A stretch of 64,000 bases of DNA, from positions 434,001 through 498,000 of the forward strand of contig NZ_WHJH01000001.1 in the NCBI RefSeq assembly GCF_011682145.1, in the 5' to 3' direction. The DNA is from Massilia mucilaginosa. GTDB lineage: Bacteria > Pseudomonadota > Gammaproteobacteria > Burkholderiales > Burkholderiaceae_D. Positions 1-64,000 of this stretch are shown here, in pieces (position 1 is the stretch's first letter; every line of letters starts with the position of its first letter). Below the pieces are notes generated by a model, which searched no databases, had not been told where the DNA came from, and was given only the letters and a program-made list of their open reading frames with translations. The translations under genes were made by a program, and so were the position numbers.

Positions 1-363
1 GTTAGCTGAGGAATCGATTATCGGACAATCGTTCACATCCTCGATCAGCCATTCGCGCGCCCAGCGGTTTGCCTTACGCGTGTACAGCGAGGCGAACAAT
101 TCATAGCGCTCCTCGTCGTCGCCGGGCGTGGCGTTCTCCGCGCCCGATGGACCGGTATGCATGCTGACCACCAGGATATGCTCGCCGCCGGCGTCCAGGA
201 TGCGCGCCGCCTTGACCAGCTTGCCCGGCACCGCGATGCGCTCGGTTTTCAGGAATGCGGCCGTGACCGGCGCGTGCTCGACGGCAGCGCGCGCAGGCAG
301 CGGCGCTGCGGAGAACAGCAGCAGGCACAGGGCCACGAGGGAAGCGGCGGATTTAATTGGCAT
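1..363 (-). CDS. Secreted hypothetical protein, 3' end beyond the window
   Basis: An open frame of 121 codons runs from an ATG at 361-363 to the window edge without a stop, so the gene is truncated here. Translation gives a signal peptide (MPIKSAASLVALCLLLFSAA, then PLPARA) followed by a mature region starting around AVEHAPVTAAF. The mature part contains a polar segment ending in DDEERYELFASLY and a Trp-rich stretch near the edge. I do not recognise the family. The gene starts 41 bp after the stop of the DUF262 gene in the same direction, so the two could be co-transcribed, but no functional link is evident. Confidence 0.6.
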   Translation of the reverse strand, partial: MPIKSAASLVALCLLLFSAAPLPARAAVEHAPVTAAFLKTERIAVPGKLVKAARILDAGGEHILVVSMHTGPSGAENATPGDDEERYELFASLYTRKANRWAREWLIEDVNDCPIIDSSAN

Positions 364-404
364 AGTCCATTATAGTTGGTCGCACATCAATGGAGATCAC
401 AATG

Positions 405-2522
405 CTATTCTTCCGCGCGGCCAGTGGCGGGCTGATTCAATGGCAGGTTTTCTTGCCAAGCGGCATAGTTCACCGATGTGCCTTTCAATCGCCAGCTGTG
501 TCGACCATTATCTGTGCGCGCCAATACGGTTGCAGAGGCAGCACTGGGACTTTTAAAATTCTCGTCCTTGGTAAACACCAGACTATTGCCGTCGTCAGCG
601 ATCTTGAGCGTACCGGCGCTGAGCAAACTTTCGCGCAGTTGTTGGTATGAATGCGGCTGGCCCATCCATTCGAGCTTCGCGCGCGAGCCTGCCAGCACGG
701 TAAAGGTCTTGCCACTCTCCCGGGCCGTAGCGCTAATGCCATGCTTGGCACTTTCCAGCTCAAAAACTGCCTCATTGCCTGCGGCGGCCAGTTCCGCCAG
801 CAGCGCCTCGCCCAAGTCAGCCCTACTCTTGCGGTCGTGGAGACGCCAATGCAATTCCAAGGTCTTGAGCATCGCTTCCTGTCGTCCTTGCATGACAGAC
901 TCTGTCCACTTGGATTGTTGCAACAGTTGGGTCGTGAGAGCGAAGGAAGACACGCCTCCCTTGGTGAAATAGGCGGTCTTCTTTTTTTCGAATTCAAAGT
1001 TGCTTGCCGCACTGTTCTTGCTTCGGCTAAGAAGCGTCAGATTGCCCAAGCGATGCACCCATCGTTGATGTACTGCAGCTTCACTCACCCAGTTCAACCA
1101 CTGACTGTTAGGCGCTGGTTGTTGTGGCATGACATGTTCGACCGAGACGACGTTGTGCTGGTAGGTCGCAGTTTTATCGGACATCAGACGGTCCAGGCGA
1201 AGAAGCAGAATCGCCAGAGCTCGCGGTGAATGTGTCTCGTACAGCGAACCATCGAGCGCCGTATAGGTATCGTGCTGCTCCTGCTGGGTAAGTTGCAGAG
1301 GCGAACCTGTCCCACTCAGATCTTGCGCTTTTTCGACAGCGCCTGTCAAAGCCGAGAAGCGCTCAACGCGTTCGTTGACGCCGCTCTTGCGTACCATCAT
1401 TGAATAGCCGAGACGCTCCAGGTCACGGAAGAAACTTAGCACGACTTCAGGTTCGTTACGGTGTCGAACAAAGAACGACAAGGCAGGCGGTAACCAATCC
1501 TTGAACTCGAGCCGATTAAGCCAGCTTAAGTGTTCGTTCACCTGCTCCGCGTGCTTGTGGCTGGAATAATCAGCGCTGCGGAGCTCACTGAAAGCCTGTG
1601 CCATCGGAAGAAGCACGTCGTCGACAAACGCACGTGGCATCTGAGCAGGCGTCACATGTTCCTTGAACTCTTTCAGCAAGGTTCCGTGTGGTTTTGCCTT
1701 GCGGTAGACCATGCGAATATGTCCGAACAAGTCACCAAACTCGTCGCGCCCCAAGTCCTCTTCCTCATCTTCCCATTTCTTCGTGTAAAGATCGCGCAGT
1801 TCGGGTGCAATGCCGCCAATGATTTCAGCCTTGAGAATATCCGTCGCACTCAGGTCCAAGCCCCGGCTGTTCAATACCCCGAATATGCGATAGGCCGAAT
1901 CAAGGTCTGGCGTAGCGACGGTCACAAGATAGCAGCGGGTGATGATGAACTGTACCAGCCGCACAAGTTCCGACTGGCTCAGCTTGGACAGAGCAGTCAT
2001 GAATACAATCGCGTTGGCACGCAGCCGGACTTGCGCATCCGGGAGCTTGGTGTTGAGCAAAGCGAGCGATTGCATTCCACCTTCGTGCTGGACGTATTGG
2101 CGGAAAAACTCGCGGTCCCGGTCGCGCAACAGCAATCGATAGCGCGCCTGTGTAGCCGAGACCACGTCCCCGTGCTCGTATATGCGCTTGGTAATGCCAG
2201 CCTGCACAGCAGCGTCCTCGACCGTAGCGCGGACAGCCGACAGTAGCAAAGTCAGCGTAGTAAGGCGCTGTTGGCCATCGACCACCGTAGCCTCGGGCTG
2301 TACATCGCTTTTGATAAGAACGATGCTCCCCAAAAAATAGGGTGCGCCCTCGTTAAGTTGTTCGGGGGCGGCTCGCAGCGCCCCCAGCAAGTCGTCCAGC
2401 AATTCCTGCGCTTGCTCAATACCCCAAGCGTAGGGGCGTTGGTAGCCGGGGATGGTGAATACGTAGTCGTCACTGAAGATCTTGGCTAGCGACTGTTCTT
2501 TGGCGGTGAGGGTATGGGTCAA
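405..2522 (-). CDS. DUF262/DUF1524/DUF4357 protein (GmrSD-like, probable defence nuclease)
   Basis: A 705-residue protein in three parts. The N-terminal DUF262 (ParB-like) domain has IPGYQRPYAW at residues 24-33 and DGQQRLTTL at 82-90, the signatures linked to nucleotide binding or hydrolysis in GmrS, SspE and related proteins. A central DUF1524 His-Me finger region carries SVEHVMPQ and, about 30 residues later, RLGNLTLL. The C-terminus resembles DUF4357 (SPSAAS...NGRHSW). Proteins of this build act in modification-dependent or phage-restricting systems; that role here is inferred. The frame begins with TTG (2520-2522), supported by AGGAG six bases upstream; no ATG fits. Base composition is visibly less GC-rich than the flanking housekeeping genes, and the gene lies beside two tRNA genes, consistent with horizontal gain. 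No methylase or partner gene is next to it. Confidence 0.85.
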   Translation of the reverse strand: MTHTLTAKEQSLAKIFSDDYVFTIPGYQRPYAWGIEQAQELLDDLLGALRAAPEQLNEGAPYFLGSIVLIKSDVQPEATVVDGQQRLTTLTLLLSAVRATVEDAAVQAGITKRIYEHGDVVSATQARYRLLLRDRDREFFRQYVQHEGGMQSLALLNTKLPDAQVRLRANAIVFMTALSKLSQSELVRLVQFIITRCYLVTVATPDLDSAYRIFGVLNSRGLDLSATDILKAEIIGGIAPELRDLYTKKWEDEEEDLGRDEFGDLFGHIRMVYRKAKPHGTLLKEFKEHVTPAQMPRAFVDDVLLPMAQAFSELRSADYSSHKHAEQVNEHLSWLNRLEFKDWLPPALSFFVRHRNEPEVVLSFFRDLERLGYSMMVRKSGVNERVERFSALTGAVEKAQDLSGTGSPLQLTQQEQHDTYTALDGSLYETHSPRALAILLLRLDRLMSDKTATYQHNVVSVEHVMPQQPAPNSQWLNWVSEAAVHQRWVHRLGNLTLLSRSKNSAASNFEFEKKKTAYFTKGGVSSFALTTQLLQQSKWTESVMQGRQEAMLKTLELHWRLHDRKSRADLGEALLAELAAAGNEAVFELESAKHGISATARESGKTFTVLAGSRAKLEWMGQPHSYQQLRESLLSAGTLKIADDGNSLVFTKDENFKSPSAASATVLARTDNGRHSWRLKGTSVNYAAWQENLPLNQPATGRAEE

Positions 2523-2955
2523 TGGAATCTCCTGGCGATGTCAAGCATGTCAGTACAGTCGAACGTCGCGAAACTGACTCCGCCCGCCTGACGGTCGCGC
2601 CATACCATGGCAGCGGAACAGAAAAGAGCGAGAGGATTCGATTGCTTGCAAGCTTTGAAAATTGTATTTCGGAAAGTTGCAAGGCTAACATTCTTTCTTG
2701 CTTCCTCCAAGGGAACTCTTAAAGTTTCGCTCAGTAGGTCCGAAATCTATCCCTACAGAGAGAGCCTGAACATACAGAGGGGATGAAAACGCCAATCCGT
2801 TATCGCAGGCCGGCTGCACAAGCATGCGTCGATGCGACGTGTAAACGCGCCGCTGTGGCACGATGCAACTCGCCGTGCAATCCAATTGCGTAGTCGACAG
2901 GAAGCGGGCGTGCAGCCGCTTGCGTACCAGTGGAAAACCGGGAAGAGAAGGAAGA
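2523..2955. other. Intergenic stretch without a recognisable gene
   Basis: The 433 bp between the DUF262 gene and tRNA-Arg carry only short overlapping frames with no ribosome binding site or family signature. Composition is mixed and partly AT-rich (2640-2710). It presumably holds the DUF262 promoter. I searched by eye for a copy of the tRNA-Arg 3' end as an integration scar and saw none. Confidence 0.5.
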
Positions 2956-3030
2956 TGGTCCGCCTGGAGGGAATCGAACCCCCATGATCGCTTTAGAAGA
3001 GCGAGGTCCTATCCGTTGAACGACAGGCGG
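2956..3030 (-). tRNA. tRNA-Arg (anticodon UCU)
   Basis: The reverse strand folds into a cloverleaf. The acceptor stem CCGCCUG (3030-3024) pairs with CAGGCGG (2966-2960), followed by discriminator A and an encoded CCA (2958-2956). The anticodon stem UCGCU/AGCGA encloses loop CUUCUAA, giving anticodon UCU for AGA codons. The T arm contains GGTTCGATTCC. AGA is rare in GC-rich genomes, and the gene sits beside the lower-GC DUF262 gene. Confidence 0.95.
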
Positions 3031-3138
3031 TGTTGATGATGTCGATATGTTACCCGAGCTGAGGGCAATTTGCCGCAAGTAAGAACCCTCGCGGAAATGA
3101 AAACGGGCCGTCAAATGAATGACAGCCCGTCTTTAACT

Positions 3139-3215
3139 TGGTCGGAGTACAAGGATTCGAACCTTGGACCCCCTGGTCCCAAACCAGGTGCGCTACCGGA
3201 CTGCGCCACACTCCG
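3139..3215 (-). tRNA. tRNA-Pro (anticodon UGG)
   Basis: The reverse strand starts CGGAGUG (3215) and ends UACUCCG, A, CCA (3139), giving a seven-pair acceptor stem with one G-U. The anticodon stem CCUGG/CCAGG encloses loop UUUGGGA, so the anticodon is UGG. The T loop GGTTCGAATCC is intact and CCA is genome-encoded. It lies 108 bp upstream of tRNA-Arg on the same strand, possibly in one transcript. Confidence 0.96.
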
Positions 3216-3373
3216 AAGACGTTATTATACGTCGGGGGAATTGCAAACGTCAACGGCACATCGTGAAGTTTTCTGTGAAATGTTGAAACCAGGAAAACTG
3301 AGCTGAAGTACCACGAAACCTTTTACCGGCGCGCCCATGCAAAGACGCGCCCTCCCCCGCCGCTACTGTCCGC

Positions 3374-4711
3374 TTACGCCGGCACCTTGCTGGCGATCCG
3401 GCGCGCGGTCGATTCGGCGACCTGCGCATTCTTTGCTTCCACCATCACGCGGATCAGCGGCTCGGTGCCCGATGCGCGGATCAGCACACGACCCGTATCG
3501 CCCAGCTCCGCTTCCACGGCTTCCTTCTCGGCCACCATGTCGGGATGCTTGGTCCAGTCGAAGCCGGACGGCACTTTGACGTTGATCAAGGTCTGCGGAT
3601 ACAGGACCAGCTCCTTGCAGCACTTGTCCAGGCCCTTGCCGCTGCGCTTGAGCGCGGACAGCACCTGCAGCGCGGATACGATACCGTCACCGGTGGTGTG
3701 CTTGTCGAGCGCCAGCAAGTGGCCGGAGCCTTCGCCGCCAAACAGCCAGCCGTTCTCTTTCATCACTTCCAGCACGTAGCGGTCGCCCACCTTGGCGCGC
3801 GCGAAGCCGACGCCGAGTTCCTTGAACGCCACTTCCAGCGCCATATTGGTCATCAGGGTGCCGACGGCGCCGGCCACCGGGCCGGTCGTCATGCGGTCGC
3901 GCACCATGACGTACAGCAGCTCGTCGCCGTTGTAGATGCGGCCGGCGCTGTCGCACATGACCAGGCGGTCGGCATCCCCGTCGAGCGCAATGCCCAGATC
4001 GGCGCGGTGTTCGAGCACGGCTTGCGCCATGGCTTTCGGCGCGGTCGCGCCGAAGCCGTCGTTGATGTTAAAGCCGTTCGGCTTGTTGCCGATGGCAATG
4101 ACTTCCGCGCCCAGCTCGTGGAACACGTGCGGTGCGATGTGGTACGCGGCGCCGTGCGCGCAGTCGAGCACGATGCGCAGGCCGCGCAGGTCGAGCTCGT
4201 TCGGGAAGGTGCTTTTGCAAAATTCGATGTAGCGGCCCTTGGCATCTTCCAGGCGCTTGGCGCGGCCCAGCTTTTCGGCCGGCACGCATTCCATCGGCAG
4301 GTCGATCATGGCTTCGATTTCTTGTTCGACCGCGTCCGGCAGCTTGGTGCCGTGCTCGGAGAAGAACTTGATGCCGTTATCCTGGAATGGGTTGTGCGAC
4401 GCGGAAATCACGACACCGGCGGACAGGCGCAGCGCGCGCGTCAGGTAGGCCACGGCCGGGGTCGGCATCGGGCCGGCCAGCATCACGTCCACGCCGGCGG
4501 CGTTGAAGCCCGCTTCCAGCGCGGATTCGAGCATGTATCCCGAGATACGCGTGTCCTTGCCGATCAGGACCGTCGGACGGCCGGAGGCGGCGTTGGTTTT
4601 GGCCAGGACTTTACCGGCGGCGTAGCCGAGGCGCATCACGAAATCAGGGGTGATTGGCGCCACGCCCACCAGCCCACGCACACCGTCCGTACCGAAATAT
4701 TTACGTGCCAT
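3374..4711 (-). CDS. glmM: Phosphoglucosamine mutase GlmM
   Basis: Interconverts glucosamine-6-phosphate and glucosamine-1-phosphate, the step feeding UDP-GlcNAc for peptidoglycan and lipopolysaccharide. The protein is 445 residues from [13 protein letters not shown], the usual GlmM length and start. An upstream in-frame ATG at 4804 would add 31 residues overlapping folP and was rejected. All four active-site loops are present: SASHNP with the phosphoserine near residue 105, metal-binding DGDADR, sugar-binding GEGSGH and phosphate-binding [10 protein letters not shown]. It follows folP by 10 bp, the common folP-glmM arrangement, so co-transcription is likely. It is the last gene of the ftsH-folP-glmM series. 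Confidence 0.97.
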
Positions 4712-4721
4712 GTTTTCTCTT

Positions 4722-5582
4722 TTACTCAGTGAATGAATTAATGAATGAATGCGTCGTGGCAGCTTGCCACACCGTGAGTGCATCGACCGTTTCAACAACA
4801 TCATGCACGCGCACGACGCGCGCGCCCTGCGCCACCGCAGCCAGTGCGCCGGCCAAGCTGCCGGCCAGGCGCTGCTCGACCGGCTTGCCGGTCACGGCCC
4901 CGATCATCGACTTGCGCGACACACCGGCCAGCACCGGCAACCCAAGTTCGCGCTGCAGGTTCCCGATATTGCGCAACAAGGCGTAGTTGTGTTCCACCGT
5001 CTTGCCAAATCCAAAGCCGGGGTCGATGCAGATGCGCTGGCGCTCGATGCCGATGGCCAGCATGGCTTCGATGCGCTCGCGCAAAAAATCCCTCACCTCG
5101 CGCACCACGTCATCGTAGCTTGGGGCCTGCTGCATGGTCTGCGGCGCGCTCTGCATGTGCATCACGCACAGCGCGCAGTCGCTGCCCGCCACCGCGTCCA
5201 GGGCGCCGGGCGCCCGAAACGCGTTGATGTCGTTGATCATGTCGACCCCGGCCAGGATTGCTTCGCGCATCACTTCCGGCTTGTAGGTGTCGATCGACAA
5301 GGGCTTGCCGAGCTCGCGCAGCGCATACAGCACCGGCATCACGCGCCGCAGTTCCTCGTCCAGCGCCAGTGGCGGCGCACCCGGACGGCTCGATTCGCCG
5401 CCGATGTCGATCAGATCGACGCCCTCGCTCACCATTTCCTCGGCGCGCGAGAGCGCGAATTCGAGCGAACCGAAGCGCCCGCCGTCCGAAAACGAATCGG
5501 GCGTGACGTTCAGGATGCCCATGACCAGCGGCTTGGCCGCCAGATCGAAGCCGAAACGGCCGCATTGAAAATATTGTCGCAT
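4722..5582 (-). CDS. folP: Dihydropteroate synthase FolP
   Basis: Condenses p-aminobenzoate with 6-hydroxymethyl-dihydropterin pyrophosphate to dihydropteroate in folate synthesis; it is the sulfonamide target. At 286 residues it is a full-length TIM barrel. Visible signatures are [11 protein letters not shown] near residue 26, GGESSRPG near 61, DPGFGFGK in the middle, GVSRKS and the C-terminal RVHDV. It sits between ftsH and glmM on the same strand. A terminator hairpin at 5616-5650 separates it from ftsH, so folP-glmM probably has its own promoter or depends on read-through. Confidence 0.97.
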
Positions 5583-5615
5583 TGCGTCTACATCATGATG
5601 TTAATCGATCGACCA

Positions 5616-5650
5616 TAAAAAATGCCGTTCAGTCTTGTCTGAACGGCATT
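5616..5650 (-). terminator. Intrinsic terminator downstream of ftsH
   Basis: A perfect 12-bp stem (5621-5632 with 5639-5650) encloses a 6-nt loop. Read on the minus strand it is followed immediately by a run of T residues. It lies 30 bp past the ftsH stop and 34 bp before the folP start, so most ftsH transcripts should end here. Confidence 0.85.
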
Positions 5651-5679
5651 ATATACAACCTTGCAAGAATCGGAGAGAT

Positions 5680-7569
5680 TTACGCCGGTGCTGTCGCGTT
5701 CGGTGAAACTCCGCCCGGACCGCTGTCGCCCGGAGGCGGCGTGCGCTTGGTCAGGACGCCCGACTTCGGCTCGCGTGGCTCGTTGCCGGCCATGATGTCG
5801 TTGATCTGGTCGGCGTCGATGGTTTCCCAGTCGAGCAGCGCCTGGGTCATTTTTTCGACCTTGTCGCGGTTCTCTTCCAGCAGGCGGCGCGAGAGCGCGT
5901 ACTGCGTGTCGAGGATCGAACGGATCTCGGCATCGACCTTTTGCTGGGTCGCCTCGGAAATGGTCTTGGTGGCGCCGCCGAAGAAACCTTCGTTTTCGCT
6001 GTCTTCGTAGACCATCACGCCCATGCTGTCGCTCATGCCGAAACGCGTCACCATCGAGCGCGCCAGCTTGGTGGCACGCGAGAAGTCGTTGGACGCACCG
6101 GTCGACATCTGACCGACGAACAGTTCTTCGGCGATACGGCCACCGAACAGGATCGAGATTTCTTCCAGCATCTTGTCCTTGTAGCCGGACAGCACATCGT
6201 GTTCAGGCAGCTGCCAGGTCAGGCCCAGGGCATAACCACGCGGCATGATGGTGACCTTGTGAACCGGGTCGGCCTTCGGCAGCAGCTTGGCGATGACGGC
6301 GTGGCCGGACTCGTGGTACGCGGTGTTGCGGCGCTCTTCTTCACGCATGACCATCGATTTACGCTCGGGACCCATGTAGATCTTGTCTTTCGCGTCTTCG
6401 AAGTCGCTCATTTCCACCAGGCGCTTGCTGCGGCGCGCGGCGAACAGGGCTGCTTCATTGACCAGGTTGGCCAGGTCGGCGCCCGAGAAGCCAGGCGTAC
6501 CGCGTGCCAGGATGTCGGCCTTGACGTCGGCGCCGATAGGCACCTTGCGCATGTGCACATTGAGAATCTGTTCGCGGCCGCGGATGTCCGGCAAGCCCAC
6601 CATGACCTGGCGGTCGAAACGGCCCGGACGCAGCAGCGCCTTGTCGAGTACGTCGGCGCGGTTGGTTGCGGCAACCACGATCACGCCGGAGCTTGCTTCA
6701 AAACCGTCCATCTCGACCAGCAGTTGATTCAGCGTTTGTTCGCGCTCGTCGTTACCGCCGCCCATGCCGGCGCCACGGTGACGGCCGACCGCGTCGATCT
6801 CGTCGATGAAAATGATGCAAGGCGAGTGTTTTTTCGCGTTCTCGAACATGTCGCGCACGCGGCTCGCACCGACGCCGACGAACATTTCAACGAAGTCCGA
6901 ACCGGAAATCGAGAAGAACGGCACTTTGGCTTCGCCGGCAATGGCACGTGCCAGCAGGGTTTTACCCGTGCCCGGAGGGCCGACCATCAGCACGCCGCGC
7001 GGGATACGGCCGCCCAGCTTCTGGAATTTGGTCGGGTCCTTGAGAAAGTCGACGATTTCGTTGACTTCTTCTTTCGCTTCGTCGCAACCGGCGACGTCGG
7101 CGAAGGTGACGGTGTTGTTGGTTTCATCCATCATGCGGGCCTTCGACTTGCCGAAGGAAAACGCGCCGCCCTTGCCGCCGCCCTGCATCTGGCGCATGAA
7201 GAAAATCCAGACGCCGATCAGCAACAGGAACGGGAACCAGGAAATGATCACGGTCTGCAGGAACGAGGTTTCTTCCGGCGGTTTGATGTCGAAACGAATG
7301 CCTGCGTCGCGCAGGTCGCCCACCAGGCCGCGGTCGAGCAAGGTGGCGGTGGAGCGCACCTTGGTATCGTCCGTGCGGGTGGCGGTGATGTTCTGCCCTT
7401 CGATCACCACATCCTTGATGCGCCGGGCCTTGACGTCATCGAGCAGTTCGGAATAAGCGATGGACTTGCTGCCGCCGGCAACGTTGTGGTTGTCGAACTG
7501 CCGGAACAGCATGAACAACAACAGGGCAACGACTACCCAGATAGCGGATTTTGAAAACATATTATTCAC
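5680..7569 (-). CDS. ftsH: ATP-dependent zinc metalloprotease FtsH
   Basis: Membrane-anchored AAA+ protease that degrades misfolded membrane proteins and regulators such as LpxC and sigma-32 in other bacteria. The 629-residue protein has transmembrane segments at about 8-24 and 105-125 flanking a periplasmic domain. The AAA module has Walker A GPPGTGKT (197-204) and Walker [12 protein letters not shown]. The second-region-of-homology arginines lie in RPGRFDRQ, and the protease zinc site is HESGHA. The C-terminal tail is Pro/Gly-rich. rlmE lies upstream on the same strand with a 192-bp gap, the familiar rlmE-ftsH order. Confidence 0.98.
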
Positions 7570-7761
7570 GAAAACTCCTTCGATGCAGGCGCATCTTTTT
7601 ACCGATTTTAGAACGCCGATTTTACTCGCAATAAGCAGGCGGTGCCACGCACGCCCCGCTGCCGGGCCGAAAAACTACTGAAAAGCCATGAAAATCAGGC
7701 AACTCTTACCCAATTTCCATGCCTTTTGCGGCTTTCCTTGGCTGATGTGCGGCTAAACCCA

Positions 7762-8448
7762 TCAAATATCAAGGGGAGATTCTTCTTCCAGCGCGGTATT
7801 CTTGTCGGTAGGATTTTTCAGTCCCTTACCGACAAGGAAAATTTCGGACGATTTATCGCGGCTGGCCTTCGGCTTGATCTGTTTGACAACCTTGAACTCG
7901 GCGCGGAACTTTTCCACAATCTGGCTGAAGCCCATGTCCTTGAAACATTTGACCACCAAAGCACCGCTCGGTTTCATGTGGAATTGCGAAAACTCGATCG
8001 CCAGGTCGATCAGGTGCTCCATGCGGGCCGAATCGGCCGTGGGGATGCCCGACAGATTGGGCGCCATGTCCGACAGCACCAGGTCGCACTTGCGGCCGGC
8101 CAGGATGGTGTCGAGCTGGCGCAGGATGCGCGCCTCGCGGAAGTCGCCCAGGATAAAATGCATGTCGGCGATCGGCTCCATCGGCAGCATGTCGAGGCCG
8201 ATGATGGTGCCGTTGATGCCGCCGCCATCCTTGCCGGCGAGTTTGCGCCGCACATACTGGCCCCAGCTGCCCGGGGTGCAGCCGAGGTCGACGATGACCT
8301 GGCCGGATTTGATCAGCTTTTCGCTCTCGTCGATTTCCTTGAGCTTGTAGGCGGCGCGTGCACGGTAACCCTCTTTCTGCGCTAACTTCACGTAGGGGTC
8401 GTTTATGTGGTCGTGCAACCAGTTTTTGTTTAATTTGTTCTTTGCCAT
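7762..8448 (-). CDS. rlmE: 23S rRNA 2'-O-methyltransferase RlmE (FtsJ/RrmJ)
   Basis: Methylates the 2'-OH of U2552 in the ribosomal A loop using S-adenosylmethionine. It is a Rossmann-fold enzyme of 228 residues. The SAM motif is [12 protein letters not shown], and the catalytic K-D-K-E set is visible as K in [11 protein letters not shown] in [10 protein letters not shown] in LVVKCFK and E in SSEIFLVG. The C-terminal 20 residues ([12 protein letters not shown]) extend past the usual end. It is divergent from yhbY across 41 bp, so both promoters must lie in or near that short gap. Confidence 0.97.
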
Positions 8449-8489
8449 TCGCGTAGAATACTGCTTTTAAAGGATTATCTAAAAATATT

Positions 8490-8960
8490 ATGCAAAAACT
8501 TACCCCCGTCGAGCGCAGCGCACTGCGCGCTGAAGCGCATGCGCTCAAGCCAGTCGTCATCATCGGCGAAGCGGGTCTGACGCCTGCCGTGATCAAAGAG
8601 ATCTCGGCCAGCCTCGACTCGCACGGCCTGATCAAGGTCCGCGTGTTCGGCGACGACCGCGCCATGCGCGCTGAAATCTACGAGAACATTTGTACCGAGC
8701 TCGATGCGGCTCCGGTGCAACACATCGGCAAACTGCTGGTTATTTACCGTCCCAAAGTGGAAGTGGTCAAAGAACGCAGCGGCAAGTCGGGTAAAGGAAT
8801 GCGCGAAGTTACCATTGTTAAAGCGAGCGCAAGCGGTACCAAGCGCCCGTCCGTGACCAAGGTCATGATCAAGGGCAATGAGCGTGTGACGGAAGGCGGC
8901 ACCATCAAGCGCGCCAAGCCGCGCCAGACCAGCCCGAAGAAAGGCGCGCTGGGGAAATAA
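8490..8960 (+). CDS. yhbY: CRM-domain RNA-binding protein YhbY
   Basis: A small ribosome-associated RNA-binding protein. The first 95 residues form a CRM domain with the VIIGEAGLTPAVIKEI start, HGLIKVRVFGDDR and the C-terminal GKLLVIYRPK. A basic 60-residue tail rich in Lys, Ser and Thr follows, longer than in the enteric protein (about 97 residues). The family is tied to pre-50S assembly. Being divergent with rlmE, also a 50S factor, fits that role. A TAGAAT hexamer at 8454-8459 could be its -10 element. Confidence 0.92.
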   Translation: MQKLTPVERSALRAEAHALKPVVIIGEAGLTPAVIKEISASLDSHGLIKVRVFGDDRAMRAEIYENICTELDAAPVQHIGKLLVIYRPKVEVVKERSGKSGKGMREVTIVKASASGTKRPSVTKVMIKGNERVTEGGTIKRAKPRQTSPKKGALGK

Positions 8961-8995
8961 TCCCCGCGTTGCTCTACCGTCATTCCCGGCATCCA

Positions 8996-9025
8996 CCGTC
9001 GTTCCCGCCTGCGCGGGAACGACGG
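8996..9025. repeat. Palindromic intergenic element, short form
   Basis: A perfect 13-bp inverted repeat (8996-9008 with 9013-9025) with a 4-nt loop; the arm reads CCGTCGTTCCCGC. It lies between the convergent yhbY and DUF4149 genes. Related arms occur at 19215-19257 and 27694-27737 in this window, so it appears to belong to a dispersed family. It may also act as a bidirectional terminator, although no T run follows it. Confidence 0.75.
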
Positions 9026-9075
9026 GGCAGTGGTGAGAACGACGACAATGGCAGATACGACAGTGGCGCCCAGCG

Positions 9076-9537
9076 CTACGGTCTCGGGTTCTTGAACACC
9101 AGCACCGCCGCCAGCACGCTCTGCATCAAATACAACACCATCGACACCCCGTGCAGCATGCCGAATTGCTTGCGCGCGGCCGCTTCCAGCACGCCGCCGG
9201 GCGCCGCCTCTTTGAGCGCCGCCATCATCGGTCCCAGCCCCAGGCTGCCGACCGCCTGCAACGCGAGCATCCCCGCCACCACCAGCATCAGCAAGCGGCG
9301 CCGTTTGGCGTCGACACCCTTGTCGAGCGCCAGCAAGGCCAGCAAACCCACGCCGCACACCAGCGACACGATCGCTTCGGCCCTGAACATGCTGCCCGCA
9401 ATGGTCCCGGCCAGCACGCTGTCGGACAGGGTGCGGAACAGGGTCGGGGCCACCAGATAGCCCACCGTCCACAAACTGCCCGCCCATGCGGTCACCAGCA
9501 GCAGACGCGCTGATCCAAGCGCCCGCACAAGCAGCAT
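9076..9537 (-). CDS. DUF4149 domain membrane protein
   Basis: A 153-residue integral membrane protein with four predicted helices (about 10-28, 50-70, 82-102 and 128-148). It shows the DUF4149/TMEM205-like pattern with an early WAGSLWTVGYLVAPTLF. Function is unknown. Its ATG overlaps the greA stop as TGATG, so it is translationally coupled to greA, a neighbour pairing common in related bacteria. Confidence 0.85.
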   Translation of the reverse strand: MLLVRALGSARLLLVTAWAGSLWTVGYLVAPTLFRTLSDSVLAGTIAGSMFRAEAIVSLVCGVGLLALLALDKGVDAKRRRLLMLVVAGMLALQAVGSLGLGPMMAALKEAAPGGVLEAAARKQFGMLHGVSMVLYLMQSVLAAVLVFKNPRP

Positions 9538-10016
9538 CAGATGTACTTGACTTCGAGGATTTCGTATTCGCGCGGGCCGGATGGCGCCTGCACTTCGACC
9601 ACGTCGCCGGCATACTTGCCGATCAAGGCGCGCGCGATCGGCGAGGTGACCGAGACTTTATTGAGTTTCAGGTCCGCTTCGTCCAGGCCGACGATCTGGT
9701 AGGTCACCTTGGCGCCATTGTCCAGGTCTTCCAGGTCGACGGTGGAGGCGAACACCACGCGCCCTTCGGCGTCCAGGGTGGTCGGATCGATGATCTGCGC
9801 GGCGCCCAATTTGCCTTCCAGCTCCGCGATGCGGCCTTCGACGAATGCCTGGCGCTCCTTGGCGGCGTCGTATTCGGCGTTCTCGGACAAATCGCCATGC
9901 GAGCGCGCCTCGGCGATCGCGTCGATCACACTGCGGCGCTCCTTGGTCTTGAGCTGATGCAGCTCTTCCTTGAGCAGTTCGGCGCCGTATTTGGTAAGTG
10001 GAACAGATGTGTTCAT
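9537..10016 (-). CDS. greA: Transcription elongation factor GreA
   Basis: Rescues backtracked RNA polymerase by stimulating transcript cleavage. The protein is 159 residues, the family length. The N-terminal coiled coil carries the acidic tip ([15 protein letters not shown], residues about 41-56) that reaches into the secondary channel. The C-terminal FKBP-like domain contains [12 protein letters not shown]. carB lies upstream beyond a 220-bp region holding two strong secondary structures. Because a terminator-like hairpin ends 33 bp before the start, greA output may depend on controlled read-through from carB or on a very short local promoter. Confidence 0.97.
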
Positions 10017-10044
10017 GTCGTATTCGCGTTTCTACTGAAAAGTG

Positions 10045-10091
10045 AAAACCACAGGGCGCGCGATGGAGGATGTCCTTCGCGCGCCCTGTGG
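10045..10091 (-). terminator. Terminator or attenuator hairpin between carB and greA
   Basis: A perfect 15-bp GC-rich stem (10049-10063 with 10077-10091) has a 13-nt loop and, on the minus strand, is followed by TTTTCACTTTTC. It fits an intrinsic terminator ending the carAB transcript. It sits within 35 bp of the greA start, leaving almost no room for a separate full promoter. Confidence 0.75.
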
Positions 10092-10112
10092 TCAGGGGTA
10101 CTGCGTGCCGCT

Positions 10113-10236
10113 TAAGGGGGCCTCGAAAGACCGTAGCGAGCGGCGTCAGTTTCGTCCGAGAAGCGCAGCCGTACGAAGGTACGGTGAGCATCGCAGGGCG
10201 AAAATGACGCCGCGCAGTAGGTTTTTCGAAGTTCCC

Positions 10237-10239
<3 letters not shown>
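10113..10239. repeat. 127-bp imperfect nested palindrome after carB
   Basis: Three nested arm pairs can be read: an outer pair 10113-10132 / 10220-10239 (about 15 of 20 positions match), a middle pair 10140-10157 / 10196-10213 (16 of 18) and an apex hairpin CCGTAC-GAAG-GTACGG (10169-10184). The outer arm overlaps the carB stop codon. The design resembles dispersed extragenic palindromes or a structured RNA rather than coding sequence. No second copy occurs in this window. Confidence 0.65.
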
Positions 10240-13467
<3,228 letters not shown>

Positions 13468-13468
13468 A

Positions 13469-14638
13469 TTATTTAATCTCCGCGGCTTGCATCAGGCTGA
13501 TGAAGCGGTCAAACAGGTAAGCTACATCGTTCGGGCCCGGCGACGCTTCAGGGTGGCCCTGGAAGCAGAAAGCCGGCTTGTCGGTGCGGGCGAAGCCCTG
13601 CAGCGAGCCGTCGAACAGCGATACGTGGGTCACGCGGCAGTTGGCCGGCAGGGTTTGCGCGTCGACCGCGAAACCATGGTTCTGCGAGGTGATCATCACC
13701 TTGCGCGAATCGAGATCCTGCACCGGGTGGTTGGCGCCGTGGTGGCCGAACTTCATCTTGAGCGTGCGCGCGCCGGAAGCGAGCGCCATGATCTGGTGAC
13801 CGAGGCAGATGCCGAAGGTCGGGATGCCGCGCTCGATCAGCTCGCGGCTGGCCGCGATCGCGTAGTCGCACGGTTCCGGGTCGCCCGGGCCGTTGGCGAG
13901 AAAAATCCCGTCCGGGTTCAGCGCCAGTGCGTCGGCGGCGCTGGACTGGGCCGGCAGCACGGTCACTTTGCAGCCACGTTCGGTCAGCATGCGCAGGATG
14001 TTGCGCTTGACGCCGTAGTCGAAGGCGACAACGTGGAACTTCGGATCGGTCAGCTTGCCGTAGCCAGCGCCGAGCTTCCATTCGGTCTCAAGGAACTCGT
14101 AGGCGGCGGTGGTCGAGACCACCTTGGCCAGGTCCATGCCGGCCAGGCCCGGGAACGAACGCGCCAGTTCCAGCGCCTGCACCTGCGAAGGCTCGTTACC
14201 CTGCGTGCCGACCAGGATGGCGCCGCCCTGCGCGCCCTTTTCGCGCAACAGGCGGGTCAGCTTGCGGGTATCGATGCCGGAGATGGCGACGATGTTTTCG
14301 GCCTTGAGGTAATCGGACAGCGACTGGGTCGAACGGAAGTTCGATGCCAGCAGCGGCAGGTCACGGATGATCAGCCCTGCGGCGTGGACCTTGCTTGCCT
14401 CGACGTCTTCCGGATTGACGCCCGTATTGCCGATATGCGGATAGGTCAGCGTGACCAGTTGGCGCGAATAGCTTGGATCGGTCAGGATTTCCTGGTAACC
14501 GGTCATGGCCGTGTTGAACACGACTTCCCCGGTGGTATGGCCGGCGGCGCCAATGGAAAAACCTTTAAATATCGTTCCATCGGCGAGAGCCAGAATGGCT
14601 GGAACGGCGGGGCCAGAAAAAAATGGCGGCAAGGGCAA
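13469..14638 (-). CDS. carA: Carbamoyl-phosphate synthase small subunit
   Basis: The glutaminase subunit that supplies ammonia to CarB. Of 389 residues, the N-terminal half carries [17 protein letters not shown]. The C-terminal class I amidotransferase domain has the catalytic cysteine in FGICLGHQI and the partner His/Glu in [11 protein letters not shown]. The first residues ([14 protein letters not shown]) precede the conserved [16 protein letters not shown] core; a slightly later start is possible. A good sigma-70 promoter lies about 140 bp upstream, leaving a leader long enough for regulation. Confidence 0.98.
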
Positions 14639-14782
14639 CTCCTGATAAAGTTACCGTAGCTGCGCCACGTCAGACCGACGACCATGGTTTCCCGGCGCGC
14701 TTAGCGCTGGGGGATGGTGTCATTTTGAATGAGGGATAGTGGGTAGTCGCTACGGTAGGTGTATGAATGGCTAAACCTCCAA

Positions 14783-14811
14783 ATTATAGCGCAACGCGCG
14801 CTTTCCGGCAA
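14783..14811 (-). promoter_or_regulatory. Predicted sigma-70 promoter of carAB
   Basis: On the minus strand TTGCCG (14811-14806) and a perfect TATAAT (14788-14783) are separated by exactly 17 bp. The start point would fall near 14776, giving a leader of about 138 nt before carA. No arginine or pyrimidine operator was identified with confidence. Confidence 0.7.
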
Positions 14812-14924
14812 TCGCCGGCGGGCGCATTTGCATCGCTTTTCGCGCTTTTACTGGACATCGCCAACCGTCCTCTATACATTTAAGACAGCATCCTCGGGCA
14901 AACCCTTTACCAGGAAATGTGATT

Positions 14925-15338
14925 ATGTCTACGTTTGGAAGAGATACGCCGATGGAGCGCCCCAACCCGGGCGGGCGGGCAGCGGTCTTTGTGCCCAAGA
15001 TTAACGCGGAAGACGCCGTCAAGGACATGCTCAAGAACGGCTCGGGCATGGTCGGCTTCGGCAACAGCGACGGCTCGGTCACCGTTTACTTCGAAAACAA
15101 CCGTTTCAACGATTCAAGCCTGCACAAATGGGAAAGCAAGGTGTGGAAGGCGTACGGCAGAATGGTCGAACTCTCGCCCACTGTAAACAAGCTGGTGTGC
15201 GATGCCAGCAACCTGGCGCAGGTGGGATTCGTACAGGGACCAGAAATCGAGGTGCGCGACATGAACCTGCTGATGGCGTGGCTGGAACGCACCAACGCGG
15301 TCGATTCGGCGCCCCAGGGGCCGCTGATTCACGCCTGA
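14925..15338 (+). CDS. Hypothetical protein, 137 residues
   Basis: A small cytosolic protein starting MSTFGRDTPMERPNPGG; I chose the ATG at 14925 because AGGA lies nine bases upstream. A GTG two codons earlier is too close to that site. It has no signal peptide or membrane segment. The body shows alternating short motifs (MVGFGNSDGSVTVYF, WESKVWKAYGRMVEL) suggesting a small alpha/beta fold. I do not recognise a family. It is divergent from carA and convergent with the cytochrome gene; a short CTGCCC/GGGCAG hairpin follows its stop. Confidence 0.7.
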   Translation: MSTFGRDTPMERPNPGGRAAVFVPKINAEDAVKDMLKNGSGMVGFGNSDGSVTVYFENNRFNDSSLHKWESKVWKAYGRMVELSPTVNKLVCDASNLAQVGFVQGPEIEVRDMNLLMAWLERTNAVDSAPQGPLIHA

Positions 15339-15386
15339 GGACTGCCCTCGGGCAGGAATGACGGGTGGGCGGCACTGCGCCCGCCC

Positions 15387-15782
15387 TCACTTCGCTCGGC
15401 CCGAGCTCATGTAGAACACCGCATCGCGCACCTGGTCGCCCGACAGGGCCGGCATGCCCCCTTTGGGCGGATGCGAGCGGAAGCCGTCGATCGCGTGCCG
15501 TACCAGCACATCGAAACCTTGCTTGTTGCGCGCGTCCCACGCCGGCCGGTCGCTTGGACGCGGTGCGTTGGCCACACCGGTCGCATGGCAGACCATGCAC
15601 GATTCGTCGTACACCTGGCGTCCCCGCACCAGCGCGCCGGCCTGGTCGGCGGCCCCGAGCTTGCTCACGCGGGTCGGCGCCACCCGGTCGAGGCCGGCGC
15701 TTCCGGTGGCCGCGCCGCTGGCACTGCCGAGAATGCAACACATGGCAAACGAGGCCAGCGACGCCTTGGACATCGTGCTCAT
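15387..15782 (-). CDS. Periplasmic c-type cytochrome (class I, c5-like)
   Basis: A 131-residue monohaem cytochrome. A signal peptide covers about 26 residues, the haem-binding CMVCH lies at 62-66 and the likely axial Met is in GGMPALS near 110. The longer open frame reaching 16109 has no support: AAGGAG sits four bases upstream of the ATG at 15782, and the signal peptide begins there. It probably carries electrons in the periplasm; no dedicated oxidase or dehydrogenase is adjacent. It follows the DUF1348 gene by 50 bp on the same strand. Confidence 0.88.
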   Translation of the reverse strand: MSTMSKASLASFAMCCILGSASGAATGSAGLDRVAPTRVSKLGAADQAGALVRGRQVYDESCMVCHATGVANAPRPSDRPAWDARNKQGFDVLVRHAIDGFRSHPPKGGMPALSGDQVRDAVFYMSSGRAK

Positions 15783-15832
15783 CGCGCTCCTTGGAATAGT
15801 CAGGCCGGGGTGGGGCCTGAGGCGGGACCTGC

Positions 15833-16309
15833 TTACAAACCCAGCTCGCTCAGCCCCGGATGGTCGTCCGGGCGGCGCCCGAGGGGCCAATGGAACTTGC
15901 GCTCCTGCTCCCGGATCGGCAGGTCGTTGATGCTGGCGTGGCGCAGCGCCATCAGCCCATGCTCGTCGAACTCCCAGTTCTCGTTGCCGTAGGAACGGAA
16001 CCAGTTGCCGGCGTCGTCGCGCCACTCGTAGGCGAAGCGCACAGCGATCCGGTTGCCGCCGAAGGCCCACAACTCCTTGATCAGCCGATAATCGAGTTCG
16101 CGCACCCATTTACGCGTCAGCAGGCCGGCGATGGCCTCGCGCCCGGTGACGAATTCGGCGCGGTTGCGCCAGCGGCTGGCGGCGGTGTAGGCCAGCGCCA
16201 CGCGGGCCGGGTCGCGCGAATTCCAGCCATCTTCGGCCAGGCGCACCTTGAGCGTGGCGGAATCGTGGGTAAAGGGAGGCAAAAGCGGACGGTTCTCTGA
16301 TTCGGTCAT
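15833..16309 (-). CDS. DUF1348 (NTF2-like, SnoaL-type) protein
   Basis: A 158-residue protein with the NTF2-like cone fold pattern of DUF1348: [18 protein letters not shown] near the start, then [38 protein letters not shown] and DLPI(R)E near the end. Biochemical role unknown; family members are often stress- or metabolism-associated orphans. It is followed by the cytochrome gene in the same direction, which may be chance. Confidence 0.88.
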
Positions 16310-16412
16310 GTTGGCTCTCCAGAATGGGGAATGACAGCGTACGCGAATGCGGCCGCCTCTGTTGCAAGCAGAGCGGCCGCGAAAACCGGATCAGATCGGC
16401 TAAAGCCTCGTT

Positions 16413-16820
16413 TTACTGCGCCAGCGCGGCGATGCCGGCCTTGGCGATCTGCGCATCCTGGTCCGATTTCACGCCCGACACGCCGACGGCGCCGATCACG
16501 TGACCGTCCACGATCACCGGCACGCCGCCTTCGAGCATGCCCTCGACGAAGGGCACCGTCAGGAAGGCGGTGCGGCCGTTGTTGATGATGTCTTCATAGA
16601 CCTTGCTCTCGCGCCGGCCCAGGGCCGCCGTCTTGGCTTTCGATGGCGCGATGTGCGACGACAATGGCGCGGCGCCGTCGAGACGCTGCAGCGACAGCAA
16701 ATGGCCGCCATCGTCGCAGATGGCAATGGTCACCGCCCAGTTGTTGGCAACGGCTTCGGCGTGTGCGGCGGCGGCGATTTTCTGGACGTCGGCAAAGTTC
16801 AGGTACGGTTTCGATGGCAT
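16413..16820 (-). CDS. GlcG/HbpS family haem-binding-like protein
   Basis: A 135-residue protein of the GlcG/HbpS (DUF336) family. It shows ANNWAVTIAICDDGGHLLSLQRLDGA, the SKAKTAALG helix and the C-terminal GGVPVIVDGHVIGAVGVSG. I used the start MPSKPYLNF at 16820. An upstream TTG at 16850 adds ten residues without a better ribosome site. Relatives bind haem or respond to oxidative stress, or occur in glycolate loci; none of those genes is adjacent, so the role is open. Confidence 0.88.
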   Translation of the reverse strand: MPSKPYLNFADVQKIAAAAHAEAVANNWAVTIAICDDGGHLLSLQRLDGAAPLSSHIAPSKAKTAALGRRESKVYEDIINNGRTAFLTVPFVEGMLEGGVPVIVDGHVIGAVGVSGVKSDQDAQIAKAGIAALAQ

Positions 16821-16897
16821 GTTGATATCCCAAGTGATAAATACGGGCAATTTTACGGCAAGCGCGCAGCCTGCCGATATCGGAATGGCTATAGCCT

Positions 16898-17809
16898 TTA
16901 TGACTGCTGGCGCGCCTTGAGCTTGGCTTTGATCTGCGGCATCACCGCCGCCGCCGCCTGCTCGCCGGCCAGGATGGCGCGGTTGCGGCTGGCAAAATCG
17001 TTGCTGCCCATCTTGGGCAGGGATGGCGAGATGACGATGTCGGCATCCTTGAGCTCGTAATGATTGAGGCGCTGGCCCATGATGGCGAAGGTCTGCATCA
17101 GTACTTCCAGCGAGCTGACGGCCGCTTGCGCGTCGGTCTGGCTCGAAATATTGACGGCGATAATGAAATCGGCCCCCATTTCACGCGCGAAGCGCACCGG
17201 CACCGGCGCCACCAGGCCGCCATCGACATACGAGCGCTCGCCGATACGCACCGGCTGGAACACGCTCGGCACCGACGAGGACGCGCGCACCGCCTGCCCC
17301 GTATTGCCGCGCCTGAACAGGATCGGCTGACCATTGTTGAGGTCGGTCGCGACGGCGCCGAACGGAATCTTGAGTTTTTCGATCGGCAAGTTCTTGACGG
17401 CCTTGTTCACGTAGTTCTGCAAGGCGTCACCCTTGAGCACGCCCGAGGACTTGCCGAACAGCGGCATGGCCCAGTCGGAGATTTCGGCCTCATCCATTTC
17501 CATGGCGGTCTTTTGCAGGGCAAAGCCATCGTTGCCGGCTGCATACATGGCACCGACCACGCTGCCGGCGCTGGTGCCGACCACGACATCGGCGTAAATG
17601 CCCTGCGCTTCGAGCGCCTTGATCACGCCGATGTGGGCGAAGCCACGCGCGGCGCCGCCGCCAAGGGCCAGGCCGATGCGAATCTTCTTCGGTACGGCAA
17701 CGGCCGCCGGTTGCGGCACGGCGGCCGGTTTGGTGGCGGGAGGCGTGGTCGTGCCGCAGCCGGCGAGCAACACGGCGAGGGCGATCAGGGAACGGCGTTT
17801 GGTGAACAT
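16898..17809 (-). CDS. Patatin-like phospholipase lipoprotein
   Basis: A 303-residue protein starting MFTKRRSLIALAVLLAGCG, a type II signal with the lipidation Cys in LAGC. A Pro/Ala linker follows, then a patatin domain. The oxyanion loop is GGGAARG, the nucleophile elbow GTSAG, and the catalytic Asp lies in the DGG motif (SYVDGGLVAPVP). It resembles the RssA/NTE-type bacterial patatins that act on lysophospholipids. It is probably anchored in the inner or outer membrane facing the periplasm. The longer frame to 17878 lacks the lipoprotein start. Confidence 0.9.
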   Translation of the reverse strand: MFTKRRSLIALAVLLAGCGTTTPPATKPAAVPQPAAVAVPKKIRIGLALGGGAARGFAHIGVIKALEAQGIYADVVVGTSAGSVVGAMYAAGNDGFALQKTAMEMDEAEISDWAMPLFGKSSGVLKGDALQNYVNKAVKNLPIEKLKIPFGAVATDLNNGQPILFRRGNTGQAVRASSSVPSVFQPVRIGERSYVDGGLVAPVPVRFAREMGADFIIAVNISSQTDAQAAVSSLEVLMQTFAIMGQRLNHYELKDADIVISPSLPKMGSNDFASRNRAILAGEQAAAAVMPQIKAKLKARQQS

Positions 17810-17897
17810 AGTGGTGGTCAAAGAAGCGAAGACCACGATTGTACCTGCTCCCGGGAACCTGGAGCCGCCGGGAGGCAAGCTTGTTTCAGCACATTGT

Positions 17898-19178
17898 TCA
17901 CGCCCCCGGCAGCGACGCGATAAAACTGCTGCCCTTGCCCGCTTCCGACTTGATGGTCAGATTGCCGCCGTGGCGCAGCAGCACGTGCTTGACGATCGCC
18001 AGGCCGAGGCCAGTGCCCTGGGTCTCGCGCGAGCGGCTCTTGTCGACCCGGTAGAAACGTTCGGTCAGGCGCGCGATGTGCTTCTGGTCGATCCCGATAC
18101 CGGTATCGGTGGCCACGAATTGCGGTCCGTTCGGACCCATCTGCCAGGCCAGGTGCACGGTCCCGCCCGGCGGCGTGTAGCGCACCGCGTTCGAGGCCAG
18201 GTTGCCGAAGGCGCTGCGCAACTCTTCCGAGTTACCCATGATGTTGGGGCCATTCACGCTCGACGTGATCTGATGCTTGCCGCCCGACAGCGCCCTCGCC
18301 TCCTGCACCACCTGCTCCATCAGCGCGGCAATATCGACCGATTCGCTGCGCAGCGGGTAATCCATCGATTCCAGGCGCGACAGGGTCAGCATGTCTTCGA
18401 TCAGGCGCTGCATGCGGTGGCCCTGCTCGGTCATCAGCTTCAGGTGCGACATGCGCGTGTCGGGGTCGAGGTTCATTTCGCTCGACGCGATCTCGAGGAA
18501 GCCGACGATCACCGTCAGCGGCGTGCGCAGCTCGTGCGAGGCGTTGGCGATGAAGTCGCGCCGCATTTCCTCGATGCGCTGGGTTTCGGTGGCGTCGTGC
18601 GTGACCAGGATCTGGCGCCGGTTTTCGAACGGGATGATCTGGCAGATCAGCTTGCGGTCGCGGAAACTCAGGGTCAGCGGGTTTTCGTAGCGCCCGAGGA
18701 TGATGTAATCGATGAAATCCGGATGGCGGATCAGGTTGGTGACGCGCATGCCCTTGTCGCGCTCCAGGGTCAGGCCCAGGTGGCGTTCGGCGGCCGGGTT
18801 GCACCATTCGAGAAACAGCACGTCGTCCATGATGGCCACGCCGTCGGGCAGCAGGTGCATGGCCTGGCGGAAGCGGGCCAGCCATTCGGTCAGTTCGGCC
18901 TGGTTGCGCTCGTCGTCGCGGCGCAGGCGGTACAGGCGCGAGAAGATATTGGTCCAGGAACCCCAGCCGTCGGGCAGCTTGCCGGAGTGCGGGTCGTCCA
19001 GCCAGTCGCCGAGCTGGTGCAGGTAGGACAGCTGGATGAACAGCAGGATGAAGACGGACAAAAAGGCGACGGCCAGGCCGTAGACCAGCCCGAACAGCCA
19101 CCAGAACACGCCCGCGCCAAGCAGGATGAAGCTCATGCGCAGCAGCGCGGGGATCCAGAACAGCAGTTTGGGGTTCAT
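17898..19178 (-). CDS. phoR: Phosphate regulon sensor histidine kinase PhoR
   Basis: The 426-residue sensor of the Pho regulon. Two hydrophobic segments (about 8-30 and 32-55) form the short membrane anchor typical of PhoR, which senses phosphate through PstSCAB-PhoU rather than a periplasmic domain. A linker leads to a PAS region (LLPDGVAIMDD...NPAAERHLG). The HisKA domain has the phospho-accepting His in NASHELRTPL. The HATPase domain has the N box NLASNAVRY, the G1 box DTGIGI and the G2 box GTGLGL. It is downstream of phoB with a 137-bp gap holding a palindromic repeat. Confidence 0.97.
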   Translation of the reverse strand: MNPKLLFWIPALLRMSFILLGAGVFWWLFGLVYGLAVAFLSVFILLFIQLSYLHQLGDWLDDPHSGKLPDGWGSWTNIFSRLYRLRRDDERNQAELTEWLARFRQAMHLLPDGVAIMDDVLFLEWCNPAAERHLGLTLERDKGMRVTNLIRHPDFIDYIILGRYENPLTLSFRDRKLICQIIPFENRRQILVTHDATETQRIEEMRRDFIANASHELRTPLTVIVGFLEIASSEMNLDPDTRMSHLKLMTEQGHRMQRLIEDMLTLSRLESMDYPLRSESVDIAALMEQVVQEARALSGGKHQITSSVNGPNIMGNSEELRSAFGNLASNAVRYTPPGGTVHLAWQMGPNGPQFVATDTGIGIDQKHIARLTERFYRVDKSRSRETQGTGLGLAIVKHVLLRHGGNLTIKSEAGKGSSFIASLPGA

Positions 19179-19214
19179 GTTGCGGGAGGTGTCCTTGTAA
19201 ATCCAGGGTACAGC

Positions 19215-19257
19215 CCGTCGTTCCCGGCCTGGGCGGCCCCCTTGGCGGGAAAGACGG
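19215..19257. repeat. Palindromic intergenic element, long form, between phoB and phoR
   Basis: Arms of 14 bp (19215-19229 and 19244-19257, nearly perfect) flank a GC-rich centre GGGCGGCCCC. The outer arm CCGTCGTTCCCG is the same as in the element at 8996-9025, and the whole layout matches the element at 27694-27737 read in reverse. Its place inside the phoB-phoR operon could lower phoR expression relative to phoB. Confidence 0.7.
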
Positions 19258-19315
19258 TTTTAAGGTTAGCAGTGGCGATTCCGATACGGTCACGCCACTG
19301 CTAAAATCAACAACT

Positions 19316-20005
19316 TCACTTCTCCGACAGCATATACCCCACGCTGCGCACGGTCTTGATCAGCTTTTCCGATTCCTTGAGCGCCTTGCGCAGCCTGAGC
19401 ACATGCACGTCGACCGTGCGTTCCTCGATCACCACATGGTCGCCCCACACCTTGTCGAGCAACTGACTGCGCGAAAACACCCGTTCCGGATGCGCCAGCA
19501 AGAACTTCAGCAGCTTGAACTCGGCATGCCCCATGTCGATCTTCTGGCTGTCGATCGACACCGTGCAGCTGACCGGGTCCAGGGTCACCGGTCCGGCACT
19601 CATGACCGCCTGGTCATGCTCCGGGCTCTTGCGGCGCAACAGCGCCTTGGCGCGCGCCAGCAATTCGCGCGGCGAAAACGGCTTGGTCACGTAATCGTCG
19701 GCGCCATTGTTGAGCCCCGCGATCTTGTCCTCTTCCATGCTCTTGGCGGTCAGCATGATCACCGGAATGTCCTGGAAATTGCGGTCCGAACGCATGCGCG
19801 ACAGCAGGCGCAAACCCGTCTGATCGGGCAACATCCAGTCCAGCAACATCAGATGCGGCGTGCGTTGCTGCATGAATTCCCAGGCGTCGGCCACATTCTG
19901 CACCGAACACACATTCCAGCCGGCTTCGCGGAGGGAAAAAGTCACCAGTTCAACAATGGCCGGTTCGTCTTCTACGATTAATACAGTGGTTTTGTCAGCT
20001 GCCAT
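19316..20005 (-). CDS. phoB: Phosphate regulon response regulator PhoB
   Basis: A 229-residue OmpR-family regulator. The receiver domain has the acidic pair in VEDEP, the phosphorylated Asp56 in LLDWMLPD and the conserved Lys in VTKPFSPREL. The winged-helix C-terminus carries the VEERTVDVHVLRLRKAL pattern that contacts Pho boxes. It starts 5 bp after the phoU stop, so phoU and phoB are one transcript. Pho boxes were found at 24615-24632 and 24726-24743. Confidence 0.98.
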   Translation of the reverse strand: MAADKTTVLIVEDEPAIVELVTFSLREAGWNVCSVQNVADAWEFMQQRTPHLMLLDWMLPDQTGLRLLSRMRSDRNFQDIPVIMLTAKSMEEDKIAGLNNGADDYVTKPFSPRELLARAKALLRRKSPEHDQAVMSAGPVTLDPVSCTVSIDSQKIDMGHAEFKLLKFLLAHPERVFSRSQLLDKVWGDHVVIEERTVDVHVLRLRKALKESEKLIKTVRSVGYMLSEK

Positions 20006-20010
20006 TGCTC

Positions 20011-20718
20011 TTACGGTACCGGTTGATCGGGAATCAAAAGGGCCGGCTTGCTATGCCGGATATCCTTGCCTTCGACGACGTAGATGACATATTCCGCGAT
20101 GTTCTTGGCATGATCGCCGATGCGTTCGATTGCCTTGGCGACCCACAGCGTGTCCAGCGCCGACGAAATCGTGCGCGGGTCTTCCATCATGAAGGTAATC
20201 AGGTTACGCATGATCGAGCGGAACTCATGGTCGATCACGGCATCCTGGGCGATCAGCTGCAAAGCCTGCTTGCCGTCCAGGCGCGCGAAGGCGTCGAGCG
20301 CATCGTGCAGCATGTCGGAGGTGGCGGTGGCAATCGTGCGCACCATTTCGTAATGGTTCACGCCGACCGCGCCGCGGCCGTGCAAGTTCTTCGATGTACG
20401 CGCGATCTTGGCCGCTTCGTCGCCAATGCGCTCGAGATCGGTAATCACCTTGATCGTCGCCATGACCGTGCGCAGGTCGTTGGCGGTCGGCTGGCGCCGC
20501 ACGATCAGGTGGCTGCAGGCGTCGTCGAGCGCCACTTCCAGCTGGTTGACTTCGTCGTCTTCCGCGATCACGCGGTCGGCGCGTTCGAGGTTACCGATCC
20601 GAAAACAGGTCATGGCGTCGAGGAATTGGGTCTCGACGATGCCGCCCATCAACAACACCTTGGAGCGGATGGTTTCCAGTTCGTGATCGTACTGCTTGGA
20701 TGAATGCTCGCCTATCAT
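20011..20718 (-). CDS. phoU: Phosphate transport system regulator PhoU
   Basis: A 235-residue all-helical protein built from two similar three-helix bundles, each with the E-x3-D-x3 metal-binding pattern (EDDEVNQLEVALDDAC in the first; EFRSIMRNLITFMMEDPRTI and ERIGDHAKNIAEYV in the second). PhoU links the Pst transporter to PhoR and keeps the kinase off when phosphate is plentiful. It lies between pstB and phoB on the same strand, 31 bp and 5 bp away. Confidence 0.97.
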   Translation of the reverse strand: MIGEHSSKQYDHELETIRSKVLLMGGIVETQFLDAMTCFRIGNLERADRVIAEDDEVNQLEVALDDACSHLIVRRQPTANDLRTVMATIKVITDLERIGDEAAKIARTSKNLHGRGAVGVNHYEMVRTIATATSDMLHDALDAFARLDGKQALQLIAQDAVIDHEFRSIMRNLITFMMEDPRTISSALDTLWVAKAIERIGDHAKNIAEYVIYVVEGKDIRHSKPALLIPDQPVP

Positions 20719-20749
20719 TGCTGCTCTCCGTAATTAGTATTGTCGTGGC

Positions 20750-21544
20750 TCAGCCAAAGCGTCCGGTGATGTAATCCTGCGTCTCTTTGCGCGCGGGATT
20801 CATGAAAATCTGGTCGGTTTCGCCGAACTCGACCAGTTCGCCCAGGTACATATAGGCGGTGTAGTCAGAGCAACGCGCGGCTTGCTGCATGTTGTGGGTC
20901 ACGATGGTGATCGTGTAGTCTTGTTTCAGTTCGCTGATCAGTTCTTCCACTTTCGCGGTCGAAATCGGGTCCAGCGCCGAGGTCGGCTCATCTAACAGCA
21001 AGACGTCCGGTTTCACCGCCACGCCGCGCGCGATGCACAGGCGCTGCTGCTGGCCGCCGGAGAGCGACAGGCCGCTCTTGGTCAGCTTGTCCTTGACCTC
21101 GCCCCACAGCGCCGCTTTTTTCAGCGCCCATTCGACGCGCTCGTCCATCTCGCCCTTGGACAGGTCTTCGTACAGGCGCACGCCGAAGGCGATGTTGTCG
21201 TAGATCGACATCGGAAACGGCGTCGGTTTCTGGAACACCATGCCGACCTTGGCGCGCAGCATGTTCACGTCCTGGTCCGGATCGAGAATGTTCTTGCCGC
21301 GGTAAATGACCTGCCCTTCGGCGCGCTGGCCCGGATACAGGTCGTACATGCGGTTCAGGGTGCGCAGCAGGGTCGACTTGCCGCAGCCGGACGGGCCGAT
21401 GAAGGCCGTGACTTGCTTTTCGTAAATGTTGAGGTTGACGTTGGTCAAACTCTGCGTCTTGCCATAAAAGAAGTTCAGGCCGGAAATCTCGATCGTCTTG
21501 TTCTTCGGCGTTACAGTAGGCATCGGTGTAGGCATAGGGCTCAT
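20750..21544 (-). CDS. pstB: Phosphate ABC transporter ATP-binding protein PstB
   Basis: ATPase of the high-affinity phosphate importer, 264 residues. It has Walker [10 protein letters not shown], signature [14 protein letters not shown], Walker [14 protein letters not shown] and switch His in [12 protein letters not shown]. The first 15 residues ([15 protein letters not shown]) are Pro-rich and precede the conserved start of the fold. Internal ATGs at residues 4 and 8 are alternatives, and none has a clear ribosome site. It follows pstA by 16 bp. Confidence 0.97.
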
Positions 21545-21560
21545 GAGAGAATTCGGTCGA

Positions 21561-22421
21561 TTATTTCGTGGTTTTCTGGCTGAACATGGTACGCGACAGG
21601 ATGTTCAACAACAACACGCTGAAGGTCAGCAGCAAGGACGCGGCCCAGGCCAGGTTGACCCAGTTGTCCGCCGTGCTCTGCGCAAAGGTATTAATGACGA
21701 CCGGCAAGTTGGCAATCGGTGCATTCATGTTGGAGCTGAAGAACTGGTTGTTCAGCGCCGTGTACAGCAGCGGCGCGGTTTCGCCGGTGATGCGCGCTAC
21801 CGCCAGCAGCACGCCGGTGACCACGCCCGATTTCACGGCACGCAGGCGCACGGTGGTCGCTACTTTCCAGCGCGGGGCGCCGAGGGCGAACGCCGCTTCG
21901 AGCAGGTTCTGCGGCACCAGGCGCAGCATATTGTCGGTGGTGCGCACCACGACCGGGATGGCGATCAGCGACAGCGCAATCGAGCCGGCGTAGCCGGAGT
22001 AGTGCCCGGCCACGTTCACATACAGTGTCCACACAAAAATGCCGAGCACGATCGACGGTGCCGACAGCATGATGTCGGTGACAAAGCGGGTGATCTGGGC
22101 GAAGCGGTTTTCTTCGCCGTATTCGGCCAGGTAGACGCCCGCCAGGATGCCCACCGGGGTACTGATGAAGGTCGCCAGGCCCACGATCATGAGACTGCCG
22201 AGGATGGCGTTGCGCAAACCGCCGCCTTCGCTATCGGGACCGGGCGTGTCGTTCAGGAACAGGTCGAGCGAGACGCCGGCGAAGCCCTTGATCAGCAGGG
22301 TCGACAGGATCCACATCAGGAAGATCAGGCCGACCGACATGGCCAGCACCGACAGCGCGATGCCGATCCTGTGCTTCCAGAGGCGCTTGCGGTAGACCGG
22401 GTTAACAATCGTCTGGCTCAT
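21561..22421 (-). CDS. pstA: Phosphate ABC transporter permease PstA
   Basis: Inner-membrane permease of 286 residues with about six helices and the EAA loop ([27 protein letters not shown]) that contacts PstB. It overlaps the end of pstC by 4 bp (ATGA), the usual sign of coupled translation. The first helix is near residues 18-38, and the first extracytoplasmic loop carries [15 protein letters not shown]. Confidence 0.97.
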
Positions 22422-23431
22422 TTAACGCCTTCCTTGCGCGACATTCCGGCCAGCATCAGCTTGGCTGCGGACAATACGATAAAAGTAATGATAAACAAGA
22501 TCAGCGCCAGCGCCAGCAGGGACGAGGTGTGCAGCGGCTGCTCGGCTTCGGCGAACTGGTTGGCCAGGATCGAGGCGATACTGTTACCAGCCGAGAAGAT
22601 CGACCAGGACAGGTTGTTGGCGTTACCGATCACAAAGGTCACCGCCATGGTCTCGCCGAGGGCGCGGCCGAGGCCCAGCATGACGCCGCCGACCACGCCG
22701 GTCTTGGTGTAAGGCAGCACGATCTTGCGCACGACTTCCCATTTGGTGCAGCCGAGGCCGTAAGCCGACTCTTTCAGCACGGCCGGGACGATTTCAAAGA
22801 CGTCGCGGATGACCGAGGCGATGAACGGGATGATCATGATTGCCAGCACCAGGCCGGCGGCCAGGATCGAAAAGCCCATCATCGGGCCGCTGAACAGCTT
22901 GCCGATGATCGGCAGCTGGCCGAGCGTGGCTTTCAGGAAAGGTTGGACATACTCCGAAAACAGCGGCACCAGCACGAACGCGCCCCACATGCCGTAAATG
23001 ATCGAAGGAATGCCAGCCAGCAGTTCGACGGCGGTGCCCAGTGGGCGGCGCAGCCAGACCGGGCAAATTTCGGTAAGGAACAGTGCAATGCCGAAGCTGA
23101 CCGGAAACGCGATCAGCAAGGCGATAATCGAGGTGGCCAGGGTGCCCACGATGGGGATCAGCGCGCCGAATTTCTGGTTGCCCGGATCCCACTCGGCGCT
23201 GGCGACGAAGCCGAGCCCGAATTCCTTGAATGCCGGCGCCGCGCCGATGATCAGCGACACGATGATGCCGACCAGGACCAGCAGGACCGATGCCGCGAAC
23301 AGCAAGGTCACTTTGTGAAAGAAAAAATCCTGCATGCGCTGCTTGCGCATCGTGGAAAGCAGTGCGGCATGCTCGAGGTCAAGCGCTGCGCTCTTGCGTC
23401 CGGCCATTGCGATAGTTGGGTTTGCGCTCAT
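22418..23431 (-). CDS. pstC: Phosphate ABC transporter permease PstC
   Basis: The second permease, about 337 residues. It has a long cytoplasmic N-terminus before the first helix ([21 protein letters not shown]), about six helices, and the EAA loop [23 protein letters not shown] used ATG 23431 ([11 protein letters not shown]). A GTG at 23455 would add eight residues; neither has a strong ribosome site, so the start is uncertain by 24 bp. It follows pstS by 87 bp. Confidence 0.95.
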
Positions 23432-23518
23432 TGATTGACTTCGCCAGGTGTCCACATGATGTTCATAGCTGCAAAAAAGCAGGCGGGCCGCACACGCGGC
23501 CCTGCCCGCCCGTTGTTA

Positions 23519-24559
23519 TTACCAGATGCCCTTGCCGGCAGCATCTTTCAGATTGGCTTTCCAGGAATCGCTGACCAGCTTGGTGACGCTGTCCGGCAGC
23601 GGCACGTAGTCCAGTTCGACAGCGGCGGCGTCGCCATTCTTGAACGACCAGTCGAAGAACTTGATGACTTCCTTGCCCTTGGCGGCATCCGCCTGGCTCT
23701 TGTGCATCAGGATGTACGACACGCCGGTGATCGGCCAGCTGTTCTTGCCTGGCTGGTCGGTCAGGACCACGCCGAAACCTGGCGCCTTGACCCAGTCGGC
23801 CGAGGCGGCGGCTGCCTTGAAGTTGTCGTCGTCAGGCTGCAGGAACACGCCGTCCTTGTTCTTGAGCTGGGTGTGTGCGATCTTGTTTTTCTTGGCGAAC
23901 GCCCACTCGACGTAGCCAACCGCACCTTTGACGCGCTGCACGGTCGAGGCGACGCCGTCGTTGCCCTTGCCGCCCACGCCAACCGCCCATTTCACCGATG
24001 CATCGGCACCGACTTTGGTCTTGAATTCAGGCGAGACTTTCGACAGGTAGTCGGTGAACAGGAAGGTGGTACCCGAGCCGTCGGCGCGGTGCACGACGGT
24101 GATGTCGTCGGCCGGCAGCTTGACGCCCGGGTTCAGGGCGGCGATTTCAGGTGCATTCCACTTGGTGATCTTGCCCAGGTAGATGTCGGCGATGACCGGA
24201 CCGGTCAGTTTCATCGCGCCGGGAGCGATACCGTCCAGGTTGACGATGGTGACCACGCCGCCCATGATGGCCGGGAACTGCATCAGGCCTGCCGCGTCGA
24301 GTTCTTCGACTGGCAGCGGTTTGTCGGACGCGCCGAAGTCGACGGTTTTTGCTTTGATCTGTTTGATGCCGGCACCGGAGCCGACCGATTGATAGTTCAT
24401 GCCATTGCCGGTTGCCTTCTTGTACGACTCCGCCCATTTAGCATACACAGGGTAAGGAAAGGTCGCACCCGCGCCGGTCATGTCCGCAGCCATGGAGTTT
24501 GCCGCCGCCAGGGCGCCAACGCCAACAATGATGGAAGCCAACAACTGTTTCATTCGCAT
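23519..24559 (-). CDS. pstS: Phosphate-binding periplasmic protein PstS
   Basis: High-affinity phosphate receptor, 346 residues from MRMKQLLAS. The signal peptide ends at NSMAA-DMTGAGATFPYPVY. Phosphate-contact segments are ATFPYPVY, GSGAGIKQ, DFGASDKPL and HRADGSGTTFLFTDYL. I chose ATG 24559 because AAGGA lies six to seven bases upstream; a start at 24583 lacks one. It is the first gene of pstSCAB-phoU-phoB-phoR and has a near-perfect Pho box 56 bp upstream. Confidence 0.97.
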   Translation of the reverse strand: MRMKQLLASIIVGVGALAAANSMAADMTGAGATFPYPVYAKWAESYKKATGNGMNYQSVGSGAGIKQIKAKTVDFGASDKPLPVEELDAAGLMQFPAIMGGVVTIVNLDGIAPGAMKLTGPVIADIYLGKITKWNAPEIAALNPGVKLPADDITVVHRADGSGTTFLFTDYLSKVSPEFKTKVGADASVKWAVGVGGKGNDGVASTVQRVKGAVGYVEWAFAKKNKIAHTQLKNKDGVFLQPDDDNFKAAAASADWVKAPGFGVVLTDQPGKNSWPITGVSYILMHKSQADAAKGKEVIKFFDWSFKNGDAAAVELDYVPLPDSVTKLVSDSWKANLKDAAGKGIW

Positions 24560-24598
24560 ATCAAGTCCTTGTGGGTTATACAACGTGGAATGCTGCGC

Positions 24599-24632
24599 AG
24601 TCTACCGCGCGAATATGACACGTTTATGACAT
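24599..24632 (-). promoter_or_regulatory. Pho box and -10 element for pstS
   Basis: Minus strand 24632-24615 reads ATGTCAT-AAAC-GTGTCAT: two TGTCAT repeats in the 7-4-7 spacing of PhoB boxes. Ten bases further is TAGACT (24604-24599), a plausible -10, matching the PhoB-activated class that lacks a -35. It lies 56 bp upstream of pstS. Confidence 0.88.
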
Positions 24633-24725
24633 GACGGAAATCCTTGTAAGAATCCGTTTTCTCCCTGCATGATACGCTTGTATTTCGCCTGCATGGCGGC
24701 AGTCCGTGTCACACAACGACAGCGT

Positions 24726-24759
24726 GTGTCACCGACTTGTCATATTTATTTATTACACT
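24726..24759 (+). promoter_or_regulatory. Pho box and -10 element for ppk
   Basis: Plus strand 24726-24743 reads GTGTCAC-CGAC-TTGTCAT in 7-4-7 spacing, followed after ten bases by TACACT (24754-24759) as the -10. A further GTGTCAC half-site lies at 24706-24712. The spacing equals that of the pstS box, so ppk and sixA are predicted members of the Pho regulon. Confidence 0.85.
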
Positions 24760-24800
24760 GGCGGCGTTTAATATTATCTATCTGACTAGTTAAAGCCCTA

Positions 24801-26906
24801 ATGAAAACTGCATCGAGCACGGATCCGACGCGCGCCAACATCTTCCTGGACCGGGAGTTGTCGCAATTGACGTTTAACCGCCGTGTGCTGGCCCAGGCGG
24901 AAGATACTTCCCTGCCCCTGCTGGAACGGCTGCGCTACCTGTGTATTGTCAGTAACAACCTGGACGAATTCTTCGAAGTGCGCGTGGCCAGCCTGCTGGC
25001 CCAGGGCAACCTGGCGGAAAATCCCGCGCTGGCGGCCAATCTGGCCCGCATCAGTAATGAATGTCACAATCTGGTGAAGGACCAGTACGCGGTACTCAAT
25101 ACCGAAGTGCTGCCGGAACTGAAAAAGAAAGGCGTGCACCTGGTGCGCCACACCGACCGCAACGAGGCGCAGCGCGCCTGGGTCAAGGAGTATTTCGAGC
25201 GCGAAGTGCGCCCCCTGCTCACCCCGATCGGGCTCGATCCGGCCCATCCGTTTCCGCAGGTCGTCAACAAGAGTCTCAATTTCATCATCTCGCTGACCGG
25301 CAAGGACGCCTTCGGGCGCGGCACCGGCATCGCCATCGTCAAGGCGCCGCGCGTGCTGCCGCGCGTGATCCGCCTGCCCGACGAACTGTCGACCAACGGC
25401 GGCATTTCCTTCTGCCTGCTGTCTTCGATCATCCACTCGCATATAGAAGACTTGTTCACCGGGCGCGAAGTGATTGCCTATTCCCAGTTCCGGGTGACCC
25501 GCGACAGCGACCTGTGGGTCGACGAGGAAGAAGTCAAGAACCTGCGCCAGGCGCTCAAGGGCGAGTTGCAGGGCCGCCAGTTCGGCACCTCGGTGCGGCT
25601 GGAAGTGGCCAAGAATTGCGCGCCGGAATTATCCGAATTCCTGCTCGAACAGTTCGGGCTCGACAAGAGCCGCCTGTACGCGGTCGACGGCCCCGTCAAC
25701 CTGGTGCGCCTGGCCGAGCTGATCGACCACGTCAAGCAGCCCAGCCTGCGCTTCGAGCCGTTTGTGCCGGGCATGCCGCAAAAGACCGCGCACCACGATA
25801 TTTTCGAGCAGCTGAAAAAGCACGACATTTTGCTGCACCACCCGTTCCAGTCGTTCCAGACCGTGGTCGACTTCATCCAGGTGGCCGCGCACGATCCGTC
25901 GGTGGTGGCGATCAAGCAGACCATCTACCGCACCGGCATGCACTCGGACCTGATGGAAGCGCTGATGGCCGCCGCCCGGGCCGGCAAGGAAGTCACCGTC
26001 ATCCTGGAGCTGATGGCGCGCTTCGACGAGGAAGCCAACATCAACTGGGCCGACAAGCTCGAACAAGCCGGCGCCCAGGTGGTGTACGGCGTGGTCGGCC
26101 TGAAAACCCACGCCAAGGTGGCGCTGGTGATCCGGCGCGAGGATGCGGACGCCGAGGGCAACCCGGGCGGCCTGCGTTTCTACGCCCACCTCGGCACCGG
26201 CAACTACCACCTCACCACCACCCGCCTGTACACCGACTTCGGCCTCTTGACCGCGCACCCCGAGATGGCGCAGGAAGTGAACGAAGTGTTCATCCACCTG
26301 ACCAGCCTGACCAAGCCGCACAAGCTGACCCATTTGTGGCTGGCGCCGTTCGCGCTGCAGAGCGAAATCATCAAGGCGATCCGCAACGAAGCGAAGATCG
26401 CCCGTGCCGGCCGGCCGGGACGGATCATCGTCAAGATCAACGCGCTGGTGGACGAATCGGTGATCCGCGCGCTGTACGCGGCCTCGCACGACGGCGTGAA
26501 GATCGACCTGATCGTGCGCGGCGCCTGCACCCTGAAACCTGGCGTGCCGGGGCTGTCGGAAAATATCAAGGTGCGTTCGATCATCGGGCGCTTCCTGGAA
26601 CACAGCCGGATTTACTATTTCCGCAACGACCTGGCGCACGATGTGTACCTGGCCAGCGCCGACTGGATGAGCCGCAACCTGTTCCGCCGCATCGAAGTGG
26701 CCTTCCCGATCCTGGACAAGGCGCTGAAACGGCGCGTGATCACGGAAGGATTGAACCCCTACCTGAAAGATAACTCGAACGCATGGGAGCTCGACCCGAG
26801 CGGGCATTACCAGCGCCGCAAGGTGCGCGGCAAGCAGCTGGAGTTTTCGGCGCAGCGTCATTTGATGGAGTTATTAGGCACGCACCCGGTCGATACTGGA
26901 GAGTGA
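24801..26906 (+). CDS. ppk: Polyphosphate kinase 1
   Basis: Reversibly polymerises ATP gamma-phosphate into polyphosphate. The 701-residue protein has the four-domain PPK1 plan: an N-domain beginning FLDRELSQLTFNRRVLAQA with LDEFFEVRVA, a middle H-domain, and two C-terminal phospholipase-D-like domains. The catalytic, transiently phosphorylated His is in VGLKTHAKVALVIRRE, and the second conserved His follows in HLGTGNYHL. It is divergent from pstS with its own Pho box. sixA follows by 12 bp. Confidence 0.98.
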   Translation: MKTASSTDPTRANIFLDRELSQLTFNRRVLAQAEDTSLPLLERLRYLCIVSNNLDEFFEVRVASLLAQGNLAENPALAANLARISNECHNLVKDQYAVLNTEVLPELKKKGVHLVRHTDRNEAQRAWVKEYFEREVRPLLTPIGLDPAHPFPQVVNKSLNFIISLTGKDAFGRGTGIAIVKAPRVLPRVIRLPDELSTNGGISFCLLSSIIHSHIEDLFTGREVIAYSQFRVTRDSDLWVDEEEVKNLRQALKGELQGRQFGTSVRLEVAKNCAPELSEFLLEQFGLDKSRLYAVDGPVNLVRLAELIDHVKQPSLRFEPFVPGMPQKTAHHDIFEQLKKHDILLHHPFQSFQTVVDFIQVAAHDPSVVAIKQTIYRTGMHSDLMEALMAAARAGKEVTVILELMARFDEEANINWADKLEQAGAQVVYGVVGLKTHAKVALVIRREDADAEGNPGGLRFYAHLGTGNYHLTTTRLYTDFGLLTAHPEMAQEVNEVFIHLTSLTKPHKLTHLWLAPFALQSEIIKAIRNEAKIARAGRPGRIIVKINALVDESVIRALYAASHDGVKIDLIVRGACTLKPGVPGLSENIKVRSIIGRFLEHSRIYYFRNDLAHDVYLASADWMSRNLFRRIEVAFPILDKALKRRVITEGLNPYLKDNSNAWELDPSGHYQRRKVRGKQLEFSAQRHLMELLGTHPVDTGE

Positions 26907-26918
26907 CAGGAGAACAGC

Positions 26919-27386
26919 ATGGATCTGATTTTATGGCGGCACGCCGAGGCGCACGACGCCGACCCGGGCCAGGACGACATGGAGCGCGCGCTCACGCCCA
27001 AAGGCCAGAAGCAGGCGCGCCGCATGGCCGACTGGCTCACTTCGCAGCTGCCCGACAGCACCCGCGTCCTGGTCAGCCCGGCGCTGCGCACTTTGCAGAC
27101 GGTGGAACCGCTCAAGCGCAAGTTCAAGATCGTGCACGAACTGGCGCCGGGCGCCGATCCGGAAGATATCCTGATGGCGGCCAACTGGCCGAACGGACGC
27201 GAGCCAGTGCTGGTGGTCGGGCACCAGCCGACCCTGGGCCAGGTGGCGGCGCTGCTGCTGTCGGGGCATCCGCAGGACTGGCAGATCAAGAAGGCCAACG
27301 CCTGGTGGCTGGTGCAGCGCGAGGCGCTCGATCCTTACAGCCTGTATTTGAAAGGCGTGATGGCGCCCGATCTGATTGTTAAATAA
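26919..27386 (+). CDS. sixA: Phosphohistidine phosphatase SixA
   Basis: A 155-residue histidine phosphatase with the catalytic RHA motif at the very N-terminus (MDLILWRHAEA, His8), SPALRTLQT after it and the second His in VVGHQPTLG. SixA removes phosphate from histidines of phosphorelay or nitrogen-PTS proteins. It directly follows ppk and probably shares its Pho-controlled transcript. The ppk-sixA pairing recurs in proteobacteria and hints at a role tied to phosphorylated His turnover under phosphate stress, which is inference. Confidence 0.93.
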   Translation: MDLILWRHAEAHDADPGQDDMERALTPKGQKQARRMADWLTSQLPDSTRVLVSPALRTLQTVEPLKRKFKIVHELAPGADPEDILMAANWPNGREPVLVVGHQPTLGQVAALLLSGHPQDWQIKKANAWWLVQREALDPYSLYLKGVMAPDLIVK

Positions 27387-27470
27387 GTCGCTCGCCGGCC
27401 TTGAATTGTTGCATCCACCTGCTAAAGTTTAGGTGTATCAACTAAGGGAGGCATCGCTCAACGGCGGTTC

Positions 27471-27593
27471 ATGATCATGTTCAGCATGCTCGTCATTGCC
27501 ATGTTTGGAGGCATGGTTGGGTTGGTGCTGTATGAACTGGTGGAAGAGGTTCACGGCAGCAAGCTCGACCTGCAAGATCGCTATCACGAATAG
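27471..27593 (+). CDS. Small single-pass membrane protein, 40 residues
   Basis: A short frame encoding a hydrophobic N-terminal helix (MIMFSMLVIAMFGGMVGLVL) and a charged tail (YELVEEVHGSKLDLQDRYHE). It lies 84 bp after sixA on the same strand and just before a strong terminator, so it may be the last gene of the ppk-sixA transcript. The start is uncertain: a GGAGG at 27447-27451 is too far from ATG 27471. The frame extends upstream without a canonical start codon at the right spacing. The coding call rests on the clean helix-plus-tail composition. Confidence 0.5.
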   Translation: MIMFSMLVIAMFGGMVGLVLYELVEEVHGSKLDLQDRYHE

Positions 27594-27616
27594 CACCGGG
27601 CCTGATACAGGCCGAT

Positions 27617-27660
27617 AAAAAGCGGCAAGGCCCAATGGGCGCTTGCCGCTTTTGTGTTTT
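27617..27660 (+). terminator. Strong terminator after the ppk-sixA transcript
   Basis: A stem of AAAAGCGGCAAG paired with CTTGCCGCTTTT (27617-27628 with 27642-27653) extended inward by GCCC/GGGC is followed by TGTGTTTTT. A-rich sequence on the left means it can also work on the minus strand. Confidence 0.85.
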
Positions 27661-27693
27661 TCGTTCGCCTTGCCCCTCGGCGCTCGCCTTCCA

Positions 27694-27737
27694 ACCGTCT
27701 CCCCCGCGCCAAGGCGGCCCTCGGCGGGGGAGACGGT
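27694..27737. repeat. Palindromic intergenic element, long form
   Basis: A perfect 14-bp inverted repeat (27694-27707 with 27724-27737; arm ACCGTCTCCCCCGC) encloses a 16-nt centre with AAGGCGGCC. It lies 13 bp downstream of the potF-like stop codon. Reverse-complemented, its layout matches the element at 19215-19257. Confidence 0.75.
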
Positions 27738-27750
27738 GGTAGTGTGGGTA

Positions 27751-28890
27751 TTACCGTCCGGTCTTGAACTTGGTGAAGGTGCGCGTCATCACCCGGCGAA
27801 TATCCTGCGGCACCGCTTCCGGCGGGATCATCTTCTTCAAATCCTCTTCCGGCAGGAACACGCTCTTGTTCTCCGCCACATCCTTGCGCACGAACTTCAT
27901 GCCGGCCTTGTTCGGATTGGCAAAGAACACCTTGTTGGTCAGGCTGGCCTGCACTTCCGGACGCAAAATATAGTTAATCCACAAATGCGCATTGTTCGGA
28001 TGCGGCGCGTCGGCCGGAATGGCCATGGTATCGAATACCAGCGGCGCGCCGTTTTTCGGCACCAGGGCCTCGATCTTGACGCCCTTCTTGGCATCGATCG
28101 CGCGCTGGCGCGCGATATTGATATCCCCGGCCCAGCCGAACACCACGCAAATGGCGCCATTGGCCATGTCGTTGATATACCCGGAAGAACTGAACAGGGT
28201 CACGCTCGGGCGCACCGCCTGCAGCATCTTGCCCGCCTCGGCGTAATCGGCCGCGTTCTTCGAATACGCCGGCTTGCCCATGTAATGCAGCGCCGCCGGG
28301 AACACCTCGGACGGCGAATCGAGGAACGACACGCCGCACGACTTGAGCTTGGACGTGTACACGGGATTGAAAATCAGTTCCCACACATTGGCCGGCAGGG
28401 GCGTCGCGCCCAGCGCGGCCTTGACCTTGTCGACATTGATGCCGACCGTGGTGTAACCCCACATCCAGTCCACCAGATGGTCGTTGTTCGGGTCCAGCGT
28501 GGCCAGCTTGGCCTGGATGGCCGGATCGAGGTTGGCCAGGTTGGGCAGCTTGGATTTATCGAGTTTGCGCAGCAGTTTGGCGTCGATCTGCTGGCGTGCC
28601 CACGGCGCGGTCGGCACCACGATGTCGTAGCCCGATTTACCGGCCACCAGCTTGGCGTTCAGGACTTCGTTACTGTCGAAGACATCGTAACGCACCGTGA
28701 TGCCGGTCTCTTTGGTGAAGTTCTTGATCGTGTCGTCGGCGATGTAGTCGGACCAGTTATAGATGTTGAGGATTTTTTCCTCGGGCTGCTGGGCCTGGGC
28801 CGGAACGCCCGACCAGAGAACCGCCGCCAGCGCGGCCAGGCCCAGGCCGAGCCGCCGTTTCGCGTGCATGTGCCGATTGACTGCCACCAT
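27751..28890 (-). CDS. Putrescine/polyamine-type periplasmic binding protein (PotF/SpuD-like)
   Basis: A 379-residue type II solute-binding protein. ATG 28890 is chosen because GGAGG lies five bases upstream; an ATG at 28869 is weaker. After a signal peptide ending PAQAQ, the mature protein begins with the family hallmark ILNIYNWSDYIADDTI and continues with YDVFDSNEVLNAKL, WMWGYTTVGINVDKV and VFGWAGDINIARQRA. Ligand is probably putrescine or spermidine by family. No permease or ATPase genes adjoin it, so it either serves a transporter encoded elsewhere or works alone. A PuuA-like enzyme lies 14 kb away. Confidence 0.9.
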   Translation of the reverse strand: MVAVNRHMHAKRRLGLGLAALAAVLWSGVPAQAQQPEEKILNIYNWSDYIADDTIKNFTKETGITVRYDVFDSNEVLNAKLVAGKSGYDIVVPTAPWARQQIDAKLLRKLDKSKLPNLANLDPAIQAKLATLDPNNDHLVDWMWGYTTVGINVDKVKAALGATPLPANVWELIFNPVYTSKLKSCGVSFLDSPSEVFPAALHYMGKPAYSKNAADYAEAGKMLQAVRPSVTLFSSSGYINDMANGAICVVFGWAGDINIARQRAIDAKKGVKIEALVPKNGAPLVFDTMAIPADAPHPNNAHLWINYILRPEVQASLTNKVFFANPNKAGMKFVRKDVAENKSVFLPEEDLKKMIPPEAVPQDIRRVMTRTFTKFKTGR

Positions 28891-29079
28891 TGATGCCTCC
28901 GAATATAGATATATACAAGATTAAGCCCCGCGCGGGGGGCGTCCCGGAATGATCCGGCATTGCGGCCCGGTTGGCAAGCGCCGCCGCGCTGCCGCCTTGC
29001 ACGGGAGCGCATAGCTATCTACAATTGGTCCTCTTGCGGTATCCTTTCCACTTTACCCCTTCCTTGACGGCTCCAGACG

Positions 29080-29778
29080 ATGAAAACAACCCCCGCGGCG
29101 CCAGACGCGAGCACGCCGGAACCACGCATGTACCGGGTCGTGGCCGACAGCATCGTGCAATTGATCGCCACTGAGCGCATGCAGCCCGGCCAGCGCCTGC
29201 CGGCCGAGCGCGAGCTGTCGGCGCGCTTGGGCGTGAGCCGCGCCTCGCTGCGCGAAGCGCTGATCGCCTTGGAACTGGGCGGCGTGGTCGAGGTGCGCAG
29301 CGGCTCGGGCGTGTACGTCAGCGCGCAGGCGCCCGGCGCCAGCCCGGCCCCCGAAGTCGGCCCCGGTCCGTTCGAGGTGCTGGCCGCGCGCCGCATGATC
29401 GAAACCGAGGTGGCCGGCCTGGCCGCCAGGAATGCCACCGATTCGGCCATCGACGCCATCCTCACCGCCGTGCTGGAAATGGAGCGCGACCACGAAGACC
29501 GCGCCAGCAACGAGCAGGCCGACCGCAATTTCCATCTGGCGCTGGCGCGCGCGACCGGCAACACGGCGCTGGTCGGCGCCATCGACTACCTGTGGAACCA
29601 GCGCGGCACCTTGTGGCACAAACTCAAGGAGCACTTCCAGACCGAGGAACTGCGCAAGCAGACCTTGATCGATCACCGCAATATCCTGGCGGCGATCGCC
29701 GCGCACGACGTGGCCGGCGCGCGCCAGGCCATGCGCGCGCATCTCGAACGCGTGACGCGCACCTTCTCGCGTGCGTAA
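29080..29778 (+). CDS. GntR-family transcriptional regulator, FadR/FCD subfamily
   Basis: A 232-residue regulator. The winged helix at about 18-85 (LPAERELSARLGVSRASLREALIALELGGVVEVRSGSGVYV) is followed by an all-helical FCD effector domain with the metal or ligand residues in RRMIETEVAGLAAR, DRNFHLALARATGN and DHRNILAAIAAHD. FCD regulators usually sense sugar acids or other carboxylates. It lies beside two pectate lyases, and its last codons overlap the start of a pseudopilin gene. Five FadR-like palindromes occur at 32805-32860 and 40837-40869, which suggests that it controls pectin breakdown and secretion. A half-site TTGGTC lies at 29025-29030, 50 bp upstream of the start. Confidence 0.92.
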   Translation: MKTTPAAPDASTPEPRMYRVVADSIVQLIATERMQPGQRLPAERELSARLGVSRASLREALIALELGGVVEVRSGSGVYVSAQAPGASPAPEVGPGPFEVLAARRMIETEVAGLAARNATDSAIDAILTAVLEMERDHEDRASNEQADRNFHLALARATGNTALVGAIDYLWNQRGTLWHKLKEHFQTEELRKQTLIDHRNILAAIAAHDVAGARQAMRAHLERVTRTFSRA

Positions 29779-30286
29779 GCAAGCCATGGCGCCGCGCGCG
29801 GGCGGCTTCACCTACGTCGGGCTGATGGCGATGATCGCCGTGATCGGGGTGGCGACGGCGGCCACCGTCTCGGTGGGCGATCTGGCGCGCCGGCGCGACG
29901 CCGAAACCGAGCTTCTGTTCGTCGGCAAGCAGTACATCCGCGCGTTTCTCGAATACGAACTCAATACGCCGGAAGGCCATGCCAGCCATGCCCCGGCGCG
30001 CCTGGAAGACCTGCTGCGGGACCCGCGCCAGCCGGGCATGAAGCGTTACCTGCGCCAGCTTTATCCCGACCCGATCACCGGCAAGGCCGACTGGCAGCTG
30101 GTGCGCGCGCCGGGCGGCGGCGTGATGGGCGTGCGCAGCGCCTCGTGCGCGCAGACCATCCGGCGCAGCTTCACCGACGGCGATTTCATGTATCTGGATG
30201 GGCAAAAGCGCTACTGCGACTGGCAGTTCGCGTATGTGATGGCGTGCGGGGGCAACTGCAAGGACACCTTGCGCCCCGAGGACTGA
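29771..30286 (+). CDS. Type II secretion pseudopilin-like protein
   Basis: A 171-residue protein with a short basic leader ending AGG, cut before FTYVGLMAMIAVIGVATAATVSVG, a class III prepilin signal in which Phe+1 and a hydrophobic helix follow Gly. It lacks Glu at mature position 5 (Val-Gly instead), unlike major pseudopilins. The globular part has RRRDAETELLFVGKQYIRAF and YPDPITGKADWQLV. The start is GTG 29771, overlapping the regulator stop (GTGCGTAA), or ATG 29786, giving leader MAPRAGG. Coupling to the FadR-type gene and similarity to secretion pseudopilins tie it to the secretion cluster 3 kb away. Confidence 0.82.
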   Translation: MRKQAMAPRAGGFTYVGLMAMIAVIGVATAATVSVGDLARRRDAETELLFVGKQYIRAFLEYELNTPEGHASHAPARLEDLLRDPRQPGMKRYLRQLYPDPITGKADWQLVRAPGGGVMGVRSASCAQTIRRSFTDGDFMYLDGQKRYCDWQFAYVMACGGNCKDTLRPED

Positions 30287-30296
30287 CCCTTCGAAC

Positions 30297-30337
30297 GAAA
30301 AAAAACCACGCGACAAGGGATCACCTGTTCGCGTGGT
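30297..30337 (-). terminator. Terminator for the pectate lyase transcript
   Basis: A perfect 9-bp stem ACCACGCGA / TCGCGTGGT (30305-30313 with 30329-30337). On the minus strand it is followed by a run of eight T residues. It sits between the convergent pseudopilin and PL3 genes. Confidence 0.85.
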
Positions 30338-30385
30338 CAAACCGGCTACATAGGCCGTCTTCTCACCTGAAACCTGTTTAGCGCA

Positions 30386-31198
30386 TTATTTGAAAACGCA
30401 GGCACGCGCGATGTTGCCGGCGTTGGTGTCCTTGTTAGGCTCATTGCCTTTCGAGGTACCGATAAAGGTGGCGCAGCGCGCCGACGCCTTGTTCGACACG
30501 AAGTCGCTCATGGTCGCCACGTCGTAGGCCTTGGCCAGCGCCGGCAGTTTCGAGCCATCGAAGCTGCTGTTCACGCCCACGCCGGCACTGACGTTATAGA
30601 TCGTCACGCCGCTGATGGTGACGGTGCGTGCCGACTGGCTCGAGCAATTGCCGCACGAGCGATACAGCTTGCCGCCTTCTTCCGCGTAGAAGTTGGTGAT
30701 GACGATTTTGCTGTTTGCGCCGTTATTCTGGAACATTTTGTCGGCCGCTTTGTACGCTGCGCCTCCGCTGACGGTCATGGTGCCGGCGCCTTTGAGGGTG
30801 GCGGCATCTTCGCCCACATCGCCCCAGTACACGTTCTCGATCTTGCAGTTGCCGGCGCAATGCACGCCATCGGCGCCGCCGGCTGCCAGGTTGCGGCCGG
30901 TGCCCTTGGCCGGATCGCCCAGCACCACGTTCTTGAGGGTGGCGCCCACGCCCAGGTTGAAGTGCGGGATCTGGCTCTCGGACTGGCTGCCGTCCATCTT
31001 CTTGTTGTTACCGACCAGGCAAACCATCTTGCCGTATTTGACCAGGCCATCGAAGGTGGTGTTGGCCGGTACATCGGTCGTTGCCGTGACCAGCACCTTG
31101 GTGCACGACGGGACCGCGCGCTTGCCTGGGGCGGCAGATGCGCTGGTGGCGATACACAGTCCGATGACTGCGAAAAGAAGGGCATTGAAGCGTTTCAT
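30386..31198 (-). CDS. Secreted pectate lyase, family PL3
   Basis: A 270-residue enzyme with signal peptide [23 protein letters not shown]. It cleaves polygalacturonate by beta-elimination. PL3 hallmarks are the right-handed parallel beta-helix pattern with [31 protein letters not shown], then [31 protein letters not shown]. Several cysteines (CTK, CLV, CAGNC, CGNC) could form disulfides. AGGAG five bases before ATG 31198 fixes the start. It follows the PL1 lyase by 75 bp and ends at a strong terminator. Confidence 0.93.
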
Positions 31199-31226
31199 GG
31201 AGACTCCTGATGGGTGAATTGAGTGA

Positions 31227-31246
31227 CCATCCCCTCTTGGGGATGG
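31227..31246. other. Perfect hairpin between the two pectate lyase genes
   Basis: CCATCCCC (31227-31234) pairs with GGGGATGG (31239-31246) around a TCTT loop. With no T run it is unlikely to be a terminator. In the 75-bp spacer it could protect the upstream PL1 message from decay or set different PL1 and PL3 levels. Confidence 0.55.
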
Positions 31247-31273
31247 CGGGAACGACAGCGAAATGCGAACGAA

Positions 31274-32329
31274 TTACTGGGCCAGGTTGGTGCGCGCGCC
31301 GGCCGTGGCGATGGCTTTCGCCTTCACGCCGGCAGCCGCGCTGGCGGTATAGGCGTAGCCGGTCGGGCCGTAGGCCTTGCTGGTCTTCCAGTCGGTGGCG
31401 TTGGCGTAGGTGCCGCTGTCCGGGGCGCCCCAGGTAATGCCGCTGCCGACGAAGTTGTTGCGCAGGTCCCAGTAACCGAGCTTGGTGCTGTCGCGCGAGG
31501 TCACCGGATTCCTGACGTTCTCGAAGTAGTTCGATTCGACCAGCGCCATCGCGCCCATGCGCACGTTGATGCCCGAGGTATCGACGTTGCCGAAGTAGTT
31601 GTTGAAGAGGTGGGCTTTACCGTAACGCAGCAGCGGCAGGCGCGACTTCACGTTCTCGAAGCGGTTGTTGTGGTAGGTGGTCAGCGAGCCGGCGTTGAGC
31701 GTGTCCTTGTCGGAAAATCCGTTCAATGCCACCTTCTGGTAGTTGTACACGTAGTTGTACGACACCGTGATGTGGTTGGCGCCCTTCTTCATGTCGATGC
31801 CGCCATCGAACGAGGCGTCACCCGCGCCGGGGCACGATTTGATCGAGGCGAAGATGGTGTTGTGGTCGACCCAGATCTTGCTTGGCTTGCCGCTCGACGT
31901 GCCTTCGATCGAAATCGAATCGGCGTCTTCCCCGCCCTGGAGCAGGCCGATGGTCATGTTCTGCACGATCACGTTGCTCGAGTCGCCCACGATTCGGATG
32001 CCGAAGTTGGCCGACGAATCGGCCGAGCCGCGAATCGTGATGTCGCTCTTGTTCTTGATTTCCAGGGTTTGCGCCGGTTTTTTCCACTGCGCGCACACGT
32101 CCTTGACGCTGGCGAAGTCGAACCTGCCGGTGTAGTTCAGTACCAGGCCGCCGCTGCCCGAATACGCCTTGATCTTCGCCGCCATGTCGGCCAGCGTGCT
32201 CACGTTCACAGCGGCCTTGGTGCCGCCGCCGGTGGTGGCGGCGCCGTAGCCGACCGGTCCGGCCATGGCCTGGGTGCTCGCCAGAACGGCTGCGGCAGCC
32301 AGTGTCAGTTTCAAAATCGATACTTTCAT
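31274..32329 (-). CDS. Secreted pectate lyase, family PL1
   Basis: A 351-residue enzyme starting MKVSILKLTLAAAAVLASTQ with signal cleavage near AMA-GPVGYG. GGAG lies eight bases upstream of ATG 32329, so the 52-residue longer frame is rejected. PL1 features are the calcium-binding parallel beta-helix with IWVDHNTIFAS, FDGGIDMKKGANHITVSYNYV, the RLPLLRYGKAHLFNNYF segment with the catalytic Arg region, and MGAMALVESNYFENVRNPVTS. It is likely exported by Sec and then across the outer membrane by the secretion cluster upstream. Confidence 0.95.
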   Translation of the reverse strand: MKVSILKLTLAAAAVLASTQAMAGPVGYGAATTGGGTKAAVNVSTLADMAAKIKAYSGSGGLVLNYTGRFDFASVKDVCAQWKKPAQTLEIKNKSDITIRGSADSSANFGIRIVGDSSNVIVQNMTIGLLQGGEDADSISIEGTSSGKPSKIWVDHNTIFASIKSCPGAGDASFDGGIDMKKGANHITVSYNYVYNYQKVALNGFSDKDTLNAGSLTTYHNNRFENVKSRLPLLRYGKAHLFNNYFGNVDTSGINVRMGAMALVESNYFENVRNPVTSRDSTKLGYWDLRNNFVGSGITWGAPDSGTYANATDWKTSKAYGPTGYAYTASAAAGVKAKAIATAGARTNLAQ

Positions 32330-32940
32330 GCGGGTTACTCCGTAAATATTGGTATTTTTTCGAGCCGCCAGCTTTTGCGGGGGAAATCCCTCGCTGGCGA
32401 TGTGGACCAAACGGAGCGCCGCACTGTTTGCCGTATTGCATACGCAGAATCCATGGATCATTGCGCTCCGCGAGTCGGCCATCATGCAAATAGATCAACG
32501 TTCGCCAGGTCTGCTGCGAGGATGCACGCTCTCATATTGTCGTGTCAACATCATGTTAAATGACCAAAAGCATTGCTAAGATACCAATTTTCATTCGACA
32601 GGAATGCGACCACGGTGTGCGGTGTGAGATTGGCACAGCCACGATCATTATTTTTCATCTAACGTCTTAGTATATGCATCTAATTCATATCAACGTCGCT
32701 TTGACATCGTTTTCCATGCAATCCGGGCAAGAACGTGGATATTTCAAGACCGATAAGACCTCATGCCAATTAAAAATGTAAAATGCAAGCTCAAAAAACA
32801 ACATTTGGACTGACCGAAGTCTAGTATTGGTCAAGTCAAAAACTAATGTGGTCAGTCCAAAAAAGAATAGATGGCAAAATCGCGTGTATGGATGCCCAAT
32901 TTGGCCGGACCGCGAACGGGGGAGGGATAGCGAAAGTGGA
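32330..32940. other. 611-bp intergenic region between secretion operon and pectate lyases
   Basis: No convincing gene. The stretch 32560-32880 is AT-rich against its surroundings and holds three FadR-like palindromes (32805-32860), listed separately. A half-site GGACCAA lies at 32403-32409. On the minus strand a TTGAGC (32794-32789) could be a -35, but no good -10 follows, so the PL1 promoter is not fixed. The leader could be some 400 nt if transcription starts near the palindromes. Confidence 0.55.
32805..32860. promoter_or_regulatory. Three FadR-type operator-like palindromes upstream of the pectate lyases
   Basis: TTGGACTGACCGA (32805-32817), TTGGTCAAGTCAA (32827-32839) and GTGGTCAGTCCAA (32848-32860) share the pattern T-G-G-W-C-N-G-W-C-C-A. 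They are spaced 22 and 21 bp start to start, two helical turns. The core resembles the E. coli FadR operator half TGGTC-N-GACCA. Their likely reader is the FCD regulator at 29080-29778. Confidence 0.6.
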
Positions 32941-33324
32941 TCAGAGCCGGCTGAAGGGCATGCCGGCGCGCGTGTTGCCGGCGGCACCACTGTAGAGGTT
33001 GTAAACACCAGCACCGTTGTCCGGTGCGACCAGAATCCAGGTAGAAGTACTTTCGGTTATCGGATCAAGCGGCAGGGAGCGCAGGTATTTGCGTTCGACC
33101 AGTTCGCCCAGCGTCTGCGGATAGCGCCCGTTGTCGCCATAGAATTTGTCGATCACACTGCGCGTGATGTGCAGGTTCTCCTTGAGGACCGTCTCCTTCG
33201 ACTGCTCGACACTGCGGAAGAAACGCGGTGCGGCGATCGTCAGCAGCAGCGCCAGGATCGCCAGCACCACCAGCAGTTCGATCAGCGTGAAGCCGCGCTT
33301 ACCAGCGCCGGTACGCAATGCCAT
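32941..33324 (-). CDS. Type II secretion pseudopilin (GspG-like), second copy
   Basis: A 127-residue pseudopilin from [11 protein letters not shown], with processing before [24 protein letters not shown], including Glu5. The C-terminal part has the GspG-like [23 protein letters not shown] and [10 protein letters not shown]. It overlaps the end of the preceding pseudopilin gene by 26 bp. It is the last gene of the secretion operon. Confidence 0.9.
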
Positions 33325-33772
33325 TGAGGCCCACCTGTTCAGAATTGGAGTGCACGTCGTAGACATCCTCGCCCGGTTTCGGGTCGGCCGGGTCGCTCTG
33401 GTAGGAACGCAGCTGCCAGGTCTGCTCGGGCGGCAGGTCCGGATCGGTGTTGAACGGATCGCGCGGGACTGCGCGCAGGAAGAATACCTTGCGCGCCTTG
33501 GCGCTGCGCTGGTCCGGCACGCCGTTCACCAGCGCCAGCAGCTTGGGCGGATAGCCGCTGCCATCGAGCAGGCTGGCGATGCGGCCCTCGCCCGCCGCGC
33601 GCTTGTATTCGTCGAGCGCGCTGCGAATGTCGCGCAGGGCCACGCGCAGCTCCTGCTCCTTCTGGCGCTGCACCGCCACCTGCGCCAGCGGCAAGGCGAT
33701 GGTCGACAGCAGCGCCACGATCGCCAGGGTCACCATCAGCTCGATGAGCGTGAATCCGCGCAGGCGCCGCAC
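33299..33772 (-). CDS. Type II secretion pseudopilin (GspG-like), first copy
   Basis: A 157-residue pseudopilin with leader MRRLRG and mature [22 protein letters not shown], Glu5 present. The body has a long helix ([24 protein letters not shown]) and the C-terminal [24 protein letters not shown] with [12 protein letters not shown], the calcium-loop style of GspG. The start is GTG 33772, one base after the secretin stop (TGACGTG). It is the probable major pseudopilin. Confidence 0.88.
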
Positions 33773-33773
33773 G

Positions 33774-35639
33774 TCAGCCCCCGCTCCGCTCGATCAGCGG
33801 CGCGCTGGCCGGCTGCGGCGCGGGTACCGGCGCCGGCGGTTCCTGTGGCGCGGCATGCTGCGGCTGGCCGGCCTGGCCACGCAGGCTCGCATCGGTCCCC
33901 GCGTCGAACTCCACCTCGCCGCCGGCGCCGCGCGCCTGGTTGCGCAGCACGCGCGGCGTGATCGACAGCACAATCTCGGTCTTGGTGCGCTCGCTACCCT
34001 TGCTGCCGAACAGGCGGTCGAGCATCGGCAGTTCGCCCAGGCCCGGAATGGCGTTCGAGGAACGCTTGTCGTTTTCGCTGATCAGCCCCGCCAGCACCTG
34101 GTTCTCGCCATCGCGCAGGCGCAGCACGGTGCTGGCGTTGCGGGTGCCGATGCGGTAGCCGTACGGCTGGTCGTTGGCGTCGAAGATGGTGCCGAGGATG
34201 CTGCTCACTTCCAGACTGAGTTTGATCGACACTTCATCGTCCATGTACACCACCGGCTCGGCTTCGAGCTTGAGGCCGACATCGAGGTAATTGACCGATT
34301 GCGAGGTCACCCCGGTCGAGGTGACATTGGCCGACACGCTCGGCACCCGCTCGCCGACCCGGATCAGGGCCTTTTCGCGGCTCTTGATGCGGATGCGCGG
34401 ATTGGCCAGCACGCTGACATTATCGCGGTTGACCGACGCCGACAGGCGCATCGGGTCGACGCTGGCCAGCAGGCCCCTGGAATTGAGGTTCTTCAGGTCA
34501 TTGAGCGTAAACGGGCTGGTCGCCAGGGTGCCGTCGTACAGCACGGTGGACGCGCCGAGCGGCGTCAGGCTGACGTTGCCCGGCCACTTCACGCCCAGCG
34601 ATTCGAGGTCGCTGCGCTGCACTTCCAGGATCTCCACTTCCAGCATCACCTCCGGTTCGGCCACGTCGTGCAGCGCCACCAGCTTGGCCGCCATGAGAAT
34701 GGTTTCGGGCGTATCGCGCAGCACCAGCATGTTGAGTTTTTCGTCGACGACGAGGTCGCGCGTCTTGAGCAGGGTGCGCAGGCTGCTGGCCACGGTCTTC
34801 GCTTCGGCGTTGGCGATGCGGAAGCTGCGGATCGTCAGCTTCTGGTAGTCGCGCTGCTTGGCGGCGTCGTTCGGATACAGCAGCACGGTGCGCTCGTCGA
34901 CGATGCGCTGTTCCATCTGCACGCTCATGAGCAGATTGCGCAGCGCCTGTTCGATGGTCGTGTCCTGCAGGTTGAGCGTGACGCGCAGGTCGGCCGGCAC
35001 ATCCTTGTCGAGCGTGAAGCTGATGCCCGAGGTGCGCGACATCGATTCGAGCACGGCGCGCAGCGGCGCGTCCTGGAAGCGCAGGCTCAATCGCTTCTGG
35101 AACGCCTTGCCCAGTGCCGTGCCGCTTGGCGCGTCGGCGCTGTGATCTTCCAGGGCTTGCAGCATTTTCGCCGCGCGCCCGTTCTTGGGGTGCTTCGCCA
35201 GCAGCGCGCGCAAGGTCTCGCGCGCTTCAACGCGCTTGCCGGCGTTGAGCAACTGCTCGACGCCGGCAAGCGCGTGCGACTGCGACTGCGCCGCGGCCAG
35301 GTTGCGCATGCCGATCATGGCCTGGTCGACGGCGCCGAGCGCGGCGGCGCGGCGATACCCCTCCTGCGCCGCATCCCACGCGCCGCGCGCCACGTCCTGC
35401 GCGGCCTGCGCCAGCACCTGGTTGATCAGTGCGATGCGCGTGTTGGCCAGCAGGACGCGCGCTTCGATATGGCCCGGCGTCGCGGCCAGCACTTGCCCCA
35501 GGCGCGCCATGCCCTCTTCCAGCTTGCCCGCGTCGAGCAAGACACGGATGTCGGGCGGGGTGGGCTGCGGTCCGGCAGCGCATGCGGCCAGCACGGCCAG
35601 GCTGCATGCCAGTGCCAGGTTGCCTGCTATTTTTCTCAT
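33774..35639 (-). CDS. Outer-membrane secretin lipoprotein with TPR domain (GspD/PilQ-like)
   Basis: A 621-residue secretin. The signal ends in LAAC with Cys20 lipidated. Residues about 30-170 are TPR-like ([29 protein letters not shown]...), not usual in GspD. A short STN/N1 region ([32 protein letters not shown]) and the C-terminal gate domain follow, with [37 protein letters not shown] and [12 protein letters not shown] Pro/Ala tail ends the protein. It forms the outer-membrane channel. Its ATG overlaps the previous stop (ATGA). Confidence 0.92.
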
Positions 35640-36115
35640 TCTTCTGTCCCGAAACTGATCCGGTGTTCCTCGCCGGTTTGTTGATCCTGAATGCGCACCG
35701 ATTCCTGGCGCAGGGCCAGCACGCGATAACGCTTTTCGAACACGCTGCCGGCGCGCGCCAGCAGCACGGCGTCGTTGCGCAGCAAATAGGCTTCGCGCAC
35801 GCCGTCTTCCACCTTGAACCCGAGCAGCACGAACGGCGTTTGCGGCTTGTCGCCGGCGTCCGGACCGCCGCTCGTTACCGCCGCATCCTGCCGCACCGCT
35901 TGCGCCGGGCCGCCGGCGAACAGGTCGGGCACCGGGGCGTCCGGATCGACCGCCACCGACGGCGCGCGCAGCGGCGCCGCAGGCGCTTGCACCGCTTGCG
36001 GGCGGCGCGGACGTTCGCCCACGCCGACCACCTCCGGTTCCGGCGGACTGTCGAACAGCATCAGCAGGCCGACGCCCAGCAGCACCGCCAGCATGATTTT
36101 CAGACGGGTCGGCAT
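35636..36115 (-). CDS. Inner-membrane PilP/GspC-like subunit
   Basis: A 159-residue bitopic protein: MPTRLKIMLAVLLGVGLLMLF membrane helix, Pro-rich linker (about 25-85), and a small beta domain from TPFVLLGFKVEDGVREAYLLRN to HRISFGTEE, like the HR domain of GspC or the PilP core. It would connect the inner-membrane platform to the secretin encoded next. ATG 36115 overlaps the upstream stop as TGATG. Confidence 0.75.
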   Translation of the reverse strand: MPTRLKIMLAVLLGVGLLMLFDSPPEPEVVGVGERPRRPQAVQAPAAPLRAPSVAVDPDAPVPDLFAGGPAQAVRQDAAVTSGGPDAGDKPQTPFVLLGFKVEDGVREAYLLRNDAVLLARAGSVFEKRYRVLALRQESVRIQDQQTGEEHRISFGTEE

Positions 36116-36636
36116 CAGGGCGCGTCCGGTGTAAACCAGACCGAAAACAGCAGCCGGGCTTCCACGCCGGCGCCGACCGCCGCCCGGTGCATGCCAACTT
36201 CGTCGAGCGACAGGCCGGGGATGGCCTGCGCCGCGCGCAGGAAGCGGCGCACCTGCGGATAAGTGCCGGTGGCCGGCATCTGCACTTGCCAGCGGCCGAC
36301 GCGCCCCGTTTCCTGGCGCCGGTAGTCGGCCTGCGCGATTGTCAGCCCGTGCTCCGCCGCCAGCGCGAACAGGCGCTGCACGGCCGCATCGGCGCGCGCC
36401 GCCGGCGGCAGTGCGCTGCCCGACGCGCTCTGCGACGCGCTCACCGGCATGCCGGCACCCGGTGCTTCGCTCACCTGCATGGCAAGGGCGTCGCGCAAGG
36501 CGGCTTCCTGCGATGGCAACCACCAGCCCCATGCCAGCAGTGCGCACAGCAGCAAGGCCGCGCCGGGCAGCATCCACAAGCCGTGGCGCACGGCCAGCAC
36601 TTCAAGGCGCCAGCGCAGCGCGTTCCATTGCATCAT
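36115..36636 (-). CDS. PilO/GspM-like platform protein
   Basis: A 173-residue bitopic protein with one N-terminal helix (GLWMLPGAALLLCALLAWGWWLP), a coiled linker and a ferredoxin-like periplasmic domain (AEHGLTIAQADYRRQETGRVGRWQVQMPATGTYPQVRRFLRAAQ). The pattern matches PilO/GspM. It overlaps the previous gene by 4 bp. Confidence 0.78.
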   Translation of the reverse strand: MMQWNALRWRLEVLAVRHGLWMLPGAALLLCALLAWGWWLPSQEAALRDALAMQVSEAPGAGMPVSASQSASGSALPPAARADAAVQRLFALAAEHGLTIAQADYRRQETGRVGRWQVQMPATGTYPQVRRFLRAAQAIPGLSLDEVGMHRAAVGAGVEARLLFSVWFTPDAP

Positions 36637-37202
36637 GGCGCGCTCCGGGTGTCGCTGTCGGGCAGGCGGTACGGGGCCGCGAGCTGCGCTTCGTAATGGA
36701 AGTTGATGCCGCCTTCGGCCGCGGCTTCGTGGCGCATCAGGCTCAGACGCGCGAACACAGGGCTGCCTTTCAAGGACCGCAGGTACTCCTGCAGCGCAGC
36801 CACGTCGTCCATGTTGGCCTGGACCTTGACCACCCCGCGCGCCAGATCGGGTTCGAACGATTGCAGGCGCGCCTGCGGCACGCGCTCGAAAGCGCCGAAA
36901 ATCTCTTCCCAGGGCTGCGCGCGCTGCAGCATGGCCTGGCGCAGCAGTTGCGCCTCTTCGGCCAGCGGTTGCGCGCGGCTACGCTCGGCGCGCTCGCGCT
37001 GCTCGCCCGCGGCCGCGCGCGCGGCCTGCGCCGCCCTCGCCTCTTGCAGCTCATGCTGCACGCGCAAGCCGCGCCCGAAAGCCAGGCCGCCCAGCATCAT
37101 GGCGAGCAAGGTGAACGCCACGCCCAGCTGCGTGCCGCGCATGCGCCAGTCCCAGCGCCATACGCTGCGCTGGTCGGCGAAATCGATCATCATCGGCTTC
37201 AT
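36633..37202 (-). CDS. PilN-like platform protein
   Basis: A 189-residue protein from MKPMMIDFADQRSVWRWDWR with one membrane helix (QLGVAFTLLAMMLGGLAFG), a long Ala/Arg coiled coil (about 50-95) and a periplasmic end with FARLSLMRHE. It is PilN-like by order and architecture. The long reading frame up to 37679 is a frame shadow of the upstream gene. The ATG overlaps that gene's stop (ATGA). Confidence 0.75.
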   Translation of the reverse strand: MKPMMIDFADQRSVWRWDWRMRGTQLGVAFTLLAMMLGGLAFGRGLRVQHELQEARAAQAARAAAGEQRERAERSRAQPLAEEAQLLRQAMLQRAQPWEEIFGAFERVPQARLQSFEPDLARGVVKVQANMDDVAALQEYLRSLKGSPVFARLSLMRHEAAAEGGINFHYEAQLAAPYRLPDSDTRSAP

Positions 37203-37855
37203 GCGGCCGTCTCCAGGTGTGTCCAGCCAGCCGGTGCGGCGGGGCCGGACCAGTAGCGCGCCGCCGGCAGGGCCACACCCAGACGCGCCAGTTCCAGCGC
37301 CAGCAAACCGTCGACGTCGGTGCCGGGCTGCTGGCGCACCAGTTGCAGGCGCGCCTGGTGCCAGACCAGCAGGTTGATCACGCCGTTGGCCGCCGCGCAC
37401 CAGACGCCATCGGGCGGCAACGCGGCGCAGTGGCGGTTCCAGTCGTGCAGCAGTGCCGGCAGCAGGCGCGCCAGCGACACGCCGGCCAGCGCCTGGCGCA
37501 GGCTGCGCGGAATCGCGCAAGCGAGCATCGGCGCGCCGGCCTGCCAGTCCGCTTGCAGCAGCCAGTCGGCCGGCGCCTGTCCGTACAGGGTCTCGAAGCG
37601 GGCGTCGAGCAGCAGGCGGCAGTCGCGCAGGCCGCCAATCCCGGCCGGCGGTTCCAGCAAAAAGGTGCGGCTCCAGCAATCGGCCACGCGCACCGACAGG
37701 CGCGCACGCGCCGGCAAGGCCTGCGCCAGTTCGCTGCCCAGCGCGGCCCAGTCGCCGCCCGCCGTCTTGAGCGTGGTGCGCTGCGCGCCGCGCCGCAGCA
37801 CGATGGTGTGGGCGCCGATGTCGACGCCAATGTTTTCAGCCTGCCAGCGTGACAC
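37199..37855 (-). CDS. PilM/GspL-cyto-like actin-fold protein
   Basis: A 218-residue cytoplasmic protein without a membrane helix. It opens with IGVDIGAHTIVLRRG, the phosphate-binding pattern of actin-like PilM or the GspL cytoplasmic domain, but is shorter than PilM (about 350) and poorly conserved. The start is GTG 37855, supported by AGGAGG six bases upstream, inside the end of gspE (20-bp overlap). It would dock the ATPase to the inner-membrane platform. Confidence 0.7.
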   Translation of the reverse strand: MSRWQAENIGVDIGAHTIVLRRGAQRTTLKTAGGDWAALGSELAQALPARARLSVRVADCWSRTFLLEPPAGIGGLRDCRLLLDARFETLYGQAPADWLLQADWQAGAPMLACAIPRSLRQALAGVSLARLLPALLHDWNRHCAALPPDGVWCAAANGVINLLVWHQARLQLVRQQPGTDVDGLLALELARLGVALPAARYWSGPAAPAGWTHLETAA

Positions 37856-39512
37856 GTTTGACCTCCTCCAGCGTGGTTTCTCCGGTGGCCACCAGCGCCA
37901 GCGCATCGTCGAACAGGCTGCGCATGCCGGCGGCCCGGGCCAGCTCCTTGATCTGGCGCAGCGGACGGCGTTCGATCACCAGTTCGGCCAGCGCGTCGTC
38001 GAGAATCAGGATTTCGGCCACGGCGCGCCGCCCCTTGTAGCCGGTGCCGCGGCACTCGCCGCAGCCCACGCCGCGCCGGAAGTTGTAGTGCGAAACGGCG
38101 GCGCGCGCCAGGCCGCTGCGCACCAGTTCCTCGTTGTCCGGCGTGTAGGGGGCACTGCACTGGCGGCACGACAGGCGCACCAGGCGCTGCGCGATCACGC
38201 CGTTCAGGGCCGACACGAACGAGTACGGGTCGATGCCCATGTGGGCAAAGCGCCCGAACACGTCGAACACATTGTTGGCGTGGACGGTGGAGAGCACCAG
38301 GTGGCCGGTGAGCGCCGACTGCACCGCGATTTCACCGGTTTCCTTGTCACGGATCTCGCCGACCATGATGATGTCCGGGTCGTGCCGCAGGATCGAGCGC
38401 AGGCCGCGCGCGAACGACAGGCCTTTCTTGTCGTTCACCGGAATTTGCAGGATGCCGGGCAGCTGGTATTCGACCGGATCTTCGATGGTGATAATTTTTT
38501 CGTGGCCGCTGTTGATTTCGGTGATCGCGCCGTACAGGGTGGTGGTCTTGCCCGAACCGGTCGGCCCGGTCACCAGCACCATGCCGTACGGTTCCGACAC
38601 CAGGCGCCGCATGGTGGCCAGGTGGTCGGACGCGAAGCCGGACGAATCGAGCGTGAGCGTGCCGTGCGCGCTGATCATCGACTGCTTGTCGAGAATGCGG
38701 ATGACGGCGTCTTCGCCGTGCACGCTCGGCATGATCGACACGCGCAGGTCGATTTCGCGACCCTGCGCCTCGACCCGGAAGCTGCCGTCCTGCGGCACGC
38801 GGCGCTCGGCGATATCGAGTTCGGCCAGCACCTTGATGCGCGAGATGGCCTGCTCCGCCAGCGCGCCGCCGGCCACCTGCGCGGCCTGATCGAGCACGCC
38901 GTCGATGCGGTATTTGGTGAGCATGCCGCCGGGCGTGCTTTCGAAGTGGATGTCCGAGACGCCGGATTTGAGTGCGTCGTACAAGGTGGAGTTGACCAGC
39001 TTGACGGCCGGACTGCCGGCGTCGCCCAGCGAGGCGTACGAAAGGCTTTCCATCAGGCGCGCAGAATCGCCCTCGTCCGCCTCGCCGGTAACGAGCGAAT
39101 CGACCGAGCGCACCGATTCCTCCTGCTTGGACAAATAGGCATGCAGGTCGGCCGGCAGCGCCAGGCGCCAGCGCACCGGGGCGCCGGCCAGGGTTTCGAC
39201 CCACACTTGCAGGTCTTGCGCGTAGGGGTCGCACAGCACCGCCCACAAGCCGTCGGGGGCGCGCAGCAGCACGCACTGGCGCTGCTGGGCGCGCGCCAGC
39301 GGCAAGCGCTCGAAGGCCGGGGTGCAGGCCAGCATGGCCGCCATGTCAATGGCGGGCAGGCGGAACACATCGGCCGCCTGCGCCAGCAGCAGGCGCGGTT
39401 CGGACTGGGTCAGCGCTTCGAGTTCGGCAAAAAAGGCGCGCCCCGACTGGCGCGCGTTGCGCTGCGCCGCGCGCAGGGATTCCATCATGGGCGCCATCTC
39501 CATCGGGTTCAT
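37836..39512 (-). CDS. gspE: Type II secretion ATPase GspE
   Basis: Hexameric secretion ATPase of 558 residues. An N-terminal GspE/MshE-type domain covers about 1-130. The core has the SDIHFE motif near 186, Walker A GPTGSGKT at 316-323, the Asp box (ITIEDPVEYQLPGILQ), Walker B (DIIMVGEIRDKETGEIA) and the His box (HLVLSTVHANN). A C-terminal zinc-binding pair of CxxC motifs (CRQC...CGEC) follows. The start MNPMEMAPMM at 39512 overlaps the gspF stop by ATGA; longer frames read through gspF. Confidence 0.95.
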   Translation of the reverse strand: MNPMEMAPMMESLRAAQRNARQSGRAFFAELEALTQSEPRLLLAQAADVFRLPAIDMAAMLACTPAFERLPLARAQQRQCVLLRAPDGLWAVLCDPYAQDLQVWVETLAGAPVRWRLALPADLHAYLSKQEESVRSVDSLVTGEADEGDSARLMESLSYASLGDAGSPAVKLVNSTLYDALKSGVSDIHFESTPGGMLTKYRIDGVLDQAAQVAGGALAEQAISRIKVLAELDIAERRVPQDGSFRVEAQGREIDLRVSIMPSVHGEDAVIRILDKQSMISAHGTLTLDSSGFASDHLATMRRLVSEPYGMVLVTGPTGSGKTTTLYGAITEINSGHEKIITIEDPVEYQLPGILQIPVNDKKGLSFARGLRSILRHDPDIIMVGEIRDKETGEIAVQSALTGHLVLSTVHANNVFDVFGRFAHMGIDPYSFVSALNGVIAQRLVRLSCRQCSAPYTPDNEELVRSGLARAAVSHYNFRRGVGCGECRGTGYKGRRAVAEILILDDALAELVIERRPLRQIKELARAAGMRSLFDDALALVATGETTLEEVKRVTLAG

Positions 39513-40720
39513 TGCAGGGTCCCGGCAAGGTCGAAGATCGGCATGTACAGCAGCACCACGATGGCGCCGATGACGACGCCGATGGCCGCCATCAGCACCG
39601 GCTCGAAGGTTTTGCTGAATTTTTCGATCCACAGCGTGGTTTCGGCGTCGTAGAACAGCGCGGCGCGGGTGAGCATCAGCCCAAGCTGGCCGGAGCGCTC
39701 GCCCACGCGCAGCATGCGCAGCGCGATCGGCGTGGTCAAGCCGTTCCGTTCGAGCGACTCGGAAAAGCTGCCGCCCTGCGCGATGGCGTGGCGCGCCGCC
39801 GCCAATGCGCCGCGCCGCGCCGGCGAAATGGCGCCGCTGACCATGTCGAGCGCCGACACCACGGCGATGCCGCCTTCGAGCAGCATGCCGAGGGTGAGGT
39901 ACAGGCGCGCCAGTTCCAGGATGTGCATGCGTTCGCGCACGCCCGGCAGACGCGTAAACAGCTGCATCAGCTGGCCCGAGCGGTGCATGCGGCGCAGCCA
40001 GAAGAACAGCGCCGTACCGATGGCGGCGAGCGTGAGCATGATCGCCATGCCATGGCCGGCGACCGCGCCGCCCCATTTGATCAGCCATTGCGACAGCATC
40101 GGCAGTTCGCGTCCGCTGCCCTGGTAGACAGCCGAGAATTTGGGCACCACGTACCCGAGCAGGAACATGCTGACCGCGCTGCCGACCGTGAGCAGGATCA
40201 CCGGGTAGATGGACGCGCTGACCAGGCGATTGCGCACGCCATCGACGCGCACCTGGTATTCGATGTAGCGCGTGAGCGCCTGCGGCAGGTCGCTGGTGCG
40301 CTCGGCGGCCTTGACGATGCCGCCGAACAGGGGCGGAAACGATTCCGGCTCAGCCGCAATCGCCACCGAAAAGCGCAAGCCGTCGCGCATGCGCGCCAGC
40401 AGGCGGGCCAGCAGCGCGCCGGTGTCGGTGTGGGATTCTTTTTCGCTGAGCGCCTCCAGGCTTTCGACCAGGCCAAGGCCCGCTTCGAGCAGGGCCAGCA
40501 GCTCCTGGGTGAACAGCACGAGGGAAAAGGTTTTGCCGCGGCGCTGGGCGGTTACCGCGACCGGCCGCACCTCCAGCACGGTCAGGCGGCGTTCGACAGC
40601 GGCGCGCGATGCGGCGGTGGCATCGCTGGCGTCCAGTTCCAGCATCTGGACCCGATTGTCGGGCCCCACAGCACGAATCGCGAAGCGCACGGGCGGATCA
40701 GCGGGCGACGCCGGCGACAA
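39509..40720 (-). CDS. gspF: Type II secretion inner-membrane platform protein GspF
   Basis: A 403-residue protein with two homologous cytoplasmic helical domains, each followed by hydrophobic helices (about 170-190, 222-242 and 375-395). Signatures are FTQELLALLEAGLGLVESLEAL in the first domain and LARLYLTLGMLLEGGIAVVSAL with MLRVGERSGQL in the second. It works with GspE to assemble the pseudopilus. It is the first gene of the nine-gene operon, about 80 bp downstream of a predicted promoter. Confidence 0.95.
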   Translation of the reverse strand: MSPASPADPPVRFAIRAVGPDNRVQMLELDASDATAASRAAVERRLTVLEVRPVAVTAQRRGKTFSLVLFTQELLALLEAGLGLVESLEALSEKESHTDTGALLARLLARMRDGLRFSVAIAAEPESFPPLFGGIVKAAERTSDLPQALTRYIEYQVRVDGVRNRLVSASIYPVILLTVGSAVSMFLLGYVVPKFSAVYQGSGRELPMLSQWLIKWGGAVAGHGMAIMLTLAAIGTALFFWLRRMHRSGQLMQLFTRLPGVRERMHILELARLYLTLGMLLEGGIAVVSALDMVSGAISPARRGALAAARHAIAQGGSFSESLERNGLTTPIALRMLRVGERSGQLGLMLTRAALFYDAETTLWIEKFSKTFEPVLMAAIGVVIGAIVVLLYMPIFDLAGTLQ

Positions 40721-40803
40721 GGCCGCGCAACTGCCGGCGTGGAAATGGATTCATGCTGCCCCTGCTTTCATAAACATCCTGGTCGAACGCATCGTGGTTT
40801 GCC

Positions 40804-40869
40804 ACTATAGAAAAGTGCACGCCCACCTCAACATCATCGGTCCGACCACTTAAGCATCGGCCTGACCAA
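40804..40869 (-). promoter_or_regulatory. Secretion operon promoter with two FadR-type operator-like palindromes
   Basis: On the minus strand TTGAGG (40831-40826) and TATAGT (40809-40804) are spaced by 16 bp, with transcription starting about 77 bp before gspF. Two 13-bp palindromes lie just upstream: TCGGTCCGACCAC (40837-40849), five bases from the -35, and TCGGCCTGACCAA (40857-40869). They are 20 bp apart start to start. Position upstream of the -35 would suit an activator, although repression by looping is possible. Confidence 0.65.
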
Positions 40870-41148
40870 TTCGCATTCTACTACTGTTGATGTCATTTGG
40901 ATATGTGACTTTAAAGACACGGCTTTCACAACTATTCATTGCAAAAAAGTTCATGACGGCGGCGTATTCCCAAGTCATTTCTTATTTGCATAACTCGGCG
41001 GAATGATTTCGGCAATGTCGCGCTTGCCTGCCGTGACAAGCCTGCGGCGATGTCCGCGCGAGGATGCGACCTTGAAGCGCCAGTTTCGTGCCCCGCGCAC
41101 GCCTGAGCCAGCGCAACGGACAGCCACTGCCGCTCGCTACAATGCGCC
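40870..41148. other. Gene-free stretch between the secretion promoter and the Rpn gene
   Basis: About 280 bp, AT-rich up to 40990 and GC-rich after. No gene or clear site seen apart from what may be the Rpn promoter. Confidence 0.5.
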
Positions 41149-42189
41149 ATGACCGCCCACCACGACCTCGGATACCGTTCGCTGTTCGCCCACCCGGAAC
41201 TGGTGCGCGAACTGATCGCCGACTTTACCCCCTTCAAGCTGCTCGATAGCATCGCGCTGTCGTCCTTCAAGCGGGTCAATGCGACCTATGTGAGCGAACG
41301 CGCATCGGCGCGCGAGGCCGACATGGTGTGGCGCGTACAGGTCGGTGATCGTTGCCTGTACGTCTACCTGCTTCTCGAATTCCAGTCCAGCGTGGACCGC
41401 TGGATGGCCCTGCGCATGCAGACCTACATCGGCTTGCTGCACCAGGACCTGGTCAAGCGCCACGAATTGCCGCGCGGCGCGCTGTTGCCCCCGGTGCTGC
41501 CGCTGGTCTTTTACAACGGCAAGCGGCGCTGGAGCGCCAGCACGGAGCTGGCCGAGCTCCTGATGGAAGTGCCCGCCGAGCTGGCGCCGTTCCAGCCATC
41601 CCAACGGTATGTGTTGATCGACCAGAAACGTCTTGACCAGACAGCCCTGAAAGCGAATGCCAATGTGTTGTCACTGCTGTTCCGGCTCGAACTTTCATCC
41701 GCTCCCGAGGTCTTACAGGAGATAGCGCCGGCGCTGGTCACTTGGCTATGCGCAACGCCGCCGCGCGGCCTGCGCCGATCGGTTGCGGCTTGGGCGAACC
41801 GCGTGGCGGAGCGCAGGTCCGGAAGACCGGGACCGTTTTCATTGGAGAATATGGAGGAGTCTACTGACATGGGACGCAAATTTGCAACCTGGGCCGAAGA
41901 ATTCGAGTATATCGGTTTCAAGAAGGGACGCGCGGAAGGCAAGGCTGAAGGAAGGGCCGAAGGAAAGGCCGAAGGCAAACTGATCGCCCTGCGTGCAATG
42001 CTGCAAAGCCTGTTGCGCCGCCGCTTCGGCGACCTGCCTGCGCCGGCTGTTCAGCGTATCGGCGAGGCCACCCAGCCTGAGCTTGAACAGTGGTTCGAAC
42101 GCGCCCTCGCCGCGTGGAGCCTGGAGGGCGTGTTTGGCGATGATGACATGCCCGTCCGGGACATGCCCGTCCGGGACGTGCCTGACTGA
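41149..42189 (+). CDS. Rpn/PD-(D/E)XK nuclease family protein (YhgA-like transposase_31)
   Basis: A 346-residue protein of the Rpn/YhgA family, DNA nucleases that promote RecA-independent recombination in E. coli. The N-terminus DLGYRSLFAHPELVRELIADF and the PD-(D/E)XK core with ADMVWRVQV...YLLLEFQSSVDRWMALRMQTY are intact, with E and Q in LLEFQS as catalytic candidates. The C-terminus has a Gly/Arg/Ala/Glu/Lys repeat (KGRAEGKAEGRAEGKAEGK, about residues 263-281). A DUF4351-like helical tail (LIALRAMLQSLLRRRFGDLP) and a doubled DMPVR close the protein. It sits alone between AT-rich DNA and the glutamine synthetase gene, as mobile-type genes often do. Confidence 0.88.
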   Translation: MTAHHDLGYRSLFAHPELVRELIADFTPFKLLDSIALSSFKRVNATYVSERASAREADMVWRVQVGDRCLYVYLLLEFQSSVDRWMALRMQTYIGLLHQDLVKRHELPRGALLPPVLPLVFYNGKRRWSASTELAELLMEVPAELAPFQPSQRYVLIDQKRLDQTALKANANVLSLLFRLELSSAPEVLQEIAPALVTWLCATPPRGLRRSVAAWANRVAERRSGRPGPFSLENMEESTDMGRKFATWAEEFEYIGFKKGRAEGKAEGRAEGKAEGKLIALRAMLQSLLRRRFGDLPAPAVQRIGEATQPELEQWFERALAAWSLEGVFGDDDMPVRDMPVRDVPD

Positions 42190-42259
42190 GGCCGGCTCAA
42201 TCTGTCATGCCCGTTGCGACTATCAGGACAACAAGGCGTCGAAGGGAACCAGCACCTCC

Positions 42260-43630
42260 CTACACGTGCAGCAACAAATGCTCGCGCTCCCAGGGGCTGA
42301 TGACGGTCATGAATTCCAGATGCTCCTGGTCCTTGATGGCGGCATACACGTCGACGAAGCGCTCGCCCAGCACGTCGCGCAGCTTGTCCTCGGCGCGCAG
42401 CAGGCCCAGCGCTTGCGGCAAGCCCCGCGGCAGCTCGAAGTCGAGCGCGTGCGCGCTGCCGACCGTCATCGCACTCGGCGCAATCTCTTCGGTCATGCCC
42501 AGATAACCGCACGCCAAGGTGACCGCGAATGCCAGGTAGGGATTGGCGTCGGCGCCGATGACGCGGTTTTCCACCTTGCGCTCCTGCGCTGTCGACTCCG
42601 GCACCCGGAAGCCGACCGTGCGGTTATCCAGCCCCCACTGCACATTGATGGGCGCCGTGGTGTGGCGCACGATGCGCCGATAGGAATTGACATACGGCGC
42701 GGCCAGCGCCATCGCGGCCGGCATGTAGCGCTGCAAGCCACCGATGTAGTGGTAAAACGCGGGCGACGGCGCCCCTTGCGGCGTACTGAACAGGTTCAGG
42801 CCGGTGCCGCTGTCGGTGACGCCTTGGTGCACGTGCATCGCCGAGCCCGGCTCGTTGGCGAGCGGCTTGGCCATGAAGGTGGCGTACATATTGTGCTTGA
42901 GCGCCGCTTCGCGCAAGGTACGCTTGAAGAAGAACACATTGTCGGCCATGGCCAGGGGCTCGCACGAGAGCAGGTCGATGCCGAACTGGCCGGCGCCGAT
43001 TTCGTGGATCAGGGTGTCGACGTCGAGTTGCATGAGCTCGCAAAAATCGTAGATATCCTCGAACAGGGGATCGAATTCGTTGACGGCGTCGATGCTGTAG
43101 ATCTGGCGGCTGGTTTCGGCGCGGCCGCTACGGCCGATGGGCGAACGCAGCGGCAGGTCGGGGTCGTTGTTGCGCGCGGTCAGGTAAAACTCCAGTTCCG
43201 GGCCCACGCTCGGTGCCCAGCCCTTGTCCGCATACAGCTTGAGCACGCGCCGCAGCACGCTGCGCGGGGCAAAATCGACCAGGCTGCCGTCGGAAAAATA
43301 GCAATCGTGGATGACCTGCGCGGTCGGGTCGAGCGCCCACGGCACCATGGTGATGGTGGACGGATCGGGCCGCAGCACCATGTCGCGGTCGGTCTGGGAA
43401 ATGGCGCGGAAGTAGGCGACGTCGTTGGCCGGATAATTGCCGGTCACGGTCATGCCGAGCACGGCTTCCGGCATGCGCATGCCGCGTTCGTTGGTGAACT
43501 TGGTGCGCGGCAGGATTTTGCCGCGCGCGACGCCGGTCAGGTCCGGTACCAGGCACTCAATTTCGGTGACCTGGCGCTGGTTGAGCCACAGGTCCATATC
43601 GCTGAAAGTAAAGTTCTTGCGAACCGCCAT
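42260..43630 (-). CDS. Glutamine synthetase family protein, PuuA-like (gamma-glutamylputrescine synthetase)
   Basis: A 456-residue GS-fold ligase. ATG 43630 follows AGGAG by seven bases. It has the GPELEFYL metal/ATP segment, GAGQFGIDLL, the HVHQG motif (SAMHVHQGVTD) and NRTVGFRVPES with VENRVIGADANPYLAFA. It lacks the adenylylation loop of GlnA and matches the PuuA/GlnT group that ligates glutamate to putrescine or other amines. No puuBCD genes are adjacent. It is 11 bp upstream of the end of fliD on the same strand. Confidence 0.88.
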   Translation of the reverse strand: MAVRKNFTFSDMDLWLNQRQVTEIECLVPDLTGVARGKILPRTKFTNERGMRMPEAVLGMTVTGNYPANDVAYFRAISQTDRDMVLRPDPSTITMVPWALDPTAQVIHDCYFSDGSLVDFAPRSVLRRVLKLYADKGWAPSVGPELEFYLTARNNDPDLPLRSPIGRSGRAETSRQIYSIDAVNEFDPLFEDIYDFCELMQLDVDTLIHEIGAGQFGIDLLSCEPLAMADNVFFFKRTLREAALKHNMYATFMAKPLANEPGSAMHVHQGVTDSGTGLNLFSTPQGAPSPAFYHYIGGLQRYMPAAMALAAPYVNSYRRIVRHTTAPINVQWGLDNRTVGFRVPESTAQERKVENRVIGADANPYLAFAVTLACGYLGMTEEIAPSAMTVGSAHALDFELPRGLPQALGLLRAEDKLRDVLGERFVDVYAAIKDQEHLEFMTVISPWEREHLLLHV

Positions 43631-43641
43631 TCCACATCTCC

Positions 43642-45009
43642 TCAAGCCATGAAATCGAACAGCGAGCGGGCCCCTCCTCCGGGCAGGCCGGGCAAGGCAC
43701 TGTTGGCGCCGCCGCCCTGGCTGATCTCGGTGTAGCGCGCGACCAGGTTGCTCGCCTGGGCGTTGAGCGCGTTGGTGAGCGCGCTCTTCTGCCCGGCCAG
43801 GGTGGTCACGCTGCGCTCGGCAGTCGCTTTTTCCTTGCCGATGCTGCTGCCGGCGCCGAGCAGCTGGCCCAGCTGCATGTCCAGTTTGTCGGCAATGCCT
43901 TTGCCGCCATCGGTGAACAACTTGCCGACCGCGCCAGGATCGGCCTGCACCGCCGAGGCCAGGACCTTGGCGTCGATCTTGAGCGTGCCGTTCTTGTCGA
44001 GCGTGACGCCGGCTTTTTCCAGTGCTTCGCTGTTGCTCCGGACCATATTCGTCAACTGATCCTGCGCCTGGCGCAGCGCCGGATCGGATTTCAGCCCGCC
44101 CTGCTGCAAGCCTTGCAAGGTGGACGAGAGCTTGTTGAAGCCATCGACAAAATTGCCGATATTCTTGGCGATCGCGCCGGTTTCCTGCGCGACGACGACT
44201 TTGCTGGCCCCTTTGCCCGTCAGCGCCAGCGCCGTGCCGCCGATCTGGCCGGTGATGACATTGCTGGAACTGGTGACCCGCTTGCCGTCGATATTGAGCA
44301 TCGCGTCCTGGGCGGCGCTGCCCGCCGTCAGGTTCTTGAGGCCGGCCGGATTGTAAGCCAGCAGTTTCTCGACCGCCGCATCACCGCCGGCGCTGATGCG
44401 CATGCTGCCGGCCGCGCCTTCCGGCCCCTTGATTTGCAATGCGAAGCCGGCGCTGCTCTTGACGATGGAGGCGTCGATGCCGGCCGCCTTGAAGGCATCA
44501 GCCATGCCCTGCAGGGTATTGTTGCCGCTGTCGATGCTGATTGAACGCACGCTGCCGTTAGGCGTGAAGCCGCTGCCCGACTCGGTGCCGAATTCGACCT
44601 TGATAGCAGTCGGCAAACCGCTGCCGATGGGCGTGTCCTTGTCTTTTTGCGGGCGCGCCAGCAGGATTTGCGACTGCGCGAGTTGCTGCACGTCGATGGC
44701 ATAGGTGCCCGACTTGGCGCCGGTCATGGTCACGGCGGTCAGCACGTTGGGGCTCGACGAGGTGGCGCCGGTTTGCAGGCCGGCGCCGGACAACGACTGG
44801 GTCAGGGACTGGAAGTTGGCCAGCGCGCTTTGCAACTGACCGAGGCCGGACAGGCGGGTCTGGTCGCGGGTCAGCTGGGCGCTGAGTTTCTGGACCCCGG
44901 CGTTTTGCGCAAACAGGCTCTTGTTGACCCGGCCGTACATCTCGGCGGAGGCGGCGTTGCCCGACTTGAGGCCACCCAGGACACTGTTGGAATTGATCGG
45001 CACGGCCAT
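43642..45009 (-). CDS. fliD: Flagellar hook-associated protein 2 (filament cap) FliD, isolated copy
   Basis: A 455-residue protein with the FliD plan. The N-terminal coiled region is ATSS... and LTRDQTRLSGLGQLQSALANFQSL with TGAKSGTYAIDVQQLAQSQ. The middle is Gly/Ser-rich, and the FliD C-terminal domain shows NFVDGFNKLSSTLQGL, LTNMVRSNSEAL, LDKNGTLKIDAKVLASAVQADPGAVGKLFTDGGKGIADKLD. Low Cys and high Ser/Ala/Gln are typical of secreted axial proteins. No flagellin, fliS or other flagellar genes lie nearby, so it is probably an extra copy. A PilZ gene is just upstream. Confidence 0.88.
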   Translation of the reverse strand: MAVPINSNSVLGGLKSGNAASAEMYGRVNKSLFAQNAGVQKLSAQLTRDQTRLSGLGQLQSALANFQSLTQSLSGAGLQTGATSSSPNVLTAVTMTGAKSGTYAIDVQQLAQSQILLARPQKDKDTPIGSGLPTAIKVEFGTESGSGFTPNGSVRSISIDSGNNTLQGMADAFKAAGIDASIVKSSAGFALQIKGPEGAAGSMRISAGGDAAVEKLLAYNPAGLKNLTAGSAAQDAMLNIDGKRVTSSSNVITGQIGGTALALTGKGASKVVVAQETGAIAKNIGNFVDGFNKLSSTLQGLQQGGLKSDPALRQAQDQLTNMVRSNSEALEKAGVTLDKNGTLKIDAKVLASAVQADPGAVGKLFTDGGKGIADKLDMQLGQLLGAGSSIGKEKATAERSVTTLAGQKSALTNALNAQASNLVARYTEISQGGGANSALPGLPGGGARSLFDFMA

Positions 45010-45173
45010 GATGTTTTACCTTTGATTCACGTTTAACGTAAAGGTAACACATTCGCCGGCCCTGCCACGTTCAACTTCCCGCTCCAGATCTGAGGCAGAT
45101 CAAGGGCGGCGGGGAACCAGCTTGCGCCAGTCGCGGGCGGCGGCATGCATCGCTGACGCGCCGTGCTTGCGTC

Positions 45174-45494
45174 TTACTTGAGGAACTTGGCCAGTTGCGT
45201 CATGCCCGACAAGTTCAGATTGAGGAAGCTGAAGCCAATCTTGAAGGCGCCATGGCTCAAAATGCAATACGAGGCCTTGCTGCGTACATCGATCGTGGTC
45301 ATGCCGCCGTCGACGAACAGGTCGAAGCGCAACTGCGCATTGGCCCCCACCTGGATCGGGTCGGGCGACAAGATGCACATACCGTTCGCACCCACGTCAA
45401 CCGTCTTGACCGTCACCGGCGAAAAGCCGTCCACCACCACGACAGCTTTTACTTTTAACAATTTTCGCTGCGTTTGTCTTTGTTCGTTAAACAC
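45174..45494 (-). CDS. PilZ domain protein
   Basis: A 106-residue single-domain protein with an N-terminal RQTQR (the RxxxR c-di-GMP-binding motif, offset by one) and the second motif as DVGANGMCI in place of D/N-x-S-x-x-G. The serine of that motif is replaced by Ala, so binding affinity is uncertain. The start is GTG 45494; no better codon or ribosome site is visible. It lies upstream of fliD on the same strand, which suggests a link to surface motility. Confidence 0.8.
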   Translation of the reverse strand: MFNEQRQTQRKLLKVKAVVVVDGFSPVTVKTVDVGANGMCILSPDPIQVGANAQLRFDLFVDGGMTTIDVRSKASYCILSHGAFKIGFSFLNLNLSGMTQLAKFLK

Positions 45495-45554
45495 TTTTCG
45501 CCCGTTGGTATTGCAGAGATGTACATTATAGTTCTAATTTGCAATATGCGTTGG

Positions 45555-46931
45555 CTAATCAAGTTCGCGCAGTTTGTTAAATGCCTCGTCGATCCGTTCG
45601 ACCGCCACGATCGTCATGCCCTCGATTTTCTGCTTCGGCACGTTGGCTTTGGGAATCATCGCAATCGAGAAACCCAGCTTGGCCGCTTCGCGCAGGCGTT
45701 CCTGTCCGCGCGGCGCCGGCCGGATTTCGCCCGCCAGCCCCACTTCGCCGAACACCACCAGTCCGCGCGGCAGCGGTTTGCTGCGCATCGAGGAGTTAAT
45801 CGCCAGCAGCACCGCCAGATCGGCCGCCGGCTCGGTGATCTTGACCCCGCCGACCGCATTGATGAACACATCCTGGTCGAACGCGGCGATGCCGGCGTGC
45901 CGGTGCAGCACCGCCAGCAGCATCGCCAGCCGGTTTTGCTCCAGCCCCACCGACAGGCGGCGCGCGTTGGGCAGGTGGCTGGTATCGACCAGCGCCTGGA
46001 TTTCGACCAGCAAGGGACGCGTGCCTTCCTGCGTCACCATCACGCACGAGCCCGGCACCTGGTTGTCGTGTTGCGAAAGAAACAGCGCCGATGGGTTGGA
46101 CACCCCTTTCAACCCTTTTTCGGTCATCGCGAACACGCCCAGCTCGTTGACCGCGCCGAAACGGTTCTTGATCGCCCGCACCAGCCGGAAACTGGACTGG
46201 GTGTCGCCCTCGAAATACAGTACCGTGTCGACGATGTGTTCCAGCACGCGCGGCCCGGCCAGCGCCCCTTCTTTGGTCACGTGGCCGACCAGGATAATGG
46301 TCACGCCGGTCTGCTTGGCCACCCGGGTCAGTTGCGCGGCGCACTCGCGCACCTGCGCCACCGAACCGGGCGCCGACGTGAGCGCGTCGGAATACACAGT
46401 CTGGATCGAGTCGATCACCGCCACTTCGGGCTTGAGGTCGGCCAGGGTGCCCAAGATCTTCTCGAGTTGGATCTCGGCCTGCAGTTTAAGTTCCTTGCCA
46501 TCGACGCCGAGCCGGCGTGCGCGCAGGGCGATCTGGGCGCCCGATTCCTCGCCGCTCACATATAAAGTACTCTTGATATGCGAAATATTGGCCAGCGCCT
46601 GCAGCAGCAGGGTCGACTTGCCGATCCCGGGGTCGCCGCCGATCAGCACCACCCCGCCCGACACCAGCCCGCCGCCCAGCACGCGGTCGAATTCTTCGAT
46701 CCCGGTGCCGAAGCGCGGCACGTCGACCGCCTCGATGTCGGCCAGCGACAGCACCGGCGCGGTCTGCGCCAGGCTCTTGTGCTGGGTCTGCGACAGGCGG
46801 TTGACGCCGGGCGTGTCGACCACGGTCTCGACCATGGTATTCCACTGATGGCAGGCCGCGCACTGCCCGGTCCATTTGTTGCTGATCCCGCCGCAGTCGC
46901 TGCAGGTGTATTGCGTTTTAGCTTTAGCCAT
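45555..46931 (-). CDS. radA: DNA repair protein RadA
   Basis: Processes recombination intermediates by driving D-loop branch migration. The 458-residue protein has an N-terminal zinc finger (C10, C13, C24, C27), a RecA-like ATPase with Walker A GGDPGIGKST, the diagnostic KNRFG motif and a C-terminal Lon-like domain (PRGLVVFGEVGLAGEIRP). It overlaps the end of alr by 8 bp, the recurring alr-radA pair. Confidence 0.97.
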   Translation of the reverse strand: MAKAKTQYTCSDCGGISNKWTGQCAACHQWNTMVETVVDTPGVNRLSQTQHKSLAQTAPVLSLADIEAVDVPRFGTGIEEFDRVLGGGLVSGGVVLIGGDPGIGKSTLLLQALANISHIKSTLYVSGEESGAQIALRARRLGVDGKELKLQAEIQLEKILGTLADLKPEVAVIDSIQTVYSDALTSAPGSVAQVRECAAQLTRVAKQTGVTIILVGHVTKEGALAGPRVLEHIVDTVLYFEGDTQSSFRLVRAIKNRFGAVNELGVFAMTEKGLKGVSNPSALFLSQHDNQVPGSCVMVTQEGTRPLLVEIQALVDTSHLPNARRLSVGLEQNRLAMLLAVLHRHAGIAAFDQDVFINAVGGVKITEPAADLAVLLAINSSMRSKPLPRGLVVFGEVGLAGEIRPAPRGQERLREAAKLGFSIAMIPKANVPKQKIEGMTIVAVERIDEAFNKLRELD

Positions 46932-48030
46932 TGAGATCCAGATTGCCTTCCACGACGCGCACGCGGGGAGCCAGCGCGCACATTAATTCGTAACCGATGG
47001 TGCCGGCGGCGTTGGCCACGGTGTCGATCGGCAAGCCGGCGCCCCACAGGATCACCTTGCTGCCGACCCCGGCGCGCGCCACATGGGTCAGGTCGACCGC
47101 CATCATGTCCATCGAGACCCGTCCCACCAGCTTGGTCAGGATGCCGTCGACCAGAACCGGTGTGCCGTGCGGGGCGTGGCGCGGATAGCCGTCGGCGTAG
47201 CCGCAGGCGACCACACCGACCGTCATCGGCCACTCGGCCTGGAAGCCGCTGCCGTAGCCGACCGAGTCGCCGGCCACCAGGTCTTGCACGCCGATGATTT
47301 CGCTGGCCAGGGTCATGGTCGGACGCAGGTCGAATTCGGCCGCGCTGCGCCCGCCCGGAGTGCCGCCGTACAACATGATGCCGGGACGCACCCAGTCGTT
47401 CGAGAGTTCGTCCGACAGCGCCGCCTGGTGCAGCACACCGCCCGAGTTCGACAGGCTGCGCTGGCCCGCCAAGCCGTCCGCCCCCAGGCAGAAGCGGCGC
47501 ACCTGTTCGAGCACGGTCAGGCGCGGGTGTTCCAGCTCGTCGGCGTTGGCGAAGTGGGTCATCAGGGTGATCTCGCGCACCGCCGGGATGGCGCGCAGGC
47601 GCGCATGCGCGGCCGCGAACGCTTCCGGGCGGAAGCCGAGCCGGTTCATGCCGGTATTCATCTTCAGGTGCACGTCGATCGGGCCGGCCAGCGTGGCCTG
47701 CTCCAGCAGCACGATCTGCTCGGTCGTATGCACAGTGCTGTTGAGCTCATGGCGCACCAGCAAATCGACATCGGCGGCGTCGAAAATCCCTTCCAGCAGC
47801 AGGATCGGGCGCGTCCAGCCCAGCTCGCGCAGGCGGAGCGCGTTCTCGGTTTCGATCAGGGCCAGCCCATCGGCGTCGGCAAAGCCGCGCATGCCGCGTT
47901 CCAGCCCATGGCCGTAGGCGTTGGCCTTGACCACCCCCCACACCTTCGCGTGCGGTGCGCAGTCCCGCACCCGCATCAGGTTATGCTTCATGGAATCAAG
48001 ATGAATCGTGGCGATCAGCGGACGCGGCAT
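46924..48030 (-). CDS. alr: Alanine racemase
   Basis: Pyridoxal-phosphate enzyme making D-alanine for peptidoglycan, 368 residues from MPRPLIATIHLDSM. The PLP lysine is Lys35 in VVKANAYGHG and the second catalytic Tyr is in GDSVGYGSGF. A start at TTG 48054 would add eight residues. Neither start has a clear ribosome site, and ATG is preferred because it begins at the family's conserved PRP. radA follows with an 8-bp overlap. Confidence 0.96.
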   Translation of the reverse strand: MPRPLIATIHLDSMKHNLMRVRDCAPHAKVWGVVKANAYGHGLERGMRGFADADGLALIETENALRLRELGWTRPILLLEGIFDAADVDLLVRHELNSTVHTTEQIVLLEQATLAGPIDVHLKMNTGMNRLGFRPEAFAAAHARLRAIPAVREITLMTHFANADELEHPRLTVLEQVRRFCLGADGLAGQRSLSNSGGVLHQAALSDELSNDWVRPGIMLYGGTPGGRSAAEFDLRPTMTLASEIIGVQDLVAGDSVGYGSGFQAEWPMTVGVVACGYADGYPRHAPHGTPVLVDGILTKLVGRVSMDMMAVDLTHVARAGVGSKVILWGAGLPIDTVANAAGTIGYELMCALAPRVRVVEGNLDLNG

Positions 48031-48157
48031 AGTGCGAAATGAGGAAATTGGCAAGCCTGTATTTTACCGGACGCAGCCCGTTCCGGCGTGCCGATTTCTT
48101 TGGCTTCCCAGCCATTCATGGTATAAAGCAACCCACACTAGCTTTTAGACTTCTCGA

Positions 48158-49420
48158 ATGAATCGTGGTTTTTACACCATCATGGCGGCGCAGTTTTTTT
48201 CGTCGCTGGCAGACAACGCCTTGCTGTTCGTGGCGATCGACCTGCTGATCTCCATGCATGCGCCGGCGTCGCTGACGCCTTTGCTGAAGCTTTCCTTTGT
48301 CCTCTTCTACGTGCTCCTTGCGCCCTTTGTCGGCGCTTTCGCCGATTCCATGCCCAAGGGCAAAGTGATGTTCATCGCCAACCTGGTCAAGGTCTTCGGT
48401 TGCGCGCTCATCTTCTTCCAGGTGCACCCGCTGCTTGCGTACGCGGTGGTCGGTTTCGGCGCGGCGGTGTATTCGCCGGCCAAGTACGGCATCCTCACTG
48501 AATTGTTACCACCAGAGAAACTGGTCGCCGCCAACGGCTGGATCGAGGGCCTGACCGTGATGTCGATCATTCTCGGCACCGTGATGGGCGGCGCGCTGGT
48601 CAGCGCCAAGGCCTCGGCCTTCATGCTCGGCTTCGACGTGCCTTTCATCGACACCGGCATCAACACCACCACCGAAGCGGCCCTGTGCGTGGTGGTGGCC
48701 GTGTATATCCTGGCGACCCTGTTCAACCTGCGCATTCCCGATACCCTGGCCAAATATGCCCACCAGGAACGCAATCCGGCCAAGCTGATCGCCGACTTCG
48801 CCAATTGCTCCTCGCTGCTGTGGAAAGACAAACTGGGCCAGATTTCGCTGGCCGTGACCACCCTGTTCTGGGGCGCCGGCGCGACCTTGCAGTTCATCGT
48901 GCTCAAGTGGGCCGAGAAATCGCTGCACATGCCGCTCGACAAAGCCACCACCCTGATCGGCATCGTCGCGCTCGGCGTGGCCGTGGGCGCCGCCACCTCG
49001 GCCAAGATGATTCCTCTCAAGAAATCGCTGACCGTGATTCCGCTTGGCATTGCCATGGGCGTGGTCGTGGTCTGCATGACCATGGTCCATTCGGTCCTGA
49101 TCGCCTATCCGCTGCTGCTGCTGATCGGCGTGCTGTCGGGCTTCTTCGTGGTGCCGATGAATGCGCTGCTGCAGCACCGCGGCCACGTCCTGATGAGCGC
49201 CGGCCACTCGATCGCCGTGCAGAATTTCAATGAGAACCTGTCGATCCTGACCATGCTGGCCATCTACGCCATCCTGATCACCTTGAAAGTGGACTTGAAC
49301 ATCGTGATCATCGGCTTCGGCATGTCGGTGGCCGGCATCATGTTCCTGATCATGCGCAAGCACAAGATGAACCAGGCCGAGCACGATTCGCTCGCCCTGA
49401 TCGGCGAGCACAAGCACTGA
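48158..49420 (+). CDS. lplT: Lysophospholipid transporter LplT (MFS)
   Basis: A 420-residue major facilitator with about twelve helices. The start MNRGFYTIMAAQFFSSLADNALL and the motif VYSPAKYGILTELLPPEKLVAANGWIEGLT are characteristic of LplT, which flips lysophosphatidylethanolamine inward for re-acylation. The acyltransferase/synthetase Aas usually fused or adjacent is absent here. It ends one base before the convergent DUF1853 gene. Confidence 0.92.
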   Translation: MNRGFYTIMAAQFFSSLADNALLFVAIDLLISMHAPASLTPLLKLSFVLFYVLLAPFVGAFADSMPKGKVMFIANLVKVFGCALIFFQVHPLLAYAVVGFGAAVYSPAKYGILTELLPPEKLVAANGWIEGLTVMSIILGTVMGGALVSAKASAFMLGFDVPFIDTGINTTTEAALCVVVAVYILATLFNLRIPDTLAKYAHQERNPAKLIADFANCSSLLWKDKLGQISLAVTTLFWGAGATLQFIVLKWAEKSLHMPLDKATTLIGIVALGVAVGAATSAKMIPLKKSLTVIPLGIAMGVVVVCMTMVHSVLIAYPLLLLIGVLSGFFVVPMNALLQHRGHVLMSAGHSIAVQNFNENLSILTMLAIYAILITLKVDLNIVIIGFGMSVAGIMFLIMRKHKMNQAEHDSLALIGEHKH

Positions 49421-50395
49421 TCAGGCGGGCTGGCCGCCTGTTTCCGAGCCGATCATTTTCTGGCGGAAGGCGGCGCGCACGCGCCAGTCGTTGGGCACGA
49501 TGAAACCGCGCTGGGTTTCAAGCAGGCCGCCTTGCTCCACGCGCACGGCGGCCACCAGCACCGGCATCGGCACCGTGCCGAATTTCTCCGCCAGGGTGGC
49601 CTGCAACTGTTCCCGAGTGAGCAATCCGGCCTGGTCCGGCGCGCGGAACGGCGCCAGCCATTGCAGGCGCGGCAAGATCACCCAGGCATCCGGCGCCAGT
49701 GCCGCCACCTCGTCGAGGGCGCACCAGAAGCCGCGGCAGTGCTGGCCGGAGATGCCGTCCATCGCCTGCCCCGCCCCACCCGGATAGAACAGCCAGCCCT
49801 TGACCAGCGCCCGCGCCCGCGTGACGGGGCGCGGCAGCACAGCCTGGGCAGCCGGATGCGCGCCCAGCGCCAGTTGCCGGTCGAAGATCTTGCGCATCTT
49901 GGCGCCCAGGCTGTCGGCCAGGTTGGGGCCGACAAAGGTGTCGAAGCGCGATGCGGCCGCGCCTTCCAGCAGATAAAACTTGGTGGCGAACTCGATGTGC
50001 TCCAAACCGCCGTCGCCGTGATCGAGCAGGAAATCGAACTCGCCGACCGTATCGTTGCGGCTGGCGCGCACCTGCAAACCGTGCGCCACCAGCTGGCCGT
50101 GTTCCTGGAAATAGAAAGCCATCAGCTTTTCGGCGTACAGGCCCAGGCGCGTATAGTTGCGCGTGCCGAGTACATCGAGCAGGGGCGCGGGATCGGCGTC
50201 GAGGCGCATCAGCCAGTCGCCCACCGCCGCCGGCAGCACGCCCAGGCTGGCGATGCGGCCTTCCCAGTGCGGGTCGGCCGGATCGAGCAGGTCGGGCGCG
50301 TGCAGCAGCCAGGCCAGCGCGCGCACGTGCGGCTGCGCCAGCTGTCCCCAGCGGCGCGCGAAGGCGGCCTGGTAGTTGTCAGGCGCGCCGGTCAT
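49421..50395 (-). CDS. DUF1853 family protein
   Basis: A 324-residue protein starting MTGAPDNYQAAFARRWGQL, overlapping the UDG gene end by 17 bp. Family features include LGLYAEKLMAFYFQ, VGEFDFLLDHGDGGLEHIEFATKFYLLEG, which looks like a PD-(D/E)XK core (E, D, E-x-K), and LVKGWLFYP. The nuclease likeness is my inference. It is the last gene of the tsaB-rimI-udg-DUF1853 operon. Confidence 0.85.
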   Translation of the reverse strand: MTGAPDNYQAAFARRWGQLAQPHVRALAWLLHAPDLLDPADPHWEGRIASLGVLPAAVGDWLMRLDADPAPLLDVLGTRNYTRLGLYAEKLMAFYFQEHGQLVAHGLQVRASRNDTVGEFDFLLDHGDGGLEHIEFATKFYLLEGAAASRFDTFVGPNLADSLGAKMRKIFDRQLALGAHPAAQAVLPRPVTRARALVKGWLFYPGGAGQAMDGISGQHCRGFWCALDEVAALAPDAWVILPRLQWLAPFRAPDQAGLLTREQLQATLAEKFGTVPMPVLVAAVRVEQGGLLETQRGFIVPNDWRVRAAFRQKMIGSETGGQPA

Positions 50396-51284
50396 CGTGC
50401 TCGCGCGCAAGGCACAGGTCGGCCCAGGCCAGCGCCTTGTCGGCGCCGCGCCGCAGCAGCTCGCCCGGATGCAGGGTGGCCACCAGCTTGACCCCGGCGA
50501 TCTCGTGCACCTGGCCGCGCGAACCGGCCAGCGCTTCCTGCAAGGGCTTGCCCTGCAGGGCATTGGCGGCGATCTGGCCGAGCGTGAGCACCATCGACGC
50601 GCCGGAGAGCGCCAGTTCGCGGTCGAGGTAGGGCCGGCAGGCCAGCGCTTCCTCGGCGCTCGGGGCGCGGTCGCCGCCGTTGGCACTGGTGGGGCGGCAT
50701 TTGATCAGGTTGGTGACGTAGACATTGCTCTCGCGCGCGAGATCGACCGCTGCCAGCATGTTGACCAGCAGCTTGCCCGGTTCGCCCGACAGCGGCTGGC
50801 GCTCTTTTTCGTCGGACGCGGTGGAGGCCCCGGCCGCCACGAACCAGATTGCCTGCTGCGCGCCGTTGCCGTAGACCGGCTTGCGTCCGCCCTTGCACAG
50901 GCCACAGCGGGTGCAACTGCCGATGGCGCTCCTGAGCTGGACCCAGTCCATGGCGGCGATGTCATCGTCGGTGGGCGGCGGCGCGGGCGGCTCCTCGCCC
51001 CAGGCCGAATCGGCGGCGGGGCCGGGAGCTGGGCTGACAGCCGGCGGCGCGGCCCTGGCCACCACTGCCGGCGACGCCGGCATGACGACCGGCGCGGCGA
51101 CAGGCGCAGGCGCGGGTGCGGGCGCGGACATGGCGGCAGGCGCAGGCGCGGCTTCCTGGGCGCTCTGCGCAAGCTCGCCGGGATCGGCCTCGTCGGCCGC
51201 GCCAGCGGCGGCATCGCGCAAGGTCCACAGCGGACCGATGCCCATCTCCTGCAAAAAGGCGCTGTCGCGCGCGCTAATACTCAT
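50379..51284 (-). CDS. Family-4-type uracil-DNA glycosylase with altered active-site motif
   Basis: A 301-residue protein. An Ala/Pro-rich linker (about 45-105) precedes a UDG domain. The four iron-sulfur cysteines are visible: CTRCGLC (two of three), KCRPT and ACRPYL. Motif 1, normally GE-x-PG-x-x-ED, reads VAAGASTASDEKERQPLSGEPGKLL, so the water-activating segment is changed. Motif 2 is HPGELLRR instead of HPAYLLR. Relatives excise uracil from DNA; the altered motif leaves activity in doubt. It overlaps the rimI stop by ATGA. Confidence 0.88.
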   Translation of the reverse strand: MSISARDSAFLQEMGIGPLWTLRDAAAGAADEADPGELAQSAQEAAPAPAAMSAPAPAPAPVAAPVVMPASPAVVARAAPPAVSPAPGPAADSAWGEEPPAPPPTDDDIAAMDWVQLRSAIGSCTRCGLCKGGRKPVYGNGAQQAIWFVAAGASTASDEKERQPLSGEPGKLLVNMLAAVDLARESNVYVTNLIKCRPTSANGGDRAPSAEEALACRPYLDRELALSGASMVLTLGQIAANALQGKPLQEALAGSRGQVHEIAGVKLVATLHPGELLRRGADKALAWADLCLAREHDDRRA

Positions 51285-51751
51285 AAGACGAACCTCATCA
51301 CGATGGCATCCTCGCGCTTGCCGTCATGGGCGGGATAGTAGCCGCGGCGGCGGCCGATTTCGGTATAGCCGTACTGCTGGTAGACGGCCAGCGCGCGCAC
51401 GTTGGACGGGCGCACTTCGAGCAGGATCGAGTCCATCGACAGCCCGCGCGCGCAGGCGGCGACCTTGTCGAGCAGGTAGCGGCCCAGACCCTCTCCCTGG
51501 CGTTCGGCGGCCACGGCCACATTGAGCAGGTGCGCTTCGTCGACGATCGGCATCAGCAAAAAATAGCCGAGCAGCGCCCCGCCGCGCTCGCGCAGCACCC
51601 AGGCGTTGTAGCCGCTGCCGAGCGAATCGGTGAAGTTGCCGCGAGTCCAGGGATGCGGGTAGACCTGCTGTTCCAGCGCGAACACGTCGTCGACATCGGC
51701 CGCCACCATCGGTGCATACACCAGGTGGTCATCGTCGCGCAGCGCGCTCAT
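51281..51751 (-). CDS. rimI: Ribosomal protein alanine N-acetyltransferase RimI
   Basis: A 156-residue GNAT acetyltransferase with PHPWTRGNFTDSL, the acetyl-CoA loop RQGEGLGRYLL and ILLEVRPSNVRALAVYQQYGYTEIGRRRGYYP. In enteric bacteria it acetylates the N-terminus of S18. The ATG overlaps the tsaB stop (ATGA), the widespread tsaB-rimI pairing. Confidence 0.95.
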   Translation of the reverse strand: MSALRDDDHLVYAPMVAADVDDVFALEQQVYPHPWTRGNFTDSLGSGYNAWVLRERGGALLGYFLLMPIVDEAHLLNVAVAAERQGEGLGRYLLDKVAACARGLSMDSILLEVRPSNVRALAVYQQYGYTEIGRRRGYYPAHDGKREDAIVMRFVL

Positions 51752-52464
51752 GCGGCAGCCTTGGCGGCGTTGATGACGCTGCGTTCCGCGCTGGTGTAGG
51801 CGATCTTGTTGCGCAGGTACAGCGGCTGGGCGGCCGCCGCGCCGACCGCCTTGCCCGCCGCCAGCGCCGCGCGCCCGAGCGGCGCCAGCTGGGCGGCGTG
51901 CGGCATGATTTCCGGATAGGTGGCCGCGAACGCCTGCCCAGGGAAAGCGTCGGGATAGGCGGCCAGGCCGTTGCCGCAGGCGGCCAGAGGGCCATCCACC
52001 GGCACGGGCGCCACGGCGCCGGGCGCGCACAGGACCGGCGCAAGCAGTTCGCGCCACAGGCCGGCGGCGCTGTCGTAGCGGTACTGGGCCCAGTAGACCT
52101 CGCCCATGCGCGCGTCGAGCACGGCCACCACATTGGTGGCGCCATGCTGCTGGCGGCAGGCCACGGCCATTGCTTCGAGCGTGATCAGGGGCAGCACCGG
52201 CAAGCCGGCGCCGTAGGCCAGGCCCTGGGCGATGCCGCAGGCGGTGCGCACGCCGGTAAACGATCCGGGACCGGCGCCGAAGGCGATGGCGCCGCACTCC
52301 TTCAGGGCGATGCCGGCCTCGGCCAGCAGTTCCTGCACCATCGGCAGGATCGATTGCGAGTGGGTGCGGACCCCGGACGATTCACGGGCGAAGACGGTGT
52401 CGCCGCGCAGCAAGGCGCAGGACGCCATCTCGGACGAGGTTTCAATAGCGAGAATAATAGACAT
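51748..52464 (-). CDS. tsaB: tRNA t6A modification protein TsaB
   Basis: A 238-residue ASKHA-fold partner of TsaD in making threonylcarbamoyl-adenosine at position 37 of ANN-decoding tRNAs. It starts MSIILAIETSSEMASCAL and has FGAGPGSFTGVRTACGIAQGLAYG, the TsaB dimer signature. The longer frame upstream is a shadow of the thioredoxin-like gene. First gene of the four-gene minus-strand operon, divergent from the thioredoxin-like gene by 78 bp. Confidence 0.95.
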   Translation of the reverse strand: MSIILAIETSSEMASCALLRGDTVFARESSGVRTHSQSILPMVQELLAEAGIALKECGAIAFGAGPGSFTGVRTACGIAQGLAYGAGLPVLPLITLEAMAVACRQQHGATNVVAVLDARMGEVYWAQYRYDSAAGLWRELLAPVLCAPGAVAPVPVDGPLAACGNGLAAYPDAFPGQAFAATYPEIMPHAAQLAPLGRAALAAGKAVGAAAAQPLYLRNKIAYTSAERSVINAAKAAA

Positions 52465-52542
52465 CCCGTATTTTAACCCGGCCAAGCGTCGCCTTGGCGC
52501 TTTGGCAAGCAGGGCTTCGTCGCCCGATGTAGAATGCCGCTC

Positions 52543-52965
52543 ATGCACAGCCACACACTCGACTCCGACAACCGCGACAGCATTGCGCAAGCGCTGGGCG
52601 ACGACCGCTGGATCGTCGCTTGCCTGTGCGCGGCCTGGTGCGGCACCTGCGCCTCCTACCGCGCCGCCTTCGACGGCCTGGCCGCGCGCCATCCCGACAA
52701 GCACTTCATCTGGATCGATATCGAAGACCAGGCCGAGGTGGTGGGCGACCTCGATGTCGACAATTTTCCCACCCTGCTGATCCAGCGCCATGAGATGGTG
52801 ACCTTCTTCGGCACCATGCTGCCCGACCCGGCGCTGGCCGAACGGTTGATCCAGGCCCAGGTCGCGCAATCGGACCAGGAACTGGCGCTCCAGGCACGCA
52901 GCAGCGAGGAGCGCCGCCTGTGGCAGGAGCAATGCAACCTGCGCACGCTGCTGCGGCGCGCCTGA
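52543..52965 (+). CDS. Thioredoxin-like protein
   Basis: A 140-residue cytosolic thioredoxin-fold protein with a WCGTC active site (Trp-Cys-Gly-Thr-Cys; classical thioredoxin is WCGPC) and the cis-Pro in DNFPTLLI. The C-terminal third (ALAERLIQAQVAQSDQELALQARSSEERRLWQEQ) is helical and charged. The chosen ATG 52543 lies eight bases after a TAGAAT hexamer with no ribosome site, suggesting a leaderless message. An upstream ATG 52534 adds three residues. It probably reduces disulfides or scaffolds a partner. Confidence 0.85.
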   Translation: MHSHTLDSDNRDSIAQALGDDRWIVACLCAAWCGTCASYRAAFDGLAARHPDKHFIWIDIEDQAEVVGDLDVDNFPTLLIQRHEMVTFFGTMLPDPALAERLIQAQVAQSDQELALQARSSEERRLWQEQCNLRTLLRRA

Positions 52966-53068
52966 CACTGGCCGACCATGAATGCGTTTGAGCCAAGTCA
53001 ACAGCACCCGAAAACGGATAGCCGACGATGGGATATCGTGGTTGAACACTTTTGGGGAAGCGCAGATA

Positions 53069-53572
53069 ATGGATATCATGGAAGCCCGCATCGTTAAACT
53101 TGAGATGGTGATAGAAAAGATTCTCGAACGTCTGACGTCCCTGGAACGTGACGTCGCCGTCATCCGCTCCAACTACGCCACCAAAGCGGACCTGCTGGGA
53201 CTGCAAGCGAAGCTGGAAGCGAAGCTTGAAGCGAAACTGGAAGCGGCAAGCGCCAACGCCGCCAGCAAAGCGGATCTACTGGCGCTGGAAGCGAAGCTGG
53301 AAGCGGCAAGCGCCAACGCCGCCAGCAAAACGGACCTGCTGGCGCTGGAAGCGAAGCTGGAAGCGGCAAGTGCCAACGCCGCCAGCAAAACGGACCTGCT
53401 GGCGCTGCAAGCGAAGCTGGAAGCGGCAAGCGCCAACTACGCCACCAAAGCCGACCTGTTGGCGCTGCAAGCCTCGCTTGCCACATTCGAGACCACCATC
53501 ATCAAGTGGTTTATCGGCACTGCCGTCACGCTGTCCGGACTGTCCTTCGCCGCCGCGAAATTGATCGCCTAG
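53069..53572 (+). CDS. Coiled-coil membrane protein with 20-residue repeats (CCDC90/DUF1640-like)
   Basis: A 167-residue protein: a predicted helical start (MDIMEARIVKLEMVIEKILERLTSLE), a long coiled coil of tandem 20-residue repeats of the form (A/Y)A(S/T)K-x-DLLAL-x-AKLEAASAN, and one C-terminal helix (IIKWFIGTAVTLSGLSFAAAKL). The layout matches bacterial CCDC90/DUF1640 proteins, which are bitopic coiled coils of unknown function. ATG 53069 follows GGGGAAG by eight bases; a longer frame from 52982 was rejected. Confidence 0.82.
   Translation: MDIMEARIVKLEMVIEKILERLTSLERDVAVIRSNYATKADLLGLQAKLEAKLEAKLEAASANAASKADLLALEAKLEAASANAASKTDLLALEAKLEAASANAASKTDLLALQAKLEAASANYATKADLLALQASLATFETTIIKWFIGTAVTLSGLSFAAAKLIA
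53221..53460 (+). repeat. Four tandem 60-bp repeats inside the coiled-coil gene
   Basis: Four consecutive 60-bp units (53221-53280, 53281-53340, 53341-53400, 53401-53460) are nearly identical, differing at a few bases each. The unit is exactly 20 codons, so changes in copy number keep the frame. The flanking units (from about 53163, and 53461) are more diverged. Confidence 0.9.
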
Positions 53573-53829
53573 GCAGTTGCCGCCGCACCAGCCTGAGCGA
53601 TCCCCGCCAGCCGGGGATTTCTTACGCCCGAACGCCTGATCCTGCCCCTTGCAGCACCCGCCGCAACCTTGCACTTGCACGAAGATTGTCCTTAGAGCAC
53701 CATTTACTGGTATTCTGTCGACCCTCCGTGTAATTATTGAAACTCTTCTAAAACGACATCGGGAGCGACGCCGGCAACAGCCTGCTGGCGCGCACAACCG
53801 CTGCCGGATTGGATCACTTCCGCGCCCGA
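53573..53829. other. Intergenic region before the envelope-protein series
   Basis: 257 bp with no gene. It probably holds the promoter for the genes that follow. Nothing clear beyond an AT-rich patch at 53700-53755. Confidence 0.45.
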
Positions 53830-54582
53830 ATGAACGCTAACCGACTCTTGAGCCTGATCCTGACCGCCACCCTGACCGGCCCCGTGCTGGCCGCTGGCGA
53901 CGACAAATTCGACGACTATTTCGACACCCAGATGAAGGCGGCCCAGAAGGCCATGAGCGAGAAGCGCTACGCCAGCGTCAAGGAAAAGGTGCTGGAGCTG
54001 GAAAAGGCGCTGACCCGCGCCGACCCCGACTACGGCGAAAAATCGCAATGGGCCTACGTGCTCGACTTCAAGCGCTTCTCCCTGTACGAAATGGGCGAGC
54101 AGGAAGCGGCCGTCGAGAGTTGCCGCCGCACCGTCAAGGTGCTCGCCTCCAACGACTGGCCTTACCTGGCCGAATTCAACGTGGTGCGCGCCGCGCGCCG
54201 CGCCTGCCACAACATGCTGGCCTACGAACAGAGCGCGGTCGCCACCACCGTGCCCCAGCACGAAGAAGCCATCTCCCAGATCGAGCAGTGCTTCGACACC
54301 GTCTCGCCGATCGAAGACGACTCGGTGCTCGACAATTTCTACGAAACGCGCGCCACGGTCTACCTGAAGGCCAACGCCGCCACCAAAAACAAATACCAGC
54401 CGCAATTGTTCGACACCCTGGCCCGCGCCGACCTGCGCAAACTGGCGCTGGACGAGGATCCCGAGTTTGCCAAGATCATGAAAACGCCGGCTTACCTGAG
54501 TTTCAGGAAAGACTTCAAGCTTCCCAAGAAAAACACCAGGCCAGGCATCAACCTGTCTTTCCACTCATCCGACGCCCGCTGA
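53830..54582 (+). CDS. Periplasmic hypothetical protein, TPR-like
   Basis: A 250-residue secreted protein: signal MNANRLLSLILTATLTGPVLAA, then a helical domain (AAQKAMSEKRYASVKEKVLELEKAL...). The pattern suggests degenerate TPR helices. I do not recognise the family. It starts at ATG 53830; the TTG at 53809 is less likely. It is 4 bp upstream of the next gene, so both are co-translated. Confidence 0.75.
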   Translation: MNANRLLSLILTATLTGPVLAAGDDKFDDYFDTQMKAAQKAMSEKRYASVKEKVLELEKALTRADPDYGEKSQWAYVLDFKRFSLYEMGEQEAAVESCRRTVKVLASNDWPYLAEFNVVRAARRACHNMLAYEQSAVATTVPQHEEAISQIEQCFDTVSPIEDDSVLDNFYETRATVYLKANAATKNKYQPQLFDTLARADLRKLALDEDPEFAKIMKTPAYLSFRKDFKLPKKNTRPGINLSFHSSDAR

Positions 54583-54586
54583 CACC

Positions 54587-55651
54587 ATGCATCTTTCCGC
54601 CCGCACCGCCCTGTTGAAAACCTCGATCGCCGCCGCCTGCCTGGCCTTGTCGCTCGGCGCCCACGGCGCCGAGCCCAAGCCGCCCGCAGACGGGACCGTA
54701 CGCGCCCAGATCGACAGCCTGGGCGACAGCACCATCGCCGCCCTCGTGGTCGAGCAGCGCTGGACCGACGTACTGCCGCTGGCACGCGCCTGGACGCGCA
54801 GCAATCCCGGCTCGGCGCGCGCCTGGTATTACCTCGGCAAGGCCCAGCACCACCTCGACAAAACGGCCGAGGCCGAAGTCTCGCTCAAGCGTTCGCTGGG
54901 CCTGGCGCCGGACGATGCCCAGACCTTGAATGAGCTGGGCAACATCGCCAGCAGCCGCGACAAGCGCGAGGCCGCCATCGGCTACTACGAGCGCGCCTAC
55001 AAGGCCGACCCGAGCCTGCCGGCCGTGTCCGAAAACCTCGGCGCGGTGCTGGCCGCGTCCGGCAAGTACCAGCCGGCCCGCAGCGCCCTGCTGAACGCCA
55101 TCGAACTCGATCCGTCCAGCAGCTTCGCCTGGCACACCCTGGGCACGGTGCACGAAAAACTGGGACAGATGAGCGAAGCGGAACAAGATTACCGCAAGGC
55201 GCTGGAACTGGCCCCGGCCCGCGAAAACACCGCCGTCGCACTGGCCACCCTGCTCCACGCGCAAGGCAAGTACGCCTACGCGCTGCAGGTCTACCGCAAC
55301 GCCGTGCGGCAGCGCGCCGACGATCCGGCCGTCTGGCACGGCATGAGCAATTCGATGGCCTCGATCGGGCGCATCGACGACGCCGTCAACGCCAGCCGGC
55401 GCGCGATCCGGCTCGATCCGGCCTACGCCGCCGCCTGGCACGGACTGGGCGTGCGCTACCTGCAAAAGCGCAATTTCGCCAAGGCGCTGATCGCCCTGAA
55501 CAAGGCCGTCGCGCTCGATCCCAAGTCGGCCAACGCCTGGACCAGCCTGGTCGTGCTGCACAGCCTGCGCCAGGACCAGCCGGCGCGGCGCAAGGCCCTG
55601 CTCCGCCTGCGCAAGCTCGACCGCGTCGCCGCCGATAGCCTCAGCAAATAA
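54587..55651 (+). CDS. Periplasmic TPR-repeat protein
   Basis: A 354-residue protein with signal MHLSARTALLKTSIAAACLALSLGAHGAE followed by about seven TPR units from residue 60 (ARAWYYLGKAQHHLDKTAEAEVSLKRSLGLAPDD, NELGNIASSRDKREAAIGYYERAYKADP, and so on to ALNKAVALDPKSANAW). It is a scaffold for protein contacts, probably in the periplasm. The partner is unknown. Confidence 0.85.
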   Translation: MHLSARTALLKTSIAAACLALSLGAHGAEPKPPADGTVRAQIDSLGDSTIAALVVEQRWTDVLPLARAWTRSNPGSARAWYYLGKAQHHLDKTAEAEVSLKRSLGLAPDDAQTLNELGNIASSRDKREAAIGYYERAYKADPSLPAVSENLGAVLAASGKYQPARSALLNAIELDPSSSFAWHTLGTVHEKLGQMSEAEQDYRKALELAPARENTAVALATLLHAQGKYAYALQVYRNAVRQRADDPAVWHGMSNSMASIGRIDDAVNASRRAIRLDPAYAAAWHGLGVRYLQKRNFAKALIALNKAVALDPKSANAWTSLVVLHSLRQDQPARRKALLRLRKLDRVAADSLSK

Positions 55652-55683
55652 ATCATTTACCCTTACAGCCAAGCATCCATCCC

Positions 55684-56841
55684 ATGACCATCGCCCTCCG
55701 CCCCCTTTTCGCCAGCGTGGCTGCCGCCCTCATCCTGTCCGGCTGCGGCGCCCTGCCGGCCACGGATCCCGCCGCCAAGGCATCGGCCCAGCACGGCATC
55801 CTGGTATCGAACGGCAAGCTGACCGAAGAAGGCGAACTGCGGCGCGACCTCGGACTCGAGCATTCGACCGCCGGGCGCCATGCCGCCGCCTACACCCAGT
55901 GGCTGCCGCTGGCCGAGCAAGGCCACGCCGAATCGCAATTCAACATCGGCCTGATGCTGCGCGACGGCCTCGGCGTCACGGCCGACGCCGCCAGATCGCT
56001 CGACTGGACGCGCAAGGCGGCCGCCGCCAGTTATCCCGACGCCTACCTGGCGCTGGGCGTGCGCTACGCCAATGGCAGCGGCGTGGCCAAAGACCCGCTT
56101 GAGGCGCTGCGCCTGTGGCGCCACGGCGCCGGCCTGGGCGACGCCGACAGCGCCTTCTATGCCGGCCAGGCCCTGTTCTTCGGGCTGGACGTGCCGCGCG
56201 ACGGCCCCGGCGGCCTGAAACTGCTGCTCCAGGCGGCCCAGGCCGATACGCCGAGCGTGCGCGCCCAGTCGATCCTCGGCATGATTTACCTGACCGGCGA
56301 AGATGGCGTGGCGCGCGACTACGCCAAGGCGCGCCAGTGGCTGGCGCTGGCCGCGGCCGGCGAAGACAGCCAGGCCCAGCACCACCTGGGCGTGATGCAT
56401 CAGTTCGGCCGCGGCGGCCCGGCCGACATGCGGCGCGCCGTCGCGTGGTACGAACGCGCCGCGCGCCAGGGCAATCCGGCCTCGCTCAACAACCTGGCCA
56501 CCTTCTACAAGAACGGCAAGAACCTGCCGAAAGACGTCAAGAAGGCGCGCGAGTATTTCGAACGCGCCCATGCTGCCGGCAACTTCGACGCCACCGTGAA
56601 CCTGGGCGACATGCTGTTCATGACACGCGCCGCCCCGGCCGAGCGCGAAAAGGCGGTGGCGCTCTACAAGCAGGCGGCCGAGGCGGCGCACGCCCCCGGC
56701 CAGTGCCGCTACGCCCGGGTGCTGCGCCACGGCGAAGGCGTCAGCGCCAATGCCGACGAGTCGGCCGCGTGGCTGGACAAGGCCAAGGCGGCCAAGCTGG
56801 CCTGCGACACCAGGCTGCCGCTGGCGACGTTCCTGAAGTAA
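55684..56841 (+). CDS. Sel1-repeat lipoprotein
   Basis: A 385-residue lipoprotein: signal MTIALRPLFASVAAALILSGC with the lipid-attached Cys21, then about seven Sel1-type repeats (AEQGHAESQFNIGLMLRDGLGV, AAASYPDAYLALGVRYANGSGVAKDP, ARQGNPASLNNLATFYKNGKNLPKD). Sel1 proteins act as adaptors in the envelope. It follows the TPR gene by 32 bp on the same strand. Confidence 0.88.
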   Translation: MTIALRPLFASVAAALILSGCGALPATDPAAKASAQHGILVSNGKLTEEGELRRDLGLEHSTAGRHAAAYTQWLPLAEQGHAESQFNIGLMLRDGLGVTADAARSLDWTRKAAAASYPDAYLALGVRYANGSGVAKDPLEALRLWRHGAGLGDADSAFYAGQALFFGLDVPRDGPGGLKLLLQAAQADTPSVRAQSILGMIYLTGEDGVARDYAKARQWLALAAAGEDSQAQHHLGVMHQFGRGGPADMRRAVAWYERAARQGNPASLNNLATFYKNGKNLPKDVKKAREYFERAHAAGNFDATVNLGDMLFMTRAAPAEREKAVALYKQAAEAAHAPGQCRYARVLRHGEGVSANADESAAWLDKAKAAKLACDTRLPLATFLK

Positions 56842-56932
56842 TCCGGGCGACCGGCCCGACGTCGCCCGGCATCCCGGGCATGCGGGCCACCGGCGTCGAC
56901 GCCGCTCAACCACCACTCTTGAAAAGAAACCC

Positions 56933-57997
56933 ATGACGCCACAGTCCTCCCCAGACGCCCACTCTTCCGGCGGCTTCGTCCAGAGCGCCGCCGCGTACGG
57001 CGTCGCCGCGCCGCGCCCCGGCCTGCTGCTGGTCGTGCTGCTGCTCATCGCCGCCTGCATCGTGGTGCTGACCGCAATCGACCTGGCGACCATGTCGGCG
57101 CGGATTGCCTCCCTGACCAGTTCGCTGGATGGCACGAAGCTCCCGGTCGACGCCCTGCGCAGCAGCCAGCTCAACAGCTCGCTGTTCATCGCGGCCTTCA
57201 TGGCCGGCGTGCTGGCCCTGATCGCCTTCGGGCACAATTGGGCGCGCTGGGTCTGGCTGAGCCTGTGCATGCTGGTCGGTTTGCTGGTCGCGCTCGGCAC
57301 GGTCGTGCTGATGTTCGGCTACGCACCGGAAGCGGCCATGTTCAAGTGCGCCGTGTACCTGGTCCTGTTCGTGCTCTCGTGCATGCTATTCTCGCCGTCG
57401 AGCAATGCGTGGTTCCGCCAGATCAAGGAGATCCGCAACAACCCGCGCCTGCGTCCGGCGGCGGGCGGCGCCAGCCCGGCTCCCGGCCAGCTTGCCACCC
57501 CGGCCGACGGCCAACCCTACCATCCCTACGCGCCGCCGGGCGGCATGCCGGCCGGCCCCGCAGCGCCGGTGGCGATCCCGCCGCGCCCGCGCACCATCTC
57601 GCTGGCCCTTGCGCTGTTCGTGCTCAACGCGCTGCTCGGCATGGTCCTGACCGTGCTGTACCTGCCCGACGTGTTCGCCACCCAGAACGCCGTGCTGGGC
57701 GAAGGGATGATGAAAAACCTGGCCTACGGCGGCATTGCATTCGGCATCATCCTGATGGTGATCATGCTCTACTACATCGCGCGCGGCTCGAATGTGGCGC
57801 GCTGGATCTGGACCGCGATGGCCGTGCTCGGCTTTCTGAACGCCTACGCGGCCCTGAAAATGGCGTTTGTCATCTCGCCCACCTACGGCGCGCTGCTCTC
57901 GCTCAGCCAGCTGCTCTCGCTGGCCGGGACGATCCTGCTGTTCGTGCCCGCGTCCAGCGCGTGGATACGCGCGGTAACGCTGGCGCGCAACAAGTAA
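56933..57997 (+). CDS. Internally duplicated membrane protein, unknown function
   Basis: A 354-residue protein with two similar halves of about four helices each. Half one runs PRPGLLLVVLLLIAACIVVLTAID to ARWVWLSLCMLVGLLVAL and ends SSNAWFRQIKEIRNN. A Pro/Gly-rich cytoplasmic linker (about 175-215, many Pro-Ala-Gly) separates it from half two: PRTISLALALFVLNALLGMVL, VARWIWTAMAVLGFLNAYAAL and the end SSAWIRAVTLARNK. The matching ends (S-S-x-A-W-x-R) point to gene duplication and fusion. I recognise no family. Confidence 0.8.
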   Translation: MTPQSSPDAHSSGGFVQSAAAYGVAAPRPGLLLVVLLLIAACIVVLTAIDLATMSARIASLTSSLDGTKLPVDALRSSQLNSSLFIAAFMAGVLALIAFGHNWARWVWLSLCMLVGLLVALGTVVLMFGYAPEAAMFKCAVYLVLFVLSCMLFSPSSNAWFRQIKEIRNNPRLRPAAGGASPAPGQLATPADGQPYHPYAPPGGMPAGPAAPVAIPPRPRTISLALALFVLNALLGMVLTVLYLPDVFATQNAVLGEGMMKNLAYGGIAFGIILMVIMLYYIARGSNVARWIWTAMAVLGFLNAYAALKMAFVISPTYGALLSLSQLLSLAGTILLFVPASSAWIRAVTLARNK

Positions 57998-58028
57998 TCA
58001 GCTCCCGACCGTGCAACGGAACCAGGCC

Positions 58029-58886
58029 ATGCAAACCCGTTCAGCCTTCCTGTGGCGCCTGCTGGCCCAGGCCAGCCTCGCACTCCTGGCGCTGACCCAG
58101 GCCGCGCAGGCGGCCCCGGCCACCAAGGCCAGCCTGCGCGCGTACTTCGAGGCCACCGGCATGGCGCGCCAGATGAGCACCTCCATGCAAGCGATCGCAC
58201 AAGCCCAGCAAGACGAATGGCAGGCCGAAAGCGACCCCGTGAGAAAGGCCGCGCAAAAAGGCGTGCTGGACGACTTCAATGCGCGCATGCGCACCCGCAT
58301 GGTCTGGAGCAAGGTCGAGCCGCTCGCGCTGGCCAGCTACCAGGCGCATCTGAGCGAAAGCGATGTCAAGGCCCTGCTCGCGCATGCCCGTACGCCTGCC
58401 GGACAATTGCGTTACCACAAACTAAACCCGGCCATGCTCAAGCAGTTGCCGGCCGTCCAGAAATACTTGCTGAGCGTGCTTTCCCAGGTCGCCGCCAAGC
58501 CAGCGCCGGCGGCGCCCGCAGCCGCGCTGGCGCCGGCGGGACCGGACCAGGCCCTGTTGCTCACCTATCTGCGCACCATTCCGGGCGAGAAAGAAGATTT
58601 CGAGGAAAACATGGCGGCGATGGAAGACCTGATGGGCTTGTCGATCGACGCCGGCGGCGACGCCGCCGGCGAGACACTGCTCGCGCGCACCCTGGCCGAG
58701 CTGAAAGCGCAGCTCTCGTTCGACCAGGTCACCCTGCTCAAGGCGCGCCTGCTGAGCGGCGTCCTGAGCGACGCTGAACTGGCCCTGCTGATCGACGACA
58801 ACCGGCGCCCGCAGCGCCGCGAGCAACTGCGCAAGCTGCGCAAAGCCGAGCAGCAATTCCAGCGGCGCATGATCAACACCATGTAA
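58029..58886 (+). CDS. DUF2059-type secreted protein, first paralogue
   Basis: A 285-residue protein with signal MQTRSAFLWRLLAQASLALLALTQAAQAA, then two helical DUF2059-like domains. The first (KASLRAYFEATGMARQMSTSMQAI... LASYQAHLSESDVKALLAHARTPAGQLRYHKLNPAMLKQLP) matches the DUF2059 pattern. An Ala/Pro linker precedes the second helical segment. The start at 58029 is chosen over GTG 58011. It is paired with a paralogue 50 bp downstream. Confidence 0.82.
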   Translation: MQTRSAFLWRLLAQASLALLALTQAAQAAPATKASLRAYFEATGMARQMSTSMQAIAQAQQDEWQAESDPVRKAAQKGVLDDFNARMRTRMVWSKVEPLALASYQAHLSESDVKALLAHARTPAGQLRYHKLNPAMLKQLPAVQKYLLSVLSQVAAKPAPAAPAAALAPAGPDQALLLTYLRTIPGEKEDFEENMAAMEDLMGLSIDAGGDAAGETLLARTLAELKAQLSFDQVTLLKARLLSGVLSDAELALLIDDNRRPQRREQLRKLRKAEQQFQRRMINTM

Positions 58887-58936
58887 GCGCAGCGCCGCCA
58901 GCGCACTGATTTTTTACCACCCTGCCGAAAGCCACC

Positions 58937-59869
58937 ATGCACGCATCCCTCATCAGCGCCGGGCGCTACGCCGCCACCGCATTCGTCTTCACCCTGGCCA
59001 TGGCGCAAGCCCACGCCGCCCCTGCTACCAAGGAAACCCTGCACCGCTATTTCGAGGTTTCCAAGATCTCCAGCCTGACCGACAATGTCGTCGACACCAT
59101 GTCGGCGGTCAAGGCCAAGGAATGGAAGGAAGAAACCAAGCCGAAGGAAAAGGCCAAAAAGAAGGCCATGTACGACCAGACCAACAAGATTATCCGCAAA
59201 TACGTCAAATGGTCCGCGCTCGAACCGATCGCCATCGAGACTTACCAGAAGGAGCTGGAAGAAGCCGATGTGCAGGAGATGATCGTCCATGCGCAAAGCC
59301 CGGTCGGCCAGATCATCACCAACAAGATGACGCCTGCCATCATCAAGCAGTTGCCGGAGGTGGGCAAGTATCTGGAGGAACGCGTCGAGGCGCTCAGTGC
59401 GCAAAAGCCCGGCGCCCCGGCACCGGCGCCGCTGCCGCCCGCGCCGCCAGCGAACCGGAAGGAAGCGCTGGCGCGCACCCTGATGCTCGAGATGCCCGGC
59501 GCGCGCGAAGAATTCACGGCGATGATGGCGACGATGAGCGAGCGCATGATGGAAAGCGTGGCCGTCCTCGTCGGTGAGGACAGCGCCACGGGCATGGAAG
59601 CCGAGACCAGGCGCCTCGCCACCCTGTTCAAGGAACAGGTGACGTTCGAAGAAATCGTCGCCCTGAAAGCGCGCGCGATCGGCAACGACCTGAGCGAAGC
59701 CGACCTCAGCGCCGTTATCGAAGACAACAAGAAGCCGGCCCGCCGCGCCCAGCTGATCAAGGCCAAAAAGGCCGAGGCCGCGATGCAGGAGCGTATGAAC
59801 ACCTATCTGCAGGAGACCGTCTTCCCGGTGATGGTGCCGGAACTGATGAAAGCGATGGACAAAAAATAG
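58937..59869 (+). CDS. DUF2059-type secreted protein, second paralogue
   Basis: A 310-residue protein with signal MHASLISAGRYAATAFVFTLAMAQAHAA. It is aligned through most of its length with the preceding product: APATKETLHRYFEVSKISSL, SALEPIAIETYQKELEEADVQEMIVHAQSPVGQ, an Ala/Pro linker and a C-terminal segment with RAIGNDLSEADLSAVIEDNKKPARRAQLIKAKKAEAAMQERM. A more basic stretch (about 60-80) is not shared. The tandem copies suggest recent duplication. Function unknown. Confidence 0.82.
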   Translation: MHASLISAGRYAATAFVFTLAMAQAHAAPATKETLHRYFEVSKISSLTDNVVDTMSAVKAKEWKEETKPKEKAKKKAMYDQTNKIIRKYVKWSALEPIAIETYQKELEEADVQEMIVHAQSPVGQIITNKMTPAIIKQLPEVGKYLEERVEALSAQKPGAPAPAPLPPAPPANRKEALARTLMLEMPGAREEFTAMMATMSERMMESVAVLVGEDSATGMEAETRRLATLFKEQVTFEEIVALKARAIGNDLSEADLSAVIEDNKKPARRAQLIKAKKAEAAMQERMNTYLQETVFPVMVPELMKAMDKK

Positions 59870-59873
59870 GCCG

Positions 59874-62168
59874 TCAGGCCAGGCGCAGCGGCAAGCTGCG
59901 CAAGCGCTGCCCGGTCAGTTTGAACAGCGCGTTGGCCAGCGCCGGCGCGATCGGCGGCGTGCCGGGCTCCCCGACTCCCTCGGGCGGCTCGGCGCTCTTG
60001 ATGATCACCGTCTCGACCTCGGGCGCGCTGTCGATCCGCAGCACCGGGTAATCGCCAAAATTGCCCTGCTCGATGCGCCCGTTTTTCACGGTGATCTCGC
60101 CTCCCAGCGCGGCCGACAGGCCGAACACCACCGCCGACTCCATCTGCTGCGCGATGATGTTCGGGTTGACCGCCAGCCCGCAATCGATGGCGCACACCAC
60201 GCGGTGCACGCGGATTTGCTTGCCCGTCACCGACACCTCGGCCACTTGCGCCACGATGCTGCCGAACGACTGGTGCAGGGCCACGCCATGCGCGCGTCCG
60301 GCCGGCGCCGTGCCGGCTTTGGCCAGCGCCGCGTCGAGCACCGCCAGGTGGCGCGGATGGCGCGCCAGCAGCGCGCGCCGGAACGGCGCCCCATCCTGCC
60401 CGGCCGCATGCGCCAGTTCGTCGATGAAGCTTTCCTTGAAAAAGGCATTGTGCGAGTGCCCGACCGAGCGCCAGTAACCGAGCGGCACGGCGCTGTCGAC
60501 GATCACGTGCACCACGCGCTGGTTGTCGATCTCGTACTGCATGTCGTATTCGCCTTCGGCCGTGGTCTTGTCCGGGCCGACGCCGGGCAGGCCCAGGTTG
60601 CGCGGAAAATACTGGTGCCCGATCGAGCCGCTGGCCGACTTGTTGTCGTAGGCGACGATACGGCCCTGCGCGTCCACGCTGCCGCTAAAGCGCGCCAGCG
60701 CGGCCGGCCGGTACACATCGTGCGTCATATCGTCCTCGCGCGACCAGACCAGCTGCACCGGCTTGCCGCCGGCCGCCATGGCCAGCGCCACCGCCTGCCC
60801 CACCATGTCCACTTCCAGCCGGCGCCCGAAGCCGCCGCCGAGCAGCATCACCTCGACCGACACGTCGGCGCGCGCCACGCCCGCCACCTTGGCCGCCATG
60901 TCGACGCACATGCTCGGCACCTGGGTCGAGGCCCACAGCCTGACCTTGCCGTGCGCGACCTGCGCGGTGCAGTTGACCGGCTCCATGGTGGCATGCGCGA
61001 GGAACGGCGCGCGGTATTCGGCGCGGATGGTCTTGCCCCCTGCCTTCACCGCCCCGGTGGCCGCGGCCACGTCGCCCGTCTCGTAGTAGGTGAAGCCCGA
61101 TTCGTTATCGAGCGCGCTGGCGAACTGCTTGAAAATAGCGGCGCTCGACAGGCCGGCGTTGGCGCCCTCGTCCCACTTGACGGCCAGCGCGCCGAGCGCC
61201 TGGCGCGCGCGCCAGTAAGAATCGGCAATCACCGCCACCCCGGCGCCGGCGCCGGTCCGGTGGCTCGCCGGAGGCGCCAGCCCGACCACCGCCACCACGC
61301 CCGGCATGGCTTTGGCGGCGGCGGCGTCGAACGACGCGACTTTGCCGCCCACCACCGGCGACATCGTCAGCGCCGCATACAGCATGCCGGGCGGGCGCGC
61401 GTCGATCCCGAACAGGGCGCTGCCATTGACCTTGGCCGGCGAATCGCGGCGCGCCTGCGGGGTGCCGATCAGGGTGAACTCGGCCGGCTCCTTGAGGCGC
61501 ACGTCGCCAGGTCCGATGTCGAGCCCCGCCGCCGCCGCTTTCGCCGCCAGGCTGCCGTACGAGGCGCGCTTGCCGCCCGGGTGCACCACGAAGCCGGCGC
61601 TGCCCTTGCACTGCGCGGCCGGCACGCCCCACTCCTGCGCGGCGGCGGCAATGAGCATGGCGCGCGCCACGGCGCCGGCTTCGCGCATCGGCAGCCAGGC
61701 ATCCTTGACGCTGCTCGATCCGCCCGTCATCATGATGCCCATCTCGCGCGCCACTTTGGCGAGCATCCACTGCGCGCCTTCCTTGACGCTGCCGCGGTCG
61801 TCGGGATGGAAGGGCAGCGTCTCGCGCAGCACTTCCAGGTTGCTGAAGATCTTGTCGATCGGCGCCTGGCTGATGCGCACCTGCGCCAGCGGCACGTCGA
61901 GCTCCTCGGCCAGCAGCATCGGCAGCGCGGTGTTGACGCCCTGCCCCATCTCACAGCGCGGCACCACCACCGACACGGTGCCGTCGGGCGCGATCGCCAC
62001 CCAGCCGTTCAGGGCCACCGCGCCGCCGCCCAGCACCAGCGGCTGCGCGCTGTGCAGGCGCTGGCGCGGCGGCTGCACGCCCCAGCCCACCACCAGCGCG
62101 CCGCCGGCGGCCAGGCCGCCCAGCAGGAAACGGCGGCGGGTCTTGTTCTTCGGTGCGTTCTGGCTCAT
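59874..62168 (-). CDS. Tat-exported molybdenum hydroxylase large subunit (IorB/isoquinoline 1-oxidoreductase beta type)
   Basis: A 764-residue xanthine-oxidase-family molybdopterin subunit. The N-terminal twin-arginine signal (KTRRRFLLGGLAAGGALV) predicts periplasmic export after folding. The two-part IorB arrangement is seen: PRCEMGQGVNTALPMLLAEEL near residue 70, LLGGGFGRRLEVDMVGQAVALA, YWRSVGHSHNAFFKESFIDELA, and the catalytic Glu in GVGEPGTPPIAPALANALF. Relatives oxidise N-heteroaromatic compounds or aldehydes and need a [2Fe-2S] small subunit (IorA), which is not adjacent. The frame up to 63743 passes into the next gene's antisense and was cut at the signal. Confidence 0.9.
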   Translation of the reverse strand: MSQNAPKNKTRRRFLLGGLAAGGALVVGWGVQPPRQRLHSAQPLVLGGGAVALNGWVAIAPDGTVSVVVPRCEMGQGVNTALPMLLAEELDVPLAQVRISQAPIDKIFSNLEVLRETLPFHPDDRGSVKEGAQWMLAKVAREMGIMMTGGSSSVKDAWLPMREAGAVARAMLIAAAAQEWGVPAAQCKGSAGFVVHPGGKRASYGSLAAKAAAAGLDIGPGDVRLKEPAEFTLIGTPQARRDSPAKVNGSALFGIDARPPGMLYAALTMSPVVGGKVASFDAAAAKAMPGVVAVVGLAPPASHRTGAGAGVAVIADSYWRARQALGALAVKWDEGANAGLSSAAIFKQFASALDNESGFTYYETGDVAAATGAVKAGGKTIRAEYRAPFLAHATMEPVNCTAQVAHGKVRLWASTQVPSMCVDMAAKVAGVARADVSVEVMLLGGGFGRRLEVDMVGQAVALAMAAGGKPVQLVWSREDDMTHDVYRPAALARFSGSVDAQGRIVAYDNKSASGSIGHQYFPRNLGLPGVGPDKTTAEGEYDMQYEIDNQRVVHVIVDSAVPLGYWRSVGHSHNAFFKESFIDELAHAAGQDGAPFRRALLARHPRHLAVLDAALAKAGTAPAGRAHGVALHQSFGSIVAQVAEVSVTGKQIRVHRVVCAIDCGLAVNPNIIAQQMESAVVFGLSAALGGEITVKNGRIEQGNFGDYPVLRIDSAPEVETVIIKSAEPPEGVGEPGTPPIAPALANALFKLTGQRLRSLPLRLA

Positions 62169-62241
62169 TGCAGTCTCATGGCGTGCGTGGGGAGTGGCAC
62201 TGTAGCATGCGCGCCGCGCGGCGACAGTACGACCTAAGGGG

Positions 62242-62281
62242 GGGGCGCGAGTTACAGGGGCGCGAGTTACAGGGGCGCGAG
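62242..62281. repeat. Three 15-bp tandem repeats over a stop codon
   Basis: Two exact copies of GGGGCGCGAGTTACA (62242-62256, 62257-62271) and a partial third from 62272. Read on the minus strand, each encodes the last five codons of the PAS-GGDEF-EAL gene, Leu-Ala-Pro-Leu-stop. The first of these stops met by the ribosome (62269-62267) ends the gene; the second copy lies in the trailer. Confidence 0.9.
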
Positions 62282-64000
62282 CCGGTTCCAGCGCGCCAGG
62301 ATCGCGTCCGGCAGCTCCGGGCGGCTGTACAGGTAGCCCTGCGCCTGGTTGCAGCCGTGGCGCAGCAAGAAGGCGGCCTGCTCGTCGGTCTCGACCCCTT
62401 CCGCGATGACCGACAGGTTCATGCTCTTGCCAAGCTGGATGATGGCGATCGCGATCGCCTCGTCGTTGACGTCGGTCGAGATATCCTTGATGAAGCTGCG
62501 GTCGATTTTCAAGGTCTGCACCGGCAGTTGCTTGAGGTAGGCCAGCGACGAGTAGCCGGTGCCGAAATCGTCGATCGCCAGGCCCACGCCGATCGAATGC
62601 AGGTCGTTGATGAAGACCAGCGCGTCGCCGGTATTCATGATCACCGACTCGGTCACTTCCAGCTGCAGGCGCTGCGGCGCCAGGCCGGTTTCCTGGAGGA
62701 TGTCGGCCACCATGTTGACGATGCTGCCGCGTTCGAACTGCTTGACCGACAGGTTGACCGCGATCTTCGGCACATGCAGGCCGGCCGCTTCCCAGCGGAT
62801 CATCTGGCGGCAGGCCTCTTCCAGCACCCACTTGCCGAGCTGGTTGATGAAGCCCGTATCTTCGGCCAGCGGGATGAAGCGCACCGGCGTCACATTGCCC
62901 AGCTCCGGATTGTGCCAGCGCACCAGCGCCTCGACCCCGATCAGGCGGCCCGTGTCGATTTCGACCTGCGGCTGGTAGTTCAGGAAAATCTCGTTCTTGT
63001 CGATCGAGCGGCGCAGCATCGCTTCCAGGCGCAGGCGCTCGACGCCTTCGCCGGTCATCGACGGCGCATAGAACCGATAGCCGTTGCGCCCGCGCGCCTT
63101 GGCCTGGTACATGGCCACGTCGGCATTGCGGATCAGCATGGTCAGGTCGGCCGCATCGTCCGGGAACACGCTGATGCCGACACTGCCGGTGACGAACAGC
63201 TCGTAATCGGAAATGATGAAAGGCTGTTCGAACATGGCCATCAGTTTTTCGGCCACCAGGCCGGCGCCGACCTGGCCGCCCACATTTTCGAGCAGGACGA
63301 TGAATTCGTCGCCGCCCAGGCGCGCCAGCGTGTCGCCTTCGCGCAGCTTGCCCTGCAGGGCCGCCGCTACCTGTTTGAGCAATTCGTCGCCCACATGGTG
63401 GCCGAGCGTGTCGTTGACGTTCTTGAAGCGATCGAGGTCGATGAACATCACCGCCAGCTGCTGGCCGTCGCGCGAGGCGCGCGCCAGCGCGTGTTGCAGG
63501 CGGTCGTGGAACAGCAGGCGGTTGGGCAGCGCGGTGAGCGAATCGTGGTGCGCCATGTGGTCGAGCTGCTCCTGCGATTCCTTGACCTTGGTGATATCGC
63601 TGAACACCGCCACATAGTGCGTGGTCGCGCCGTGGTCGTCGCGCACCGCGGAGACGGTCAGCCACTGCAGATAGGTTTCGCCGTTCTTGCGCGTGTCCCA
63701 GCGCTCGCCGCGCCAGAAGCCGTTTTCTTCCAGTTCGGCCCACATCTGCTGGTACATGGCCGGACTTTCGGTGGAAGAACGGGTCAGGCGCACATCCTTG
63801 CCGACCGCTTCGATGTCGGTGAAGCCGGTGATCTGGGTGAACGCCGGGTTGACCGCCACGATCACGAGATCGACGTCGATCACCATCACGGCATCGGCGA
63901 TATGTTCGAGCACCGTGGCCGACAGGCGCAGCTTTTCCTCGGCCTCGCGCCGCTCGGTGACGTCGGCATAGACCCAGATGCTGCCGCCGTTGGGGCGTTC
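62267..64000 (-). CDS. PAS-GGDEF-EAL cyclic-di-GMP protein, N-terminus beyond the window
   Basis: An open frame of 577 codons to the window edge, so the start is not seen. The part read begins inside a PAS/PAC domain (SIWVYADVTERREAEEKL), continues with a second PAS (VLEHIADAVMVIDVDLVIVAVNPAFTQITGF), a GGDEF domain with intact RLGGDEFIVLL, and an EAL domain with VEALVRW, AVNLSVKQF, TESVIMN, IDDFGTGYSSLAYLKQLPV, IDRSFIKDI and VIAEGVE. Both motifs are intact, so it could make and/or degrade c-di-GMP. The PilZ protein at 45.2 kb could respond to it. Confidence 0.93.
   Translation of the reverse strand, partial: ERPNGGSIWVYADVTERREAEEKLRLSATVLEHIADAVMVIDVDLVIVAVNPAFTQITGFTDIEAVGKDVRLTRSSTESPAMYQQMWAELEENGFWRGERWDTRKNGETYLQWLTVSAVRDDHGATTHYVAVFSDITKVKESQEQLDHMAHHDSLTALPNRLLFHDRLQHALARASRDGQQLAVMFIDLDRFKNVNDTLGHHVGDELLKQVAAALQGKLREGDTLARLGGDEFIVLLENVGGQVGAGLVAEKLMAMFEQPFIISDYELFVTGSVGISVFPDDAADLTMLIRNADVAMYQAKARGRNGYRFYAPSMTGEGVERLRLEAMLRRSIDKNEIFLNYQPQVEIDTGRLIGVEALVRWHNPELGNVTPVRFIPLAEDTGFINQLGKWVLEEACRQMIRWEAAGLHVPKIAVNLSVKQFERGSIVNMVADILQETGLAPQRLQLEVTESVIMNTGDALVFINDLHSIGVGLAIDDFGTGYSSLAYLKQLPVQTLKIDRSFIKDISTDVNDEAIAIAIIQLGKSMNLSVIAEGVETDEQAAFLLRHGCNQAQGYLYSRPELPDAILARWNRLAPL

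Follow-up and report, generated by a model that had tools for sequence, protein, structure and literature searches.

Two clusters of palindromic sites in the window, the 64,000 nucleotides of Massilia mucilaginosa DNA analysed here, are very likely operators of a pectin/galacturonate regulon under the GntR/FCD repressors FCD1, FCD2 and FCD3, with the secretion operon as a member. The 15-bp palindrome, TTTGGYCWGRCCAAA, is clustered upstream of two pectate lyases and upstream of a type II secretion-like operon. Judging from sequence, one regulator family probably turns on the pectin enzymes, the secretion machine and the genes for uptake and use of pectin sugars together. In the proposed mechanism, FCD dimers would lie side by side on the operators when there is no pectin, blocking the promoters of the regulon, including that of the secretion operon. 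An acid derived from galacturonate would release the repressors, and lyases, exporter, receptors and catabolic enzymes would then be made together.

Palindromic sites in the window

The triplet upstream of the pectate lyases and the pair before the secretion operon, both noted in a preliminary description of this DNA, are confirmed, neighbouring operators being spaced at 22, 21 and 20 bp. The sites are listed without strand, with scores from a 22-site matrix and a de novo matrix and with the columns that are invariant across seven genomes. Operator A (TTTGGACTGACCGAA, 32804..32818), of the operators the nearest to the pectate lyase genes, scores 17.3 and 14.0, with 10 of 15 columns invariant. 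Operator B (32826..32840; 15.3 and 13.1; 5 of 15) is weak, chiefly retaining one half-site, ATTGGTC. Operator C (TGTGGTCAGTCCAAA, 32847..32861) scores 18.2 and 16.3 (10 of 15), operator D (ATCGGTCCGACCACT, 40836..40850) 13.0 and 13.2 (11 of 15), and operator E (ATCGGCCTGACCAAT, 40856..40870), with the top score in the window, 20.1 and 17.3 (13 of 15). A fourth site upstream of the PL1 lyase gene (TTTGGCCGGACCGCG, 32900..32914), previously overlooked, is degenerate in the window and outside the top matches of both matrices. Its position is retained in all seven genomes, as TTTGGCCTGACC in five relatives and TTCGGCCTGACC in one, with scores from 16.0 to 22.9 in these six; the site is clear in relatives and decayed in the window genome.

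The five sites as first described stand, being ranked top by both matrices; the literal 12-letter pattern given for them, TNGGWCNGWCCA, does not. It has three exact matches in the window (32806 and 32849, minus strand; 40837, plus strand), reaches the site at 40857 with one mismatch, and does not match site B (32827) within one mismatch. Allowing up to one mismatch, there are 13 window matches against 9.3 expected, a number reached in 16 of 100 shuffles and thus not rarer than chance. Likewise, the 11-mer TGGWCNGWCCA is not enriched in the whole genome, at 22 places against 44 for the reversed control. Both patterns, being at or below chance, were dropped as a genome screen, and an additional spacing variant was of no use. 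The form TYGGNCNGACCR, picked after the sites had been seen, has five window matches against 0.71 expected (none of 100 shuffles): A, C, D, E and 32901-32912 within the fourth PL1 site.

The 22-site matrix draws its 22 distinct sites from elsewhere than the window, although a window-derived matrix had helped to find them. Its top five in the window are E, C, A, B and D, the next scoring 9.3. It finds no pairs in 1.61 Mb of background and pairs at seven of ten FCD loci outside the window, being without them at the other three. In the two intergenic regions, five sites score at least 13; over 1000 dinucleotide shuffles the mean was 0.025 and no shuffle had more than 1. Results from this matrix, and from the promoter model R1 described below, are partly circular because their members were picked via a matrix from the window family; the de novo run is not. 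For that run, the sequence up to 400 bp away from FCD genes was taken from five genomes of other species, at ten loci found by protein similarity. The 9-mers GGTCAGACC, GGACTAGCC and CCATTCTAA each occur at six of the ten loci. The matrix grown from GGTCAGACC, with no input from the window, places the same five sites top, at 17.3 to 13.1 with the next at 9.6, and finds three pairs in the window against one in the 1.61 Mb background. This seed is palindromic and was chosen by the analyst among several tied 9-mers; the first automatic seed, GACTAGCCA, was off-centre and missed the sites of the window. A 15-mer matrix was used in place of a symmetrised 16-mer one, whose centring was wrong.

A regulon of pectin and galacturonate genes

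Patterns and one profile model (R1) were run genome-wide, and matrices were applied to fetched stretches. R1 was built without window sequence, four genomes of the genus contributing to it. In the 7.7-Mb window genome, with 150 of 1365 candidates scored at the first pass, R1 returned 11 rows at E<=10. They represent seven places, each a promoter for pectin or galacturonate genes; two are the window clusters and five lie elsewhere. The window clusters lack the full cassette and are weak matches (E 0.014 and 0.6). The 15-bp palindromes, for the most part in pairs 19-22 bp apart, precede the secretion operon, the PL1-PL3 lyases and two TonB receptors. They also precede a GH88-family hydrolase and its accompanying DUF4861 protein, a cluster of FCD3, TonB receptor, GH28 and pectate lyase, and a galactarate dehydratase accompanied by a putative uronate dehydrogenase; GH43, pectinesterase and PL1-pectinesterase are further gene types at target loci. 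The galactarate dehydratase scores 920.7 bits (cut-off 730.85). Its neighbour, whose matches name an epimerase/dehydrogenase family, is labelled a putative uronate dehydrogenase from its operon position and the known pathway. UxaC, of the isomerase route, had no match in the three genomes searched, and the galacturonate route is probably oxidative. Of the five PL1-family genes in the genome, three show no paired sites in the 18-19 kb fetched, and paired sites are also absent from the stretches on both sides of the galactarate dehydratase locus.

The sites accompany predicted FCD regulators of the UxuR/ExuR-like subfamily. Of 17 genomes of the genus, 11 have an FCD protein with 66 % identity or more, and all 11 also have an R1 match at E<=1e-6; the six others, two of which are incomplete (48 and 81 %), have neither. 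Leaving out the four genomes used in building R1, this is seven of seven against none of six (Fisher p=0.0006, uncorrected for relatedness). At three loci a galactarate dehydratase-like gene and the FCD gene are divergently oriented, and the interval between them contains two sites in L269, two in L271 and one in L267.

It is highly improbable that the palindromes arose by chance or serve some unrelated regulator. Such an explanation would account for the unenriched 11-mer and for strong single sites outside pectin genes: L082:5797 (19.1) in the window genome, L151:3068 (16.7, within an ORF), and L143 (23.9) and L144 (18.6) in genome G004. The first of these, with a weak partner, is the single background pair of the de novo matrix. 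Furthermore, GT-N3-AC with TKGT/ACMA boxes is the site form of the FadR subfamily, common to many of its proteins (PMC4494728). Against this stand the de novo motif beside FCD genes, the genome-wide model and the co-occurrence with FCD proteins. Pair patterns were rejected as a screen: in seven genomes they match mostly GC-rich sequence, with 21 in the window genome against 27 in the reversed control, and in four genomes they gave 13 to 16 rows where the control gave 6 to 11. Near-perfect single palindromes in the window genome (seven rows at four places, against six control rows) are not enriched by number; three of the four places are regulon promoters and one is within an ORF, acyltransferase-like by eye. 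The shared regulon of pectinases and exporter first proposed is upheld by R1, all seven of whose places, both clusters included, are pectin or galacturonate promoters; of the whole-genome scan then suggested, the loose 11-mer part yielded no enrichment, and a few strong single sites fall outside pectin genes.

Secretion operon, lyases and regulators

The secretion operon is on the minus strand. Its first gene encodes a GspF-like inner-membrane protein (39509..40720; TIGR02120 227.6 bits, cut-off 424), and a GspE-like ATPase, with an uncertain start codon, is at 37836..39479 (Pfam T2SSE 395.4 bits; TIGR02533 498.3, cut-off 630.25). GspL-, GspN- and GspM-like inner-membrane genes occupy 36115..37906 (37199-37906, about 36633-37205 and 36115-36636). 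The GspL and GspN labels are from gene order and size alone, 37199-37906 matching no Pfam family, and 36115-36636 matches T2SSM_b with 23.4 bits (cut-off 21.7). The secretin (33774..35666; Pfam Secretin, Secretin_N and STN) scores 147 for PilQ against 142.1 for GspD, the GspD cut-off being 351.35. Two GspG-like pseudopilins (33299-33772 and 32941-33366, together 32941..33772) have N_methyl and GspG as best NCBIfam model, below cut-off. A third pseudopilin-like gene, labelled by eye (29771..30286, plus strand), matches no Pfam or NCBIfam model and has an orthologue in all six Massilia relatives, in Undibacterium (L169) and in M. horti (L170). The lyases, also on the minus strand, are PL1 (31274..32329; Pfam Pectate_lyase_4, 7e-48), with start and signal peptide assigned by eye, and PL3 (30386..31198; Pfam Pectate_lyase, 1e-47).

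With GspE, GspF and GspD below their equivalog cut-offs, the operon is not canonical type II secretion; its secretin, T2SSE ATPase, GspF-like and prepilin-like proteins place it in the type II secretion/type IV filament superfamily. These scores, with PilQ and GspD nearly equal for the secretin, and the related operons without the two lyases that are common in Betaproteobacteria, are what would be expected if the co-regulation is real and the product of the operon is a pilus or filament, not an exporter of the lyases. That is rather unlikely, given that the operon adjoins PL1 and PL3 in nine genomes of at least two genera and has common operators with them.

The proposed promoter of the secretion operon (40875..40903, minus strand) has -35 TATCCA, a 17 bp spacer and -10 TAGAAT, with E and then D downstream. 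TATCCA is a weak -35 and invariant; the -10 is TAGAAT in five of seven genomes and TAAAAT in two, and in Undibacterium (L169) TAGAAT is also just upstream of the first operator. The pair had instead been described as abutting the -35 of a good promoter. This downstream candidate, TTGAGG/TATAGT beside D, did not hold up, its -10 reading TATAGT, TTTAGT, CCGAGT, TACAGT, CTAAGG, ATGGAG and TTGGAG across the seven genomes and its -35 varying too. Because the upstream -10 is conserved and the downstream promoter is not, the exporter sites look like repressor operators. At GH88, TonB receptor 2 and FCD3 the operators are inside the core promoter, filling the -35/-10 spacer and the start site, the arrangement expected of a repressor. 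E. coli FadR activates fabA and fabB from sites upstream of the -35, and the FCD proteins might similarly activate the secretion and lyase promoters of the same regulon. D does end near TTGAGG/TATAGT in the window, and the PL1 operators are far upstream of the gene (A by about 475 bp) with no conserved -10 inside them. Activation is nonetheless unlikely, as the placement of the operators, downstream of the conserved -10 at the exporter and within the core promoter at GH88, TonB receptor 2 and FCD3, argues for repression over an activator beside a -35. Rfam gave nothing over the PL1 leader at E<=1, and two tRNAs only in the whole window.

FCD1 (29080..29778, plus strand) is a GntR/FCD regulator of the UxuR/ExuR type, with PF00392 at 68.8 bits and PF07729 at 90.4 bits, above gathering. 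FCD2 and FCD3 likewise carry both domains, the GntR helix-turn-helix and the FCD domain placing all three in the FadR (FCD) subfamily of GntR regulators. The best NCBIfam models for FCD1 are UxuR (146.2 of 442) and ExuR (130.2 of 396), both below cut-off; on the FadR model, TIGR02812, it has 35.6 bits against 249.2. The predicted regulator thus belongs with UxuR and ExuR, the hexuronate regulators of the FCD family, and is not FadR proper. The FadR/FCD-type gene reported beside the lyases is present as an FCD gene, UxuR/ExuR-like and one of three paralogues; its reported overlap with a pseudopilin gene is found, by 8 bases, the partner being the third pseudopilin-like gene. In a PDB sequence search the top matches of FCD1 were GntR-family regulators including NanR and PdhR. 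The site consensus, TTTGGTCAGACCAAA, fits TKGT/ACMA boxes with 3 nt between GT and AC, consistent with binding by an FCD protein.

FCD2 and FCD3, 67-79 % identical and with the same recognition region (SRASLREAL in all three), are equally good candidate regulators. It is quite unlikely that FCD1 alone regulates the window clusters while its paralogues act elsewhere. FCD1 does lie within the cluster and tracks the secretion operon, being present (at least 91 %) in six of the seven genomes of the genus with the operon and in none of ten others. Yet genome G002, where FCD1 has shrunk to a 44-codon remnant, still has the sites, as do Undibacterium and M. horti, with no FCD gene at the fetched loci; Undibacterium retains sites at both positions (secretion operon and PL1), and M. 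horti has weak sites only (9.7 and 10.3) before gspF. Upstream of FCD1 itself there is no site by eye and none scoring at least 12 in the window scan. With all three proteins as candidate repressors, a more tentative suggestion is that a secretion machine built for pectinases is run within a sugar-acid catabolic regulon, that the three related repressors read the same operators and that the secretion cluster acquired FCD1 by capture. Should each repressor respond to a ligand of its own (oligouronide products, galacturonate and galactarate are examples), the decision to export would combine several pectin signals on a single group of operators.

Comparison with known systems

The E. coli FadR operator has the core TGGTC-N-GACCA. 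FadR is of the same GntR subfamily as FCD1-3 and its operator core is similar, whereas the targets here are sugar-acid genes. UxuR and ExuR of Gammaproteobacteria are GntR-family hexuronate regulators (PMC9369180); they give the best NCBIfam models for FCD1-3, whose scores reach roughly one third of the equivalog cut-offs, and ExuR sites are also GT-N3-AC (PMC4494728). The parts of these sources consulted (PMC9369180; PMC4494728) do not describe them as controlling lyases and a secretion operon. GguR of Halomonas is a GntR-family regulator of galactarate/glucarate operons and Udh, with hexuronate genes in its regulon; unlike here, the portion of the source seen (PMC5507952) lists neither lyases nor TonB receptors nor secretion genes in that regulon, which is compared by description. 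No description of this regulon came up in the literature searched, and no paper was found combining pectate lyase, type II secretion and Massilia.

In Dickeya dadantii the repressor KdgR alone governs the pectinases, the out (T2SS) genes and the catabolism of pectin, and it is freed by a pectin breakdown product, 2-keto-3-deoxygluconate (PMC9007343; PMC8688573). As in the KdgR regulon, the pectinases, catabolism and secretion genes here share predicted operators for a single family of regulators. KdgR belongs to the IclR family; the regulators here are GntR/FCD proteins, the palindromes are clustered, galacturonate probably takes an oxidative route and the secretion operon is non-canonical. 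A T2SS-like operon of Oxalobacteraceae on which little has been described would thereby be tied to a concrete job, pectin use, and pectin use in Massilia, Undibacterium and Pseudoduganella would gain an operator code that can be read and a definite family of regulators. The coupling of pectinases to their exporter, known through KdgR in soft-rot bacteria, probably also exists under another regulator family and with another secretion type.

Shared sites and reverse tests of the motif

Based on a genome search with the promoter cassette profile R1, co-occurrence with FCD regulator genes, and a de novo motif run, the proposed regulon with shared sites is very probably real. In the window (C111:434001-498000 of the 7.7 Mb genome G000, whose named close relatives are Massilia aquatica, M. 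rubra, M. atriviolacea, and M. frigida), the five palindromes of the preliminary description lie where it placed them, A, B, and C upstream of the pectate lyase gene PL1 and D and E upstream of gspF, the first gene of the type II secretion-like operon, although its typed pattern is exact at three sites and B is mostly a half-site. The form TYGGNCNGACCR, fitted after the sites had been seen, occurs five times in the 64 kb, where 0.71 would be expected, and one of these is an additional site at 32901-32912. The loose 11-mer of the preliminary description is not enriched in the whole genome, therefore better tests of the claim were needed.

With a matrix from 22 distinct sites outside the window, picked with the help of a window-derived matrix, the same five palindromes are the top five of the window. 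In 1,614,706 bases of background, including 74 loci of related secretion operons (L171-L244), this outside matrix found 0 pairs of sites and 11 single sites reaching 14. Since these sites had been picked with the window-derived matrix, a run without it was added, using 9-mers common to the 400-bp flanks of FCD genes (10 loci, 5 genomes outside the genus set). The same count, 6 of 10 loci, was reached by six 9-mers, all of them fragments of the operators or the -10. The first of these is off-centre and missed the window sites; the matrix from the palindromic GGTCAGACC ranked E, C, A, D, and B top in the window (17.3 to 13.1; next 9.6) and found the three window pairs, against one pair in the same background.

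This sole background pair (L082:5779/5797 of G000) includes one weak site and has no obvious pectin gene next to it; at L082:5779-5811 (G000:C77), the strong site AGTGGCCAGACCAAT and its weak partner, 18 bp off, lie between genes without an evident pectin link. Strong single sites outside pectin genes are present at L082 and L151 in G000 and at L143 and L144 in G004. No pairs were found in the fetched DNA around three of the five PL1-family genes of the genome or, with the outside matrix, at three of the ten outside FCD loci.

Candidate regulators, promoter cassette and proposed regulon members

FCD1, the regulator gene overlapping the third pseudopilin-like gene, had been described as FadR/FCD-type; it encodes GntR and FCD domains, but among NCBIfam models it fits UxuR and ExuR best, both below cut-off. 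The FadR-subfamily site rule is taken from PMC4494728. Two paralogues, FCD2 (78-79%) and FCD3 (67-69%), are present in each of G000, G002, and G016, with SRASLREAL common to the FCD paralogues. The paralogues were located by protein similarity and their surroundings scanned with the window-family matrix, identifying pairs before a TonB receptor, a GH88 hydrolase with DUF4861, a second TonB receptor, and FCD3. Downstream of FCD3, a large protein with PL1 pectate lyase and pectinesterase domains is encoded (L071:31-3312; G000:C111:346931-350212).

A palindrome search across seven genomes identified a galactarate dehydratase operon, the second gene of which is probably a uronate dehydrogenase. 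All seven carry the operon's pair of sites at one locus apiece, the genes having been read in G000 and G002 and the other five loci matched only by site order and spacing. UxaC was not found in the three genomes searched, which fits an oxidative route.

Aligned, 17 promoters of Massilia and further Oxalobacteraceae share the order TTGGCTAGTCC, TTGCAT (-35), a 17-bp spacer with TTTGGTCTGACCA, TAGAAT (-10), and TGGCCTGACCAAA, with variants. R1, built without window sequence, was run against 17 genomes from the genus. In G000, with 150 of the 1365 first-look candidates scored, at least 11 matches at E<=10 represent seven places, all regulon members: three in C144, C111:340455, C188:21252, and both window clusters (gspF, E=0.014; PL1, E=0.6), supporting the proposal in a whole-genome scan. 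The galactarate dehydratase cassette (L135:2756-2792; G000:C188) fits R1 better pointing away from this gene (E 0.0013 vs 0.032), therefore it may serve a divergent gene as well.

Strong R1 matches (E<=1e-6) are present in the 11 genomes with an FCD protein of >=66% identity and absent from the six without, two of which are incomplete; excluding the four genus genomes used for building R1, this is 7/7 vs 0/6. G011 has one FCD homologue at 40%.

Operator placement and conservation

At the GH88, second TonB receptor, and FCD3 promoters, operators lie between the -35 and -10 and directly behind the -10, which is a repressor-type placement. The secretion operon promoter previously suggested downstream of D is not conserved; instead, a -10 directly upstream of E and D is (TAGAAT in five of seven genomes, TAAAAT in two), and in Undibacterium TAGAAT is just upstream of the first operator. 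Given this placement and the conserved -10, repression with release is the best reading of these sequences: the predicted repressor would sit on the operators until released by a galacturonate-derived acid. A less probable alternative at gspF and PL1 is an activating role.

Gene order is kept in six same-genus relatives, G002 lacking FCD1. There, a 44-codon in-frame remnant (L039:2143-2277) retains the overlap with the pseudopilin-like start, and the operators are kept; it looks as if translation coupling stayed while the regulator went. Across the seven genomes, the motif is kept at A, C, and the additional fourth site, although C of G006 deviates (TTTGGCTAGTCCAAA) and the window copy of the fourth site is degenerate. 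Conservation is mainly one-sided at B, 13 of 15 columns are kept at E, and the centre and right half of D drift. Invariant columns number 35/60 inside sites against 188/446 outside on the PL1 side, and 24/30 against 161/300 on the gspF side, an excess that is moderate because parts of both leaders are also conserved.

On the gene side of the PL1-nearest operator (32793-32803), TGTTGTTTTTT is present in six of seven Massilia genomes and CGTTGTTTTTT in G003; TTGTTGTTTTTT is at this place in Undibacterium and M. horti (L169, L170) and also follows the operator ahead of the third pseudopilin gene in Undibacterium. The PL1 leader of about 470 bp (32330-32800) has several blocks conserved across seven genomes, including TACCAATT and, in most, GTGNGATTGNCAC; it has no match in Rfam. 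In the secretion operon leader, the inverted repeat GTGGTTTGCCAC (40794-40805) is complete in six of seven genomes, G009 differing at the first base.

Other genera and known systems

Undibacterium hunanense and M. horti keep the secretion operon together with PL1 and the pectate lyase gene PL3, at 66-81% identity for most genes and 47-58% for gspL and gspM; no FCD gene is present in the fetched 21.8 kb of these loci. In Undibacterium, the intergenic region that precedes the operon contains two strong sites, and a small pseudopilin-like ORF lying before gspF contains one; PL1 is preceded by two or three sites and the third pseudopilin gene by one. In M. horti, a single strong site precedes PL1, and the sites before gspF are weak. 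Among 29 related secretion operons (L171-L199), five have a single site >=14 somewhere in the locus and none has a pair. In P. namucuonensis, one locus (L269) has a PL1 relative with three sites, together with FCD, GH28-like, galactarate dehydratase-like, and uronate dehydrogenase-like genes, names assigned by eye from N-termini.

Four members of the genus (G005, G007, G011, and G015) lack the lyase-linked secretion operon but have the cassette before GH88-like genes and, in G005 and G011, before FCD genes too (all by eye), which suggests that the operon was a later addition to an older pectin regulon. At L041 (G007:C251), two GspF-type genes, 55% and 50% identical to the window GspF, face each other with one secretin between.

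No description of this regulon was found in the literature searched, a scope that leaves many subscription papers outside. In Dickeya, pectinase, catabolic, and out genes are under repression by KdgR, which KDG relieves (PMC9007343, PMC8688573), and GguR controls galactarate and uronate genes in other bacteria (PMC5507952).
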